Source: Catillopecten margaritatus gill symbiont
Lineage (GTDB): Bacteria > Pseudomonadota > Gammaproteobacteria > PS1 > Pseudothioglobaceae
Reading direction: 5' to 3'
DNA length: 64,000 nucleotides
NCBI GenBank assembly: GCA_037956075.1
Contig: CP138327.1
Coordinates: 186,001-250,000, forward strand
Position 1 is the stretch's first letter, and every line of letters starts with the position of its first letter. The translations under genes were made by a program, and so were the position numbers. The notes under the pieces were generated by a model. The model saw only the letters and a program-made list of their open reading frames with translations. It made no database searches and was not told where the DNA came from. Shown here one piece after another: positions 1 to 64,000 of this stretch.

Positions 1-1
1 G

Positions 2-274
2 CAAGAAGGCTATATTGAGTCATTTAGTGTTGTGGGTGAAAAAGCAGCCAAAACTTTAACGGTTAAGTTAAAGTATTATGATGAAAAGCCTGTTATTGAT
101 ACCTTAAAAAGAATTTCAAAGCCAAGTTTGCGTGTTTATGTGAAAAGCACCGAAATGCCAAGCGTTATGAATGGTTTAGGTATTGTTATCGTTTCAACGC
201 CTAAGGGTGTAATGACTGGACAAAATGCAGCCGCCCAAAATGTGGGTGGTGAAGTTTTGTGTAGCGTTTCTTAA
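2..274 (+). CDS. rpsH: 30S ribosomal protein S8 (5' end cut by window)
   Basis: S8 binds the central domain of 16S rRNA and, in related bacteria, represses its own spc operon. The frame is open from base 2, reading QEGYIESF before a GTG that an automatic caller could mistake for a start, so the gene begins outside the window. The C-terminal S8 signature is present (LGIVIVSTPKGVM, then GGEVLC near the end). It is followed 12 bases later by rplF with an AAGGAG ribosome binding site, in standard spc order. Confidence 0.96.
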   Translation, partial: QEGYIESFSVVGEKAAKTLTVKLKYYDEKPVIDTLKRISKPSLRVYVKSTEMPSVMNGLGIVIVSTPKGVMTGQNAAAQNVGGEVLCSVS

Positions 275-286
275 AGGAGTTATAAG

Positions 287-832
287 ATGTCTAGAGTAGC
301 AAAATCACCAATTACCATTCCAGCCGGTACCGAAGTAAACATAAGTGGCACTTCAATGACAGTTAAAGGTAAATTAGGGCAAATGCAGATGGAAGTACAT
401 CCTGCGGTAACGATTACGAATGCGGAGAATGTTTTAACCTTTGCGATTACCAAACTTGAAAAGAAAGAAGAAAAGAAAGCGTGGGCACAAGCAGGTACTG
501 CAAGAGCCAACACTGCTAATTTAATTCAAGGTGTTTCCGAAGGTTGGTCAAAAACATTAACACTTATCGGTGTTGGTTACCGTGCAAAAGCAGCGGGTAA
601 AGCTATAGATTTAACTTTGGGTTTTTCACACCCTGTTAAGTATGAATTGCCAGAAGGCATTACTGCTGAGACCCCTTCTCAAACTGAGATTGTGGTTAAG
701 GGTATGGACAAGCAAAAAGTAGGTCAAGTGGCTGCTGAGATTCGTGCTTTCCGTCCGCCAGAGCCTTACAAAGGTAAAGGTGTTCGTTATACCGATGAGT
801 ATGTGGTTCGTAAAGAAGCGAAGAAAAAATAA
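287..832 (+). CDS. rplF: 50S ribosomal protein L6
   Basis: L6 lies near the GTPase-associated region of the large subunit. The 181-residue product is close to the usual 177 and has the family features: N-terminal SRVAKSPI, central GVGYRAK, and the C-terminal signature PPEPYKGKGVRY. The ATG is preceded by AAGGAG in the short gap after rpsH. It is part of the continuous spc operon with rplR downstream. Confidence 0.97.
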   Translation: MSRVAKSPITIPAGTEVNISGTSMTVKGKLGQMQMEVHPAVTITNAENVLTFAITKLEKKEEKKAWAQAGTARANTANLIQGVSEGWSKTLTLIGVGYRAKAAGKAIDLTLGFSHPVKYELPEGITAETPSQTEIVVKGMDKQKVGQVAAEIRAFRPPEPYKGKGVRYTDEYVVRKEAKKK

Positions 833-849
833 TTAATTAAGGTATTGAT

Positions 850-1191
850 ATGAAACTTTCTAAAAAACAAGCTCGTTTAAGAAGAGCAACCAAATTTAGA
901 GCTAAACATGCCGAGAAGGGCGTTGAGCGTTTATGTGTTTATAAAAGCTCACAGCATATTTATGCGCAAATTATTAGTGCTTGTGGTACTAAGACTTTGG
1001 CTCAAGCATCTAGCTTAAAAGAAAAAAACGGCGGCAATGTCGCAGCGGCAACTAAGATTGGTGCTGAAATTGCAGCAGCAGCGAAAAAAGCAAAAATCAC
1101 TAAGATTGCTTTTGACCGCTCTGGCTTTAAATACCACGGTCGCGTTCAAGCATTAGCTGACGCAGCCAGAGAAGGCGGCTTAGACTTCTAA
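850..1191 (+). CDS. rplR: 50S ribosomal protein L18
   Basis: L18 binds 5S rRNA and helps anchor it to the central protuberance. The 113-residue product is about the usual size. It has a basic N-terminus ([15 protein letters not shown]) and the C-terminal [24 protein letters not shown] typical of the family. It sits 17 bases after rplF and 43 bases before rpsE. Confidence 0.97.
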
Positions 1192-1234
1192 TAGTTTAAG
1201 CTTTAAAGGGAATTATAAAATAGGCGTATAAAGA

Positions 1235-1753
1235 ATGGCTGAATATAGAAAAAAGAATAATGACGATGATAATGACTACATTGAAAAATTGGTTAATATC
1301 CGTCGTGTTGTAAAAGTAGTTAAAGGAGGTCGAATCTTTGGTTTCTCAGCATTGGTTGTTGTTGGTGATGGCAATGGTAAAGTAGGTTACGGCACAGGTA
1401 AAGCCCGTGAAGTGCCTATCGCCATTCAAAAGGCAATGGACAAAGCGAAGAAAGCAATGAAGACAGTTCCCCTTAAAGACGGCACACTTTATTACCCTAT
1501 CACTTCAAATGTTGGCGCTGCAAAAGTTTATATGCAGCCTGCATCAGAAGGTACTGGTGTTATTGCAGGTGGACCAATGCGTAGTGTTTTGGAAGCGGTT
1601 GGTGTTCACAATATCTTAGCCAAATGTAACGGTACTCGCAACCCAATTAGTGTTGTTCGTGCAACGATTGAAGGTTTAACCTCAATGTCATCGCCACAAG
1701 CTGTTGCAGCTAAACGCGGCAAGACGGTTGAAGAAATCACTGGAGAAGCATAA
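1235..1753 (+). CDS. rpsE: 30S ribosomal protein S5
   Basis: S5 acts in decoding accuracy and binds 16S rRNA near the A site. The 172-residue protein carries the double-stranded-RNA-binding-like N-terminal region ([21 protein letters not shown]) and the C-terminal S5 fold ([19 protein letters not shown]). The stop codon overlaps the rpmD start by one base (TAATG), implying translational coupling. Confidence 0.97.
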
Positions 1754-1989
1754 TGGCTGAAGAGAAAAAAGTAGCAGCAAAAAAAGCACCTGCAAAAAAA
1801 GCAGCATCTAAAAAGAACACAGTGAGCGTAACTTTGGTTAAGAGTTTTTTCGGTCGCCTGCCATCGCATCGTGCAACAATAACAGGTCTTGGGCTTAAGC
1901 GTATTAATCACACAGTAGAATTGATTGACACACCTGAAGTCAGAGGGATGATTAACAAAGTAGCTTACCTATTAAAGGTAGAAGGTTAA
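1753..1989 (+). CDS. rpmD: 50S ribosomal protein L30, with Lys/Ala-rich N-terminal extension
   Basis: The core from about residue 24 ([13 protein letters not shown]...) to the end matches the roughly 60-residue bacterial L30. It is preceded by about 20 extra residues of alternating Lys and Ala ([17 protein letters not shown]). The start is fixed by the TAATG overlap with rpsE, so the extension is probably translated. A similar but shorter Lys-rich start is seen in S11 in this window. Whether the extension contacts rRNA is unknown. Confidence 0.94.
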
Positions 1990-1993
1990 AATT

Positions 1994-2437
1994 ATGGATA
2001 TTATGCAACTTAATACATTATCACCTGCAGAAGGTGAAAAGAAATCAAGAAAACGCGTTGGTCGTGGTATCGGTAGCGGTTTTGGCAAAACTTGTGGTCG
2101 TGGTCATAAAGGTCAAAAGTCTCGCTCAGGCGGTTTTTCTAAAGTCGGTTTTGAAGGTGGTCAGATGCCATTACAGCGTCGCCTTCCTAAAGTCGGTTTC
2201 TCGTCTCGTGTTTCAATCATCACCTCGCAAGTTACCTTGTCCGAACTTAATAAATTAGAAGAGAAAGAAATTACTATTGATGTGTTAAAGCAACATAACT
2301 TAGTTACTAAAAATATTAAGCGGGTTAAAGTAATGCTTTCTGGTGAAATCACTAGAGCAATAACCTTGACAGGTATTAAAGCAACCAAGGGCGCAAAAGC
2401 AGCGATTGAAGCAGCTAAAGGTTCAGTAAGCGAATAA
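1994..2437 (+). CDS. rplO: 50S ribosomal protein L15
   Basis: L15 is a large-subunit assembly protein. The Gly/Arg-rich N-terminus ([18 protein letters not shown]) and the [15 protein letters not shown] segment are family hallmarks. Two in-frame ATGs exist, at 1994 and 2003. The AAGG at 1982-1985 is well spaced for 1994, while the second would give 144 residues, the usual length. The gene is 4 bases from both rpmD and secY. Confidence 0.96.
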
Positions 2438-2441
2438 CTTT

Positions 2442-3737
2442 ATGAGTCAGCCTGGAATTTCTCAAGATTTAACGAAGCGCATCCTCTTTCTATTGGGTGC
2501 GTTAATCGTTTTTAGACTGGGTACGCATATTACCATTCCCTTTATTTCGTCAACTGCATTGGCGTCATTAGTGCAAGATCAGCAAGGCACTATTTTAGAT
2601 ATGTTTAATATGTTTTCTGGTGGCGCATTAGAAAGATTGTCGATTTTTACATTGGGCATCATGCCTTATATTTCGGCATCAATTATTGTGCAGTTAATGA
2701 CTTCGGTGGTGCCAAAGTTAGAGCAACTGAAGAAAGAAGGTGAAACGGGTAAACGCAAGATTACTCAATATACTCGATTAGGTACGGTAGTTTTAGCTGT
2801 GTTTCAATCGTACGGTATTTCAATAGCACTACAATCACAAAGTGCAGGTGGCGTGTCTTTGGTAACGAATGGTGGTTTTACTTTTAGTTTAGTAACCGTT
2901 GTTACATTAACCACAGGTACTTTGTTCTTGATGTGGTTGGGCGAACAAATTACAGAAAAAGGTATCGGTAACGGTATTTCAATGATTATTTTTGCAGGTA
3001 TTGTTTCAGGTTTGCCTTCAGCACTAGGTTCGACGCTGTCATTAGTTTCTACAGGTGAGCTAGCCGTTATTTTAGTGGTAATATTGTTTGCAATGACTTT
3101 ATTGGTAACAGCATTTGTGGTCTTTATGGAGCGAGGGCAACGCCGTATTACGGTGAATTATGCCAAGCGTCAGCAAGGTCGTAGTATGGTTGGTGGACAA
3201 AGCTCATATTTGCCATTGAAGATTAATATGGCAGGTGTTATCCCCCCTATTTTTGCTTCTTCGATTATTCTGTTTCCAGCGACTTTAGGGGGTTGGTTCT
3301 CACAATCAGAAGGCATGGGTTGGTTGGCTGATATAACTGCGAGTATTTCTCCAGGTCAACCACTATATGTAATGTTTTATGGTTTGGCGATTGTGTTTTT
3401 TACATTTTTCTATACAGCACTAACTTTTGACTCAAAAGATATGGCTGATAATTTACGCAAGTCGGGTGGTTTTATTCCTGGTATTCGTCCAGGTAAACAT
3501 TCGGCAGATTATATTGACGCAGTAACATCGCGTTTGACAGCCTCAGGTGCGGTTTATATTACCGCAGTTTGTTTGCTGCCAGAATTTTTGATTTTATACT
3601 GGAATGTGCCCTTCTATTTTGGCGGCACCAGTTTATTAATCATCGTTGTTGTGGTAATGGATTTTATACAACAGGCGCAATCGCATTTAATGTCTAATCA
3701 GTATGAGTCATTAATGAAAAAATCAGGTTTAAACTAG
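2442..3737 (+). CDS. secY: Preprotein translocase subunit SecY
   Basis: SecY is the channel subunit of the SecYEG inner-membrane translocon. The 431-residue product has the expected ten hydrophobic segments. Signatures include [26 protein letters not shown] in the early helices, and the cytoplasmic loops with [13 protein letters not shown] and [16 protein letters not shown]. It sits between rplO and rpmJ, as in other Gammaproteobacteria. Confidence 0.98.
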
Positions 3738-3749
3738 AAGGTAAAGATT

Positions 3750-3863
3750 ATGAAAGTAAGAGCATCGGTAAAAAAGATTTGTAACAATTGTAAAATTATC
3801 AAGCGACACGGCGTAGTCCGTGTCATTTGTAAAGAGCCTAGGCACAAACAAAGACAAGGTTAA
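3750..3863 (+). CDS. rpmJ: 50S ribosomal protein L36
   Basis: A 37-codon gene starts with [15 protein letters not shown]. The ATG is 12 bases after secY. It carries the zinc-ribbon ligands of the zinc-binding L36 form: Cys11, Cys14, Cys27 and His32. It ends the spc operon immediately before the alpha-operon promoter. Confidence 0.96.
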
Positions 3864-3870
3864 TTGACGA

Positions 3871-3899
3871 TTGACAGAGGCAGGCAGGCAAGGTATAAT
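3871..3899 (+). promoter_or_regulatory. Consensus sigma70 promoter of the alpha operon
   Basis: TTGACA at 3871-3876 and TATAAT at 3894-3899 are separated by exactly 17 bases. Both boxes match the sigma70 consensus at every position. The site lies between rpmJ and rpsM, where the alpha-operon promoter occurs in enteric bacteria. The roughly 80-base leader before rpsM is available for feedback control by S4, which is known for the family but not demonstrable here. Confidence 0.85.
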
Positions 3900-3983
3900 T
3901 GCCCGCTTTGCAAATTTAATACTGTTATTGTTTTTAAATAAGAAAAACAAGGCAGATTTTAGTAAAAATATAGGATATAGTAA

Positions 3984-4337
3984 ATGGCTAGAATAGCGGG
4001 AATAAATGTTCCAACACATAAGCACATCGTAATTGGCTTGCAGTCAATTTTCGGTATTGGTGCGACGCGTGCAAAGGCAATTTGTGCGGAACTTAAATTA
4101 GATGAAAGTACCAAAGTATCGGACTTAGCGGAAGACCAGTTAGAGTTAATTCGTGCGGCAGTTGCAAAGTTTGAAGTTGAGGGTGATCTTCGTCGTCAAA
4201 TTGCAATGGATATTAAACGCTTAAAAGACTTAGGTTGTTACCGTGGTATTCGCCACAGAAAATCATTGCCACTTCGTGGTCAAAGAACAAAAACAAATGC
4301 CAGAACTCGCAAGGGTCCTCGTCGTTTAATTAAATAA
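3984..4337 (+). CDS. rpsM: 30S ribosomal protein S13
   Basis: S13 forms intersubunit bridges in the small-subunit head and contacts P-site tRNA. The 117-residue product starts [10 protein letters not shown] and ends with the basic tail [17 protein letters not shown]. It is the first gene of the alpha operon (rpsM-rpsK-rpsD-rpoA-rplQ), about 85 bases after the consensus promoter. Confidence 0.97.
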
Positions 4338-4352
4338 TTATAGGTAAATATT

Positions 4353-4736
4353 ATGGCTAAGGCACCTGCAAAGAAAAAGAATAAAAAAGTCGTTACCGAC
4401 GGCATTGCACATATTCACGCAACATTTAATAATACCATCGTTATGATTACAGACCGTCACGGCAACGCAGTTTGCTGGGCAACTTCAGGCGGTTCTGGTT
4501 TTAGAGGTTCTAGAAAATCAACTCCATTTGCAGCGCAAGTAGCTGCTGGCAATTGTGGTGAAAAAGCATTGGCTTTTGGCATGAAAAACTTAGAAGTTCG
4601 TGTTAAAGGTCCCGGTCCTGGTAGAGATTCAGCCATTCGTGGTTTGAATGCAGAGGGCTTAAAAATTCAATCAATCACAGATGTGACGCCAATTCCTCAT
4701 AACGGTTGTCGTCCTTCGAAAAAGAGAAGGGTGTAA
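4353..4736 (+). CDS. rpsK: 30S ribosomal protein S11
   Basis: S11 is a platform protein of the small subunit. The 127-residue product has a Lys-rich start ([13 protein letters not shown]), the motif [13 protein letters not shown], and the C-terminal signature [18 protein letters not shown]. It is two bases from rpsD. Confidence 0.97.
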
Positions 4737-4738
4737 TT

Positions 4739-5356
4739 ATGGCTAGATATACTGGACCTACTTGTAAATTAGCGCGTCGCGAAGGCACGGACTTATTTCT
4801 AAAAAGTGGCGTTAGATCGTTAGATTCTAAATGCAAAGTAACACAACTCCCTGGTATGCATGGTGCAACTGCCCGTCCAGCAAAACCAACTGAATATGGT
4901 TTGCAGTTACGCGAAAAGCAAAAAGTAAGACGCATTTACGGCATCTTAGAAAAGCAATTCCGCTCATACTATAAGAAGGCATCACAAAAGAAAGGTTCAA
5001 CGGGTGAAAACTTATTGACTTTATTAGAATGTCGCCTTGATAATGTTGTTTACCGTATGGGATTTGGCTCTACGCGTGCTGAATCTAGACAGTTGGTTTC
5101 TCACAAATCTATCTTGGTAAATGGTTCTGTTGTTAACATTCCTTCTTATCAGGTGAGTGCAAATGACGAAATCTCTATCAGAGAAAAAGCCAAAAAACAA
5201 AGTCGCATTCAATTGGCTGTGGAATTATCTGAGCAAGCAGAGTGGATTGATGTAGATACCAAAGCACTAAAAGGTGTATTTAAAAATGTTCCTGCTCGCG
5301 ATGACTTGTCGTCTGATATCGCAGAACATTTAATTGTTGAATTATATTCAAAATAA
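4739..5356 (+). CDS. rpsD: 30S ribosomal protein S4
   Basis: S4 is a primary 16S rRNA-binding protein and the usual autoregulator of the alpha operon. I chose the ATG at 4739 ([16 protein letters not shown]) over an upstream in-frame ATG inside rpsK, because it gives 205 residues, the family length, and the canonical start. The S4 RNA-binding domain is visible ([20 protein letters not shown]). The N-terminal Cys cluster of zinc-type S4 is absent. Confidence 0.97.
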
Positions 5357-5366
5357 AGGGAATATT

Positions 5367-6347
5367 ATGCAAGGAAACGCAAGAGATTTTTTAAAGCCGA
5401 AATTAGTTGAATTAACTGAGACGGCAAATAACCAATACAGAGTTATTCTCGAGCCTTTAGAGAAAGGTTTTGGACATACATTAGGTAACGCACTTAGAAG
5501 GACTTTGTTGTCTTCTATGGTGGGTTCAGCAATCACAGAAGTTGCGATTGATGGTGTGATGCACGAATTTTCAACCATTGATGGCGTTCAAGAAGATGTC
5601 CTAGACATTTTACTGAACCTTAAAGAGGTTTCAGTTGCGCTAAACACTTCTGACTCAGCAGAGGTCATCATTGATAAGAAAGGCCCTTGTGAAATCACAG
5701 TGGCTGATATCGAAGCAAATGGTACCGATGTTCAAGCATTCAACCAAGACAAAGTCATTGCCACTGTAAATGCGGGCGGACATATTCGTATGACTTTGAA
5801 AATTGGCACAGGTATCGGTTATGACGCAGCAGTAGCGCGTGATGATGAAGCATCAACTATCGGTGGTATGCAACTAGATGCAAGTTTCTCACCTATTAAG
5901 CGTGTGAGTTTTACCGTTGATGCGGCTCGTGTTGATCAAAAGGTTAATCTTGATAAACTTAACATTGAGCTTGAGACCAATGGTTCTGTTGATGCAGAAG
6001 TAGCAATTCAGCGTGCGGCTACCATTTTACAAGATCAACTGTCTTCATTTGTTGAATTAGAATTAGTTGAAGAAGAAGAGGCGTTGCCTACTTCAGAGGA
6101 TTTTGATCCACAATTATTGGCAGCAGTTGATGAATTAGAGTTGACGGTTCGTAGTGCAAACTGCTTAAAAGCTGAGCAAATCTACTACATCGGTGATTTA
6201 ATCCAGAAATCAGAGCAAGACTTACTTAGAACACCTAATTTAGGTCGTAAGTCATTGAATGAAATTAAAGAAGTATTAACTGACAAAGGCCTAATTTTAG
6301 GTACTGCCATTGAAAATTGGCCGCCAGTTGATTTAATGAGTGAATAA
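5367..6347 (+). CDS. rpoA: DNA-directed RNA polymerase subunit alpha
   Basis: The alpha subunit starts RNA polymerase assembly and contacts UP elements and activators. The product is 326 residues from the ATG at 5367, which has a good AAAGGGAA site; upstream in-frame ATGs lie inside rpsD. The N-terminal domain has [23 protein letters not shown]. The C-terminal domain has [14 protein letters not shown] and [16 protein letters not shown]. Confidence 0.98.
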
Positions 6348-6356
6348 GGAAATAGT

Positions 6357-6743
6357 ATGAGACATAGAAAGTCAGGTAGGCAACTTAATCGTAATTCTTC
6401 TCATCGTAAAGCGATGTTTAAGAATATGGCAAATTCATTGTTTCTTCACGAAACAATCAGAACAACTTTACCAAAAGCAAAGGAGCTTCGCCGTGTTGTT
6501 GAGCCCTTAATTACCAAGGCTAAAACGGACAGCGTTGCTAATCGCCGTAATGCATTTGCAAAATTACGCGATGATGCAATGGTTGCTAAGTTATTCACCC
6601 AGTTAGGACCCTTTTATAAGGATCGCAATGGTGGTTACATCCGTATTCTTAAAGCCGGTTTCCGCACTGGTGATAAAGCGCCAATGGCGATTGTTCAATT
6701 AGTTGATTTCGATAGCGCTGCTAACGATTCTACAGTTTCATAA
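6357..6743 (+). CDS. rplQ: 50S ribosomal protein L17
   Basis: L17 lies near the peptide exit region of the large subunit. The 128-residue product starts [20 protein letters not shown], the family signature. It lies 9 bases after rpoA as the last gene of the alpha operon, with rpsU 12 bases downstream. Confidence 0.97.
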
Positions 6744-6755
6744 GGAAAATATAAT

Positions 6756-6971
6756 ATGCCTTCAATTAAAGTAAGAGATAACGAACCATTTGATATTGCA
6801 CTAAGACGCTTTCGTCGCACTTGTGACAGAGCTGGTGTTATTACCGATGTTCGTAAAAAAGAGTTCTTTGAAAAGCCAACATGGGTCAACAAGCGTATGA
6901 AAGCAGCCGCTGTTAAGCGCACCCATAAAGAAATGGCTAAAAATCGTATTCATCGCAAAAGAATGTATTAA
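6756..6971 (+). CDS. rpsU: 30S ribosomal protein S21
   Basis: S21 is a small basic protein needed for efficient initiation. The 71-residue length is standard and the sequence has [15 protein letters not shown] and the basic C-terminus HRKRMY. It directly follows rplQ and is closed by a strong terminator, so it is probably transcribed with the alpha operon. In E. coli rpsU lies instead with dnaG and rpoD. Confidence 0.96.
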
Positions 6972-6977
6972 GAAAAA

Positions 6978-7016
6978 TTTTTAAAGGCTCTCAATTTGGG
7001 AGCCTTTAAAGTTTTT
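6978..7016 (+). terminator. Rho-independent terminator after rpsU
   Basis: An inverted repeat has an 11-bp stem, TTTAAAGGCTC and GAGCCTTTAAA, around a 9-base loop. It is followed by GTTTTT and begins seven bases after the rpsU stop. Confidence 0.85.
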
Positions 7017-7034
7017 GGGCTTTAAAAAAATATT

Positions 7035-7481
7035 ATGTCAGAATTGAAACAACGCATTACTGCTGATATGAAATCAGCAATGAAAGCAAAGGATAAAGCC
7101 GCCTTAAAAGCTATTCGTATGATTTTAGGCGCCATTAAGCAAAAAGAAGTTGATGAACGCATCGAGGTGGATGATGATCAAGTTCTTGCTGTTATTCAAA
7201 AAATGGTTAAGCAACGCAAAGACTCAATTTCACAATTTCAAGATGCAGGTCGCACTGACTTAGTTGAAGTGGAAGAAGCGGAATTAAATATCATTAATAA
7301 CTACATGCCAGCACAACTCTCAGAAGATGAAATTACCGCTGCTGTTGACAAAGCCATTGCCGACACGGGTGCAAACTCTATGGCGGATATGGGTAAGTTG
7401 ATGGGTGCACTTAAAGGTGTATTAGCGGGAAAAGCCGATATGGGCGCTGTTTCTGCCGTTATCAAAACTAAACTCTCATAA
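7035..7481 (+). CDS. yqeY: GatB/YqeY domain protein
   Basis: The 148-residue protein has the YqeY fold related to the tail domain of GatB: N-terminal LKQRITADMKSAMKAKDKAALKAIRMI and C-terminal MADMGKLMGALKGVLAGKADMGAVS. The family commonly lies beside rpsU, as here, and may act on tRNA-linked substrates; its precise role is not established. The start is 18 bases after the terminator. Confidence 0.9.
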   Translation: MSELKQRITADMKSAMKAKDKAALKAIRMILGAIKQKEVDERIEVDDDQVLAVIQKMVKQRKDSISQFQDAGRTDLVEVEEAELNIINNYMPAQLSEDEITAAVDKAIADTGANSMADMGKLMGALKGVLAGKADMGAVSAVIKTKLS

Positions 7482-7536
7482 CCTTTTCCATTAACTGCTT
7501 TATAATAAACGCACTTATTTTTTTAAGGAGTGGATT

Positions 7537-8268
7537 ATGAGGTTTTTATCAATTTTATTGCTAATCAGTAATTTTTCCTTTGCTCAAGATGAAGGCGCGC
7601 CATACTACGCCAAAGAAGTGCGTTGGGCAGAGCAAGTAGAAGAAGCTTTAATGGATGGAGAGGTGGTTTGGTTGAATGCCAGTGGGCATAAATTTATGTC
7701 ACTCTATACCGCTAGTGAAACTGAAACTAAGCAAACGGCAGTCATTGTTCATGGTTTGGGTGCGCATCCTGATTGGGGGCAAGTTGTTCAACCATTGCGT
7801 GTGGCACTCGCAGAAAAAGGTATTAATACCTTGTCAATACAAATGCCTGTGTTGGCAAATGATACAGACGCCTATCAGTATTTACCTTTATTGAATGATG
7901 CAGACCAGCGTATTCGTTCGGCAGTTAATTATATTAAATCTCAAAATCTTAATGCAGATTATTTGATTGCACACAGTTTAGGTAGTGTTATGAGTGCTCA
8001 TTATTTAGGTGATAAGACGCAACCTTTTAAAAAGTTTGTTGCCATCGGTATGCCAGATTTAGCTGTTAAATACTTGTCAAAAGTTAACATCCCAACACTG
8101 GATTTATACGGTACAGGGGATATCAGATCTGTGTTAAATAGTGTTGAAGACCGTGCAAATACAGCTAAACACAATCAAAATTACACACAAAAACAAGTAG
8201 ATGGCGACCACTTTTTTAATGAAAAAGAGGCGTTGTTGATTGATGCAGTAATGCAGTGGATCAGATAG
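7537..8268 (+). CDS. Exported alpha/beta hydrolase (DUF3530-like)
   Basis: A 243-residue protein begins with a short hydrophobic signal (MRFLSILLLISNFSFA), suggesting export. The alpha/beta hydrolase fold is indicated by VHGLGAHPDW for the oxyanion region, the nucleophile elbow AHSLGS with Ser147, Asp in YGTGD, and the likely catalytic His225 in DGDHFF. The substrate is unknown. AAGGAG lies 7 bases before the ATG. The 3' end overlaps the next gene by 13 bases. Confidence 0.75.
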   Translation: MRFLSILLLISNFSFAQDEGAPYYAKEVRWAEQVEEALMDGEVVWLNASGHKFMSLYTASETETKQTAVIVHGLGAHPDWGQVVQPLRVALAEKGINTLSIQMPVLANDTDAYQYLPLLNDADQRIRSAVNYIKSQNLNADYLIAHSLGSVMSAHYLGDKTQPFKKFVAIGMPDLAVKYLSKVNIPTLDLYGTGDIRSVLNSVEDRANTAKHNQNYTQKQVDGDHFFNEKEALLIDAVMQWIR

Positions 8269-9035
8269 CTTTATTGTTATTAGGTGCCTTTTCTGGCTTT
8301 ATCGCTGGACTGCTTGGTGTAGGCGGCGGGCTAATTATCGTGCCCGCTTTGCTATATTTACTGGCAGGGCAAATTGAGCAATCTATTTTAATGCACACCG
8401 CAGTCGGCACAGCGTTAGCGGCGATTGTTTTTACTTCACTTTCAAGTGTACGAGCACACCACAAACGCGGGGCAATCCACTGGCACAACTTTAAAAAACT
8501 AACGCCGACAATTCTACTCGGTGCCTTTAGCGGGGCAATGCTGACCAAAACCATGAGCTTTGATTTTATGCGTTTGTTTTTTGCCATATTTGAACTCAGC
8601 GTAGCAGTGATTATGTATTTTGGTTTAAGCAGCTCAACTCATGTTGATAAATTGAGTCGATGGGTGTGGCTGGTAACAGGCTATGTGATTGGACTTGTCT
8701 CAGCCATTGTCGGGATTGGCGGTGGCACAATGACGACACCATTTTTAACCTATAACAAAGTTGATATTAAGAATGCCATTGCCACTTCGGCGGCTGTGGG
8801 TATGCCGATTGCCATTGCGGGTGCTTTAGGTTTTATTGTGGCTAGTTGGAATATGGAAAGTGCTACGGGCAATTTTGGGTTTATCCATACACAAGCATTA
8901 TTGAGTATCGCTGTGATGAGCATGTTTTTTGCCCCACTTGGTGCCAAGGTTGCCCATAGCGTTGATGGTAAAAAACTCAAAAAATTCTTTGCACTCTTTT
9001 TGGCAATGCTGGGTGTATTCGTTTTAAGCTTCTAA
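8256..9035 (+). CDS. TauE/SafE-family sulfite/sulfonate exporter-like membrane protein
   Basis: The 259-residue protein has about eight hydrophobic segments and duplicated glycine-rich motifs: GLLGVGGGLIIVPAL in the first half and AIVGIGGGTMTTPFL in the second. This is the TauE/SafE (DUF81) pattern. Members export sulfite, sulfoacetate or other small organosulfur anions, which would suit a sulfur oxidiser, but the substrate cannot be read from sequence. It overlaps the hydrolase gene and converges on mpl. Confidence 0.85.
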   Translation: MDQIALLLLGAFSGFIAGLLGVGGGLIIVPALLYLLAGQIEQSILMHTAVGTALAAIVFTSLSSVRAHHKRGAIHWHNFKKLTPTILLGAFSGAMLTKTMSFDFMRLFFAIFELSVAVIMYFGLSSSTHVDKLSRWVWLVTGYVIGLVSAIVGIGGGTMTTPFLTYNKVDIKNAIATSAAVGMPIAIAGALGFIVASWNMESATGNFGFIHTQALLSIAVMSMFFAPLGAKVAHSVDGKKLKKFFALFLAMLGVFVLSF

Positions 9036-10336
9036 ATTTTTAATTGAGCAATAAGTTTGCCAAAAATATCATCAAACCCACCATTTGACATCACCACAAA
9101 ATGCCCTTGTTTGATTTGACCGAGTGCAGTAACCATAGCCTCAACAGAGTTAAACAAACTGCCCTCATCAAACAAAGTGTCAATATCCCAATCTTGACTC
9201 TCTGGTTTTAAAATCAACACTTGGTCAGCCTCACTCAAAGCCGTCACTAAAGTTTGCCGATGCACGCCAGATTTCATCGTATTAGAGCGCAATTCTAAAA
9301 TAGCAATAATTTTTTCATCGCCAACTTTGGTGCGCAACCCTGAAAGCGTGGTTTGAATAGCAGTAGGGTGGTGGGCAAAATCATCGTATAAGGTAACAGC
9401 ATCAGTTTGGCATTTAACCTCCAAGCGTCGTTTAACTCCCTGAAAGGTGTTCAGCGCCTCACAAGCCACATCAAATGGCACGCCAACATGATGGGCGGCG
9501 TAGATTGCCCCCAAGCCATTTTGCAGATTATGCTCGCCCAATAAATTCCAATCCACCGTGCTGTTTTCAACCGTAAATGTCGTGCCTTTTTCACTCAGCG
9601 ATAATGCCACAGTCGGCAATATTTGTTGCTCCGAATAAATACCCATTGCCATCACTGCATCAATATTTTGATTGCCTTGCGGATGAATGATCTGCCCACT
9701 GTTCGGCACAGTGCGAATTAAGTGATGGAATTGTTTTTGAATATCTTTGATAGAATCAAAAATATCTGCATGGTCAAATTCAAGATTATTAATCACTAAA
9801 GTTTTGGCATGATAATGCACAAATTTTGAACGCTTATCAAAAAAAGCAGTATCGTATTCATCAGCTTCAATAACAAAAAAATTTGAATCCGTCAATCGTG
9901 ACGAAACACCAAAATTTTCAACCACCCCGCCAATCAAAAAACTGGGATTATAACCCGCTTCCTCCAAAATCCACGCCAACATACTCGCCGTCGTGGTTTT
10001 GCCATGTGTACCAGAAACCGCAAGCACCCATTTATTCTGCAACACATTTGCACTCAACCATTGCGCCCCCGAAGTATAAATATAATGTCGATTTAAGATC
10101 TCTTCCACACACGCATTGCCACGCGACAGAGCATTGCCGATAATATAAGTATCAGCCTCGGGCAAATCTTTAGCGTGATAACCATGAGTATAAGCGATAT
10201 TTTGTTCATCAAGTTGCGTGCTCATTGGCGGATAAACACCCTGATCCTGCCCTGTAACCGTATGCCCAAGCTGTTTAGCAATCAACGCCAACGACCCCAT
10301 AAATGTGCCAGCAATGCCAAGAATGTGAATATGCAT
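9032..10336 (-). CDS. mpl: UDP-N-acetylmuramate:L-alanyl-gamma-D-glutamyl-meso-diaminopimelate ligase
   Basis: Mpl re-attaches the recycled murein tripeptide to UDP-MurNAc. The 434-residue product has the N-terminal nucleotide-binding start MHIHILGIAGTFMG, the Mur-ligase ATP loop GTHGKTTT (residues 109-116), and the central NLEFDHADIF and DDFAHHPTA motifs. MurC shares these, but the MHIHILGIAGTFM start is typical of Mpl. It is divergent from cca with about 67 bases between them. Confidence 0.92.
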   Translation of the reverse strand: MHIHILGIAGTFMGSLALIAKQLGHTVTGQDQGVYPPMSTQLDEQNIAYTHGYHAKDLPEADTYIIGNALSRGNACVEEILNRHYIYTSGAQWLSANVLQNKWVLAVSGTHGKTTTASMLAWILEEAGYNPSFLIGGVVENFGVSSRLTDSNFFVIEADEYDTAFFDKRSKFVHYHAKTLVINNLEFDHADIFDSIKDIQKQFHHLIRTVPNSGQIIHPQGNQNIDAVMAMGIYSEQQILPTVALSLSEKGTTFTVENSTVDWNLLGEHNLQNGLGAIYAAHHVGVPFDVACEALNTFQGVKRRLEVKCQTDAVTLYDDFAHHPTAIQTTLSGLRTKVGDEKIIAILELRSNTMKSGVHRQTLVTALSEADQVLILKPESQDWDIDTLFDEGSLFNSVEAMVTALGQIKQGHFVVMSNGGFDDIFGKLIAQLKI

Positions 10337-10403
10337 TTTGCCACTCCTTTTTTAAAATCTATTCGTGTATTATATGCAAATCCCGTGTTTATTTATAGTA
10401 ACT

Positions 10404-11480
10404 ATGAAAATCTATTTAGTCGGTGGCGCCGTTCGTGATAAATTATTAGATATTGCCAATGACAATACCGAAAAAGACTGGCTAGTCGTCGGCTCATCAC
10501 AGGAAGATATGCTGGACTTAGGCTATCGTCAAGTCGGCAAAGAGTTCCCCGTATTCCTACACCCAGGCACACAAGAAGAATACGCCCTTGCAAGAATAGA
10601 GCGAAAAGTCAGCAAAGGTTACGCAGGTTTTGAATTTGACACCTCTAAAGGCGTTACACTAGAACAAGACCTATCCCGACGAGATTTAACCATCAACGCC
10701 ATTGCCGAACGCAACGGAGAAATATTCGACCCCTTTAACGGACAAGAAGATTTAAACAACGGCTTACTCAAACATGTATCCGCCGCATTTAGCGAAGACC
10801 CCGTACGGGTTTTGCGTGTAGCACGATTTTCCGCACAATTCAAAAAATTCGGCTTCAAAGTCGCGCACCCAACCCACCAACTCATGAAAGACATGGTCGC
10901 CTCAGGCGAAGTAGATTCACTCACCCCTGAACGCGTTTTCAAAGAATTAGAAAAATCCCTAACCTACACCACTCCTTCTGCGTTTTTCAAAGTATTATCA
11001 GCCTGCGGCGCATACCAAAAAGTATTTTCCCCGCTCCACCCCCCCAGCACACAAAGCCACCAAAACCCCTTTGAACACTTAGACAATTTAGTCACGAGCG
11101 AGCCAGCCATTAAATTCAGCCTATGGTTAAAAGATGAAAAGCCAACTGCAATTACCGAACTATGTAAACGCATAAAATGCCCAAAAAAACACCAACAACT
11201 GGCAAAATTAACCAACCAGTACCATCAGTTCGCAACACAATTTTCCCAACAATCCAACGACACAATCCTGGATTTTTTCACCAAAACCGACGCCCTCAGA
11301 CGCAAAGACCGATTTGTAGAACTCCTAAAAATCTTTGAATTACTAAAAATTGACATTAGCCCCATAACCAAACTCAGAGACCTGCTTAACGCCATTGATG
11401 TCAGTAAATTAGACAAACACAACATTGCCGAAGCCATTCAACAGGAAAAATTATCCATTATTAAATCGTTCAGACAATGA
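10404..11480 (+). CDS. cca: CCA-adding tRNA nucleotidyltransferase (no recognisable HD domain)
   Basis: Adds or repairs the 3' CCA of tRNA. I chose the ATG at 10404 (MKIYLVGGAVRD) because the upstream in-frame ATG adds 13 unrelated residues. The class II core is present: GGAVRD, KDWLVVG, and RRDLTINAIA followed by FDPFNGQEDL. The product is 358 residues against about 412 in E. coli. The C-terminal region lacks a clear metal-binding HD motif, so the phosphohydrolase activity of the multifunctional form is probably missing. Confidence 0.93.
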   Translation: MKIYLVGGAVRDKLLDIANDNTEKDWLVVGSSQEDMLDLGYRQVGKEFPVFLHPGTQEEYALARIERKVSKGYAGFEFDTSKGVTLEQDLSRRDLTINAIAERNGEIFDPFNGQEDLNNGLLKHVSAAFSEDPVRVLRVARFSAQFKKFGFKVAHPTHQLMKDMVASGEVDSLTPERVFKELEKSLTYTTPSAFFKVLSACGAYQKVFSPLHPPSTQSHQNPFEHLDNLVTSEPAIKFSLWLKDEKPTAITELCKRIKCPKKHQQLAKLTNQYHQFATQFSQQSNDTILDFFTKTDALRRKDRFVELLKIFELLKIDISPITKLRDLLNAIDVSKLDKHNIAEAIQQEKLSIIKSFRQ

Positions 11481-11554
11481 AAAAGCAAGCCCAAAAACAG
11501 GAAAATAAAGAAAATTATGACTTTATCAGGAAATAGTTTCAAGGCGCCTCTCCC

Positions 11555-11590
11555 ATTAGGGTTATATGCAAATCCCACTTTGACCCTAAT
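11555..11590. repeat. Short palindrome overlapping the left flank repeat of the CBASS module
   Basis: ATTAGGGT at 11555-11562 pairs with ACCCTAAT at 11583-11590 across 20 bases. The right arm lies inside the 22-bp repeat that recurs inverted beyond the CD-NTase gene. It could be a repetitive extragenic hairpin or a mobile-element end. Confidence 0.5.
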
Positions 11591-11597
11591 TATTTCA
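11576..11597 (+). repeat. Left copy of 22-bp imperfect inverted repeat flanking the CBASS module
   Basis: CACTTTGACCCTAATTATTT plus CA, 22 bases. The reverse complement of 13433-13454 matches at 20 of 22 positions. The pair encloses exactly the SLATT and CD-NTase genes, about 1.9 kb. Confidence 0.7.
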
Positions 11598-11661
11598 CAC
11601 TACACTTTGGCTAGCAGTTTTTACACTTGAAAAGTAAATTATTAACCATATGTAACCAACA

Positions 11662-12146
11662 ATGAAAACAGATAAAATAAAACAAGAATGTATAAGAATT
11701 GAAGAAGACGCTTTATACTCTTCAAAAGGGCATTATAACGCCTCTAACTTTTGGTCTAAAGTGCATTATGGGATTGGATTACCGATGGTTGTTTTATCTG
11801 CTTGGACTGGACTTGATGTATTTAATTATGAATCTCGGTGGGCAGGATATTTAGCAATAATTGTAGCAACATTAGCCTCATTACAAACTTTTATTAAATC
11901 GGATGATAAATCACTGCAACATAAAAATTCTGGTGATGAATTTAACGGTCTCAAGAATGAAGTTCGCAGATTAAGAGAAATAAAAACCGATGCAATAGAA
12001 GAAAGTCAGTTAATCAAAAACTAGACTTATTAGCAGATAAATATAGTCAATTAACCAGGGTGTCTTTGCAAATTCCTGAAAAATCTTATAAAAAAGCAAA
12101 AAAAGACATAGAAGATGGTCAAAATAATTATAAGGCAGATAAATAA
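11662..12146 (+). pseudogene. SLATT-domain two-TM CBASS effector, frameshifted near its 3' end
   Basis: The first frame encodes 120 residues: a charged N-terminus, two hydrophobic segments (about residues 34-53 and 61-78), and a coiled helical region ending IEESQLIKN at a TAG (12022-12024). The -1 frame then continues without interruption as LDLLADKYSQL, then IPEKSYKKAKKDIEDG, to a TAA at 12144-12146 that overlaps the CD-NTase ATG by one base. The pattern fits SLATT domains (SMODS and SLOG-associating 2TM effectors), which are predicted pore-forming effectors in CBASS-type immunity. One missing A in the A5 run at 12016-12020 would explain the break. Ribosomal frameshifting or a read error are alternatives. 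Intact length would be about 161 residues. Confidence 0.75.
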
Positions 12147-13348
12147 TGGGAATATCAAGCTACCTCCACAATAAAGCTACTGAAGCAGTTATTCGAGACA
12201 CTGAAAAAGAATCTATCAAAAAATCAATTAAAGCTATCAAAGAACGTATAGACAATTATTTTGATGATGTTGAAGGGCATTTTATATTTGGCTCTTATAC
12301 AAGAAATACTATCCTTCCTAGAGAGATAGACGAACGCTCAGATATTGATTATATGGTTGTATTCGAAGACAACGATTACACGCCACAAACCTACTTAAAC
12401 AAACTCAGAAAATTTGTTGAAAAATATTATGCCAAATCTGAAATAAAACAATCTCACCCAGCTATTCAGCTGGAACTAAATCATATTACCTTTGAGCTAG
12501 TGCCAGCCTTAGATAAAGTATCTTTTTTTGAGAATCATATCTCTTACCAAATCCCTTCTAAATCGGATGATATTGATGAATGGATTGACACCAATCCCAA
12601 TGACTTCAACAAAGAATTAACAGAAGCAAATCAAAATAATAACTCACTAATAAAGCCATTAATCAGATTATTGAAATATTGGAATGCTAAAAATAATTAC
12701 GTTTTTGAGTCTTTTTTATTAGAAAAAGATATAGTTGCAACGAGTGGTTTTTGGTTTACAGGTGGCAAAAAATTAAAAGATTATTTTTACCAATATATTA
12801 AATCTATGGATTCTGATAATTTTGAAGCCCAATGGAAGCGAGACAAAATCCATGAAATTCAAGAAAGGGTAGAAAATGCTATAGAGAAAGAATCAGAAGA
12901 ACCGCATCAAGAAGCGGAAAATATTATTCGTAAAATATTTAAAGATAAGGTTGTTAGTTTTAGTGAAAATTCCTTAGCATTACCTTATGTAAAAAAACCA
13001 AAATGGGATATGGTGAACTACTATACTGCTCAAATAAATGCCACAGTTGATGGAAGTAAATTTAACTCAGGTGATTTATTAGAAAAGCATTGTAGTCTCA
13101 TATTTCATGTCATCACTCAGGCAGAAGCACCTTTTGATGTTTATTGGCAAGTTGTTAACACAGGTGAAGAGGCAAGGATGGCAGGATGCTTAAGGGGTGA
13201 TATTTATCAAGCAAAAACTGCAGGAAGGGGTGGATTAAACTGGAAAGAAAGAACTTTATATGCAGGAACCCACTGGGTTGAATGCTTCATTGTGAAGGGC
13301 AATCAATGCGTCGCTAGAAGCAACGGGTTTACTATTCGTATTCAATAA
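12146..13348 (+). CDS. CBASS cyclic-oligonucleotide synthase: CD-NTase (SMODS) with C-terminal AGS-C sensor domain
   Basis: The 400-residue protein has the nucleotidyltransferase motif GSYTRNT (Gly49-Ser50) followed by SDIDYMVVF with Asp66 and Asp68. A third acidic residue is probably Glu117 in FELVPALD, where Asp is common. A helical middle follows. From about residue 277 comes the AGS-C domain (KPKWDMVNYYTAQINA, then VYWQVVNTGEEA, CLRGDIY, and HWVECFIV), predicted to sense ligand. Family knowledge: such enzymes make cyclic di- or trinucleotides on phage infection and activate an adjacent effector, here the SLATT protein. No Cap2/Cap3-type genes are next to it, giving a minimal two-gene layout. 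The catalytic gene looks intact. Confidence 0.88.
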   Translation: MGISSYLHNKATEAVIRDTEKESIKKSIKAIKERIDNYFDDVEGHFIFGSYTRNTILPREIDERSDIDYMVVFEDNDYTPQTYLNKLRKFVEKYYAKSEIKQSHPAIQLELNHITFELVPALDKVSFFENHISYQIPSKSDDIDEWIDTNPNDFNKELTEANQNNNSLIKPLIRLLKYWNAKNNYVFESFLLEKDIVATSGFWFTGGKKLKDYFYQYIKSMDSDNFEAQWKRDKIHEIQERVENAIEKESEEPHQEAENIIRKIFKDKVVSFSENSLALPYVKKPKWDMVNYYTAQINATVDGSKFNSGDLLEKHCSLIFHVITQAEAPFDVYWQVVNTGEEARMAGCLRGDIYQAKTAGRGGLNWKERTLYAGTHWVECFIVKGNQCVARSNGFTIRIQ

Positions 13349-13432
13349 AATGTATTTACTTTAAAGTACCTATATAAATAAATTAATAATTAAGTGCCTT
13401 TGCTCGATGAGGTTTTTTCCTTTTTGGTTAAT

Positions 13433-13454
13433 TCAAATAATTAGGGTCAGAGTG
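13433..13454 (-). repeat. Right copy of 22-bp imperfect inverted repeat flanking the CBASS module
   Basis: On the plus strand it contains AAATAATTAGGGTCA (13435-13449). It is the inverted partner of 11576-11597, with 20 of 22 bases matching. It lies 85 bases after the CD-NTase stop and 57 bases before the start of the toxin-antitoxin cassette. Confidence 0.7.
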
Positions 13455-13527
13455 TTATTTGATACGAGGAGACGCTACCCATTTATTTCCTCTTATTTGA
13501 TTAATAAATAGTTATGCATTCAAAAAG

Positions 13528-13555
13528 TTGCAAAAGGCACACATTGTGCTAAAAT
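13528..13555 (+). promoter_or_regulatory. Cassette-borne promoter with internal inverted repeat
   Basis: TTGCAA (13528-13533) and TAAAAT (13550-13555) are spaced by 16 bases. Between them lies the inverted repeat GCACA-CAT-TGTGC (13537-13549), a plausible autoregulatory operator for the antitoxin. The -10 box ends six bases before the toxin ATG, so the mRNA may be leaderless. Confidence 0.55.
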
Positions 13556-13561
13556 ATCGTC

Positions 13562-13840
13562 ATGAAACATTTTGCTTGGAATTCTGATAAGAATTATGAA
13601 CTCATTGAAAAAAGAAAAATATCTTTTGAAAGGGTTGTTTCTCATATTGAAAAATACGGATATTTAGATATTGTCAAACATCCCAATATAACGAAATACC
13701 CCAGTCAAAAAATGTTTATATTAAATATTGAGGATTATGCTTACCTTGTGCCTTTTGTTGAATCGGATGAGGTATTTTTTCTAAAAACCATTATTCCAAG
13801 TCGCAAAGCCACTAAAAAATATATTGAGGAAAAATTATGA
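13562..13840 (+). CDS. brnT: BrnT-family (DUF497-like) toxin
   Basis: A 92-residue protein reads FAWNSDKNYELIEKRKISFERVV and ends in LKTIIPSRKATKKYIEEKL, a pattern of BrnT-type ribonuclease toxins. In BrnT/BrnA systems the toxin gene comes first, as here. The stop overlaps the next ATG by four bases (ATGA). It lies inside the cassette-like element, 45 bases after its left edge. Confidence in the exact subfamily is lower than in the toxin call. Confidence 0.75.
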   Translation: MKHFAWNSDKNYELIEKRKISFERVVSHIEKYGYLDIVKHPNITKYPSQKMFILNIEDYAYLVPFVESDEVFFLKTIIPSRKATKKYIEEKL

Positions 13841-14109
13841 AGCAAAACCTAAACAAAGAGGATAAAGAAATTCTTGATTCTTACGACAATAACGAATGGG
13901 TCTCTATTAAAGAATCTGAAGATATAGTTGACTATAAAGCTATAGCAAAAAATACCTTTAAGAAAAATAAAAGAGTTAATATCAGAATTTCCGAGATGGA
14001 TTTAACGCTTATACAAGAAAGAGCTTTAATTGAGGGTTTGCCGTATCAAACACTAATGTCTAGTGTTTTACATAAATATGTGGCTGGTAGATTTCGTGAA
14101 AATGCATAA
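13837..14109 (+). CDS. BrnA/CopG-like antitoxin
   Basis: A 90-residue protein whose second half (NIRISEMDLTLIQERALIEG, then PYQTLMSSVLHKY) fits a ribbon-helix-helix DNA-binding domain of CopG-type antitoxins. The acidic N-terminal part would wrap the toxin. It is coupled to the toxin gene by an ATGA overlap. The TAA stop lies inside the first attC box GCATAAC, the usual compact arrangement in integron cassettes. Confidence 0.75.
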   Translation: MKQNLNKEDKEILDSYDNNEWVSIKESEDIVDYKAIAKNTFKKNKRVNIRISEMDLTLIQERALIEGLPYQTLMSSVLHKYVAGRFRENA

Positions 14110-14154
14110 CAAATTATTCCAGCCGACCGCTAACGCATCGGCTGAATTCAAGCG
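14104..14154 (+). other. attC-like recombination site (59-base element, left part plus G)
   Basis: Outer box GCATAAC is at 14104-14110. Inner stem CAGCCGA (14120-14126) pairs with TCGGCTG (14138-14144), and GAATTCAAGCG closes the site. Spacing and word order match classical aadA-type attC sites. The outer right box is split: its TTATGC portion is now at 13512-13517. The hairpin alone could be read as a terminator, but it is separated by 16 bases from the T run at 14161. Confidence 0.7.
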
Positions 14155-14270
14155 ATACTCTTTTTTTTTATTCTTTCTTTATTGATTTCCTCCGAGACAC
14201 ACCTTGATTTACAAATTAATTACTTCAACCCTTAAGTAAAAAAAAGGGGAAACTCAGCAGTCTATTTTTA

Positions 14271-16754
14271 TCATTTACCAACACGACAAAGTGGGTCAAA
14301 TTCACAATAATCACAAGCCCCTTTAATAGGTGCAATTTCTGCTTTGCCGATTTGAAAGTTTTGACTGGCTGTGTTTAAGGTTTTTTGCCACAGGGTAATT
14401 TGTTCATCCCATTTTGGCTGGGTGTTATTTTTGCGTTGTTTGGGGAGTGATTCTGGGTCTTTTGAGAGTCCTTTGATGTCCACTTTATCTGCGTTTAATT
14501 GAATAAATGCAATGCCTTGTGTGTCGTTGCTGATGGCGTAAATAGGGAGTTGTGGCTCTTTAATTGCTGTACCGATCCAGCTGTTGATGGAGGGGGTACC
14601 GATTTTGTAGTCGAAAATAATAGTGTCGCCATTTTCCATTGTGTCTAGTCTGTCCAGTCGTGTGGTGAATTGCAATCCGGCAATGTTGGCAGTTATTTCC
14701 TCTTCAGTTGAGGTTACTGTAAAGGGTTCTCTGAATTTTTCCACTTCGATAAACTGACGAATGATATTTGCTACGCGTATTTTTTCAACTTGCTTAAAAC
14801 CTGATTCGTTGTGATATTCAAGTGCAGAGGTGATTTTTTGTTTAATTAATGCATTTAAATCGGCATCGTTTAATGCCAATAAAGCAGATTGTGTGGTAAT
14901 ATCTTGGTAAAAATATTGCAGCGCTCGATGAATAATGTTGCCTTGCTCCATCCTATTCAGTCCGATGTGTGGGTCGTCAAAAGTTTGGGTTTTGAGTCGA
15001 TGGGCAAAGCCTTTGAACGCACACGCCATTTGGTCTTTTAAAATACCCACGCCACCACGCACTTGCATATCTGTCAAAGGGTTGACCTTGATGTCGGTTA
15101 AGTTTTCCATTGTTATAGTTTGATATTCACGCGTGAATGATTGCGTTTCGTGGGTAAATTCAAGCAAAGGTGAGGGCTGTTGTTCGCTTTCGAAATGGGT
15201 TTTGGCATATGAGAAAATCACCGTGTCTGCCAAATGTGTTAAATTATTCAGTGTGTCCTGTGCATCTTTGGTGATTAATTCAAAATTACTGTGGGGGATT
15301 TGATGGGCTTGAGCGATGTCACTGGGGATAAAACGCGGTGCGTTGAGTGCCACGGGCAAAAATTCATCGCTCATGCCCACTACCCAAGCGTGATTAAAAA
15401 CCAAACCTTCGGCTTCCAAACTGCCGAGTATTTGAATGGGAGTTTTGGCTGATTGTGCTTGGAAAATCACTTGTGAAAGCCATTTTTTTAGATCAGAAAT
15501 AGCGGCTGTTATCGTTACCGCTGTGCTAATTTCTGCTAATTGATTGAGTCCAAAACGCGCCGTTTGATATTTGTTGAATAATTGATATTCGGTGCTGGAT
15601 AGCGTTCTGTCAGTGGCAAAGCCCCAAATCTGTAAAAAATTATCAAATGAAGACAGCCATAAATCGTGTCGTTGTTTGTTCTTTGAGGCTTGTGCAATCA
15701 CAGATTCGAGCATTGCTTTTGTTTGTGGCACCGCATTTAATAACTCTTCTAATTTAGAAAATTTAAAATGGGTTTTGGCAAATTTCAACACTTTGTTAAC
15801 CAAAACAGCCCGCCCCGATTGCTCCGCTTGTGCGTGGGCAATATAAGGGGATGCCATTACTGCGTTAAAAGTTTCGGTGCTAATATAATTGCGTTGCAAC
15901 TGTGCACTGAGTTGCAAAATATCAAGCAGATGACGAATTAGCGGATAATCGCTCAATGGCAAACCCAGCGAAATATTATAAGATTTTTGCCCCGTTTCAA
16001 TCAGTGTGTCGGCAAATACTTGGTCAAAAATGGATTTAATTTGATAATGTTCACGATTGAGCGTCGGGCAGACGATGGCAATGGGGTCATTCGGGTGCTG
16101 TGCATTGAGATTTTTGGCCCACAATGCCGATGCCAAAATTTCGTCATCTGTGGTTTGAAAAATTTGATTATCAATCTGTGTTGGTTTTTCTTGGGCTTTA
16201 AGCACTTGATAGCCAATCTTATCAAGCAATAGGGACTGTACGGGCGTTAGTGTTTTAAAACCATAAATATAAGGCGGAGCAAGGTCGGCACTTTGTTTAA
16301 TAATCAGCACAGGTAAATCATTGGCGTCTAATAAATTTTTATCGCGTTTGGTTTGTTGATAATATTCCATCCACTCAACAAATAATGTGCAATTTGTTAT
16401 TTTCGTTTGTGATAATTCCGTATATTCAATCAAATGTGCCGTGCAATAATCATTGTTTTTAATCACCTCATCCAGTAAACGATTATCCACATTTACTTGC
16501 CCTAACTTCATCATTGATTGTTCAATCAAGGTGCGAGATTCGTTATTAGAAATTAAGCGTTTTTCTGTATTTGGCTCTAGTGAGTGCCAAGTTTCCTGTA
16601 AATATTGCTGCCATGACAGGGATTTTGGCAAAGCAGAGTTGCCTTTTTGCCTCCCCCAAGTTTTTTTAAACGCCAAAACTTGACGATTATTCGCCAAAAT
16701 CACCGTGTCATTTTTGCTAATATTTGTCGTTTCAGCGTTAATCCACATAGGCAA
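14271..16754 (-). CDS. AddB-like PD-(D/E)XK nuclease, probable DNA-repair protein
   Basis: An 827-residue protein has a degenerate helicase-like body and a C-terminal RecB-type nuclease domain with [11 protein letters not shown]. An Fe-S staple is indicated by Cys578 (in [10 protein letters not shown]) and the C-terminal cluster Cys814, Cys817 and Cys823, the spacing used by AddB nucleases. It belongs to the family annotated as probable DNA repair protein. No AddA partner is in the window. The start overlaps engB by 17 bases, implying cotranscription. Confidence 0.8.
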
Positions 16755-17337
16755 AAAAAGTATTTAACCGAGCGCCTAACAAGTCCAAACCCTGCTTTTT
16801 TAAACTGGAAAATAACTGCACTTGCACAAAAGGATACGACTCAATTGCGCGTTTAACTTTCATTAACGAATTGCTGGCAGCACCTTTTTTGAGTTTGTCT
16901 GATTTGGTCAAAATAATTTGCGTTGGTAAATTCACATTCACGCACCAATCCAACATCATCTGGTCAAACGGGGTCAGTGGGCGACGCACATCCATTACCA
17001 AAACAGCCCCTGCCAAACAGTGGCGTTTGGCAAAATATTCACCCATATCAATTTGCCATTGTTTTTTCACCGCCTCAGGCACTTTGGCGTAACCGTAGCC
17101 AGGTAAATCTACTAAACGACGATCTTCATCTATCTCAAAAAACACCAAGTGCTGCGTTCTGCCAGGTGTGCGTGAAACTTTCGCCAATTTTTTTTGCTCG
17201 GTAATGGTGTTGATAGCACTTGATTTTCCTGCGTTAGAACGTCCAGCAAAGATGACTTCGTAACCCTGGTCTTCTGGGCAACCTTTTAGAGATGGACAGG
17301 AAAGTAAAAATTTTGCTCTATGATAGTTATTGCTCAT
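16738..17337 (-). CDS. engB: Ribosome biogenesis GTP-binding protein EngB (YihA/YsxC)
   Basis: A circularly ordinary TrmE-Era-type GTPase needed for large-subunit assembly. I chose the ATG at 17337 ([13 protein letters not shown]), giving 199 residues; the longer frame adds 23 unrelated residues. G1 is [10 protein letters not shown]3 is DLPGYGYA, and G4 is TKSDK. It is divergent from the cytochrome gene at 17416. Confidence 0.94.
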
Positions 17338-17415
17338 TAGTAGGTATAATTGTGATTTGTATAAATGTCTTGGTAAGAAGTTACCATTATATATTTTAAA
17401 AAACAAGGAAAAGAT

Positions 17416-17715
17416 ATGTTTTTAACAGGAAAAAAAGTTGCAATAGTGGCAATGGTAATAATGTCAATGAATTCCATAGTTCAAGCAGACGGTAAGGCAC
17501 TATACAACAGTTTGGGTTGTGGCAGTTGTCACGGTGCTAATGGTAAATCAGCAATACCAGCTTATCCATCATTAGTAGGTAAATCAGCGACTTATCTTGT
17601 TAAACAGTTAAGAGACTTTCAAACAGGTGCGCGTAAAAATGCTACAATGAATGCAATGGCGCCAATGGCCGCAGGTCACGAACAAGCAATCGCTGATTAT
17701 TTGTCTACACAATAA
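17416..17715 (+). CDS. Small class I cytochrome c
   Basis: A 99-residue protein has an N-terminal signal (about residues 1-24, ending VQADG), one haem site CGSCH (Cys35, Cys38, His39), and a likely distal Met in the [10 protein letters not shown] segment. It is probably a periplasmic electron carrier. It resembles one half of the cytochrome c4 encoded next, suggesting a related function or a duplicate. An AAGGAAAAG site precedes the ATG. Confidence 0.88.
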
Positions 17716-17728
17716 TTATTAACCTAGT

Positions 17729-17749
17729 GAGACCTTTGCATAAATATGA
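17729..17749 (+). repeat. Possible insertion-sequence end remnant
   Basis: GAGACCTTTGCATAAATATG resembles the terminal sequence GAGACCCCTGCATTAGGTAT of the short repeats found elsewhere in the window, and insertion-sequence ends beginning GAGACC. No matching second end is seen nearby. Confidence 0.3.
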
Positions 17750-17770
17750 ATAATAAATAAAAAACTCATA

Positions 17771-17835
17771 GAATTTAAACCTTAAATTCTATATTATGAT
17801 AAGCCGATATTAAGTATAATATCGGCTTATTTTTT
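17771..17835 (+). terminator. Double hairpin terminator between the two cytochrome genes
   Basis: The first hairpin has arms GAATTTAA and TTAAATTC around ACC. The second is stronger: a 14-bp perfect stem ATAAGCCGATATTA (17799-17812) with a 4-base loop and TTTTT at 17831-17835. The second ends about 20 bases before the next ATG. Confidence 0.8.
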
Positions 17836-17855
17836 CGCAAAAAGGAAAACACAAT

Positions 17856-18497
17856 ATGAACAAATTAACTCTAATTTTTATCGCAACACTAACTTTAATC
17901 TCAACTCAGTCTTTCGCTAAAGGCGATGCAACTGCAGGTAAGGCTAAATCAGCTACTTGTATTGGTTGTCACGGTGTTGACGGTAACTCAGTTGTGCCTA
18001 CTTTTCCAAAATTGGCAGGACAGAGTGAAGCCTACTTATTAAAACAACTTAAAGAATTTAAGTCAAGTTCTCGCGTTGATGGTGTGATGGCGGGTATGGT
18101 TGCACCATTAACTGAAAAAGATATGGTTGACTTATCGGCTTATTATGCCGCACAAAAAGTTTCTCCAGGTGTAGTTGCATCGGGCGATACTTTTATTTTG
18201 GGTCAAAAAATTTATCGTGGTGGTAAAAAATCAACCGATGTAACTGCTTGTATCGCTTGTCATGGTCCACGAGGTAAAGGTGTACCATCAGCAGGTTTTC
18301 CAGCATTGACATCGCAACATGCAATGTATATATCTAAGCAACTTCAGTTATTCCGCCAACATTCAATCAATCACCAAACAGGCGAAAGCAAACCAAGCAG
18401 AACCAATGATTACGAAGGTATGATGATCAACTTTACCAAAAATCTAACTAATAAAGAGATTGATGCGGTTTCTGCTTATATTTCTGGTTTGAAGTAA
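17856..18497 (+). CDS. Dihaem cytochrome c4
   Basis: A 213-residue exported protein has a signal peptide ending near residue 21 (SFAKGDA) and two homologous haem domains: CIGCH (Cys35, Cys38, His39) and CIACH (Cys132, Cys135, His136). Cytochromes c4 carry electrons in the periplasm to terminal oxidases. It has its own upstream terminator and a downstream one, so it is probably monocistronic. Confidence 0.9.
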   Translation: MNKLTLIFIATLTLISTQSFAKGDATAGKAKSATCIGCHGVDGNSVVPTFPKLAGQSEAYLLKQLKEFKSSSRVDGVMAGMVAPLTEKDMVDLSAYYAAQKVSPGVVASGDTFILGQKIYRGGKKSTDVTACIACHGPRGKGVPSAGFPALTSQHAMYISKQLQLFRQHSINHQTGESKPSRTNDYEGMMINFTKNLTNKEIDAVSAYISGLK

Positions 18498-18518
18498 AAA
18501 ATCTTTTTTTGCGCATTT

Positions 18519-18546
18519 AAAAAAGGCAGTTTTTACTGCCTTTTTT
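18519..18546 (+). terminator. Rho-independent terminator after cytochrome c4
   Basis: A 12-bp stem AAAAAAGGCAGT and ACTGCCTTTTTT surrounds a TTTT loop, about 20 bases after the stop. It also works in the opposite orientation by symmetry. Confidence 0.8.
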
Positions 18547-18607
18547 ATTGCTTGCTATTCGGGTATAATTTACCCTTTTTTAAAGCAATATCGGATTAAT
18601 AAATAAT

Positions 18608-19906
18608 ATGAAAACTTCACTAGAAACATTAGACGGACTAAAAAGATCACTCACAGTTGAATTAGCAGCTGACTTATTTAAACAAAAGACGGACTCGGTC
18701 CTTAAAAATATTGCCACCAAGGCGCATATTGATGGATTTAGAAAAGGCAAAGTACCGATGAATATTTTGCGCAAACAGTTTGGTGCCCAAGCGAGTTCTG
18801 ATGCGGTGAACGATGTTGTTAATGATACTTTGATGGATGCCTTGACAGAAGTAAAGGCAAATCCTGCTTCACGCCCAAACATAACTAAAATTGATGCAGA
18901 CAACAAGGAAACTTTTTCTTACACGGTTGAATTCGAAGTTTATCCAGAGATTAAAGTTGCTGATTTCTCTAAAGTAGAAGCTGAACAATTAGAAGCTAAA
19001 ATTACTAAAGCCGATGAAGATTCAACTTTAAAAGGTTTGACCGATCAAGCGATTGAGTTTAAAGCAGTGAAACGCAAGTCTAAAGATGGCGATCAAGTAA
19101 TAATTGATTTTAAAGGTATGCTAAATGGTGAAGTATTTGAAGGCGGCGTTGCGACTGATTTCAAAATGGTACTAGGTAAAGGCTCAATGATTGCAGGTTT
19201 TGAAGATGGGCTTGTTGGTATCGCTACTGGCGATTCCACAACGCTAGATTTGACTTTTCCTAAAGAATATCATGCGCCACAATTAGCAGGTAAAGCAGTA
19301 GTTTTTGAAGTAGAAATGAAAGAAGTTGCTGCACCAACAGTGCCAAAATTAGATGACAAATTTGCAGAAAAATTTGGCGAGAAGACAATGGATGATTTAA
19401 GAAAGAGCATGTCAGAGCAAATGGGTGTTGAACTTAAGGGCCGTTTAGCAAATCAAAATAAAGACGCTTTATTTGGTGCTTTACTGAAGGTGAATGACTT
19501 TGAAGTGCCACAAGCAAGCATCGACCAAGAAGCGGAAGTTTTATTACAAGATATGCAACAGCGTATGCAGCAACAAGGTATGACATCTCAAGGTGATATG
19601 CCAGCTTCTACTTTCAATCCTGAGGCAGAGCGACGCGTTAAGTTAGGTTTGTTAGTAAATCAAATTGCAATTGATCATAAAATTGAAGCAAATAAAGAGC
19701 AATTAGATGCTAAATTAGCAGAAATGGCAGCCTCTTATGGCGAACAAGCACAGCAAATGATAGATTATTATAACGAAGATCCTACAAGGATGACTTCAAT
19801 TGAATCAATGGTGGTGGAAGAAATGGTGCAGGCAGTCATTCTTAAAGATGCCAAAATAACGCCAAAAAAGACAACTTTTAAAGAAGTTACTCAAGCACAA
19901 GCGTAA
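18608..19906 (+). CDS. tig: Trigger factor
   Basis: A ribosome-bound chaperone and peptidyl-prolyl isomerase, 432 residues as in E. coli. The N-terminal ribosome-binding signature is [16 protein letters not shown]. The FKBP-like domain ([17 protein letters not shown], then LVGIATGD) and the helical C-terminal domain follow. A TATAAT at 18564-18569 is a likely -10 box, with no good -35. The stop overlaps the clpP start by one base (TAATG). Confidence 0.97.
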
Positions 19907-20502
19907 TGACAATTCAAAACCTAAATCAAGTGCCAATGGTGGTGGAGCAATCTGCCCGTGGCGAACGCGCTTATGATATTTACTCGCGTCTTTTAAAAGA
20001 ACGCGTTATTTTTATGGTTGGTCCTGTAGAAGACTATATGGCGAATGTTATTGTCGCACAAATGTTATTTTTAGAGTCTGAAAACCCAGAAAAAGACATT
20101 CATTTATACATTAATTCACCTGGTGGTTCAGTGTCCGCTGGTCTTGCGATTTATGACACGATGCAGTTTATCAAGCCTGATGTTTCAACTTTGTGTATTG
20201 GTCAAGCGGCGAGTATGGGTGCTTTATTATTGACAGCGGGTGCAAAGGATAAGCGCTTTGCTTTGCCGAATGCAAGGATGATGATTCATCAGCCACTTGG
20301 TGGTTTTTCTGGTCAAGCTAGCGACATTGATATTCACGCCCAAGAAATTCTCAAGGTCAGAGAAAAACTTAATAACATTTTGAAAAAACACACAAGTCAA
20401 TCCATTAAAAATATTCAAAAAGACACTGACAGAGACAACTTTATGTCGGCGGATGAGTCGGCAAAATACGGACTCATTGACAAGGTGTTAACGGAGCGTT
20501 AG
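19906..20502 (+). CDS. clpP: ATP-dependent Clp protease proteolytic subunit
   Basis: The 198-residue serine protease forms the Clp chamber. Catalytic Ser103 is in [10 protein letters not shown], His128 in MMIHQPLGG, and the Asp is in the [11 protein letters not shown] region. There is a short N-terminal propeptide-like region before [14 protein letters not shown]. It is coupled to tig upstream and lies 1 base from clpX. Confidence 0.98.
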
Positions 20503-20503
20503 T

Positions 20504-21793
20504 ATGTCAAAAGAAACAACAGACAACAAAGGGTTGAATTGTTCATTTTGCGGCAAAGAGAAATCTGCAGTTGAGCGTTTAGTCGCAGGTCCAGGTGTTT
20601 ATATTTGTAACGAATGCATTCAATCTTGCCACGGACTACTTGAAGAACAATCTTCGCAAGAAGCCATGGAGGCGCACCAAGATTGGGACTATACACCTAA
20701 GCAATTACGCGATTTTTTAAACGAGTATGTGATTGGTCAAGATCATGCGAAAAAAGTTTTATCTGTTGCGGTTTACAACCATTACAAGCGTTTGCAAAGT
20801 GGCTATATTTCTAACGATGTTGAATTGGATAAATCTAATATTTTGATGATTGGACCTACAGGTTCAGGCAAAACTTTATTGGCACAAACCTTGGCACGAT
20901 TGTTAGATGTGCCATTCACAGTTGCCGATGCAACGACTTTAACTGAAGCGGGTTATGTGGGCGATGATGTTGAAAATGTGATTAAAAGTCTGTTATCAAA
21001 ATGTGATTTTGACGCTGCCCGTGCTGAACGAGGCATTATCTTTATCGATGAAATTGACAAAATTTCTCGCCGCTCAGACTCCCCTTCGATTACCCGTGAT
21101 GTTTCTGGCGAGGGCGTGCAACAAGCGATGTTGAAACTCATTGAAGGCACAGTTGCCTCAGTGCCACCACAAGGTGGACGCAAACACCCAAATCAAGAAA
21201 CCATCGATGTGGATACTTCAAAAATTTTGTTTATTTGTGGCGGTGCATTTGATGGCTTAGACAAAGTCATTGGCAGACGTGTTGAAAAAGCCACGGGCAT
21301 TGGTTTCTCTGCAGATGTAAAGGATTCAAAAGAAGAAAAAACACTCACCGATTTATTCAGTTTAATTGAGCCAGAAGACTTAATTAGTTATGGCTTAATC
21401 CCAGAACTAGTCGGTCGTTTGCCCGTGCAAACTGCACTCGGAGAGTTGAGTGAAGATGCATTAATACAAATTCTAACCAAGCCAAAAAATTCGGTCGTGA
21501 AGCAATTCCAAGAAATTTTCTCAATGGAAGGCGTTAAATTAACTTTCAGAAAGCCAGCTCTGGTCGCCATTGCCAAATTAGCCATCAAGCGTAAAACGGG
21601 GGCGAGGGGTTTGCGTTCTATCTTGGAAGATTTATTGTTGAATACGATGTTTGAATTACCTTCATTGGACAGTGCAAGCGAAGTGGTGATTGACAAGGCA
21701 GTAGTTGAAAAAACCAAAGACCCGATTGTTATTTATAAAACGACTGAAAAATCTAAATCCAACAAAACCAAGGTTGTTAAAAAAGCCTCTTAA
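20504..21793 (+). CDS. clpX: ATP-dependent Clp protease ATP-binding subunit ClpX
   Basis: The 429-residue AAA+ unfoldase feeds ClpP. The N-terminal zinc-binding domain is CSFCGKEK followed by CNECIQSC. Walker A is GPTGSGKT, Walker [10 protein letters not shown], and the ClpP-binding loop and sensor 2 region ([15 protein letters not shown]) are visible. Gene order tig-clpP-clpX is conserved. Confidence 0.98.
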
Positions 21794-21795
21794 CT

Positions 21796-23112
21796 TTGGA
21801 ATTATTTGACAAACAAAAAGAGGCGGTCGGACAAGGTGAACGGACGCTCTTAGTCTATGTTGAATTGCCGACAAATCGACACATTCATAATGGTATGGAC
21901 GAGTTTGCAGAATTGGCAAAATCTTCTGGATTGACCGTTGTTAAAAATCTAAAAGTCGCACGCAACAGTGCCAAAGCCAAGCATTTTATCGGCTCTGGTA
22001 AAGTGGAGGAATTGACAGGATTGGTTCAAGAATTGGAACTTGATTTGGTGATTTTTTCTGCCGAATTGTCTCCCTCACAAGAACGCAATTTAGAGAAAGA
22101 TTTAGAGTGTCAAGTGATGGACCGCACGGGTTTAATTTTAGATATTTTTTCCCTTAGAGCCAGTTCATTTGAGGGTAAATTACAAGTCGAATTGGCACAA
22201 CTCAGACACTTATCCACTCGATTAGTTCGAGGCTGGACGCATCTTGAACGCCAAAAGGGCGGTATCGGTATGCGGGGGCCGGGTGAAACGCAATTAGAAA
22301 CGGATAAGCGACTGATTGCTGTGCGTATCAAAAACATCACCAAGCGACTGGATAAAGTCCATAAACAACGAGATTTAGGGCGTAAGTCTCGTATTAAAAA
22401 TGAGCTGCCAATGGTGGCGCTGGCAGGTTACACTAACGCTGGAAAATCCACGCTATTTAACACCATTACCAAGGCAGAAGTGTTTGCACATGACCAGCTT
22501 TTTGCCACTTTGGATTCCACTATTAGACGGGTGATATTACCCGCTTCAGGTGAGGCAGTAATTGCCGATACTGTTGGCTTTATTCAAGATTTACCTCACG
22601 ATTTAGTTGCTGCTTTTAAATCCACTTTGGAAGAAACCAGTCAAGCCAATGTCATTCTGCACATCGTTGATGCGGCCGATGAATATAATGTTGAAAAAAT
22701 TGGGCAAGTAAATGAAATCATTGCCGACATTGACGCTGACAAAGTGCCAAGTATTTTGGTGATGAACAAAATCGACAGCGTAGAAAGCCTCAAACCCCGA
22801 TTAGACCGTGATGAAAATGGCAGGATTTTCCGTGTCTGGATGTCCGCACAAACGGGTGATGGGCTTGATTTGCTCTATCAAGCACTTGCTGAACAATTGA
22901 GCGGAATGATGACCCGTGCTAAAATACAAATTGATGTAAAAAGTGCCTATATTCGCAGTGAAATTCACAATATTGGCTATATCCATAATGAAAAAGTGGA
23001 TGATTTTGGGCAATGGGTACTTGAAATTAATGTTACTCATCACTATCTATCTAAATTACTAAGTTTAAAAGGTGTAACGCTATTATGGGAACAGAAAACG
23101 CAGCAGACATAA
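21796..23112 (+). CDS. hflX: GTPase HflX (TTG start)
   Basis: HflX binds the ribosomal 50S subunit and splits stalled ribosomes. The 438-residue product has the N-terminal glycine-rich region HLERQKGGIGMRGPGETQLE and the G domain with GYTNAGKST and DTVGFIQDLP. The start is TTG at 21796, two bases after clpX. The 3' end overlaps lon by 28 bases. Its position between clpX and lon differs from the hfq-hflX order common in enterics. Confidence 0.94.
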   Translation: MELFDKQKEAVGQGERTLLVYVELPTNRHIHNGMDEFAELAKSSGLTVVKNLKVARNSAKAKHFIGSGKVEELTGLVQELELDLVIFSAELSPSQERNLEKDLECQVMDRTGLILDIFSLRASSFEGKLQVELAQLRHLSTRLVRGWTHLERQKGGIGMRGPGETQLETDKRLIAVRIKNITKRLDKVHKQRDLGRKSRIKNELPMVALAGYTNAGKSTLFNTITKAEVFAHDQLFATLDSTIRRVILPASGEAVIADTVGFIQDLPHDLVAAFKSTLEETSQANVILHIVDAADEYNVEKIGQVNEIIADIDADKVPSILVMNKIDSVESLKPRLDRDENGRIFRVWMSAQTGDGLDLLYQALAEQLSGMMTRAKIQIDVKSAYIRSEIHNIGYIHNEKVDDFGQWVLEINVTHHYLSKLLSLKGVTLLWEQKTQQT

Positions 23113-25427
23113 TCGATTTAAATCAACAATTAGTGCCATTATTGCCTTTGCGTGATGTGGTGCTTTTCCCGCACACTGTTATGCCACTTTTTGTTGGTAG
23201 AAAAAGTTCCGTCAATGCCATTACACAGGCGATGGGAACCAATAAATACATTTTTTTAGTCGCACAAAAAAATGAAAAAACCAATGAGCCAACAAATCAA
23301 GATTTACACACTGTTGGCACCTTGGCGACGATTTTACAAATGCTAAAACTGCCTGATGGCACCATTAAAGTTTTAGTTGAAGGGGTTAAGCGCGCTGAAA
23401 TCGAAACATTTGTTGAAGTTGAAGCTGAAGGTTACACCGAAGTCAAAGTGAACGAACTTGATTTAAAAGTTGGAAAAGATGTGGAATTAGAAGCGATGAT
23501 GCGTTTGGCGTTAGAAAATTTTGAATCTTATATTAAGCTCAACAAAAAAATCCCTGAAGAAGTTTTGACGATGCTTAGAGGTGTAACCGATGTTGAGCGT
23601 TTTAGCGACATCATCATTGCTAATCTCACTCTAAAAACCCATGAAAAACAAGACCTTTTAAGTGCCAGCACTGCACAAATTAGATTAGATAAAATTCTCT
23701 CCGCCATCCAAGGCGAGATTGATGTTTTAGGCACAGAAAGGAAAATCCAATCTCGCGTGCGTAAACAAATGGAGTCGAACCAAAGAGATTATTATTTGAA
23801 TGAACAAATGAAGTCCATCCAAAAAGAATTAGGGCAGGCAGAGGACGAAGAAGAAATCGAAGACCTGCAAGCAAAAATCACCAAAGCCAAGATGCCAAAA
23901 GATGCAAAAAAACAGGCGGAAGCTGAGCTTAAAAAATTGTCAAGAATGTCATCGCAATCTTCTGATGCCTCCATTATTCGCACTTATATCGAAAATCTTT
24001 GTGATGTGCCGTGGAAAAAGAAAACCAAAATCAACAACAATTTAGCCAAAGCGCAAATCATTTTAGACGACGACCACTACGGTTTAGACAAAGTCAAAGA
24101 GCGTATTTTAGAGTACCTCGCTGTGCAAACACGGGTAACCCATAATAAAGCCAATATTCTGTGCTTAGTTGGACCCCCAGGTGTTGGTAAAACTTCACTC
24201 GGTGAATCCATTGCCAAAGCGGTGAATCGTAAATACATTCGTTTAGCGCTCGGTGGTGTCAGAGATGAGGCAGAAATCCGTGGGCATCGTCGCACCTACA
24301 TCGGTGCAATGCCTGGATCCATCATCCAAAAAATGCAAAAAGCCAAGGTAAAAAACCCGCTTTTTCTACTTGATGAAATTGAAAAAATGGCATCCGACAA
24401 CCGTGGCGACCCTGCCAGTGCAATGTTAGAAGTCCTAGACCCAGAACAAAACCACACTTTCAACGACCATTACATCGAAGTTGATTACGATTTATCGCAA
24501 GTGATGTTCGTGGCAACCGCAAACACATTAGATTTGCCACAACCCCTCTTAGACAGAATGGAAATCATCGAATTATCAGGCTACACCGAAAATGAAAAAT
24601 TGGAAATTGCCAAACGCCACTTAATTAGAAAAGCGATGGAAAACAACGGCATTACCGCCAAAGAAATTTCATTCAAAGATTCCGCCATCCTTGACATCAT
24701 CCGTTACTACACCCGTGAAGCTGGCGTGCGTAATCTCAGTAGAGCCATCAGCACTATTTGCCGCAAAGTCGTTAAAGAAGTGGTTATGAAAAAACGCAAA
24801 ACCAAAGCCACCATTAGCGATAAAAACCTAGAAAAATACCTAGGCGTTCGCAAACACCGTTTCGGCTTAGCCGAAGAAGAAAGCCAAGTCGGCGAAGTGA
24901 CGGGTTTAGCCTGGACCTCCGTCGGCGGCGACCTACTCACCATCGAAGCCACCGCCTACAAAGGCAAAGGCAAACTCAACTACACTGGACAACTTGGTGA
25001 TGTGATGAAGGAATCCATTCAAGCCGCCATGAGTGTCACCCGCACCCGCGCCAAAGAACTCAAGCTTACCAATGACTTCCAAGAAAAACTCGACATTCAC
25101 ATTCATGTTCCTGATGGCTCCACTCCAAAAGACGGCCCAAGCGCTGGTGCCGCTATGTGCACTGCTCTAGTTTCTGTGCTAACAGGCAGAAAAGTCAAAG
25201 CCGATGTCGCCATGACCGGAGAAATCACTTTGCGTGGCGAAATCACCCCAATCGGTGGACTTAAAGAAAAAATGTTAGCCGCACTCCGTGGTGGCATCAA
25301 AACCGTCATCATTCCTGACGACAATGAACGCGAACTTTCTGAAGTTCCCGACAAAATCAAAGGAAAACTCAATGTCATTAAGGTTAAGTGGATTGATGAA
25401 GTGCTTGACATAGCTTTGGAGCCTTGA
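23085..25427 (+). CDS. lon: ATP-dependent protease Lon
   Basis: A 780-residue AAA+ protease for damaged and regulatory proteins. The N-terminal substrate domain starts near LPLLPLRDVVLFPH. Walker A is GPPGVGKTSLGESIAKA and the Walker B region FLLDEIEKM. The Ser-Lys dyad is at about Ser686 (DGPSAG) and Lys729 (GGLKEK). The ATG at 23085 lies inside hflX, consistent with translational coupling. Confidence 0.97.
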   Translation: MGTENAADIIDLNQQLVPLLPLRDVVLFPHTVMPLFVGRKSSVNAITQAMGTNKYIFLVAQKNEKTNEPTNQDLHTVGTLATILQMLKLPDGTIKVLVEGVKRAEIETFVEVEAEGYTEVKVNELDLKVGKDVELEAMMRLALENFESYIKLNKKIPEEVLTMLRGVTDVERFSDIIIANLTLKTHEKQDLLSASTAQIRLDKILSAIQGEIDVLGTERKIQSRVRKQMESNQRDYYLNEQMKSIQKELGQAEDEEEIEDLQAKITKAKMPKDAKKQAEAELKKLSRMSSQSSDASIIRTYIENLCDVPWKKKTKINNNLAKAQIILDDDHYGLDKVKERILEYLAVQTRVTHNKANILCLVGPPGVGKTSLGESIAKAVNRKYIRLALGGVRDEAEIRGHRRTYIGAMPGSIIQKMQKAKVKNPLFLLDEIEKMASDNRGDPASAMLEVLDPEQNHTFNDHYIEVDYDLSQVMFVATANTLDLPQPLLDRMEIIELSGYTENEKLEIAKRHLIRKAMENNGITAKEISFKDSAILDIIRYYTREAGVRNLSRAISTICRKVVKEVVMKKRKTKATISDKNLEKYLGVRKHRFGLAEEESQVGEVTGLAWTSVGGDLLTIEATAYKGKGKLNYTGQLGDVMKESIQAAMSVTRTRAKELKLTNDFQEKLDIHIHVPDGSTPKDGPSAGAAMCTALVSVLTGRKVKADVAMTGEITLRGEITPIGGLKEKMLAALRGGIKTVIIPDDNERELSEVPDKIKGKLNVIKVKWIDEVLDIALEP

Positions 25428-25490
25428 TTTTTTTGGATTGGGGTGGGGTTAGGAAATTTTTTTATAGTTTCTACCGTATACTTTAGCATC

Positions 25491-27668
25491 ATGTCATCAA
25501 CACCTAAAAACATTCACGCTTATCCAAAATTTTGGCCCCATAAAAAAGGCCTTGTACCTGCGCCGTTGCTACCTATGTCACGCAAAGAAATGAATGATTT
25601 AGAATGGGATTGTTGCGATATTATTATCGTTACTGGCGATGCTTATGTTGACCATCCCAGTTTTGGTATGGCCATTATTGGTCGCTTGTTGGAATCTCAG
25701 GGATTTCGGGTGGGTATTATTTCTCAACCTGATTGGCATTCAGCAGATGATTTTCGCCAACTGGGAAAGCCTGCACTATTTTTTGCGGTAGCCTCAGGCA
25801 ATATGGACTCTATGGTGAATCATTACACAGCGGAAAAAAGACCTCGCTCTGATGATGCTTATACTGCAGGTGCAAAAGCAGGAAAACGCCCTGACCGTGC
25901 CACCACAGTTTATACCCAGCGTGCCAAAGAGGCCTACAAGGGTGTGCCTGTTATTATTGGTGGTATTGAAGCAAGTTTGAGGCGTATCGCACAATATGAC
26001 CATTGGTCGCAAACCATTCGTCGCTCAATCTTGCCAGACTCTAAAGCTGATTTACTGCTGTTTGGTAATGCTGAGCGCGCAGTTGTTGAGGTTGCACATC
26101 GAGTGGCATCGGGTGAAGAGATAAAACAAATGACCGATATCCGTGGCACCGCTTTTATGCGACAAGGTATTCCTGAAGGCTGGACGGTATTAGACTCAAG
26201 TGACATTGACGATGAAAAAAGTTTAAAACACCCACAAACTGACCCCTACGCAGACACTTCTGCTAAAGACGGACAAGGTTGCAGTGATAAAAATAACGAG
26301 GCAAGCAAGCAGTTTGAAGTCAAAAAAATTGACCCTAATCAGGGTGCAATACAAGTGCTTGATTTTGCTCAGCGACCAAAAGGTTTAAATCGAGAAAAAA
26401 CCGTTATTCGCTTGCCTGCTTTCGAGCAGGTGGTAAAAGACCGTTATTTGTATGCACATACCTCGCGTGTTTTTCACCTAGAAACCAATCCAGGTAATGC
26501 GCGTGCTTTGGTGCAACGCCATGGTCAGCGTGATGTTTGGCTTAATCCACCACCAATTCCTTTGTCAATGGAAGAATTTGACAGCGTGTTTGAATTGCCT
26601 TATACACGCAAGCCACATTCCGCTTATGGCGAACTCAAAATCCCTGCTTTTGATATGATTCGTTTCTCCATTAATATTATGCGGGGTTGCTTTGGTGGAT
26701 GTACATTTTGTTCTATTACTGAGCATGAGGGGCGTATTATTCAAAGTCGTTCAGAGGATTCGGTGATTCGTGAAATTGAAACTATCCGTGATACTGATGA
26801 AGATTTTAAAGGCAACATCTCTGACCTTGGTGGACCAACAGCCAATATGTATCGCCTACAATGCAAGGATGAAAAAATAGAAGCGTCTTGTCGTCGCCTT
26901 TCTTGTGTTTATCCAGGTATTTGTTCAAACCTTGGCACCAACCATAAACCACTCACCAAATTGTATCGCCGTGCGCGACAATTAAAAGGCATTAAGCGTA
27001 TTTTTATTGCCTCAGGTCTGCGTTATGACCTGGCGGTGCGTGACCCTGAATACATTAAAGAACTGGTCACTCACCATGTGGGTGGACGCTTAAAAATTGC
27101 CCCAGAACACACGGAAGACAACACTTTATCAAAAATGATGAAACCTGGTATTGGTACTTATCAGCAATTTAAAACCTTATTTGAGCGTTATTCTAAACAA
27201 GCTGGAAAAGAACAATACTTAATTCCCTACTTTATCTCATCACACCCTGGTACCAGCGATGAGGACATGTTGAATTTAGCACTTTGGCTTAAACGCAATC
27301 ACTTCAAGCCTGACCAAGTTCAGGCTTTCATTCCCACACCTTTGGCAATCGCCTCCGCTATGTATCATACTGAGTTAAACCCACTGAAGAAAATCACACG
27401 ACAATCAGAATCGGTAAAAACCCCACGCAGTGGACAACAGCGAAAACTACACAAAGCCTTCCTGCGTTATCATGACCCTGAAAATTGGAATATCCTACGA
27501 CAAGGACTAAAGACCATGGGGCGCAGTGATTTAATTGGCAGTGGCGATGATTGCTTAGTACCTTATTCAACAACATCCAGCAAATCAAAACACCAAAACA
27601 TAAATAGAGGCAAAAAAAACAACGATTTCCATCATCGAATTTCTGTAAAAAAATCTAGGAAGAGGTGA
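25491..27668 (+). CDS. YgiQ-family radical SAM protein
   Basis: A 725-residue protein from the ATG at 25491 ([16 protein letters not shown]); an upstream in-frame ATG adds 16 atypical residues. The UPF0313/YgiQ N-terminal domain contains a B12-binding-like segment ([13 protein letters not shown]). The radical SAM cluster motif is CFGGCTFC in [17 protein letters not shown]. The reaction is unknown for the family. A Lys/Arg-rich tail (KKSRKR) ends the protein. It converges on rsmB. Confidence 0.92.
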
Positions 27669-27677
27669 GTTTATAAA

Positions 27678-28913
27678 TTAAGATTTGATGAGTTTGGCAT
27701 AATAAAAGCCATCAAACTCTCGACAGGGAACTTGTTGTCTACCATGGGTGGCTTCAGTGCCCCAATCAAGGGTGATTTTTTCTTCTGTTGCATTGGGATG
27801 GCTTGATAGAAAATTGGCAATTTGCATTTCATTTTCATTTTTTAAAATGGAGCAGGTGGCGTAAAGCAATGTGCCGCCTGATTTAAGAGTTGCCCATAAA
27901 TTGCTTAAAATTTCTGCTTGCAGGGCAACTAAATTGCTAATATCCTTGGGCTTACGCAAGAGTTTAATGTCGGGGTGGCGACGAATGACACCGGTGGCGG
28001 AGCAGGGAGCATCGAGTAGGATTTTGTCGAATAATTTTCCATCCCACCAGTCTTGAGTTTGGGCATTTCCTTGGGAGAGATGGATATTTTTTATTTGAAA
28101 GCGGTCAATATTTTCTTGGACGCGAGTTAGGCGATCGTTATCACTGTCAAGGGCAATGATTTTGGACTTTGGAGCGAGTTCGCTGATATGAGTGGTTTTA
28201 CCCCCTGGGGCACAGCAAGCGTCAAGGATTAAATCGGTGTTTTGTGGGTTAAGTAAATGCCCTGCGAGCTGGGCTGAAGCATCTTGAACGAAGCACGAGC
28301 CTTCTGCGAAATGGGGAATATCATAGACATCCATTGCTTTATTTAAGACACGGGCTTGCGGGGTAGCTTCGATTTTTTCAGCATCAAGGTGAGCATCGAT
28401 GTCGTGCTTTGGATGTAGGCGAAGAGTCATTGGCGCTTGAGTATTATTTTGCGTGAATATTTGTTTAAAATCGTTTGGATAATATTGCTTAATTTTCTTC
28501 AGAAGCCAAGTGGGGTGGGAATAATGGGTTTGCTTGAGCAGTTTTTCTTTGTCTCGTTGTATTTGTCGCAAGATGGCATTAACCAAAGGTTTTGCCCATG
28601 CTTGGTCGATGAGTTCGGCAACTTTGACGGTTTCAAAAATGCTGGCGTGTTCGGCAACATTGCTGTGTAAGATTTGGTAGGCACCTAGAAGCATTAGACA
28701 ATGAATATCTAAATCTTCTTTTTCTAGTGAGTGGTTGAGGCGTTCGGTAACGATGTCGTTGAGTTGGTGGTAAAAACGCAGAGTGCCAAACACCAAAGAT
28801 TTTGTCAGTGAACTAACATCACTTGGATAAGGAAAAGCGGAAAGCGATTTTTTTTCTAAAACAACTGAACAGATTGCCTCTAAAGCAATAACCCTGATAT
28901 TATTACTTTCCAA
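27678..28913 (-). CDS. rsmB: 16S rRNA (cytosine-967 C5)-methyltransferase
   Basis: RsmB has an N-terminal NusB-like RNA-binding domain and a C-terminal SAM methyltransferase domain. The SAM motif is LDACCAPGGKTTHI, the two catalytic cysteines are in DAPCSATG and ATCSI, and the end FDGFYYAKLIK is typical. I favour a TTG start at 28913 (411 residues) because the ATG at 28976 lies well inside dsbC and adds unrelated residues. It overlaps the dsbC end by 11 bases. Confidence 0.9.
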   Translation of the reverse strand: MESNNIRVIALEAICSVVLEKKSLSAFPYPSDVSSLTKSLVFGTLRFYHQLNDIVTERLNHSLEKEDLDIHCLMLLGAYQILHSNVAEHASIFETVKVAELIDQAWAKPLVNAILRQIQRDKEKLLKQTHYSHPTWLLKKIKQYYPNDFKQIFTQNNTQAPMTLRLHPKHDIDAHLDAEKIEATPQARVLNKAMDVYDIPHFAEGSCFVQDASAQLAGHLLNPQNTDLILDACCAPGGKTTHISELAPKSKIIALDSDNDRLTRVQENIDRFQIKNIHLSQGNAQTQDWWDGKLFDKILLDAPCSATGVIRRHPDIKLLRKPKDISNLVALQAEILSNLWATLKSGGTLLYATCSILKNENEMQIANFLSSHPNATEEKITLDWGTEATHGRQQVPCREFDGFYYAKLIKS

Positions 28914-29610
28914 TTTTTTGTTGAATGATTTGCAAAAGTTCACTAGAAGATACATAGCCAGGCAGGTGTGTGCCATCGGACAGGAAGATTGCTGGAGTGC
29001 CGTTTACGCCTAATTGTCTAGCGAGTTTTAATTGTTGCTTGACTGGGTTTTTACAATTTTTTGAGTCAGGGATGGTGCCTTCGGTTTTATAGTCATGCAT
29101 TGCTTTTACTCTGTCTTCTGCGCACCAAATTTTTTCCATTTTTCCTTGTGCAGTCGGGTGTAATTCAGAAATTGGCATTGCAAGGTATTTAACGGTGACA
29201 CCTAAATTATTTGTCTTTTCTATTTGCGCATGTAATCTTTTGCAAAATGGACAATCTACATCGGTAAATACATTGATAGTGTATTTTTCATCTTTTGCTT
29301 TAAAGATGATTTTATCTTCATCGGTAACGGTGTCAATGAGTTTTTGCTTAAAGGTGCCGACATGTGAAAGAGATTGGCGTGTTTTTATATCGATAATTTC
29401 ACCTTTGATGAAATGATTGCCGTCACTTGACACAAAAATAGAGTCAATTGGATTATGAAGGATAACTTCATAAACGCCATTAAAGTTTGTTTCAACAATA
29501 TCTGCCTTATCAATTTCCCCAAAAAACGGACTGAGATTATTGATTACATCGGTTTTATCTGCAAAGGTTTGCGTGCTAATCAATAGGGCAAAGAGTATTT
29601 TTTTAAACAT
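28903..29610 (-). CDS. dsbC: DsbC-like periplasmic thiol:disulfide isomerase
   Basis: The 235-residue protein from the ATG at 29610 has a signal peptide (MFKKILFALLISTQTFA), an N-terminal dimerisation domain and a thioredoxin-fold domain with the CPFC active site (Cys120, Cys123). The cis-proline loop is NGTPAIF. It would isomerise or reduce wrong disulfides and may support cytochrome c maturation. It is divergent from pepA. Confidence 0.9.
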   Translation of the reverse strand: MFKKILFALLISTQTFADKTDVINNLSPFFGEIDKADIVETNFNGVYEVILHNPIDSIFVSSDGNHFIKGEIIDIKTRQSLSHVGTFKQKLIDTVTDEDKIIFKAKDEKYTINVFTDVDCPFCKRLHAQIEKTNNLGVTVKYLAMPISELHPTAQGKMEKIWCAEDRVKAMHDYKTEGTIPDSKNCKNPVKQQLKLARQLGVNGTPAIFLSDGTHLPGYVSSSELLQIIQQKIGK

Positions 29611-29675
29611 AGTTTTTTGGCAAGTGCTAAGTGATAAAATTATACGCATTTTATAAATAACAGGTTGCGATAATA

Positions 29676-30989
29676 ATGAAATTTAAAATCAATGAAGTTT
29701 GCACACAATCAGAGATACAAGTTAATTTTGACAAAGCACTTAAATTGAATAAAGTCAGTTTTAATAATAATCAACTTAGTATTGGATTAGGTGAAGATGC
29801 GCCAACCGCAAAAACGCTAAAAAAATTAGCAATAACTTTGGCGCAAATGGCAAATAAATTTAATATTTCAGCGTTATTTTTACCGATGCTTGCAGTGGAG
29901 GATTTTGTTGGCATTGTCACACAAACGATGGCAAATAATGATTATCAAGTGCAAAAAGTGGGTTTAGACACACCTGATATGAATACTTTGCAAAGCGTAA
30001 CTTTTGCAGATGGAGAACAAAATAGTATCGATAAAGCAGTAGCTATTGCTTCGGGCATGGCACTCAGTCGCACGCTCGGTGATATGCCTTCAAATGTATG
30101 TACGCCAACTTATTTGGCAGAAACAGCGGAGGAAATGGCACAGGAATTTGGGCTTGATTGTGAAGTTCTGAAAGAATCCGATATGTCCGCACTGGGCATG
30201 GGTTCATTGTTATCGGTATCTAAAGGTTCAATTGAGCCGCCGAAACTCATTAGTTTGAGTTATACAGGAAAAGGTAATGCTAAGCCGATTGTGTTGGTGG
30301 GTAAGGGTGTAACTTTTGACTCGGGCGGTATTTCTTTGAAACCAGGTGCGGGAATGGATGAGATGAAATATGATATGTGCGGTGCGGCAGGTGTTCTGGG
30401 GACGATGCGTGCAGTGGCAGAAATGCAACTCAAAGTTAATTTGACAGTGGTGGTGCCAGCAGTTGAAAATATGCCAGCACATAATGCCTCTAAGCCAGGC
30501 GATGTTGTAACTTCAATGTCAGGCAAAACTATTGAAATTTTAAATACCGATGCTGAAGGGCGTTTGATTTTGTGCGATGCATTGACTTGGGTAGAAAAAT
30601 TCAATCCAGAAGTGGTGATTGACACGGCGACGCTAACAGGTGCGGTGATTATTGCTTTGGGCAAGCATCATTGTGGGGTGATGGCAAATGACCAAGATTT
30701 AGCCAATGATTTGATTACAGCGGGTAAAACGGCAATGGATACTGCATGGCAACTGCCATTAGATGATGAATATGATGAATTATTAAAATCAAATTTTGCC
30801 GATATGGGTAACATTGGTGGGCGTGAAGCGGGTACTGTAACGGCGGCTTGTTTCCTATCTCGTTTTACTAAGGACTATCGCTGGGCACACATCGACATCG
30901 CAGGTACAGCGTGGGTAAGTGGCGCTAAAAAAGGTGCAACAGGTCGCCCAGTACCCCTATTAACCCAATATATTCTAGATCAAATCTAG
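29676..30989 (+). CDS. pepA: Leucyl aminopeptidase (M17 family)
   Basis: A 437-residue two-zinc exopeptidase. The catalytic domain has [17 protein letters not shown], the M17 signature [14 protein letters not shown], and the late [11 protein letters not shown]. It is shorter than E. coli PepA (503), mainly in the N-terminal domain. The 3' end overlaps the convergent MBL gene by four bases. Confidence 0.95.
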
Positions 30990-31930
30990 GAGTCGCTATC
31001 TAGCCAAACACCCAAACCTTGAGCGCAAATTTCTAAATCGCCTTTGAATAATTTTATTTGTTGTGTTTCATCAAGAGTGACATTGTGCTTACTGGCAATC
31101 TCTAATAGGTAATTTAACAAACCTTCTTTAATCGCTTTATGGCGATTTTTTTCGTGTTGCATTTGCTTGGCAATTTTGACAAAACCATCAATATGTTCAA
31201 TCAACATATCCGCAGAGTGTTGGGTAAATTCAATACGGTTGAAGTGCGTGAGATAGGCGTATTTTGGCTTAAGTTGCATCAGTTGGTTGATGGTGGTTTT
31301 CCACGCATCTGGGTCGAATTGGATTGGGGTGGTTGGCGGGAAAATTAACTCACCTTGCTCGGTATCAAACTCACGATAACTCACGCCTAAAGTATCGCCA
31401 GAGAATATGCCTTGAGATTTTTCATCCCAGATACAAACATGATGGCGAGCGTGACCTGGGGTGTCGATGAATCTTAAAACTCGGTTGCCGAGAGTGATTT
31501 TATCGTTATCTTTGGCGATGATAATTTTGTCTTCGGCAATAAGAATTAAATCGCCGAGAAATTGCTTGAAGAATAATTCGCCATACACACCGATGACGCC
31601 CGCCCGTAATTTGGAGGGGTCGATAAGATGGTTGGCACCGTATTCGTGGACATAGACTGTGGCGTTGGGAAGGTATTTAATAAGTTCGCCTGCACCGCCT
31701 GCATGATCAAGGTGAATGTGGGTGAGAATAATATAATCAACCTTATCTCGTGGGATATTTTTTGCATTCAAAGTATCAAGCAACATCGGCACGGATAAGT
31801 AGCAACCTGTATCTATAAAAGCGGCACGCCCTTTATCCTCAATGAGATAAGCGGCGACAAAATCATCACGCATGTGTTGAGTATCAATGCAAGTAATGCC
31901 AAAATCAAGTTCGTAGTAAATGGGATTCAT
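30986..31930 (-). CDS. MBL-fold metallohydrolase
   Basis: A 314-residue protein from the ATG at 31930 ([14 protein letters not shown]); the longer frame would begin inside the terminator at 31951. The metal motif is [10 protein letters not shown], with further ligands in TPGHARHH and SGDTLG. It looks like a glyoxalase-II-like or related hydrolase, possibly a sulfur dioxygenase-type relative, but nothing in the sequence fixes the substrate. Confidence 0.85.
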
Positions 31931-31950
31931 TTTTGTTATTTTAGACGATA

Positions 31951-31978
31951 AAAAACCGCTCAAAAGAGCGGTTTTTTT
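31951..31978 (-). terminator. Terminator after the DUF302 gene
   Basis: Stem AAAAACCGCTC and GAGCGGTTTTT around AAAA. On the minus strand it follows the DUF302 stop by about 20 bases and ends in a T run. Confidence 0.85.
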
Positions 31979-31998
31979 AAATTTTTTAAGGGGTTATT

Positions 31999-32604
31999 TT
32001 AGAAGTCGCCTTCTGCACCACCATTTTGAATAGTAGTCATAATGCGCTTAACTTCGATGGCTTTTTCTAATAACTCAGGTGGTAATTCAGCACCGCCGTA
32101 AATCATAAAGTCCATATCTAATGTATATAGCCATCTTTGCCCTTCTTTGTCCTCAATCAAAGCAAGACGACAAGGGAGGTAAGCAGAGAATGCATCTGAA
32201 TGGTCAACCATTGTCATCGCTGTTCTTGGTGCGCAATATTGGAAAATTTTCAAGAAGCGCTGTTTTTCACCTGTTTGTAATTCAACCATTTCTGATAATG
32301 GCAATATACCGACAGAGCGAATGCCTTCAGCAACTGCAATAGATTCCATTGCTTCTTCAACATCTTCATTGCTAACATCGTCAGCAACTTTGACACGCAC
32401 AATGGATGCCATTGTAATATCGCCTGTATCTAGCAATTTATTGGTCATTGGCATATACACTTTTGCCATTGATTCTGGGTGTAATGTTGGTGAAATCATC
32501 TCGCTAATGACTTTTGTGGTAACACCATATTGCACTTGTAGCGACACCATGTAGTAAGTTGCGATTGCACCGATAACGATTAATAAATTCTTAATTATGC
32601 TCAT
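31999..32604 (-). CDS. DUF302-family membrane-anchored protein
   Basis: The 201-residue protein has an N-terminal hydrophobic anchor (about residues 5-22) and a DUF302-like domain with FQYCAPRTAMTMVDHSDAF and LPCRLALIEDKEG. Function is unknown; the domain is common in sulfur- and metal-handling bacteria. It has its own promoter and terminator, so it is probably monocistronic. Cys residues in YCAP and PCRLA are candidates for cofactor or redox chemistry. Confidence 0.75.
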   Translation of the reverse strand: MSIIKNLLIVIGAIATYYMVSLQVQYGVTTKVISEMISPTLHPESMAKVYMPMTNKLLDTGDITMASIVRVKVADDVSNEDVEEAMESIAVAEGIRSVGILPLSEMVELQTGEKQRFLKIFQYCAPRTAMTMVDHSDAFSAYLPCRLALIEDKEGQRWLYTLDMDFMIYGGAELPPELLEKAIEVKRIMTTIQNGGAEGDF

Positions 32605-32643
32605 TTTTTTCTCCGTATTATTGATAAGTTAAAACAGCGGACT

Positions 32644-32671
32644 ATTCTAACAGTATATAAATATAGTGCAA
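32644..32671 (-). promoter_or_regulatory. Promoter of the DUF302 gene with overlapping inverted repeat
   Basis: On the minus strand, TTGCAC and TAGAAT are separated by 16 bases, with TG one base before the -10 (extended -10). An inverted repeat, ATATAGTG (32661-32668) and CACTATAT (32678-32685), covers the -35 box and could be a repressor operator. Confidence 0.55.
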
Positions 32672-32717
32672 GTTTATCACTATATGCTAATTTTCTAATA
32701 TTTTTCTGAAAAGGGTG

Positions 32718-33113
32718 TTACGCAGATTGCAAACCATTGAGCACAATCTTTGTTAGGCTTATCACACCAACAACTTTGCCATTATCTACAACAGGGCAAC
32801 GAGACACCCCAAGGCGTGTTAAAAACCTAGCGCAATAACGAGTTTCCATATCCGAATGGACGGAAATTGCAGGCTTAGTCATAACTTCATAAGCATTAAC
32901 ACGCTCTAAAGAGCGCCCCTCGGCAATCACTTTAGAGGCAATGTCAGAAATCAAAACCACGCCATATTCATCATGTTCGTGTGCTTTGTCAATGATTAAT
33001 ATTTTGGTTTTGTGATGTTGCATACTTTCTAAAGCATTCTGCACAGTGCTTTTACTGTCAATAATATCTACTTCTGTCCACATAACATCTCGGACTAATA
33101 CTGGGTTGTTCAT
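32718..33113 (-). CDS. CBS-domain pair protein
   Basis: A 131-residue protein consists of two CBS motifs (about residues 8-60 and 70-127): VRDVMWTEVDIIDSK, then YEVMTKPAISVHSDM and GVISLTKIVL. CBS pairs bind adenine nucleotides and often gate transporters. The start overlaps the P-II-like gene stop (33110-33113), placing it last in the DUF1538 operon. Confidence 0.88.
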   Translation of the reverse strand: MNNPVLVRDVMWTEVDIIDSKSTVQNALESMQHHKTKILIIDKAHEHDEYGVVLISDIASKVIAEGRSLERVNAYEVMTKPAISVHSDMETRYCARFLTRLGVSRCPVVDNGKVVGVISLTKIVLNGLQSA

Positions 33114-33460
33114 AATTTTTCCTCCACGGTTGTTTCTAATGCTTTAATTTGATGTGCAATGCCCACGGCATCTTCCACATCGATTTGAAAAGCGATGCCC
33201 TCTTGGTCATCACGGTCGAACTCACCTGCTTTGGCAACACTTTCCAAAATCGCTTTTGAAAGGTGTTGTTCTACAAGTAATAATAAGACATCTCTGGGTG
33301 TTTCGATATTTAACCCTAAAAATGTTTTGCTGCTACCCAGTCCTTCTCCTCGTGCCTGAGAAATAATGGTAGATCCTGTTGCCCCTTCGTCTCTTGCTGC
33401 ATTTAGAATAGCATCCGTTTTGTCGCTATCGACAAAGGCAATAATTAGTTTAAAATGCAT
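33110..33460 (-). CDS. P-II-like signalling protein
   Basis: A 116-residue protein resembling GlnB-type proteins: N-terminal FKLIIAFVDSDKTDAILNAARDEGATGSTI, T-loop-like region with ARGEGLGSSKTF, and VEQHLSKAILESVAKAGEF. The classical uridylylated Tyr context of GlnB/GlnK is not seen, so it is likelier a specialised P-II paralogue regulating the adjacent membrane proteins than a nitrogen regulator. That role is inference. Confidence 0.8.
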   Translation of the reverse strand: MHFKLIIAFVDSDKTDAILNAARDEGATGSTIISQARGEGLGSSKTFLGLNIETPRDVLLLLVEQHLSKAILESVAKAGEFDRDDQEGIAFQIDVEDAVGIAHQIKALETTVEEKL

Positions 33461-33468
33461 TTTTCCTC

Positions 33469-34233
33469 CTATTTTTTGTAAGAGGTTGAACCTCTTACAT
33501 TCTTCTTTTGTAAAAAATTGGTAATTTGTGCGTATGCCAGCACACTCATAATGGGAAATAAAGATGCAAAAGCAATCAACCCAAAACCATCAATCAGTGG
33601 GTTTCTACCGTCAATTGTACTCGCTAATCCTAATCCTAGGGCGGCAACTAAAGGCACGGTCACTGTTGAGGTAGTTACCCCACCTGAATCATACGCCAAA
33701 GCAATAATATCTTTAGGGGAAAAATAGGTTTGAATAAGGACAACAATATAGCCAGAAATAATAAAATAATGGATGGGAATGCCAGTAACAATGCGATAAC
33801 TACCGAGTGAAATACCTATTGCAACCCCTATTGCAACAGCAATACGCAATGACCAAATCTTGATGGAGCCACCTGATACTTGATTGGCTTTGATAGCCAC
33901 CGCCAATAAGGAAGGCTCAGCAATTGTGGTGGAAAATCCAATCGCAAAGGCAAAAATATAGACCCAGTAATAACTCGCCCAACCTGTATTTTCACCAATA
34001 AAGGACGGGCTTGTGAGTTGGTCTGCCATAATTTTCCCAATCGGAAACAAGGCTTTTTCCAAGCCAATAATAAACAAAGTTAATCCAATCCACACCAAAA
34101 TAAAACCAATAATAACTTTCTTGAGATTCGGAATTTTCTGCCTAAGAATCAGCGTCTGAAAACCAAACAACACCAACACAATTGGTGCCACATCAATCAG
34201 CATACTAACAAAAGGGCGTAATATTTCTACCAT
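33469..34233 (-). CDS. DUF1538 membrane protein, second subunit
   Basis: A 254-residue polytopic protein with the family motif [21 protein letters not shown] followed by [17 protein letters not shown]. It is paralogous to the upstream gene. Family knowledge: a two-gene DUF1538 pair (UmpAB) has been reported as a cation/proton antiporter in Halomonas, and this protein may be the B partner. Its start overlaps the upstream stop by seven bases. Confidence 0.85.
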
Positions 34234-34958
34234 AACATCCCAAAAATCATAACCGCAACAATCGGCAATAATGATGCAATGGCAATCATACCAAAGCCAT
34301 CAATCATCGGGTTTCTCCCTCGAATAGAGCTCGCCAAACCCACGCCAAGTGCCGTTACCAAAGGCACGGTAATGGTACTGGTGGTTACACCACCTGAGTC
34401 ATAAGCGATACCGATAATCGTCTCGGGTGCAAAAAAAGTGGTGATAATGACCAAAATATAGCCACCCATAATTAAATAGGTTAACGACCAGCCTTTGATG
34501 ATGCGAAGCACACCAAGTAACACCGAAAAACCAACTGACAATGCAACGGTATAGCGTAGTGTCTGTGCGTAAGCCTGTAAATCTGCTTCATTTTTTATCA
34601 ATCCACCGAGTTGTGCCACATTCGCCGCTTCGTTGGTAACAGCAATAAGGGCGGGTTCTGCCACTGTAGTGCCAAAGCCTAATGCGAAAGCAAAAATTAA
34701 CAGCCAAACCAAGGAGCCTTTTTTCACAAAAGCAAACGCCAAAGCCTCACCAATCGGAAAAAGTCCTAAATTTAATCCATAGATGAAAAGCGTCAAACCC
34801 AAAAGTACAAAACCTGTGCCAAGAATGATATTGCCAAAATCAGGAATGCTTTGTTGTAAAACTACCAATTGAAAAAAAGCAATCACTAAGATAATCGGCG
34901 CCAAGTCCTTGGCACTGTCTAATAAATTTTTGGCAAAGGCAACGGTGACTTTTTTCAT
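34227..34958 (-). CDS. DUF1538 membrane protein, first subunit
   Basis: A 243-residue polytopic protein from the ATG at 34958 ([16 protein letters not shown]); the longer frame adds 89 residues that are antisense to the pabC-mltG start. It has [21 protein letters not shown] and [17 protein letters not shown], matching its neighbour. It starts the operon DUF1538-DUF1538-P-II-CBS. Probable membrane transporter or antiporter subunit; substrate unproven. Confidence 0.85.
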
Positions 34959-35001
34959 AAAAGTTAATTTATTGAGTGTGCAGTAAATTATAATAGATGT
35001 T

Positions 35002-36804
35002 ATGAAAAAAATCGTCTTAATTAACGGAATAAAGCACTCTAAATTAAGCGCATTCAATCGCTTAACGCAATTTGGCGACGGCTTATTTGAAACTTGTGTC
35101 GTTAAAGAGTCTAAATTGTTATTTTGGTCAGAACATTTTGCCCGCTTGGAGCGTGGACGCACGCAATTAAAAATCAACGAAGTCTCTGAAAAACAATGGA
35201 TTAAAGACATTAGCAAGGCGCTCAATCTTGTTGATTTTAAACACGCCGTGGTTAAAATAATCCTCTCTCGTGGCGAAAGCGAACGCGGTTATGGCTTCAA
35301 AAAAAACATCAAACCCACCCGCATCGTCATCGTCTCGCCAATGCCCAAGGAAACAACCAATGACTACACTCTCGGCGTTTGCGCTAGCGGCTATGCGAGT
35401 AACCCGTTATTATCAAACATCAAACACTGCAATCGCCTTGAGCAAATCTTAGCCAGAGTAGAAATGCATGAAGATGAATGTTTAATGCTTGATGATACGG
35501 GTTGTGTGATTTCGGTTACGCAAGGTAATATTTTCGGCGTTAAATCGGGCGAATTATTAACACCAGAATTAGACAAAAGCGGCATCGAAGGCACGCGCCG
35601 AATGCGAGTATTAAAAATTGCAAAAGCACTGGGATTGAAAGTTAATATTGGCCAATTAACCCTGAAAGATTTATATAATTGCGATGAAATTTTTGTGACC
35701 AATAGTGTGCTCGGAGTACGCTCTGTCAGTCATATTGATAAAAAGGTTTTTTCACAAAAAGCTGTTACTAAACAACTAGAAGATGCATTAAAAGCAGAGA
35801 GTATAAAAGAAGAAAATATACAAGTTTTAAAACCAAAAAAACACTTTATAAAAAAAATCCTAAGCGTGGTAATTATCTTTTCTGCTTTGGCAATATCCCA
35901 TTGGGCAAACACCATTACTGCAGAAAAACCCCTCCTCTATCACTTGCCACAAGGTACAGGCATCAATGCCACAGCCATCAATCTTGAAAAACAAGGTGTT
36001 ATTCACTCGCGTTATTTCTTAATTGCAATGGCAAAAATTTTGGATTTTGATACAAAAATAAAATCGGGTTATTACGATATAGATGCAAATATGAGTGTGT
36101 TTGATCTGTTGAAAAATTTTGTCTCAGCCAAAGTAGCAACTCGCAATATCACCCTAATTGAAGGTAAAACCATCGCTCATTATTACCAGCAACTTACCCA
36201 CATCAAAGCATTAAAATCCAGCGACTCATTAAAAGAAACGATGCGTTTAGCAGGTATCAATCCTCCTTACGAAGGATATTTTTGGCCCGATACTTATCAA
36301 GTAAATGTTGGTGATAGTGTCGCTAGTGTTTTTAAAAGAGCCAATCAAAAACTACAAAAAAACTTACAAGCAGAATGGCAAAATCGTGACAAAACCCTGC
36401 GTTTCAATAATGCTTCTCAAGCATTAGTATTAGCCTCTTTAATTGAAAAAGAAACTGCACACACGGCGGAAAAAACACAAATCGCAGGCGTATTTATGCG
36501 TCGTTTGCAATTAGAAATGCGTTTGCAAACCGATCCAACCGTTGTTTATGCGTTAAATCTAGAGAAAAAATATCGTGGCTTTTTAACCCGCAAAGATTTG
36601 AAATTTAAAAGCCCCTATAACACTTATAGAAACAAAGGCTTGCCTCCTACTGCAATCGCTTCAGTCAGCGCCAGTTCGCTATATGCAGCAATGCATCCTG
36701 CTAAAGGAGAGAGCTTATATTTTGTTTCCAAAAAAGATGGTAGCCACGCTTTTGCAAAAACTTACAAACAGCACCGACTCAATATCAAAAAGTATTTAAA
36801 ATAA
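35002..36804 (+). CDS. Fusion of aminodeoxychorismate lyase (PabC) and endolytic murein transglycosylase (MltG)
   Basis: A single 600-residue frame. Residues 1 to about 265 form a class IV PLP enzyme with [11 protein letters not shown] near the start, catalytic Lys141 in [11 protein letters not shown], and the TQGNIFGV cofactor region; it would make p-aminobenzoate for folate. Residues about 284-299 form one membrane span. Residues about 310-600 form the YceG/MltG domain with catalytic Glu482 in [17 protein letters not shown] and GLPPTAI; it would cut nascent glycan strands. No Met occurs near the junction, so separate initiation of MltG is unlikely. In relatives pabC and mltG are adjacent separate genes before tmk-holB. 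Topology puts PabC in the cytoplasm and MltG in the periplasm, which is consistent. Confidence 0.9.
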
Positions 36805-36810
36805 CACCTT

Positions 36811-37425
36811 ATGCAAACAGGAAAATTTATCACAATTGATGGCGTAGAAGGTGCAGGAAAAAGCACCCAAATAAACTTCATCTGCGATTACCTAAAAGAC
36901 AAAGGCGTCAATGTCATGCTTACCCGTGAACCAGGCGGCACAGAAATCGGTGAAAAAATCCGTGAATTACTACTCAGTACCGATTCAAAAATGCACTCAG
37001 ATACCGAATTACTTCTAATGTTTGCCGCTAGAAATGAGCATATCCATTCAAAAATTCTACCCACTCTGGAGAAAGGTGATTGGGTGTTAAGCGACAGATT
37101 TACCGATGCCTCTTACGCTTATCAAGGTGGTGGTCGTGGCTTAGACATTGAACGCATCACCCAATTAGAAAAATGGATAATGCAAAATTTTACCCCCGAT
37201 ATGACTTTGCTCTTAGATGTGCCCGTTGAAATTGGTATGCAACGCGTCGAATCCAGAGGTGCAAAAGACCGCATCGAACAAGAGAATCTTGACTTTTTCA
37301 ACCGTGTGCGTGATGCTTATATCGCTCGTTCTGAGCAATATCCTGAGCGTATAAAATTGATCGATGCTTCACAATCTGCCAAGAATACTTCCGCCCAAAT
37401 CCAAGAGATTTTAAATACCTTATGA
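36811..37425 (+). CDS. tmk: Thymidylate kinase
   Basis: Phosphorylates dTMP to dTDP. The 204-residue product has the P-loop GVEGAGKST, the TREPGGTEIGEKIRELLL region, and the DRF motif in WVLSDRFTDASYAYQGGGR. It is six bases after the pabC-mltG fusion. The stop overlaps the holB start by four bases (ATGA). Confidence 0.96.
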   Translation: MQTGKFITIDGVEGAGKSTQINFICDYLKDKGVNVMLTREPGGTEIGEKIRELLLSTDSKMHSDTELLLMFAARNEHIHSKILPTLEKGDWVLSDRFTDASYAYQGGGRGLDIERITQLEKWIMQNFTPDMTLLLDVPVEIGMQRVESRGAKDRIEQENLDFFNRVRDAYIARSEQYPERIKLIDASQSAKNTSAQIQEILNTL

Positions 37426-38426
37426 TACATCCATGGCACCAATCTGCATTTGCAAAACTTCAACAAATGATTGAACAAAATCACTTGCCACACGCCTTGT
37501 TGATTACAGGTGTGGAAAAAATTGGTAAGTTTGATTTGATGCAGGACTTGGTCGGTGCTTTGTTGAAAAATGACGAACTGATTCGTAAAGATAATGTTAA
37601 AGAAGATTTGGAATATGATGTGCTAATTAGGCGTTCAACTTATCCGAATATGATTTATTGTCGTGCGGGTGAAGTTAATCCAACCACTAAAAATCGCTCT
37701 AAAGAAATCCGTGTTGATCAAGTGCGTGAGTTTTGTGAAATATTGAATAAAACCGCTGACAAATTACAAATTGGCGTGATTTATTATGCCGACCAAATGA
37801 ACAATAACGCCGCTAATAGTTTATTGAAAACTTTGGAAGAGCCGAGAAAAAATACACTGATTATCTTATTAGCACACAATGCTAAAAGTTTGCCGGCCAC
37901 TGTTGTTTCTCGTTGTCAAAATATCCATATTAGCCCTGCTTATGACCAAGCAACGCAAGATTGGATTAAGCAAAACATAGAACACAAAGAAGATTTTGAT
38001 GTGGCACAATTGTTAGAAACCACACACGGCGTGCCGTTTAAAGTGCTTGAAGAACTTTCAGGCGATGGCTATGTCCATTATCAACATTGGCAAGACCAAT
38101 TGTTAAAACTGCCGATGCACCCGACGATGGTGAGTAAAGTGGAAGATTTTGAAGGCAACGAAGTTGCTGTTCTCAACTGTTTGCAGCATTTAATTATCGA
38201 AGGCATCCGTCTTAAATCGCTCAACCACGAAGGTGGATTGGTAGAGCTTAATCAAATTATCAAAGTGGCAAAAGCAGATTTTTTATTTAAATTATTGCAC
38301 GATATTCAAAATGCAATCAACTTATCAAAAACCACTGTCAATATTAAATTATTACTGGATAATGTGTTGATTGTATGGTCGCACATTACCCATTTAAAAA
38401 CTTACCCACAAATTTCAAGAGGATAA
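37422..38426 (+). CDS. holB: DNA polymerase III subunit delta'
   Basis: A 334-residue clamp-loader subunit. N-terminal [28 protein letters not shown] and [17 protein letters not shown] (then [12 protein letters not shown]) match the family, including the SRC motif. The ATP-binding site is degenerate, as usual for delta'. It is one base from hemL. Confidence 0.93.
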
Positions 38427-38427
38427 A

Positions 38428-39711
38428 ATGACAAAATCAGAACACTTATTCAGTGAAGCACAAAAATACATTCCAGGTGGTGTCAATTCCCCCGTTCGAG
38501 CATTTAAAGGGGTGGGCGGCACGCCGATTTTCTTTACCAAAGGCGAAGGGGCGTATTTATTTGACGCTGATGATAATCAATATATTGATTTCGTTGCCTC
38601 GTGGGGACCGATGATTTTGGGTCATGCCAACCAAGCCGTGGTTGATGCAGTGAAAGACACTTTGGAAAAAGGCTTGGGCTTTGGTGCGCCGACTGAAATT
38701 GAAACCACTTTGGCAAAAAAAGTATGCAAAATGGTGCCCTCCATCGAATTAGTGCGGATGGTCAGCTCAGGCACAGAAGCCACAATGAGTGCTATTCGCT
38801 TAGCCCGTGGACACACAGGCAGAGATAAAATCATCAAATTTGAAGGCTGTTACCATGGTCATTCAGACTCATTATTGGTCAAAGCAGGCTCTGGCGCTTT
38901 AACCCTCGGTGTTCCCACTTCTCCAGGCGTGCCAGCTGATTTTGCCAAACACACCCTGACTTTGGAATACAACAACATCGACCAAGTGCGTGAAGTATTG
39001 AGCGAAACAGGCAAAGAAGTTGCCTGTATTATTGTTGAACCAGTTGCAGGTAATATGAATTGCATCCCACCTGTTGATGGCTTCCTACAAGGCTTGCGTG
39101 ATTTATGTGATGAGCATGGTGTTATCTTAATTTTTGACGAAGTGATGACGGGTTTCCGTGTCGCAAAAGGCGGTGCACAAGAAAAATTTGGCATCAAGCC
39201 TGATTTAACCACCCTCGGTAAAGTTATCGGTGGCGGTTTGCCAGTCGGTGCATTCGGCGGTAAACGAGCGATTATGGAATCCATTGCACCACTCGGCCCC
39301 GTTTATCAAGCAGGCACACTCTCAGGTAATCCAATGTCAATGTCAGCAGGTTTGGCAATGTTAAATGCGATTGACGACGACAAAGATTTATACAAAAATT
39401 TAGAACAAAAAGCCATAAAATTAACACAAGGTATTATTGCCACGGCAAAAGAAAATAACATCCCAATGACTGCAAATGTGGTTGGCGGAATGTTTGGCTT
39501 ATTCTTCACCGACGCAGAGTCTGTTACCAATTTCGCCCAAACCTCACAATGTAATGTTGAGCGCTTTAACAAATTTTTCCACCTAATGTTGGAAGCAGGC
39601 GTATATCTTGCGCCAAGCGCCTACGAAGCAGGTTTCGTCTCCACCGCTCATACCGATGCTGATATTGAGTACACCATTGAATTAGCAAACAATTGTTTTC
39701 AGAAATTATAG
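38428..39711 (+). CDS. hemL: Glutamate-1-semialdehyde 2,1-aminomutase
   Basis: A PLP enzyme giving 5-aminolaevulinate for haem via the C5 pathway. The 427-residue product has [18 protein letters not shown]-like start words ([14 protein letters not shown]), the cofactor segment [11 protein letters not shown], and the PLP Lys in [18 protein letters not shown]. It would supply the many cytochromes encoded nearby. A short inverted-repeat element begins directly after its stop. Confidence 0.97.
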
Positions 39712-40048
39712 TATAACCCTAATCCAAAAGTAGAAATCACAAACCTAGCACCACCCCTTGTCCCGCCTGCATTCGCAAAAAATAGCCGCCGAACCTATGA
39801 AGACCCCTGCATTAGGTATAAATATCGCCTAAAAGCCAACTTTCATCCATTTGCTAACTTTTACAAAACCTGTCTTAACCCTGCTAGGACTGGCTTTGTA
39901 AAAATTACCAACTGAATAAAATTTAACTTTTATTCGACATTCATACCTAATGCAGGGGTCTCATGGGCGGGACTCATATTTTTTGCAAACACAGGCAGAA
40001 CAAGGGATGGTGCTACCTTTGCAATCTCTACTTTTGGATTAGGGTATA
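39712..40048. repeat. Inverted-repeat (MITE-like) element, family B, interrupted by family A
   Basis: The gap between hemL and the antitoxin is almost wholly repeat. The outer arms, 39712-39797 and 39964-40048, are near reverse complements of each other, starting TATAACCCTAATCCAAAAGT and ending in the matching inverse. Without the insert the element would be about 171 bp, like the uninterrupted copy at 46398-46559. Only 28 bases separate its end from the antitoxin ATG. No transposase is encoded. Confidence 0.8.
39799..39963 (-). mobile_element. Short inverted-repeat element, family A, nested in family B
   Basis: Perfect 18-bp terminal inverted repeats: GACCCCTGCATTAGGTAT at 39802-39819 and its inverse at 39943-39960. 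The roughly 165-bp element is very similar (about nine in ten bases by eye) to 48081-48247, in opposite orientation. It has no coding capacity, so it is a MITE-like non-autonomous element. It sits in the centre of the family B palindrome. Confidence 0.8.
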
Positions 40049-40050
40049 AT
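40045..40050 (+). promoter_or_regulatory. Possible -10 box at the right end of the family B element
   Basis: TATAAT overlaps the last bases of the repeat, 27 bases before the antitoxin ATG. No convincing -35 box at 16-18 bases is seen; TTGCAA at 40019 is too far, with a 20-base spacer. Confidence 0.35.
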
Positions 40051-40076
40051 ACTTTAAACAAACTTTTAACAATACT

Positions 40077-40331
40077 ATGAATATTACTGCAAATGAAGTC
40101 AAAACCAAAGGCGTGTCTATATTTGATAAGGCATTGAATCAATTCGAAGAAGTATTTATCAATGTCCGAGGTAAAAATAAATTTGTTGTATTAGGGATTG
40201 ATAGATACAACGAGTTTCGAGCCAGAGAATTGGATGTTGCTTATATGAAAACGATGGAAGATATTAATAAAGGTGATTATAAGGCACAAACTGCTAAGCA
40301 ACATTTGCAAGATTTGATTAATGAGTTATGA
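40077..40331 (+). CDS. Phd/YefM-family antitoxin
   Basis: The 84-residue protein begins MNITANEVKTKGVSIFDKAL and has VRGKNKFVVLGIDRYNEFR, the pattern of prevent-host-death antitoxins, with a DNA-binding N-terminus and toxin-binding C-terminus. The antitoxin gene comes first and overlaps the toxin gene by 11 bases. Its promoter region is largely a repeat element. Confidence 0.82.
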   Translation: MNITANEVKTKGVSIFDKALNQFEEVFINVRGKNKFVVLGIDRYNEFRARELDVAYMKTMEDINKGDYKAQTAKQHLQDLINEL

Positions 40332-40596
40332 ATTTATTATTACCAATAGGTATCTTAAAAAGCTAAAAAAGTTTGCTAAAAAACATCCGGAGGTTCTACC
40401 GCAATACGCTAAAACTGTTATCTTGTTAGAAATAAATCCAAGACACCCATCTCTAAGACTGCATAAATTGCAGGGAAGGTTGGGTGATTATTACAGTATT
40501 TCTATTAATATGAGTTATCGTATTGTGATTAATTTTATTATTAAAAATAACCAAATTATCTCAATTGATATTGGCACACACAACGAGGTTTATTAG
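40321..40596 (+). CDS. RelE/YafQ-like mRNA interferase toxin
   Basis: A 91-residue basic protein: YLKKLKKFAKKHPEVLPQYA, then HPSLRLHKLQGRLGDYYSI and the MSYRIVINF strand, matching the RelE/ParE superfamily, YafQ-like branch. It would cleave ribosome-bound mRNA. It lies one base before the HAD phosphatase gene. Confidence 0.82.
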   Translation: MSYEFIITNRYLKKLKKFAKKHPEVLPQYAKTVILLEINPRHPSLRLHKLQGRLGDYYSISINMSYRIVINFIIKNNQIISIDIGTHNEVY

Positions 40597-40597
40597 T

Positions 40598-41251
40598 ATG
40601 GCATTAGCGTTATTCGACTTAGACAAAACCCTTTTAGGGGGAGACAGTGATTTCTTGTGGGGCGAGTTTTTGTCCGAGATTGGTGCGGTGGATGTCGATA
40701 ATTATCAAAAACAAAATCAAAAATTTTTCGATGATTACGCCAAAGGTGAATTAGATATTAATGAATATTTAGAATTTTGTTTAAAGCCTTTGGCAAATAA
40801 TCCTATCAAACAACTGAATAAATGGCATCAGCAATTTATGCTTGAAAAAATTCAGCCTATCTTTTTAGAAAAAGCCAAAAAAGTTGTGGATATTCATAAA
40901 AAGAATGGTGATAGGATGGTGGTGGTTACAGCCACCAATTCATTTGTTACTCGCCCAATTGCACAAGTTTACGGCATTGATGAACTGTTAGCGACTGAGC
41001 CTGAAATGATAGCGGGTGAGTTTACGGGTAAAGTGTCGGGTGAGCCTTGTTTTCAAATTGGTAAAGTGCATAAACTCAAAGTATGGTGTGAGGAAAATAA
41101 TGAATCTTTAGAGGGTGCGTATTTTTATTCCGATTCACATAATGATTTGCCTTTGTTGGAATTAGTTGACAATCCAATTGTTGTTCATGGCGATGACAAG
41201 CTTTTAGCCATTGCTAAACAGAAAAATTGGCAATGCATGGATTGGACTTAA
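40598..41251 (+). CDS. HAD-superfamily IB phosphatase (SerB-like)
   Basis: A 217-residue protein from the ATG at 40598 (MALALFDLDKTLLGGDSD); the upstream frame overlaps the toxin gene. The HAD motif I is FDLDKT (Asp7, Asp9), motif II VVTATNSFV, and motif III/IV FYSDSHNDLPLLELVD. Family members act on phosphoserine, histidinol phosphate or similar; the substrate is not clear. It is followed by a two-way terminator. Confidence 0.88.
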   Translation: MALALFDLDKTLLGGDSDFLWGEFLSEIGAVDVDNYQKQNQKFFDDYAKGELDINEYLEFCLKPLANNPIKQLNKWHQQFMLEKIQPIFLEKAKKVVDIHKKNGDRMVVVTATNSFVTRPIAQVYGIDELLATEPEMIAGEFTGKVSGEPCFQIGKVHKLKVWCEENNESLEGAYFYSDSHNDLPLLELVDNPIVVHGDDKLLAIAKQKNWQCMDWT

Positions 41252-41273
41252 AAAAACACAAATAACGAGCAAT

Positions 41274-41299
41274 AAAAAACCGCCTTTCGGCGGTTTTTT
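41274..41299. terminator. Bidirectional terminator between HAD gene and dsrE2
   Basis: Stem AAAAAACCGCC and GGCGGTTTTTT around TTTC. The A and T runs on both sides let it end transcripts from both directions, serving the convergent genes. Confidence 0.88.
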
Positions 41300-41354
41300 T
41301 ACTCATTTATTTTCTTTAAACAAGATAGGATAAAGAAAAAAGTACAAACGAGAA

Positions 41355-41873
41355 TTACATATATAAATGATGGTCGCCACCAGAAGCTTCGTCAAAGTAT
41401 GACGCAGCACCAGCAAATTCAACCCCGTCAATAAAGTCTGATTTGTCGTAGCCAAACAACTCAACGGTCATTTCACAAGCAATAAACTTAACATCAAATT
41501 CTTGACACATTGCACGCAAGTCTTCCATCTTGGCAACACCGTGCTTAGCCATGGTTTTTTTCATCAAGAAAGTCGCTAATGCTTCCATACCTGGGACATT
41601 GCTCCAAACGAAGTTAGGGATTTTAGGCCCGAAATCAATTTTCTGTAACCACTTAGGTCCAAATGGCATTTTCATCGGCATTGCTGGATTGCCAATTGGC
41701 GTTACTTTTAACTTAGAAACATCTTTAAGTAAAAGGTTAAGTCCGTAAAAAGTAAAGAAAATCGTTACTTCTTTGTCCATCGCAACACCAGTAGAAGCAA
41801 TAATGAAAGGCGGAAACGCCCAGTCAAAAGTACCTTTGGTGGCAATGATCGTCATTTTATTGTTGTCTGACAT
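41355..41873 (-). CDS. dsrE2: DsrE2-like (DsrE/DsrF/DrsH family) sulfur-trafficking protein
   Basis: A 172-residue protein of the DsrE superfamily: N-terminal KMTIIATKGTFDWAFPPFII and the later CQEFDVKFIACEMTVELFG with Cys123 and Cys133 as candidate sulfur-carrying residues. In sulfur oxidisers dsrE2 typically sits with tusA and a rhodanese and helps pass persulfide sulfur in the cytoplasm. Here tusA is upstream in the same operon; the rhodanese is absent. Confidence 0.85.
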   Translation of the reverse strand: MSDNNKMTIIATKGTFDWAFPPFIIASTGVAMDKEVTIFFTFYGLNLLLKDVSKLKVTPIGNPAMPMKMPFGPKWLQKIDFGPKIPNFVWSNVPGMEALATFLMKKTMAKHGVAKMEDLRAMCQEFDVKFIACEMTVELFGYDKSDFIDGVEFAGAASYFDEASGGDHHLYM

Positions 41874-41898
41874 AATTAAATCCCCGTTTTAATCAGTA

Positions 41899-42123
41899 TT
41901 AAACCTTTTCAATAGTGAAGACATATTTACCACCGTCTTCTACTGTTGAAATAAGTTTGTTACCTGTTTGATTGCAAAAAGCTTCAATATCTTTTACTGA
42001 ACCTGCGTCTGTTGAAATGACATCTAAGATTTTGCCAGTATCCATCTTTGATAGTGCTTTCTTAGTTTTTAAAATTGGTAATGGGCAGTTTAAGCCTGAT
42101 GCATCTAAAGTTTCGTCAGCCAT
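41899..42123 (-). CDS. tusA: Sulfur carrier protein TusA
   Basis: A 74-residue protein with DASGLNCPLPILKTKKAL, the TusA motif with active Cys13 in CPLP. TusA carries persulfide sulfur for tRNA thiolation and, in sulfur oxidisers, delivers sulfur to the Dsr/Hdr oxidation route. It is first in a tusA-dsrE2 operon with a palindrome just upstream of its ribosome binding site. Confidence 0.92.
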   Translation of the reverse strand: MADETLDASGLNCPLPILKTKKALSKMDTGKILDVISTDAGSVKDIEAFCNQTGNKLISTVEDGGKYVFTIEKV

Positions 42124-42156
42124 TTTTGGACTCCTTGTAATTAAAATTAAAAAACA

Positions 42157-42174
42157 TATTAGAAATTTCTAATA
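42157..42174. promoter_or_regulatory. 18-bp perfect palindrome upstream of tusA, candidate operator
   Basis: TATTAGAAATTTCTAATA is fully self-complementary and lies 34 bases before the tusA ATG. On the minus strand a possible promoter, TTGACT then TAAAAT with an 18-base spacer, lies just upstream, so the palindrome would fall at about the transcription start. A dimeric repressor site is the simplest reading; no regulator gene is nearby. Confidence 0.5.
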
Positions 42175-42227
42175 AGTTTGGTTATTTTATCTTATATAAG
42201 GTCAATCAGTCAAATATAATACACCTT

Positions 42228-43562
42228 ATGAATAAGGTCTTTTTAATATTACTACTAACTCCATTTTTTGCTTTTGCATTAAGTGTTCCCGATTTACAGC
42301 CTACAGAAACTTTAGAGGAAAAAAAACAGGGCAGGGAATTTTTACAATTAATTTGGAGCACAGAGGCGGTTGTTTCCGATATTGAAGCGAGCACTTATCT
42401 GAAAAAACTGGGTCATGAATTGGTCACTTATAGTGAAAACCCACTGAAACATTTTGATTTTTTCTTTCTAAAAGACAGCAGCATTAACGCCTTTGCGGGT
42501 TCGTATGGCTATATTGGCGTGCATACGGGGATGTTGTTGAGTTCGGATACTGAGGCAGAATTGGCAGGGGTGCTTTCGCATGAAATATCGCATGTGACTC
42601 AAAATCATTTGGCGCGTTATTCTCAGAAATCGGGCAAACAAAATTATTTACTATTGGCAGGGGTAATAGCGGCGGCACTGACAAAGAGTAACAAAGCCTC
42701 GGAAGCCATTTTTACTTCTACCATTGCTGGTACCTTGCAACAAAATATTAATTTCACCCGTGAACACGAGTGGGAAGCGGATAGGATTGGCACTTCTATG
42801 CTGAAAAAATCTGGGTTTGATGCAAAAGGCATGGCAAATTTCTTTAAAAAATTAAAAGATGGTGCTAACGCCCAAGAATTTTTGCAATCACACCCTTTAA
42901 GCATTAATCGAATTGCCGACAGCGCACAGCGTGCAGCGCGTTCTGTAAAAAATAGTAGAAAAGATTCTTTTGAATACGCAACGATTAAGGCGAAATTATA
43001 TTATCAAGATGAGCAAAAGATTAAGCCTGAAAAATCCCTAGCCATTACTCATTATATGCAAGCCTATCAAGCATTTGAAAAGCAAGATTACCCAACTGCC
43101 AAGCAATATATTGATAAATTATTAGTGATTAACACTACCAATCCGAGTCATATTTTGGCGGGGCGTATCGCTGCCAAAATGGGTAATATAAAATTGGCAC
43201 AACAGTATTTCAATAAGAATCTTTTAAAAGGAGACGACGAATCCAGTTTGTATTATGCGGCTGAAGCCTATTTAGATAACCGACAATTTCGCTTAGGTAT
43301 TGCCACACTTAAACCCTTTTTGCGTGTCAATCAAGGCAGTTACGAGTCTTACAAACTTTTGGCTTTGCTCTATCTCAGGCAAGGCAACGAAGGGCGTTCA
43401 CACATTCAAAGTGCCAAGGCTTTAGTCGTGCAAGGAAAATTAGACAAGGCAATTGGACATTATGAGCGCGCAAAAACGATGGTACGCACCCAAGATTTAT
43501 ACGATGTGATTAATGTTAAGATTAAAGACCTGCAACAAACGCTAGATTTGTATAAAAATTAA
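42228..43562 (+). CDS. bepA: M48 metalloprotease with TPR repeats (BepA-like)
   Basis: A 444-residue exported protein: signal peptide ([17 protein letters not shown]), zinc motif [10 protein letters not shown], a second ligand region [10 protein letters not shown], and C-terminal TPR-type helices from about residue 280. The BepA/YfgC family maintains outer-membrane protein assembly. A TATAAT at 42215-42220 is only seven bases before the ATG, suggesting a leaderless mRNA. The end overlaps convergent rpiA. Confidence 0.88.
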
Positions 43563-44218
43563 GCCGTTACCACACGAACACCCTGTGGCGTGCCAAGTAG
43601 TAAAACATCCGCAGGGCTGTTGGCAAACAAGCCATTGGTTACCACGCCAACAATGTTATTAAGTTCAGTTTCCATCGCTTTCGGATCGGTGATTTTTAAA
43701 TTACTCACATCTAAAATTAAGTTGCCATTATCGGTGGTGAACTCTCTGAGTGTTACCGTGCCACCGATTCTTTTACTGATTTCACGACTGACATAATTGG
43801 CACTCATCGGAATCACTTCAACAGGGAGCGGGAACTCGCCCATCACCTCTACCAATTTAGATTCATCGGCAATACAAATAAATTTATCCGCCACCGCAGC
43901 CACGATTTTTTCACGCGTCAATGCACCGCCACCGCCTTTAATAAGGTTCAAACCTGCATCAGATTCATCCGCACCGTCGATATAAACTGACATTGTTTCC
44001 ACATCATTAAGGTCAAAAACTTCAATTCCATGACCTTTTAAGCGCTCCGCCGTTGCTTCAGAACTTGCTACTGTGCCTTTAATCTTGTCTTTCATTGTTG
44101 CTAAGGCATCAATGAAAAAATTCGCTGTTGAGCCTGTGCCAACGCCTATAATGGTATCTTCAACGACATAGTTTAATGCTTCAATCGCAACTGCTTGTTT
44201 CATTTCATCTTGTGTCAT
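43559..44218 (-). CDS. rpiA: Ribose-5-phosphate isomerase A
   Basis: Interconverts ribose-5-phosphate and ribulose-5-phosphate in the pentose phosphate or Calvin cycle. The 219-residue product has [14 protein letters not shown], the catalytic YIDGADE region, and [13 protein letters not shown]. It is divergent from rdgB with a short gap. Confidence 0.96.
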
Positions 44219-44256
44219 GGTGTTTTCCTTTAAATTTAATTGAGATATTATACATT

Positions 44257-44826
44257 ATGAGAAAAATAATCTTAGCCAGTAACAACCAAGGAAAAATTAA
44301 AGAATTTAACGCCATGCTTAAAGGCGTGTACAAAGTGGTTTCTATGAGCGATATGGGTGTGGAAGAAATGCCCGAAACCGGGCTAACTTTTGTAGAAAAT
44401 GCTTTAGACAAAGCCCGCAATGCCTCCAAACAATCGGGTTTACCTGCTTTGGCAGATGATTCGGGTTTGAGTATTGACGCACTTGAGGGCGCACCAGGGA
44501 TTTATTCGGCACGATATAGCGGTGGCGATGATGAGCAAAATATCGATAAAGTGCTTGAAAATTTAGCAGGGATTGAGAATAGACGCGCCTATTTTTATTG
44601 TGCCATTGTTTTGGTTGAATATGCCACCGACCCCACGCCGATTATTGCGACGGGTAAATGGCAGGGGCAAATTTTAGAACAAAGACAAGGCGATAATGGC
44701 TTTGGTTATGACCCGATTTTTTATCTATCTGAGTTTAAAAAATCCTCCGCAGAACTTGATGCAGAGCATAAAAATACGATTTCCCATCGTGCCTTGGCGT
44801 TACAGAGTTTGCTCGCTCAATTATGA
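44257..44826 (+). CDS. rdgB: XTP/dITP diphosphatase (HAM1/RdgB)
   Basis: Removes non-canonical purine nucleotides. The 189-residue product from the ATG at 44257 starts MRKIILASNNQGKIKEF; an upstream frame overlapping rpiA is unrelated. ALADDSGLSIDALEGAPGIYSARYSG and GFGYDPIF are family motifs. It overlaps hemW by four bases (ATGA). Confidence 0.95.
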   Translation: MRKIILASNNQGKIKEFNAMLKGVYKVVSMSDMGVEEMPETGLTFVENALDKARNASKQSGLPALADDSGLSIDALEGAPGIYSARYSGGDDEQNIDKVLENLAGIENRRAYFYCAIVLVEYATDPTPIIATGKWQGQILEQRQGDNGFGYDPIFYLSEFKKSSAELDAEHKNTISHRALALQSLLAQL

Positions 44827-45929
44827 CTTTACCACCCCTTTCCCTCTACATCCATTACCCTTGGTGCGTTAAAAAATGCCCTTATTGTGATTTCAATTCG
44901 CACGAGCAAAAAGCCGACAATGACATTATTTATATGCAAGCCGTCTTGGCAGATTTAAAAAATCAATTAAAAACTGATTTGGTTCAAGGGCGAGAAATTC
45001 AGACTATTTTCTTTGGCGGCGGCACCCCTAGTTTGTGTTCCATTGAGGCGATGGAAATTCTATTTTCAGGATTAAGAAAAATCCTAACTTTTGCCAAAGA
45101 TATTGAAATCACTTTGGAAGCCAACCCAGGTGCCAGCGACAGGGAAAAATTCAACGCATTAAAAGCATTAGGCGTTAATCGCCTTTCCATCGGCGTGCAA
45201 TCTTTTAACGATACACATTTGAAAAAACTCGGCAGAATCCATTCTAGTCAACAAGCCATCGAAACTATCAAACAAGCTCAAGCTGTCGGTTTTGATAATA
45301 TTAATATTGATTTAATGTTTGGCTTTGAAAAGCAAACCGTGGCAGAATGTTTATCCGATGTTCAACAAGCCATTGCCTTAAAACCTGCTCATATTTCTTT
45401 TTACCAACTCACTATTGAGCCAAATACTTTTTTTGCCAAGCACCCACCCACTTTGTCGCAAGAAACTAATTGGGCAATGCAAGAACAAGGGCATCAACTA
45501 CTAGAAAAAGCAGGCTTTACACAATATGAAATATCCGCATTTTCTAGCCACCCTGCTAGGCACAATCTCAATTATTGGCAATTTGGTGACTATTTGGGCA
45601 TTGGTGCAGGTGCGCACGGCAAGGTAACGATTGAGGGTAAAATCATCCGCACTTTACAATCAAAATCACCCAAAGATTTTATTGAAAATAATCAAAATAA
45701 AATCGCCGAAGTGACGCAAGTCGGCTTTGAATTTATGCTGAATGCTTTGCGACTTAAGGCAGGATTTGAACCCGATTTATTCACGCAAAGAACGGGGTTA
45801 GCACTTGAAGATATAAAAACACCTTTGGAAAAAGGTTATAATTTAGGATTATTAGAACGAAAAGACAATATCAAAACCACAACGAAAGGCTTTGATTTTT
45901 TAAACGATTGTCAGGCATTATTTTTATAA
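44823..45929 (+). CDS. hemW: Radical SAM haem chaperone HemW
   Basis: A 368-residue protein with the radical SAM motif CVKKCPYC followed by DFNSH, the FFGGGTPSL segment, and NRLSIGVQSFND. HemW inserts haem into respiratory proteins; older annotations as coproporphyrinogen oxidase are usually wrong for this group. It is coupled to rdgB, an order conserved in Gammaproteobacteria. Confidence 0.94.
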   Translation: MTLPPLSLYIHYPWCVKKCPYCDFNSHEQKADNDIIYMQAVLADLKNQLKTDLVQGREIQTIFFGGGTPSLCSIEAMEILFSGLRKILTFAKDIEITLEANPGASDREKFNALKALGVNRLSIGVQSFNDTHLKKLGRIHSSQQAIETIKQAQAVGFDNINIDLMFGFEKQTVAECLSDVQQAIALKPAHISFYQLTIEPNTFFAKHPPTLSQETNWAMQEQGHQLLEKAGFTQYEISAFSSHPARHNLNYWQFGDYLGIGAGAHGKVTIEGKIIRTLQSKSPKDFIENNQNKIAEVTQVGFEFMLNALRLKAGFEPDLFTQRTGLALEDIKTPLEKGYNLGLLERKDNIKTTTKGFDFLNDCQALFL

Positions 45930-45945
45930 AAAAGCGGGTAAAAAA

Positions 45946-46341
45946 ATGAAAAAATTAGCAATAGTATCCAGTATGTTATTTCTCAGCGGTTGTTTTGGTG
46001 GGGGTGAAACAGAGGCAAAAATTGCCTTAGGAAAAAGCGTTTTTGACAAAAACTGTGTTTCTTGTCACGGCAAAGCGGCTGTTGGTTTGACAAAAGATTG
46101 GAAGCAACCTTTGGCAAACGGAAAATACCCGGCACCCCCACTTAACGGTTCAGCACATGCTTGGCATCATTCGCCAAAATTATTACTCAGCACAATTAAT
46201 AATGGCGGTGCAAAATTGGGTGGCTGGATGCCGCCGTTTAAAGATAAATTAAGTGAAGAAGAAAAACAAGCAACTTTAGCGTATCTTCGTGATTTATGGC
46301 CAGCAGATATTCAGAAAAAATATAACGCAAGATTTAAATAA
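45946..46341 (+). CDS. Cytochrome c lipoprotein
   Basis: A 131-residue protein with a lipobox (LSGC, Cys16) and a single haem site CVSCH in DKNCVSCHGKAAVG. MPPF and a late helix (EEEKQATLAYLRDLW) fit class I cytochromes. It precedes the multicopper oxidase gene, and the pair may exchange electrons, but a repeat element lies between them. Confidence 0.85.
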   Translation: MKKLAIVSSMLFLSGCFGGGETEAKIALGKSVFDKNCVSCHGKAAVGLTKDWKQPLANGKYPAPPLNGSAHAWHHSPKLLLSTINNGGAKLGGWMPPFKDKLSEEEKQATLAYLRDLWPADIQKKYNARFK

Positions 46342-46397
46342 TTTTTTAAAAAAGTGATTTAAATCATATTCTGAAAATTGAATGAAATGTATAATCT

Positions 46398-46559
46398 CCC
46401 TAATCCAAAAATAGAAAATGCAAATCTGACACCAACCCTCACTACCACAGTATTTCAAAAAAATCGCCGTGGAACCACTGGATGGCACTAAGATTTTTTT
46501 AAAACACTGTGATAGCAAGGCTTAACGCCATATTCACACTTTCTATCTTTGGATTAGGG
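46398..46559. repeat. Inverted-repeat (MITE-like) element, family B, uninterrupted copy
   Basis: Ends CCCTAATCCAAAAATAGAAA (46398-46417) and its inverse at 46540-46559, with one mismatch. The two halves are imperfect reverse complements over the full 162 bases, so the transcript could fold into one long hairpin. It lies 35 bases before the multicopper oxidase start. Confidence 0.78.
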
Positions 46560-46594
46560 AATTTAATTTTTTTAAAAAAGAACAGGGGTGTCAA

Positions 46595-48076
46595 GTGATT
46601 AGCAGAAGAAAATTTATACAAACGGGTTTAATTTTAGCCACTTTGCCAAAGCAAATGGCTTTTGCAAAAAGTGCAAGAATACGATTTTTTAGAAACAAAT
46701 TTCAATCGCCAATGTTGGCAATCAGCAAGCGTGTCGGTAAAGATGTTTATTTTGATTTAACGGTTCAAGCAGGGCAAAGTGCGATTTTGCCGAATAAATT
46801 GACACCTACTTTAGGCATTAATCAGTCTTTTCTTGGTGTAACTTTGAGAGCGAACAAGGGTGATCGTGTTCATATTAATGTCAAAAATACAATTGACAAA
46901 ACCGCAACTTTGCATTGGCATGGAATGAAATTACCTGCTGAAATGGATGGCGGACCACATCAACCAATTCACCCGGGCGGCACTTGGTTGGGCGAATTTG
47001 ATATTATTCAGGATGCCGCTACGCTGTGGTATCACTCACATCAAATGCATGAAACGGGTCCGCAAGTCTATCAAGGCTTGGCAGGGCTATTTATCCTTGA
47101 CGATGAGCAATCAAAAAACCTTAATTTACCGATTGAATATGGCGTTGACGATATACCAGTGATTATTCAAGATAGAGATTTTAAGCAAAACGGCGCTTTT
47201 GCTTATATGACCTCAATGCGTGATGGGATGATGGGTAAACGAGGTAAAACTGTTCTGGTGAATGGCGTTATTAACCCGATTTTAAAAGCGAAAAAGTCTC
47301 TAATGCGTTTTCGTATTTTGAACGGTTCAAATGCTAGAACTTACCATTTAGGCTTTGACGATCATCGTGAATTTCATATTATTGGAAGCGATGGCGGTTT
47401 GCTAGAACAAAGCCATGCAACCAAAAAATTGCGTCTTTCCCCTGCAGAGCGTGTGGAAATTTTGGTGGATGTGTCTGATGGTGGGATGCCAATTTTGCAA
47501 CACAAATCCAGACATGAGCATAAGGGAGGAAATCATAACGGCGGTGGTATGATGCACAGAATGTCGGGCGACGACAAGGATATGAACATCTTGCAAATCG
47601 ATGCCAGTCAAGCAACAAAAAGCAATCGCACCATTCCGAGCAATTTAGTCCAACACGATAATCCAAAAGCATCGGATGTTGTTAAAGAAAGGAAAATGGT
47701 ATTGGAAATGAAAATGGGTCCGATGAGAATGTTTGGTGGTGACCCATTTAGCATTAACGGTAAAACGATGGATGTCAATCGAATTGATGAAGTGGTCAAA
47801 GCAGGCAGCACCGAAATTTGGACGATTGAAAATAACTCAATGATGGCACACCCATTTCATATTCACGATGTGCAATTTAAAATTATTTCGAGAAATGGCG
47901 GAGTTAGAGGGCATGAGTTAGGGTTTAAAGATGTCGTTTATGTGCGACCTCATGAGACGGTGAGAGTGGTAATGAAATTTCCTAAATACAGTAATCCAAA
48001 AATACCTTATATGTATCACTGTCATATTTTAGAGCACGAAGACAGAGGGATGATGGGGCAGTTTACCGTGGTTTAG
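46595..48076 (+). CDS. Tat-exported multicopper oxidase (CueO/CopA-like)
   Basis: A 493-residue protein starting at GTG with a twin-arginine signal (ISRRKFIQTGL). The copper sites are complete: HWHG, WYHSHQMHETG, HPFHIHDVQF and the C-terminal HCHILEHEDRGMMGQF that includes the type 1 ligands. A His/Met-rich insert at about residues 308-334 (HKSRHEHKGGNHNGGGMMHR) suggests a copper(I)-handling loop as in CueO. It probably oxidises Cu(I) in the periplasm; laccase-like activity is an alternative. Confidence 0.9.
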   Translation: MISRRKFIQTGLILATLPKQMAFAKSARIRFFRNKFQSPMLAISKRVGKDVYFDLTVQAGQSAILPNKLTPTLGINQSFLGVTLRANKGDRVHINVKNTIDKTATLHWHGMKLPAEMDGGPHQPIHPGGTWLGEFDIIQDAATLWYHSHQMHETGPQVYQGLAGLFILDDEQSKNLNLPIEYGVDDIPVIIQDRDFKQNGAFAYMTSMRDGMMGKRGKTVLVNGVINPILKAKKSLMRFRILNGSNARTYHLGFDDHREFHIIGSDGGLLEQSHATKKLRLSPAERVEILVDVSDGGMPILQHKSRHEHKGGNHNGGGMMHRMSGDDKDMNILQIDASQATKSNRTIPSNLVQHDNPKASDVVKERKMVLEMKMGPMRMFGGDPFSINGKTMDVNRIDEVVKAGSTEIWTIENNSMMAHPFHIHDVQFKIISRNGGVRGHELGFKDVVYVRPHETVRVVMKFPKYSNPKIPYMYHCHILEHEDRGMMGQFTVV

Positions 48077-48080
48077 AAAT

Positions 48081-48247
48081 TTGAGACTCCTGCATTGGGT
48101 ATGGATACCGGATAAAAGTTAAATTTTATTCAGTTGGTAATTTTTACAAAGCCAGTCCTAGCAGGGTTAATACAGGTTTTGTAAAAGTTATCAAATGGAT
48201 GAAAGTTGGCTTTTAGGCGGTATTCATACCCAATGCAGGGGTCTCAA
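48081..48247 (+). mobile_element. Short inverted-repeat element, family A
   Basis: Terminal repeats TTGAGACTCCTGCATTGGGT (left) and its inverse on the right, about 23 bp with one mismatch. The 167-bp element closely matches the nested copy at 39799-39963 in opposite orientation. It starts five bases after the oxidase stop and ends 22 bases before the next small gene. No open reading frame of note. Confidence 0.8.
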
Positions 48248-48269
48248 TTTATAAAAAAAGAGTTTAACA

Positions 48270-48569
48270 ATGAGAAATGATGACGCAGTACCCCCTTATG
48301 AGACGCTTGAAATAGGAACACCACGAGATTACACCAGTGATGTTTACAAAGTTTATTTTGAAGTGGGAGAGCATAACAATATGGCTTTAGAAGTCTTGAC
48401 ATGGTTTGTGGGGAAGGACAAGGAAAAAACGATTAACCGATTAGAGCATGGTTATGAAGTGGAGTTATCCATTCAATGTGTTCCCGATGTTGTAGGGCTT
48501 CTAACAGAAAAAAATATTGCAATTTATCAAGTGATTCGTTATGCAAAAACGGGTGATACTTGGTCGTAG
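48270..48569 (+). CDS. Hypothetical 99-residue protein
   Basis: I do not recognise it. It is acidic and soluble, without signal peptide or membrane span. The pattern of alternating strands and helices (DVYKVYFEVGEHNNMALEVL, then YEVELSIQCVPDVVGLLTEKNIAIYQVIRY) suggests a small alpha/beta fold, possibly ACT-like in outline. It starts 22 bases after a family A element. Codon usage looks like that of its neighbours. Confidence 0.55.
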   Translation: MRNDDAVPPYETLEIGTPRDYTSDVYKVYFEVGEHNNMALEVLTWFVGKDKEKTINRLEHGYEVELSIQCVPDVVGLLTEKNIAIYQVIRYAKTGDTWS

Positions 48570-48671
48570 TTTTATAAAGAGACTTTTGTATTCTCTTATT
48601 CTCTAAGTAATGTAGTAGTCCCAAAATGTGTTTTAGAGGTAAAGAAACAACAATTTTTAATGGTAAAATAA

Positions 48672-50405
<1,734 letters not shown>

Positions 50406-50409
<4 letters not shown>

Positions 50410-51044
50410 TTAAAGATTCTCTAAAAAAAGTCCAAGCACGGATAAAGGCGATTGATAAAAATCAGCAGGTTACTTTGGTTGTCGCTAGTAAAACTAAACC
50501 CGTCTCAGATTTACAGCAAGCCATTGATGCAGGGCAGCGCCATTTTGGTGAAAATTATTTGCAAGAAGCCTTGGGTAAAATTGAAGCACTCAAAGGCCAA
50601 GGAGTGTGTTGGCATTTTATCGGACCGATTCAATCAAATAAAACGAAGCAAATTGCGCAGAATTTTGATTGGGTGCACAGTGTGGATAGGCTTAAAATTG
50701 CCAAACGATTGAACGAACAGCGTCCAGAAGATTTACCCAAGCTTAAAGTTTTGTTGCAAGTGAATATTGACGATGAAGTAACTAAATCGGGTGTGTTGGT
50801 TGGTGAGATTGATGAAGTGGTTAGTTATTTTGATGATTTTCAAAATCTAATTTTAGAGGGGTTTATGTGTATTCCTAGCCCTTCTAATTCTGTACAAAGT
50901 TTTGCTAAAATGAAAAATATTTTGGAGCAATACCCGAATTTAACCGTTTTATCAATGGGCATGAGTCATGATTTAGAGTCTGCCATTGAAAATGGGGCAA
51001 CTTTTGTGCGTATTGGCACGGATATTTTTGGTGCAAGAGGATAA
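50406..51044 (+). CDS. YggS-family PLP homeostasis protein (TTG start)
   Basis: A 212-residue protein of the PLPBP/YggS family: VASKTKPVSDLQQAIDAGQRHFGENYLQEA with the PLP Lys in KTKP, then HFIGPIQSNKTKQIAQ and the MGMSHDLESAIENGATFVRIGT end. It buffers pyridoxal phosphate without catalysis. The TTG at 50406 overlaps the pyrK stop, implying coupling. Confidence 0.92.
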
Positions 51045-51100
51045 AATCTGTGTATATTTTTATGATAATATATGTGTAGGTTTTTATTTGGGAAAATAAA

Positions 51101-51463
51101 GTGAGTTTATCGTTAACGGCATTGCGTCCGTATTTGTTTGGACATGTGAATGAAATGATTAAAATTTGCAAAAAAGTGATTTGGCGGTTAGTCAAATTGT
51201 TAGATTGGAGTTACAATGATATACACGAAATCGGAAGGATAAAACACAATCTAGATACCATTATTAGGACTTTGAAAAAAGACTTTGAATTTAAAGAAGT
51301 CAACTCTGATAATGCATTAATAACCAATTTTGCAGTAAATATTAATTGGGTTTGCGATGTCTTTGACCGTTTGATTGTGACATCAGCGATGGCGGATGAT
51401 GCCAAATTTATTACTAAGAATAAAACTATTTTGATGAATTTTAATCAGGTAGCTTGGCAATGA
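51101..51463 (+). pseudogene. Collapsed toxin-antitoxin remnant: Phd-like start joined to PIN-domain end
   Basis: The 120-codon frame starts with GTG and SLSLTALRPYLFGHVNEMI, like the start of a Phd/YefM antitoxin. From about residue 43 it reads EIGRIKHNLDTIIRTLKKDF, then DVFDRLIVTSAMADDAKFIT and ends NQVAW, like the last two thirds of a VapC-type PIN toxin. The acidic active-site residues of the PIN N-terminus are missing. The simplest reading is an in-frame deletion that joined antitoxin start to toxin end. The stop overlaps the next ATG (ATGA). Confidence 0.6.
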
Positions 51464-51936
51464 TTAAATTACTCATCACTGGCGGCACGATTGACAAAGT
51501 TTATGATGACTTGACGGGTAATTTGACATTGACACAAACGCATATTGTTGATATGCTTAATCGTGGGCGGTCGATGTGCGAGACGACTTCTGAGGTGTTG
51601 TTTTTGAAGGATTCTTTGGAAATAACGAGAGCAGACCGTCAGTTGATTTTGTCAAAGTGTCTTGAGGCGGAGGAGAATAACATTCTGATTACGCATGGTA
51701 CAGATACAATGGTTGAAACGGCACAATTATTAGGTAAAGAAATCAAAGACAAAACCATTGTGTTGTTTGGGGCGATGGTGCCTTATTCAGTGAATAATTC
51801 AGATGCATTGTTTAATTTGGGTTTTGCGTTGAGCAGTGTGCAGACTTTGGCAAAGGGTGTTTATGTGGCAATGAATGGGCAAATTTTTGAGCATGATAAG
51901 GTGGTAAAAAATAAGGTGTTGGGGGTTTTTGAATGA
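51460..51936 (+). CDS. Asparaginase N-terminal-domain protein
   Basis: A 158-residue protein from the ATG at 51460. It has LLITGGTIDKVYDD and ILITHGTDTMVETAQLL, the two active-site segments of type I/II asparaginases, but stops before the C-terminal domain. Short single-domain forms exist in other Gammaproteobacteria, so this need not be a truncation. The function is unproven. It overlaps yhdP by four bases. Confidence 0.8.
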   Translation: MIKLLITGGTIDKVYDDLTGNLTLTQTHIVDMLNRGRSMCETTSEVLFLKDSLEITRADRQLILSKCLEAEENNILITHGTDTMVETAQLLGKEIKDKTIVLFGAMVPYSVNNSDALFNLGFALSSVQTLAKGVYVAMNGQIFEHDKVVKNKVLGVFE

Positions 51937-54407
51937 GAAAAAGAATCGTACACCATAGTATCAGATTTGCCAAATTCAGCACTTGGGCTATTGGTATTTC
52001 AACAGTACTTGTGGTTTTGTTGGTAACGGCTTTAATGGTATTTCCAAGATTGGCAAAAGCGTCGATTGAGACTCAATTATCCCAATTGAGTGGTGTTACT
52101 ATCCAGATATCCGATCCTCATCTTGGCTTTGATTTCAACAAAGGGTATCTTACTTTAAATATAGACGACTTAAAGGCAACCGAGCAACAAATACCCATTG
52201 CTACTATTAACGCTTTGAAATGGGATATTCACCTCAGTTCGCTATTCGAGGATGTGTACCATCTGAGTGAAATTTTTGTTAATAAATTAACGGTACATTC
52301 AGGTGCTATTGAGTTTAATATTGTAGAAATTAAACAATTGGCAATGCTTTTGAATGCAAAAGAGTTTGATTTTTTTAAGTCATTAAATATTGGCACAACT
52401 ATTGTCAAAGATGCTGAAGGCGATAAAGAATTTGAAATTGCAGACATGTTACTGACACGCAATAAACTTAAAATAACGGGGCAAAATCTTAGTTTTGGTT
52501 TATGGGAGTCACAGTCGGTTAAGGTAGATATTGACATTACTTTACCAAATATACCTTCTGAAAACACACCTTTAATCGTGCCGATTCTGATTAGCAACGA
52601 TGAATTATCAATAAACTCTAAGGTTAAGATTTTTAATGAAAAAGGCGATGATTGGTTTGAATTTAAAGGTCATTTGGGTAAAATACAAGCCAACAGTTTT
52701 GCTAAATATCTATCGCCACAGTGGCTAGGTAACAGCACTTATGATTGGATAAAACGAGGTTTTATCGCTGGTACTTTGCAAGATACCAAGCTAAATATTA
52801 AGAAAAACTTATCAAAATCCAGTGCAATTGATACCCAATTTAGCACCGAGTTGAAAGACATGGTGTTGTTATTTGATTCCGATTGGAATCCACTCAAACA
52901 GCTTAACGCCAGCCTCGTTAGTGACGGTAAAAAAATTAAGGCAATGGTGCATAGTGCTAAGCTCAATAATATGACATTCAAAAATATTGAAGCGCAAATT
53001 GCAGATTTAAGCCAAAAGAATTTGGATGTTGAAGTGAATGGAAAAATAGACACCCAAAGTGAGCAGTTGATTGCCTTTTTAAAACATGTTCCATTAAGCA
53101 AAGAGATCAACGAAACTCTGCGTCAATTTACTTTATCTGGAAAAATGGACGGTAAAATACAATTGTTAATTCCATTAGATGAAAGGACATCAATATTGGA
53201 TGTTGATTTGAAACTTAAAAACAATCATTTAAGCGTTTTAGATGGTGCAGTTGAAGTCAAAGATTATAACTCAAGGTTCAGGTTTCGTGATAATAAAATC
53301 ACCGCTGCAGGTGCGGGTAATATTCGTGGCTTACCCTTTGATATTCATATCAATCCTGACAATAGAAAGAATGATGAAAGCACTTTTGGTGTGGAATTGG
53401 TTAACAGTGATGGGTTCGAGACTTACATTAGCAAACGATTTGATCAATCTTGGCGTGTTAAAATTGAGTCTAAATCTGTTAAGGGTAATGTCGCTATTTT
53501 CTTAAATGAAAATGATATTCCAAATGTTAGATTATTGAACATGCAAGTTACTACTTTAGATGCAATTAAAGGAGATTGGAAAGTTACACCAGAGGATTTT
53601 CCTGATATGCATTTGAGCACTCAAGAGATTTATATTGATGAAAATGTGTTGCCAAATCTTAGTGTTGAATTAACCTCCAAAGATAACCTGTTAACTATTA
53701 AAGATTTACAATTTAAAGGGGTTGAAGTTGGTGATAAAGCACTCAATTTTCATGGTTTTTGGGTAGATGGCAGAACACGACTTTATGCTCATGCAAAAGG
53801 TAAGGGTTTGGCTGAATTTTTGAAAAATCTCAAAATTAAAGAAAAGGTTACGGGTGGAGAGTTTGATTTTGATATACGCCTTTCTTGTGAATGTGCGCCA
53901 TGGAATATGAATTATCAAGATATTACTGGTTATTTAGATTTGAATGTTAAGAAAGGCGTGTTTACTGATAAGGACCCAAACCTAGGCCGTATCTTATCGT
54001 TACTCAATATCAACTCCATTGCCAAACGCCTCAAACTCGATGTGTCCGATGTTACTAATAAAGGATTTACTTATGAAAGCATTGAAGCGCAGATACACTT
54101 AGGAAATGCAACGGTTTCTATTGATGAATTTAATCTTGAATCTTTATCAAGTCAAATTACCTTGGTTGGGCAAGGGGATATTATCAAGAAAGAATATGAT
54201 TTAGTCGCAAAGGTTGCGCCTGCTGTGAGTGATGCTGTGCCTGTGGCAACTTATCTTGCGGGTGGTGGATTACTAGGTTTGAGCGCATGGCTAGCAGATA
54301 AGGCACTGTTTGATGGAAAAATAATTGACAGCATTGTTGATGAAGTTGTAGAATTTAAATATAAAATTACGGGCCCATGGGATAATCCTACTATTAAAAA
54401 ATTATGA
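51933..54407 (+). CDS. yhdP: YhdP-family AsmA-like envelope protein
   Basis: An 824-residue protein with an N-terminal membrane span (about residues 16-37) and a long beta-rich body, ending in the AsmA-like C-terminal region (GRILSLLNINSIAKRLKLD, then ITGPWDNPTIKKL). Related proteins bridge the periplasm for phospholipid transport to the outer membrane. It is clearly shorter than E. coli YhdP (about 1266). The yhdP-tldD order is conserved. It overlaps tldD by four bases. Confidence 0.82.
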   Translation: MRKRIVHHSIRFAKFSTWAIGISTVLVVLLVTALMVFPRLAKASIETQLSQLSGVTIQISDPHLGFDFNKGYLTLNIDDLKATEQQIPIATINALKWDIHLSSLFEDVYHLSEIFVNKLTVHSGAIEFNIVEIKQLAMLLNAKEFDFFKSLNIGTTIVKDAEGDKEFEIADMLLTRNKLKITGQNLSFGLWESQSVKVDIDITLPNIPSENTPLIVPILISNDELSINSKVKIFNEKGDDWFEFKGHLGKIQANSFAKYLSPQWLGNSTYDWIKRGFIAGTLQDTKLNIKKNLSKSSAIDTQFSTELKDMVLLFDSDWNPLKQLNASLVSDGKKIKAMVHSAKLNNMTFKNIEAQIADLSQKNLDVEVNGKIDTQSEQLIAFLKHVPLSKEINETLRQFTLSGKMDGKIQLLIPLDERTSILDVDLKLKNNHLSVLDGAVEVKDYNSRFRFRDNKITAAGAGNIRGLPFDIHINPDNRKNDESTFGVELVNSDGFETYISKRFDQSWRVKIESKSVKGNVAIFLNENDIPNVRLLNMQVTTLDAIKGDWKVTPEDFPDMHLSTQEIYIDENVLPNLSVELTSKDNLLTIKDLQFKGVEVGDKALNFHGFWVDGRTRLYAHAKGKGLAEFLKNLKIKEKVTGGEFDFDIRLSCECAPWNMNYQDITGYLDLNVKKGVFTDKDPNLGRILSLLNINSIAKRLKLDVSDVTNKGFTYESIEAQIHLGNATVSIDEFNLESLSSQITLVGQGDIIKKEYDLVAKVAPAVSDAVPVATYLAGGGLLGLSAWLADKALFDGKIIDSIVDEVVEFKYKITGPWDNPTIKKL

Positions 54408-55822
54408 TTGACGAATTATTAAGTGAACAGCAACTCAGCCAAGAAAAAATCGACAACTTGTTGTCAGATTTATTTGTTAAAGGGGTAAATTATGCCGATT
54501 TGTATTTTCAACATTCGGTGTCTGAATCGTGGTTTCTCGAAGAAGGGATTGTCAAGTCAGGTACTTACCACATTCAGCATGGCGTTGGAACGCGTGCAGT
54601 GAAAGGCGAGCAAACAGGTTTTGCTTATTCTGATGATTTAAATACTAAAGCCATTCAGCAGGCGATTGATTTCGCCAAGGGTATTTCTGGACAACAACAA
54701 ACGCAAAAAATTAAAACCTTTCAAACTGTGCCACATCCTGCGAAATATAACGGTGTCAGCCCATTAAGCAGTTTAACCTCGCAAGAAAAAGTGGATATGT
54801 TGAAGCAGATTGATACCATTGCCAGACAAGAGCCAAAAGTTAAACAAGTCAGTGCATCGTTGTCAGGGGCTTACACAGAGGTGTTAATTGCCTCAAGTGA
54901 TGGTGTTTATCAAAAGGATTGCCGGCCAATGGTGCGTGTCAGCGTTAGCGTGATTGTTGAGCATGAGGGTAGAGTGGAAAATGCATCAAGTGGGGGCGGT
55001 GGGCGTTATGATTATCGTTATTTTATTGACCATAATTTCACTGAAATTTACGCTAAAGAAGCAGTGCGACAGGCGTTAGTTGCTCTTGAGGCACAAAGTA
55101 CACCTGCAGGAAGTATGCCTGTGATTTTAGGTCCAGGTTGGCCAGGCGTATTGTTGCACGAGGCTATTGGACATGGATTAGAAGGGGATTTTAATCGCCG
55201 TGGCACATCGGTTTTTACGGGAAAAATAGGTGAGCAAGTCGCCAGTGAAAAATGTACCATTGTAGATAACGGTACTTTGGTAAATCGTCGGGGCTCCTTG
55301 ACCATTGACGACGAAGGTACGCCGACGCAAAATACTACACTGATTGAAAATGGTCTTTTAAAAGGCTATATGTTTGATAAATTAAACGCAGGCTTAATGG
55401 GCGTTAAGTCCACAGGTAACGCAAGGCGTGAGTCGTATGCACATATTCCAATGCCGAGAATGACGAATACTTATATGTTAAATGGTGAGGACAATTTGAA
55501 GGATATGATTGCTTCGGTTGAGGACGGTTTGTATGCAGTTAATTTTGATGGTGGGCAGGTGGATATTACTTCGGGAAAATTTGTATTTTCGGCAAATGAA
55601 GCGTATTTAATTAAAAATGGAAAAATTACCACACCCGTTAAAGGGGCGACTTTAATTGGCTCTGGCGATGAAATTTTGAAGAAAATTTCTATGGTTGCGA
55701 ATGATATGAAATTAGACAGCGGTGTGGGTGTGTGTGGCAAAGAAGGGCAGTCAGTACCTGTGGGCGTGGGGCAGCCGAGTTTAAAAATTGACCAATTAAC
55801 GGTGGGCGGCACCGAAGTTTAA
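54404..55822 (+). CDS. tldD: Metalloprotease TldD
   Basis: A 472-residue protein with the zinc motif HEAIGHGLEGDF and the family end GQPSLKIDQLTVGG. TldD with TldE/PmbA processes small peptides such as microcin B17 and CcdA. TldE is not in the window. It is the last gene before the nuo operon. Confidence 0.95.
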   Translation: MIDELLSEQQLSQEKIDNLLSDLFVKGVNYADLYFQHSVSESWFLEEGIVKSGTYHIQHGVGTRAVKGEQTGFAYSDDLNTKAIQQAIDFAKGISGQQQTQKIKTFQTVPHPAKYNGVSPLSSLTSQEKVDMLKQIDTIARQEPKVKQVSASLSGAYTEVLIASSDGVYQKDCRPMVRVSVSVIVEHEGRVENASSGGGGRYDYRYFIDHNFTEIYAKEAVRQALVALEAQSTPAGSMPVILGPGWPGVLLHEAIGHGLEGDFNRRGTSVFTGKIGEQVASEKCTIVDNGTLVNRRGSLTIDDEGTPTQNTTLIENGLLKGYMFDKLNAGLMGVKSTGNARRESYAHIPMPRMTNTYMLNGEDNLKDMIASVEDGLYAVNFDGGQVDITSGKFVFSANEAYLIKNGKITTPVKGATLIGSGDEILKKISMVANDMKLDSGVGVCGKEGQSVPVGVGQPSLKIDQLTVGGTEV

Positions 55823-55859
55823 GGAATAAATTAACCCTTAAGCGCTTTCGTTTTTTATA

Positions 55860-55865
55860 TATAAT
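55860..55865 (+). promoter_or_regulatory. Likely -10 box of the nuo operon
   Basis: TATAAT lies 31 bases before the nuoA GTG in a 74-base gap. No clear -35 is at the right distance, so the call rests mostly on position. Confidence 0.4.
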
Positions 55866-55896
55866 ATTTAACTTCTATGAAGCAAGAGAGAGTTAG

Positions 55897-56253
55897 GTGT
55901 TAGAAAATTATTTACCAATCATGGTATTCATCTTTTTAGGGATTGCATTCGGCATCGGGCCAATGTTAATCGGTTACCTATTAGGACCAAGCAAACCCGA
56001 TGAAGAAAAAAATTCTCAATTTGAATGTGGGTTCCCTGCATTTGATGATTCTCGTATGTATTTCAATGTGCGCTATTATTTAGTGGCAATCTTATTTATT
56101 CTATTTGACTTGGAAGTGGCTTTCGTCTTTCCATGGGCAGTGGTGCAATCACAACTTGGCTGGTTTGGCTTTGTTGCTATCAGCATCTTCTTATTTTTAT
56201 TAATTGTCGGTTTCATTTTCGAATGGAAAAAAGGCGCTCTGGAGTGGGAATAA
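55897..56253 (+). CDS. nuoA: NADH-quinone oxidoreductase subunit A (GTG start)
   Basis: A 118-residue membrane subunit of complex I with three hydrophobic segments. YECG-type loop is present as [22 protein letters not shown], with EVAFVFPW following. The start is GTG. It begins a run of closely spaced nuo genes. Confidence 0.95.
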
Positions 56254-56256
56254 GCG

Positions 56257-56736
56257 ATGGCAATTGAAGGATTAATGAAAGAAGGGTTCGTCACTACTTC
56301 CCTCGACAAAGTTATCAACTGGGCAAGAACGGGCTCGTTGTGGCCAATGACATTTGGCTTGGCATGTTGTGCGGTGGAGATGATGGAGGCAGGCTCTTCT
56401 CGCTATGACCTTGACCGTTTTGGCATCGTTTTCAGACCTACTCCTCGTCAATCGGATTTAATGATTGTGGCGGGTACACTGACCAATAAAATGGCACCTG
56501 CACTCAGAAAAGTTTACGACCAAATGCCAGAACCTCGTTGGGTAATTTCAATGGGTTCGTGTGCAAATGGGGGTGGTTATTATCATTATTCTTATGCCGT
56601 GGTAAGGGGTTGTGACCGCATTGTGCCAGTGGATGTTTATGTGCCAGGTTGTCCACCAACTGCGGAAGCGCTGCTTTATGGTATTTTGCAATTGCAAGAC
56701 AAAATTAAGCGCACCAATACGATTGCGAGAACTTAA
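56257..56736 (+). CDS. nuoB: NADH-quinone oxidoreductase subunit B
   Basis: A 159-residue peripheral-arm subunit holding cluster N2. Ligands are visible as the CC pair in LACCAVEMM, the Cys in [11 protein letters not shown], and the Cys in [14 protein letters not shown]. It is directly followed by nuoC. Confidence 0.97.
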
Positions 56737-57360
56737 ATGACAGATTTAAAAGTACAATTGGTTGAAGAATTTGGCGCAGGGAATATTATTGAAGCCTTTG
56801 GCGAATTGACTTTGACGGTCGATTCGACGGACATTATTAAGTCGTGCATTAAACTCAGAGATGTTTTTTTCTTTGATACTTTGATTGATTTATGTGGCGT
56901 TGATTATTTGACTTATGGACAATCTGAGTGGGAAAGTGATGCAAGTAGCTCTGGTTTTTCCAGAGGGCGTAATACACAAGAAAAAGAAGAACACGCCTAC
57001 GCAAATACAAAGCGTTTTGCTGTGGTTTATCATCTGCTTTCAGTTAACAAAAATTACCGCCTTCGTGTTAAGGCATTTGTTGCAGAAGCACAGCCGATGA
57101 TTAAGTCAGTCACGGATATTTGGGCAGCAGCAGATTGGTATGAGCGAGAAGCCTTTGATTTATTTGGTATTTTGTTTGAAAACCACAAAGATTTACGCCG
57201 TATTTTGACTGATTATGGCTTTGTTGGACACCCATTACGCAAAGATTTCCCACTGATTGGTGAAGTTGAAATGCGTTACGATGAAGCATTGGGGCGAGTT
57301 GTTTACGAACCAGTGAGTATTGAGCCGAATGTCAATGTGCCACGCGTAATCAGGAAATAG
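56737..57360 (+). CDS. nuoC: NADH-quinone oxidoreductase subunit C
   Basis: A 207-residue 30-kDa subunit: [20 protein letters not shown], then [19 protein letters not shown] and the end [14 protein letters not shown]. It is separate from nuoD, unlike the fused NuoCD of E. coli. Confidence 0.96.
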
Positions 57361-57373
57361 GAAATATAATAGT

Positions 57374-58627
57374 ATGGCTGAAATCCGCAATTACACCCTC
57401 AACTTTGGTCCGCAGCATCCAGCAGCACACGGCGTGCTTCGTCTAATTTTAGAAATTGATGGCGAAGTCATTGAACGAGCAGACCCACATATTGGACTGC
57501 TACATCGTGGCACAGAAAAACTTGCAGAATCTAAACCATATAATCAGTCAATTGGCTATATGGACAGATTGGATTATGTCTCTATGATGTGTAACGAACA
57601 TGCTTATGTACTGGCGATTGAAACCATGTTGGAGCTTGAGGTGCCAGAACGAGCCAAATATATTCGAGTGATGTTTGACGAAATTACTCGCATCTTGAAT
57701 CACTTGATGTGGCTGGGTACGCACGGGCTTGATGTTGGTGCAATGAGTATTTTCTTATACGCATTTCGTGAGCGTGAAAAGCTGATTGATTGCTACGAAG
57801 CCGTTTCAGGTTCACGGATGCATGCAACTTATTATCGCCCAGGGGGTGTTTATCGTGATTTGCCTGCAAAGATGCCACAATATTTAAAAAATGATTTCCG
57901 CAAACAGAAAGAATTAGATGCAATGAACAAAGATCGCCAAGGTTCGTTGTTAGATTTTATTGATAATTTTGCCAAAGAATTCCCGGTCAGCATTAAACAA
58001 TATAATGACTTATTAACGGATAACCGTATCTGGAAACAACGATTGGTAAATATCGGTATTGTGTCGGCAAACCGTGCCAAGCAACTTGGATTTACAGGTC
58101 CAATGTTGCGAGGTTCGGGCGTAGCGTGGGATTTGCGTAAAAATCAACCTTATTCGGTGTATGACCAATTAGATTTTGAAATTCCAATCGGTGTGACAGG
58201 TGACAGTTACGATCGTTACCTCGTGCGTATGGAGGAAATGACACAATCGAATAATATCATTAAGCAATGCGTAACTTGGTTGCGTGACAATCCAGGTGCG
58301 GTGATGAGTAGCGATAAAAAAGTATCACCACCAAGTCGTGAGGCAATGAAAGACGATATGGAGTCACTTATTCACCACTTTAAACTCTTTACCGAAGGCT
58401 ATTGTTTGCCAGAAGGCGAAGTGTATTCAGCCGTTGAACATCCTAAGGGTGAGTTCGGCGTGTATTTGGTTTCAGATGGGGCGAATAAGCCGTATCGTAT
58501 TAAAATTAGAGCGCCTGGTTTTGCCCATTTAGCCTCAATGGATGAGATGGCAAAAGGGCATATGCTTTCTGATGTTGTAACCATCATTGGAACGCAAGAT
58601 ATTGTATTTGGAGAGATAGACAGATGA
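57374..58627 (+). CDS. nuoD: NADH-quinone oxidoreductase subunit D
   Basis: A 417-residue 49-kDa subunit forming the quinone site with Nuo[32 protein letters not shown], and the end DIVFGEIDR. Its stop overlaps the start of a 47-codon ORF (ATGA) that fills the gap before nuoE. Confidence 0.97.
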
Positions 58628-58767
58628 GAAACTTCACCTTTTCCCTTTTTTCTGCGTTGAATTTGAAAAATATTCAGTCACATAGTAGCGACTATATCCC
58701 TTCATATTTTTCCATATTCGCCTTAAAAAAAGAAAAAATGTTTACCTCTAAGGGGGTGATTATATGA
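58624..58767 (+). CDS. Possible 47-residue ORF bridging nuoD and nuoE
   Basis: The ORF starts with an ATG overlapping the nuoD stop and ends with a TGA overlapping the nuoE ATG, so the nuoD-nuoE gap is open in a single frame. It reads [20 protein letters not shown] and ends MFTSKGVII. The 3' end includes the AAGGGGGT ribosome binding site of nuoE. No homology is recognised. It may be a coupling ORF, or chance in a stretch of 135 bases. Confidence 0.3.
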
Positions 58768-59249
58768 TATCAAATAAAGCAAAAGAAAAGATCGATATTT
58801 GGGTGGCAAAATATCCAGCAGGCAATCAAAGCTCTGCGGTGATGGAAGCGTTGAAAATTGTGCAAGCAGAAAATGACAACAGTTTGAGTGCGGACACTAT
58901 CCAAGCTGTGGCAGATTACTTGGATATGCCCGGTATTGCTGCAGCAGAAGTCGCGACTTTTTATGAAAATTACAACCATAAGCCGGTTGGCAAACATACC
59001 ATTCGTATTTGCCACAATATTTCGTGTATGTTAAATGGTGCGGATGATTTGATTGATTATTTAGAAAAAAAACTCGGTGTTAAAACAGGCGAAGTAACAA
59101 AAAATGGCTTGGTTAATGTGAAAAAAGTGGAGTGCTTAGGTGCCTGCGTTGGTGCGCCAATGTTGCAAATCGGCGACCAATATTATGAAAACCTTACCGA
59201 GAAAAAAATTGATAAAATCTTGGCTGATTTAAAGGCAGGTGCTAAATGA
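58764..59249 (+). CDS. nuoE: NADH-quinone oxidoreductase subunit E
   Basis: A 161-residue 24-kDa subunit carrying [2Fe-2S] cluster N1a. The ligands are in CHNISCMLNG and ECLGACVGAPM. AGGGGGTG precedes the ATG. It overlaps nuoF by four bases (ATGA). Confidence 0.95.
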   Translation: MISNKAKEKIDIWVAKYPAGNQSSAVMEALKIVQAENDNSLSADTIQAVADYLDMPGIAAAEVATFYENYNHKPVGKHTIRICHNISCMLNGADDLIDYLEKKLGVKTGEVTKNGLVNVKKVECLGACVGAPMLQIGDQYYENLTEKKIDKILADLKAGAK

Positions 59250-60514
59250 ACCAAGTTTGCTTTAAAAATTTAGACCAAAAAAACTGCCATTCACTTGAGG
59301 TGTATGAAAAAAGTGGCGGTTATGCAGTTTGGCGTAAGATTCTCAAAGGTGAAATTACGGCTGAAGAAATTATCGACGAACTCAAAGCATCAGGTCTGCG
59401 AGGTCGTGGCGGTGCAGGTTTCCCAACGGGGTTAAAGTGGAGTTTTATGCCCCGCAATGCTGACATGCAAAAATATGTCGTTTGTAATTCAGACGAAGGC
59501 GAACCAGGCACTTGTAAGGACAGAGATATCTTGAGATACAACCCACATGCTGTGATTGAAGGCATGGCAATTGGTGGCTTTGTAATGGGTGCAACGGTGG
59601 GTTACAACTATATCCGTGGCGAATTTATGGAGCCATTTTATCGTTTTGAAGGTGCGCTTAAAGAAGTCTATGAAGCGGGTTTATTAGGTGAAAATATTCA
59701 AAAAAGTGGGGTTAGTTTTGACTTGCACACACATTTAGGTGCAGGTGCTTATATTTGTGGCGAAGAAACTGCACTACTAGAATCGATTGAAGGCAAAAAA
59801 GGACAACCTCGTTTCAAGCCACCATTCCCTGCAAATGTTGGGTTGTTTGGTAAGCCAACGACGATTAATAATACCGAAAGTTTTGCCTCTGTGCCTGAAA
59901 TTCTGGCGAAGGGCGGACAGTGGTTTGCCGATATTGGCGTTGAAAACTCAGGCGGTTGCAAGTTGTTTTCAGTATCAGGACATGTGGCTAACCCCTCTAA
60001 TTTTGAAGTACCGATGGGCATGCCATTTAAAGAATTACTTGAATTGGCAGGCGGTATGCGTAAGGGTGCTAAATTAAAAGCCGTCATTCCAGGTGGCTCA
60101 TCTACTCCAGTTTTAACCGCAGAAGTGGCAATGGCAATGACGATGGACTATGATGGCATCGAAAAATCAGGCTCAATGTTAGGCGCAGGTTCGGTCATTG
60201 TGATGGACGAATCTACTTGCATGGTTGAAACCTTAACCCGATTAGCGCATTTTTATTATGACGAATCTTGCGGTCAATGCACTCCATGTCGTGAAGGCAC
60301 AGGCTGGTTGTATCGTGTATTAAAGCGCATTATGGACGGCAATGGCAAAGCAGATGATATTGATTTATTGTTAGGAGTTAGTGATAAAATTATGGGCAAT
60401 ACCATTTGTGCACTTGGTGATGCTGCGGCAATGCCAGTAGAAAGTTTTTTAAGAAATTTCCGCGATGAGTTTGAGTATTACATTGAGCACGGAAAAAGTA
60501 TGGTGAAAGGATAA
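59246..60514 (+). CDS. nuoF: NADH-quinone oxidoreductase subunit F
   Basis: The 422-residue NADH-binding subunit with FMN and cluster N3. GLRGRGGAGFPTGLKW binds NADH, and the cluster ligands are in ESCGQCTPCREGTGW plus the later Cys of NTICALGDAA. The stop overlaps the nuoG start by one base. Confidence 0.97.
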   Translation: MNQVCFKNLDQKNCHSLEVYEKSGGYAVWRKILKGEITAEEIIDELKASGLRGRGGAGFPTGLKWSFMPRNADMQKYVVCNSDEGEPGTCKDRDILRYNPHAVIEGMAIGGFVMGATVGYNYIRGEFMEPFYRFEGALKEVYEAGLLGENIQKSGVSFDLHTHLGAGAYICGEETALLESIEGKKGQPRFKPPFPANVGLFGKPTTINNTESFASVPEILAKGGQWFADIGVENSGGCKLFSVSGHVANPSNFEVPMGMPFKELLELAGGMRKGAKLKAVIPGGSSTPVLTAEVAMAMTMDYDGIEKSGSMLGAGSVIVMDESTCMVETLTRLAHFYYDESCGQCTPCREGTGWLYRVLKRIMDGNGKADDIDLLLGVSDKIMGNTICALGDAAAMPVESFLRNFRDEFEYYIEHGKSMVKG

Positions 60515-62760
60515 TGGCTGATTTTGAAATTGAAATTGATGGTAATTTAGTCGACGCTAACGCAGGCGAAATGCTCATTTCTGTAACCGACAGAGAAGGA
60601 ATTTCTGTGCCGAGATTTTGTTATCACAAGAAACTCTCGGTAGCGGCGAGTTGTCGAATGTGTTTGGTGGATGTTGAAGGAGCACCAAAGCCTCAACCTG
60701 CTTGCTCTACACCTGTCAATGAAGGAATGAAAGTTCACACTCAGAATGAGCGAGCCAAAGCTTCACAAAAAGCGGTGATGGAATTTTTATTGATTAATCA
60801 TCCGTTAGATTGTCCGATTTGTGACCAAGGTGGCGAGTGTGAATTGCAAGATGTGGCAATGGGTTATGGCTCAGATGTGTCGCGTTTTACCGAAGGCAAA
60901 CGCATTATTACTGATGGTAATATTGGCGCATTGATTCAAACCGATATGACTCGCTGTATTCATTGTACGAGGTGTGTGCGGTTTGGTGCTGAGATTGGTG
61001 GCATTATGGAAATGGGCGGCACGGGGCGTGGCGAAGAATTGAAGATTGAGCCATTTTTGGAAGAAGGCATCCAGTCTGAACTCTCAGGCAATATGATTGA
61101 TGTGTGTCCAGTGGGTGCTTTGACTTCTAAGCCGTTCCGTTATGAATTGAGGTCTTGGCAGATGCATTCTGTTGCAAATGTGGCGCGACATGATTTGGTG
61201 GGTTCTAATATTTACACGCAAACTTACAAAGGCAAGGTTAAGCGTATTGTTGCTAAGGATAATGAAGCAGTTAATGAGACTTGGATTTCTGACAGAGACC
61301 GTTTTTCTTATGAAGGTTTGGCACACAAAAATAGATTATTGAAGCCACAGATTAAAATAGGTGGTAATTGGCAGGAAGTAAGCTGGAGTGAAGCACTTGA
61401 TTTTGCAATGCGTGGTTTGCTTGACAATGCATTAAATTCAGGAGATACCAATCAATTGGGCGCTTTGGCATCAAATACAGCAACGCTTGAAGAGTTCCAC
61501 TTATTGCAAAAACTATTGAGAGAAGTGGGCTCTGAAAATATTGACCATCGCCTCAATATTAAAGATTTAGACAGCGTCATCAACTTAGAATCCAATATTA
61601 AGTTAGCGGGCTTGGAGGGCGTTGACCATGCATTAGTGATTGGCTCTAATCCACGATTAGAACAGCCGATGATTAATCATCGTTTGCGTAAGGCACATTT
61701 AGCAGGCGCAAGTGTTGATGTGATTAATGTAATGGCTTTTGATTTTAATTATCGCTTAAACAATGAAAATATTGTTTCACCAAATAAAATCGCATCATTA
61801 TTATCAGAAGTATTGAAATCAGTGTTGCAAATGGCACAGATTGAAGTGCCAGAATATTTAGATAAGGTGACAGTGAGTGATAACGCCAAACAAATGGCAG
61901 GTAAATTATCAGATACCGATAATTCAGTGATTATTTTGGGTGAGCATGTGCTTAACAATCCACAAGCATCCAGTATTTCAAGTTTGGTGCATGAGATTGC
62001 ACGGCATACAAACTCGACAACGCTAAATATCAGCGTTACAGCAAATTCAAACGCTGCCATAATGGCAAATTTTGTGCCAGGTCAAGGCGGACTTAATGCT
62101 AACGAGATGTTAGTAAAAGCGTTAAAGGCTTACATTTTACTAGAGGTTTATCCACAATACGATTTTCACAATTCCATTGAAGCGATTACAGCACTCGGCA
62201 AAAAAGATACCTTTGTAGTTTCGATGAACAGCTTTAAAGATGAGGTGATTTCAGAATATTCGGATGTTTTATTGCCAATTTCTGCTTTTTATGAAACTTC
62301 AGGGTCACATGTGAATGTTGAAGGTACTGTGCAAACATTTGCAGCAGCAGTTAACGCACCAAGTGAGGTAAAGCCCGCTTGGAAAGTCTTAAAAGTATTG
62401 GCGGATTTATTGGAGTTACCAGGTTTTCACTTTACGAATTCTACCCAAGTAACTGATGAAATTTCACATCAAAAGCACAAATACAATACGGTTACAAGCA
62501 ATATTGACATCAAAGTTAAACGCGGTGTAAATGTGATTTGGCAGCATTCACCTTATGCAGTGGATGTATTGTCAAGACATGCAAAGTCATTGCAGGCGAC
62601 TAATATTGGTCAAATGCACAGTGCTTCTATGAACAAAGCCACAGCAAAAAAACTAGAAATTAAAGAAGATAAATATTTGGATTTACCAGTGGTTATTAGT
62701 GAATTAGTGGCAAATAATTGCGTCTTTGTCAATGCAAATCAAGCAACGGGAGGACAGTGA
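60514..62760 (+). CDS. nuoG: NADH-quinone oxidoreductase subunit G
   Basis: The 748-residue 75-kDa subunit. The N-terminal [2Fe-2S] ligands are in [20 protein letters not shown], followed by [18 protein letters not shown] and [10 protein letters not shown] with CPVGAL for the [4Fe-4S] clusters. The long C-terminal part is the molybdopterin-oxidoreductase-like domain without a cofactor. The TGATG overlap couples it to nuoH. Confidence 0.95.
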
Positions 62761-63824
62761 TGGCGGATTTCTGGCTATGGATACACGCATTAATTCCTTG
62801 GTTTGATGGGGCAATTGCAACGGTTTTGATTATCTTGATTAAAGCCATTGCCGTGGTAGGTCCGCTAATGTTGGTGGTGGCTTATTTCACTTACGCAGAG
62901 CGCAAAGTGATTGGCTATATGCAATTGCGTATTGGACCTAACCGTGTGGGTCCAAAAGGCTGGTTACAACCAATTGCGGATGCGTTGAAACTCATGACCA
63001 AGGAAATTATTTTCCCAAGCAAGGCAAATATTTATCTATTTTTATTAGCCCCTGTGTTGGCAATTGCCCCTGCAATTGCAATCTGGGCGGTCATTCCTTT
63101 TGACGAAGGACTATATGTGGCTAACTTAGACATCAGTTTATTGTATGTGATGGCGATTGGTTCGGTGGGTGTTTACGGTATTATTTTGGCAGGTTGGGCA
63201 TCGAATTCTAAGTACCCATTGTTGGGTGCACTGCGTAGTGCATCGTTATTAGTGTCGTATGAAATTGTGATTGGTTTTGCTCTGGTAACAGTAGTGATGA
63301 TTGCAGGTAGTGTTAATCTGAACGACATCGTGATGGCACAAAAGGGCAGTATTTTAAATTGGTATTGGATACCTTTATTTCCAATGATGATTATCTTTTT
63401 CATCTCGGCTTTGGTGGAAACCAATCGTGCCCCATTTGATGTGGTAGAAGGCGAATCAGAAATTGTGGGCGGCACGCATGTTGAGTATTCAGGGATGACT
63501 TTTGCGGTATTTTTCTTAGCAGAATATGCCAATATGATTTTCATGGCGGTATTGGCAGTGATTTTATTCTTTGGTGGTTGGCACTCTCCGTTTGAAGGTA
63601 TTGCTTACTTGGGGGCAGGTTTTGCTTGGGTGCCAGGCATTATTTGGCTGCTGGCTAAAACTACTTTCTTTATGTTTTTGTATTTGTGGGTGCGTGCGAC
63701 TTTTCCTCGTTTTCGTTATGACCAAATTATGCGTTTATCGTGGAAAGTATTTTTACCATGGACGATTGCATGGATTTTTGTCGTCGCACTAATGACACAA
63801 CTTAAAATAGGACCTTGGTTCTAG
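62760..63824 (+). CDS. nuoH: NADH-quinone oxidoreductase subunit H
   Basis: A 354-residue membrane subunit from the ATG at 62760; an upstream in-frame ATG lies inside nuo[22 protein letters not shown] and the [19 protein letters not shown] loop are signatures of this subunit at the quinone tunnel. It is followed by nuoI after 16 bases. Confidence 0.97.
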
Positions 63825-63840
63825 GGGTTTGGAGTAATTT

Positions 63841-64000
63841 ATGATTGATAATATTAAAAAATTAGTAAAAGATTTCAGTCTTGCCGAGTTGCGTGGGGGT
63901 ATGAAAATTACCGCTAAGGAAATGGTTAATAAGAAAATTACCGTTCAATTCCCCGAGGAAAGGACACCAATTTCCCCCCGTTTTAGAGGTTTGCATGCAT
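63841..64000 (+). CDS. nuoI: NADH-quinone oxidoreductase subunit I (3' end cut by window)
   Basis: The first 53 codons, beginning [20 protein letters not shown] and reaching PRFRGLHA, match NuoI before its two ferredoxin motifs, which lie beyond the window. A GGAG site precedes the ATG. Confidence 0.9.

What the first reader, a model, noticed from the sequence alone, without database searches (positions are those of the whole stretch)
13511..14155. A toxin-antitoxin gene cassette inserted by integron-type recombination outside an integron
Seen directly: GTTATGC at 13511-13517; GCATAAC at 14104-14110 overlapping the antitoxin stop; inner stem CAGCCGA/TCGGCTG; and AAGCG at 14150-14154 followed by ATACTC instead of TTATGC. 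Joining the two ends recreates a complete attC-like site with 7/7 complementary outer boxes. Removing the cassette joins G to ATACTC, giving a GAT target. Established knowledge: integron integrases cut between G and TT of the outer right box and can insert cassettes at secondary GNT-type sites, and toxin-antitoxin pairs are common cassettes. Inference: a free cassette was integrated here with no attI or integrase nearby.
Basis: partly seen in the sequence, partly recalled or inferred. Interest (0 to 1): 0.85.

Follow-up and report, generated by a model that had tools for sequence, protein, structure and literature searches.

The report
Solitary integron toxin-antitoxin cassette outside integron
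A two-gene toxin-antitoxin cassette, of the kind integrons shuffle, sits alone in a small marine-symbiont-like genome that has no integron integrase; it joined the chromosome at a short stretch resembling an integron docking site, and at least eight other places in the same genome hold similar stray cassettes.

Summary
A covariance model built only from recombination sites (attC) of related genomes scores the site at 14104-14160 at 71 bits (E about 8e-16 per genome). The cassette (13512-14154, 643 bp) carries a BrnT-like toxin, a CopG-type antitoxin and a promoter-like sequence. The 1.54-Mb genome has no integron integrase, yet holds 12 attC matches at 9 scattered places; 8 of 83 family genomes have a complete integrase. 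One refinement: the target was not just any GNT triplet. Its last 11 bases (TTAATAAATAG) are those of the attI beside one relative's integrase; TTAATAAATAGTTA occurs seven times in 12 genus genomes, all seven at integron-type boundaries. Further upstream the site is not attI-like, so it is best called an attG-type secondary site with an attI-like half. A base-exact empty site could not be tested, because the relatives held are too diverged; at gene level three relatives lack the insert. Secondary-site (attG) insertion and integrase-less attC clusters are known. The natural example, the shared half-site, and an attC type found mostly in marine animal symbionts of unrelated lineages are the new parts.

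The parts
13501..13511 (+). left half of the target site, TTAATAAATAG; crossover follows G 13511
   Evidence: same 11 bases at the attI beside the G006 integrase and at other cassette boundaries; weight-matrix rank 1 of about 128,000
13512..14154 (+). integrated gene cassette, 643 bp
   Evidence: ends given by GTTATGC/GCATAAC complementarity and the attC model match
13512..13517 (+). TTATGC, cassette 5' end; completes the R'' box (GTTATGC) in the circular form
   Evidence: exact complement of R' at 14104-14110
13528..13555 (+). promoter-like sequence inside the cassette (TTGCAA, 16 nt, TG-TAAAAT)
   Evidence: consensus match only, count in the region not above shuffles
13537..13549 (+). small palindrome GCACA-CAT-TGTGC in the promoter, possible antitoxin operator
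   Evidence: read; function inferred
13562..13840 (+). BrnT-like RNase toxin, 92 aa
   Evidence: Pfam BrnT_toxin E 2e-05, below curated cut-off; homologues at 36-58% identity in 10 other family genomes
13837..14109 (+). CopG-type antitoxin, 90 aa, overlapping the toxin by 4 bp
   Evidence: Pfam CopG_antitoxin E 2.7e-06, above cut-off
14104..14154 (+). attC recombination site as integrated (R' 14104-14110, inner stem 14120-14126/14138-14144, ends at G 14154)
   Evidence: 71.0 bits with model R1 over 14104-14160; fold
14155..14160 (+). ATACTC, right half of the target, in place of TTATGC

Best explanation
This is an integron gene cassette carrying a BrnT/CopG-type toxin-antitoxin pair. An integron integrase, now absent from the genome, recombined the folded bottom strand of the cassette's circular attC (GCATAAC...AAGCG^TTATGC) with a chromosomal site reading TTAATAAATAG^ATACTC. 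The left half of that site matches one of the family's attI types; the rest does not, so it is an attG-type secondary site. The insertion replaced the cassette's R'' box by GATACTC, which removes the outer stem of the attC hairpin and should make excision poor. Expression is inferred to come from the cassette's own promoter. The toxin is inferred to be an RNase held in check by the antitoxin, which is also inferred to bind the promoter palindrome. Shown: cassette anatomy, attC identity, matching ends, absence of intI, the shared half-site. Inferred: that an IntI did it, the order of events, and the function of the pair.
For: attC model from relatives only: 71.0 bits, E 7.7e-16; no match at E<=0.01 in 56 of 83 family genomes, so the model is specific. 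Cassette ends 7/7 complementary. Rebuilt attC folds, chromosomal form loses the R stem. Complete integrases in 8 of 83 family genomes, three of them same genus, with attI next to attC cassettes. Eleven other attC matches, at 8 other places in this genome; five of its seven TAAYAAATAGNT sites are cassette 5' boundaries. TTAATAAATAGTTA: 7 in 12 genus genomes, all at integron boundaries, against 4 for the reversed control. Gene level: cca and the PDDEXK gene lie side by side without insert in G003, G005, G010.
Against: No base-exact empty site: nearest relatives are about 70% identical here and their intergenic DNA does not align. No integrase in this genome, so the enzyme must have been lost or come from outside. 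The 14 bases upstream of the R-like box do not resemble attI (14% of window positions score as well), so the length of the recognised target is uncertain. The weight-matrix sites were partly grouped by eye, so its rank overstates the case; the 14-mer count does not depend on that grouping.
Confidence: 0.87

Rival explanations
1. The cassette is the last remnant of a former integron at this very place: a true but decayed attI whose intI and other cassettes were deleted.
For: The left half-site equals that of an attI. The genome has one canonical attI without intI at 448.2 kb, so loss of intI probably did happen. Integrase-less attC clusters are usually read as decayed integrons (PMC9024848).
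Against: Only about 11-12 bases are attI-like; the 14 bases upstream, with the conserved TATAAT of that attI class, are not. No intI remnant was found by the TIGR02249 search. The right side reads G^ATACTC, while nearly all other attC in this genome are followed by G^TT. The place is an otherwise ordinary spot between cca and a nuclease gene that is empty in relatives.
Confidence: 0.1
2. The block was brought in by other means (homologous or illegitimate recombination together with the CBASS operon upstream), carrying along a piece of an integron array.
For: An apparent CBASS operon (SLATT-type 2TM effector, SMODS/CD-NTase cyclase) lies directly upstream, and the whole 2.6 kb is absent between cca and the nuclease gene in several relatives. 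Both stretches are AT-rich (31-33% GC against 40%).
Against: The cassette ends coincide exactly with integrase crossover points, and the boundary carries the half-site seen at other cassettes. The one CBASS relative in the family (G004, 69%) lies elsewhere and has no cassette after it.
Confidence: 0.03

Closest known systems
Integron cassettes inserted at attG / secondary sites (Loot et al. 2024, Nat Microbiol 9:228, cited in PMC12444791 and PMC12901181; GNT consensus in PMC4618277)
   Same: Cassette joined to chromosomal DNA outside attI, at G^NT, by attC recombination.
   Different: Natural single insertion in a genome without integrase; the target shares an 11-base half with a family attI. 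The primary paper was not held, so its attG consensus was not compared.
CALIN elements (attC clusters lacking integron-integrase; PMC9024848)
   Same: attC sites without intI; CALINs are tabulated for Bathymodiolus septemdierum and B. thermophilus symbionts (PMC10295459, Table 1).
   Different: Here a single attC, below IntegronFinder 2.0's default of two, so such a site would not be reported by default.
Toxin-antitoxin cassettes of chromosomal integrons (PMC11023631, not read here; from general knowledge)
   Same: TA pair within one cassette.
   Different: Alone on the chromosome, not in a large array, so stabilising an array cannot be its role here.
BrnT/BrnA and related BrnT/CopG type II toxin-antitoxin pairs
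   Same: Gene order toxin then antitoxin with 4-bp overlap, BrnT-like toxin, ribbon-helix-helix-type antitoxin.
   Different: Toxin scores below Pfam's cut-off, and the antitoxin matches CopG_antitoxin rather than BrnA.

Membership tests
integron attC site | R' and R'' boxes complementary, inner L stem, conserved layout | tested here: met
   7/7 R boxes in the circular form, 71 bits with model R1
integron gene cassette | ORF(s) followed by attC, with a 5' end complementary to the R' box | tested here: met
   the 5' end is TTATGC, exactly complementary to its own R' (TTRTRY rather than the classical TTRRRY, as in many sites of this family)
integron gene cassette | mobilised by an integron integrase | not testable with these tools
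   needs a recombination assay
complete integron | intI with adjacent attI | tested here: not met
   no intI over cut-off in the genome
CALIN | at least two attC in a cluster without intI | tested here: not met
   one attC in the window; places at 472, 1285 and 1393 kb do have two
attG / secondary-site insertion | cassette joined at G^NT outside attI, empty site restored by its removal | tested here: inconclusive
   junction reads AATAG^ATACTC; no base-exact empty site available
attI copy | attI-like sequence upstream of the R-type box as well | tested here: not met
   R-like half matches; upstream 14 bases do not
BrnT toxin | match to PF04365 over its curated cut-off | tested here: not met
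   25.2 bits against 34.5, E 2e-05, over the whole domain
CopG antitoxin | match to PF12441 over its curated cut-off | tested here: met
   28.5 bits against 28

The most novel reading that the evidence does not exclude
A community-level cassette economy: unrelated bacteria living in marine animals (mussel, clam and sponge symbionts, an intranuclear parasite) exchange cassettes with one attC type, and reduced genomes without integrase keep solitary defence-type cassettes at dispersed attI-half-like sites, inserted by an integrase present only at times or supplied by another cell or virus.
Probability: 0.3. Interest if true: 0.7.

Novelty: new member of a known kind. Interest (0 to 1): 0.5.

Why it matters
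Insertion of cassettes outside integrons is known mainly from laboratory recombination assays. Here a whole family of small genomes offers natural examples with readable junctions, so the sites that an integrase really uses in nature can be derived and tested. It also shows that single-cassette insertions, which default integron searches skip, may carry defence-type genes (toxin-antitoxin, restriction enzyme, Abi-like) in reduced symbiont-like genomes.

Tried and rejected
Rfam has no family that hits the site (the family RF03531 tried was a guess and is not attC). Counting GTTATGC alone says nothing. A base-level empty site was sought through DNA searches of the flanks in 76 and 83 relatives: only the nuclease gene and one distant CBASS copy align. 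The toxin's homologues in relatives are not in attC cassettes as far as the loci reach; the paralogue at 1284.6 kb lies next to attC remnants but on the opposite strand. A viral-contig search for the toxin found nothing by peptide pattern, although one attC-bearing viral contig does hold a 45% relative. The idea that the left flank is a full duplicated attI was rejected. Two family searches of further integrase-like loci failed on coordinates and were not pursued.

Full report
Observation. The cassette would be 13512-14154, 643 bases. The two ORFs are 13562-13840 (92 aa) and 13837-14109 (90 aa). Pfam finds a weak BrnT toxin match (E 2e-05, below cut-off) and a CopG antitoxin match (E 2.7e-06, just above cut-off); NCBIfam and PADLOC name neither.

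The site is an attC. A DNA search of relatives with the surrounding sequence returned, besides the neighbouring nuclease gene, dozens of matches of about 25-60 bases confined to the putative attC, in this genome and in its relatives. I aligned 23 of them from relatives only and built a covariance model. The structure has paired changes in both helices and collapses when the pairing is slid by one base. The window's site, not in the training set, scores 71.0 bits, E 7.7e-16 per genome. The model gives no match at E<=0.01 in 56 of 83 family genomes, which serves as a negative control. The rebuilt bottom strand folds better than 200 of 200 shuffles; as integrated, with GATACTC instead of GTTATGC, the outer stem is lost.

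No integrase here, but in relatives. The whole genome (1,542,691 bases, one contig) has only Xer-like hits to the integron integrase model (85 bits or less, cut-off 265). Eight of 83 family genomes have a complete integron integrase, three of them in the same genus (G002, G004, G006). Next to most of these integrases lies an attI of the form AAGGAATATGTCCTTATA.TAATAG^TT, and G006 has a second type, TATAATTATAACCTTAATAAATAG^TT.

The cassette is one of many. The genome has 12 attC matches at 9 places (200.1, 334, 448.7, 472, 711.7, 962.7, 1285, 1393-1394 and 1540.5 kb). At 448.2 kb a canonical attI is followed by a cassette but no integrase: most likely the platform whose intI was lost (inference). 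Genes in or next to the other sites include a BsuBI/PstI restriction enzyme, an HNH nuclease, an Abi_C-like and a RelB-like protein; for the 334, 472 and 1393 kb places the 5' boundary was not fixed, so that cargo is tentative.

The landing site. I looked for the 5' boundary of each cassette as the core site complementary to its own R'. Boundaries that are neither inside arrays nor at the first attI type mostly end in AATAAATAG or close to it. A weight matrix of such sites with this one excluded ranks 13496-13511 first among about 128,000 positions of the window (16.4 bits against 12.5 for the next). Some of these sites were grouped by eye, so I also used a test that does not depend on the grouping: the 14-mer TTAATAAATAGTTA occurs seven times in the 12 genus genomes, and all seven lie at integron-type boundaries: this one, the attI beside the G006 integrase, cassette starts in G006, G011 and G007, and two places in G004 followed by an attC-like remnant. 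In this genome five of seven TAAYAAATAGNT sites are cassette starts (the raw count itself is not above the reversed control). The 14 bases further upstream, which in several of the other sites hold TATAAT, do not resemble them here. So the target shares the R-like half of attI and nothing more: an attG-type site.

Empty site. Between cca and the nuclease gene, relatives G003, G005 and G010 have no insert, and G006 has another small gene; these three are thus empty at gene level. A base-exact comparison was not possible: the nearest genomes are about 70% identical over the nuclease gene and their intergenic DNA does not align. This remains the main gap.

Mechanism. Shown: cassette anatomy, attC, complementarity of the ends, boundary half-site, missing integrase. 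Inferred: a cassette circle with attC GCATAAC...AAGCG^TTATGC recombined, through its bottom strand, with TTAATAAATAG^ATACTC. The insertion broke the R stem, so the cassette is probably locked in. The cassette has a promoter-like sequence of its own (TTGCAA-16-TAAAAT; a consensus match only) containing a small palindrome, in line with self-regulated TA pairs; this would free it from the need for a promoter in the left flank, which the TATAAT-bearing sites may provide for other cassettes. The toxin is inferred to be an RNase.

Known and new. Secondary-site insertion of cassettes (attG; Loot et al. 2024, not held here, cited in PMC12444791 and PMC12901181) and integrase-less attC clusters (PMC9024848) are known, TA cassettes in integron arrays are known (general knowledge; PMC11023631 listed, not read), and CALINs in Bathymodiolus symbionts have been tabulated (PMC10295459). 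New here are a natural single insertion with a readable junction, the shared half-site across loci and species, and the distribution of the attC type. An exact 24-mer of it, searched in some 85,000 species, gave 54 stretches, mostly from mussel, clam and sponge symbionts of different gammaproteobacterial lineages plus the mussel parasite Endonucleobacter; a few are in Marinomonas, a Sulfurospirillum MAG, a Neomarinimicrobiota MAG and unclassified MAGs. Some of these may be binning errors. I therefore file the finding as a new member of a known kind with moderate interest.

Noticed in passing
L168-L221: An exact 24-mer of this attC type occurs almost only in marine animal symbionts of unrelated lineages (Bathymodiolus, vesicomyid clams, sponge Methylococcales, Spongiihabitans, a sponge Cycloclasticus) and in the mussel parasite Endonucleobacter.
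   Followed up: partly
L222, 4822-4880 and 6974-7590: An IMG/VR viral contig carries the same attC type and, about 2.1 kb away, a toxin-antitoxin pair whose toxin is 45% identical to the window's; a ribonucleotide reductase part with intein lies on the same contig.
   Followed up: partly
L083:5325-5407 (-) and L085:5373-5455 (-): Two cassette loci at 712 and 1286 kb share an 83-base left flank at 95% identity, also found at 73-79% in G006 and G003: a second attI-like element duplicated without integrase. How it was copied is unexplained.
   Followed up: partly
L229 and L084 (1542.2 and 961.9 kb): Two further loci share TATATAATTATGACTATAAYAAATAG before the cassette, like the attI beside the G006 integrase, with a promoter-like TATAAT at constant distance.
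   Followed up: partly
L081 around 3737: Canonical attI with a cassette but no integrase, close to cbbQ/cbbO-like genes: likely the former integron platform of this genome.
   Followed up: partly
window 11662-13348: Apparent CBASS operon (SLATT-type 2TM effector and SMODS cyclase) directly upstream of the cassette, in an AT-rich insert between cca and a PDDEXK nuclease gene.
   Followed up: partly
window 13550-13562: The -10-like box ends only 7 bases before the toxin ATG, so the transcript may be leaderless if that start codon is right.
   Followed up: no
L214 around 5285: A Sulfurospirillum MAG holds this attC type with the left boundary TTTAATAAATAG, the same half-site; transfer across phyla or a binning error.
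   Followed up: no
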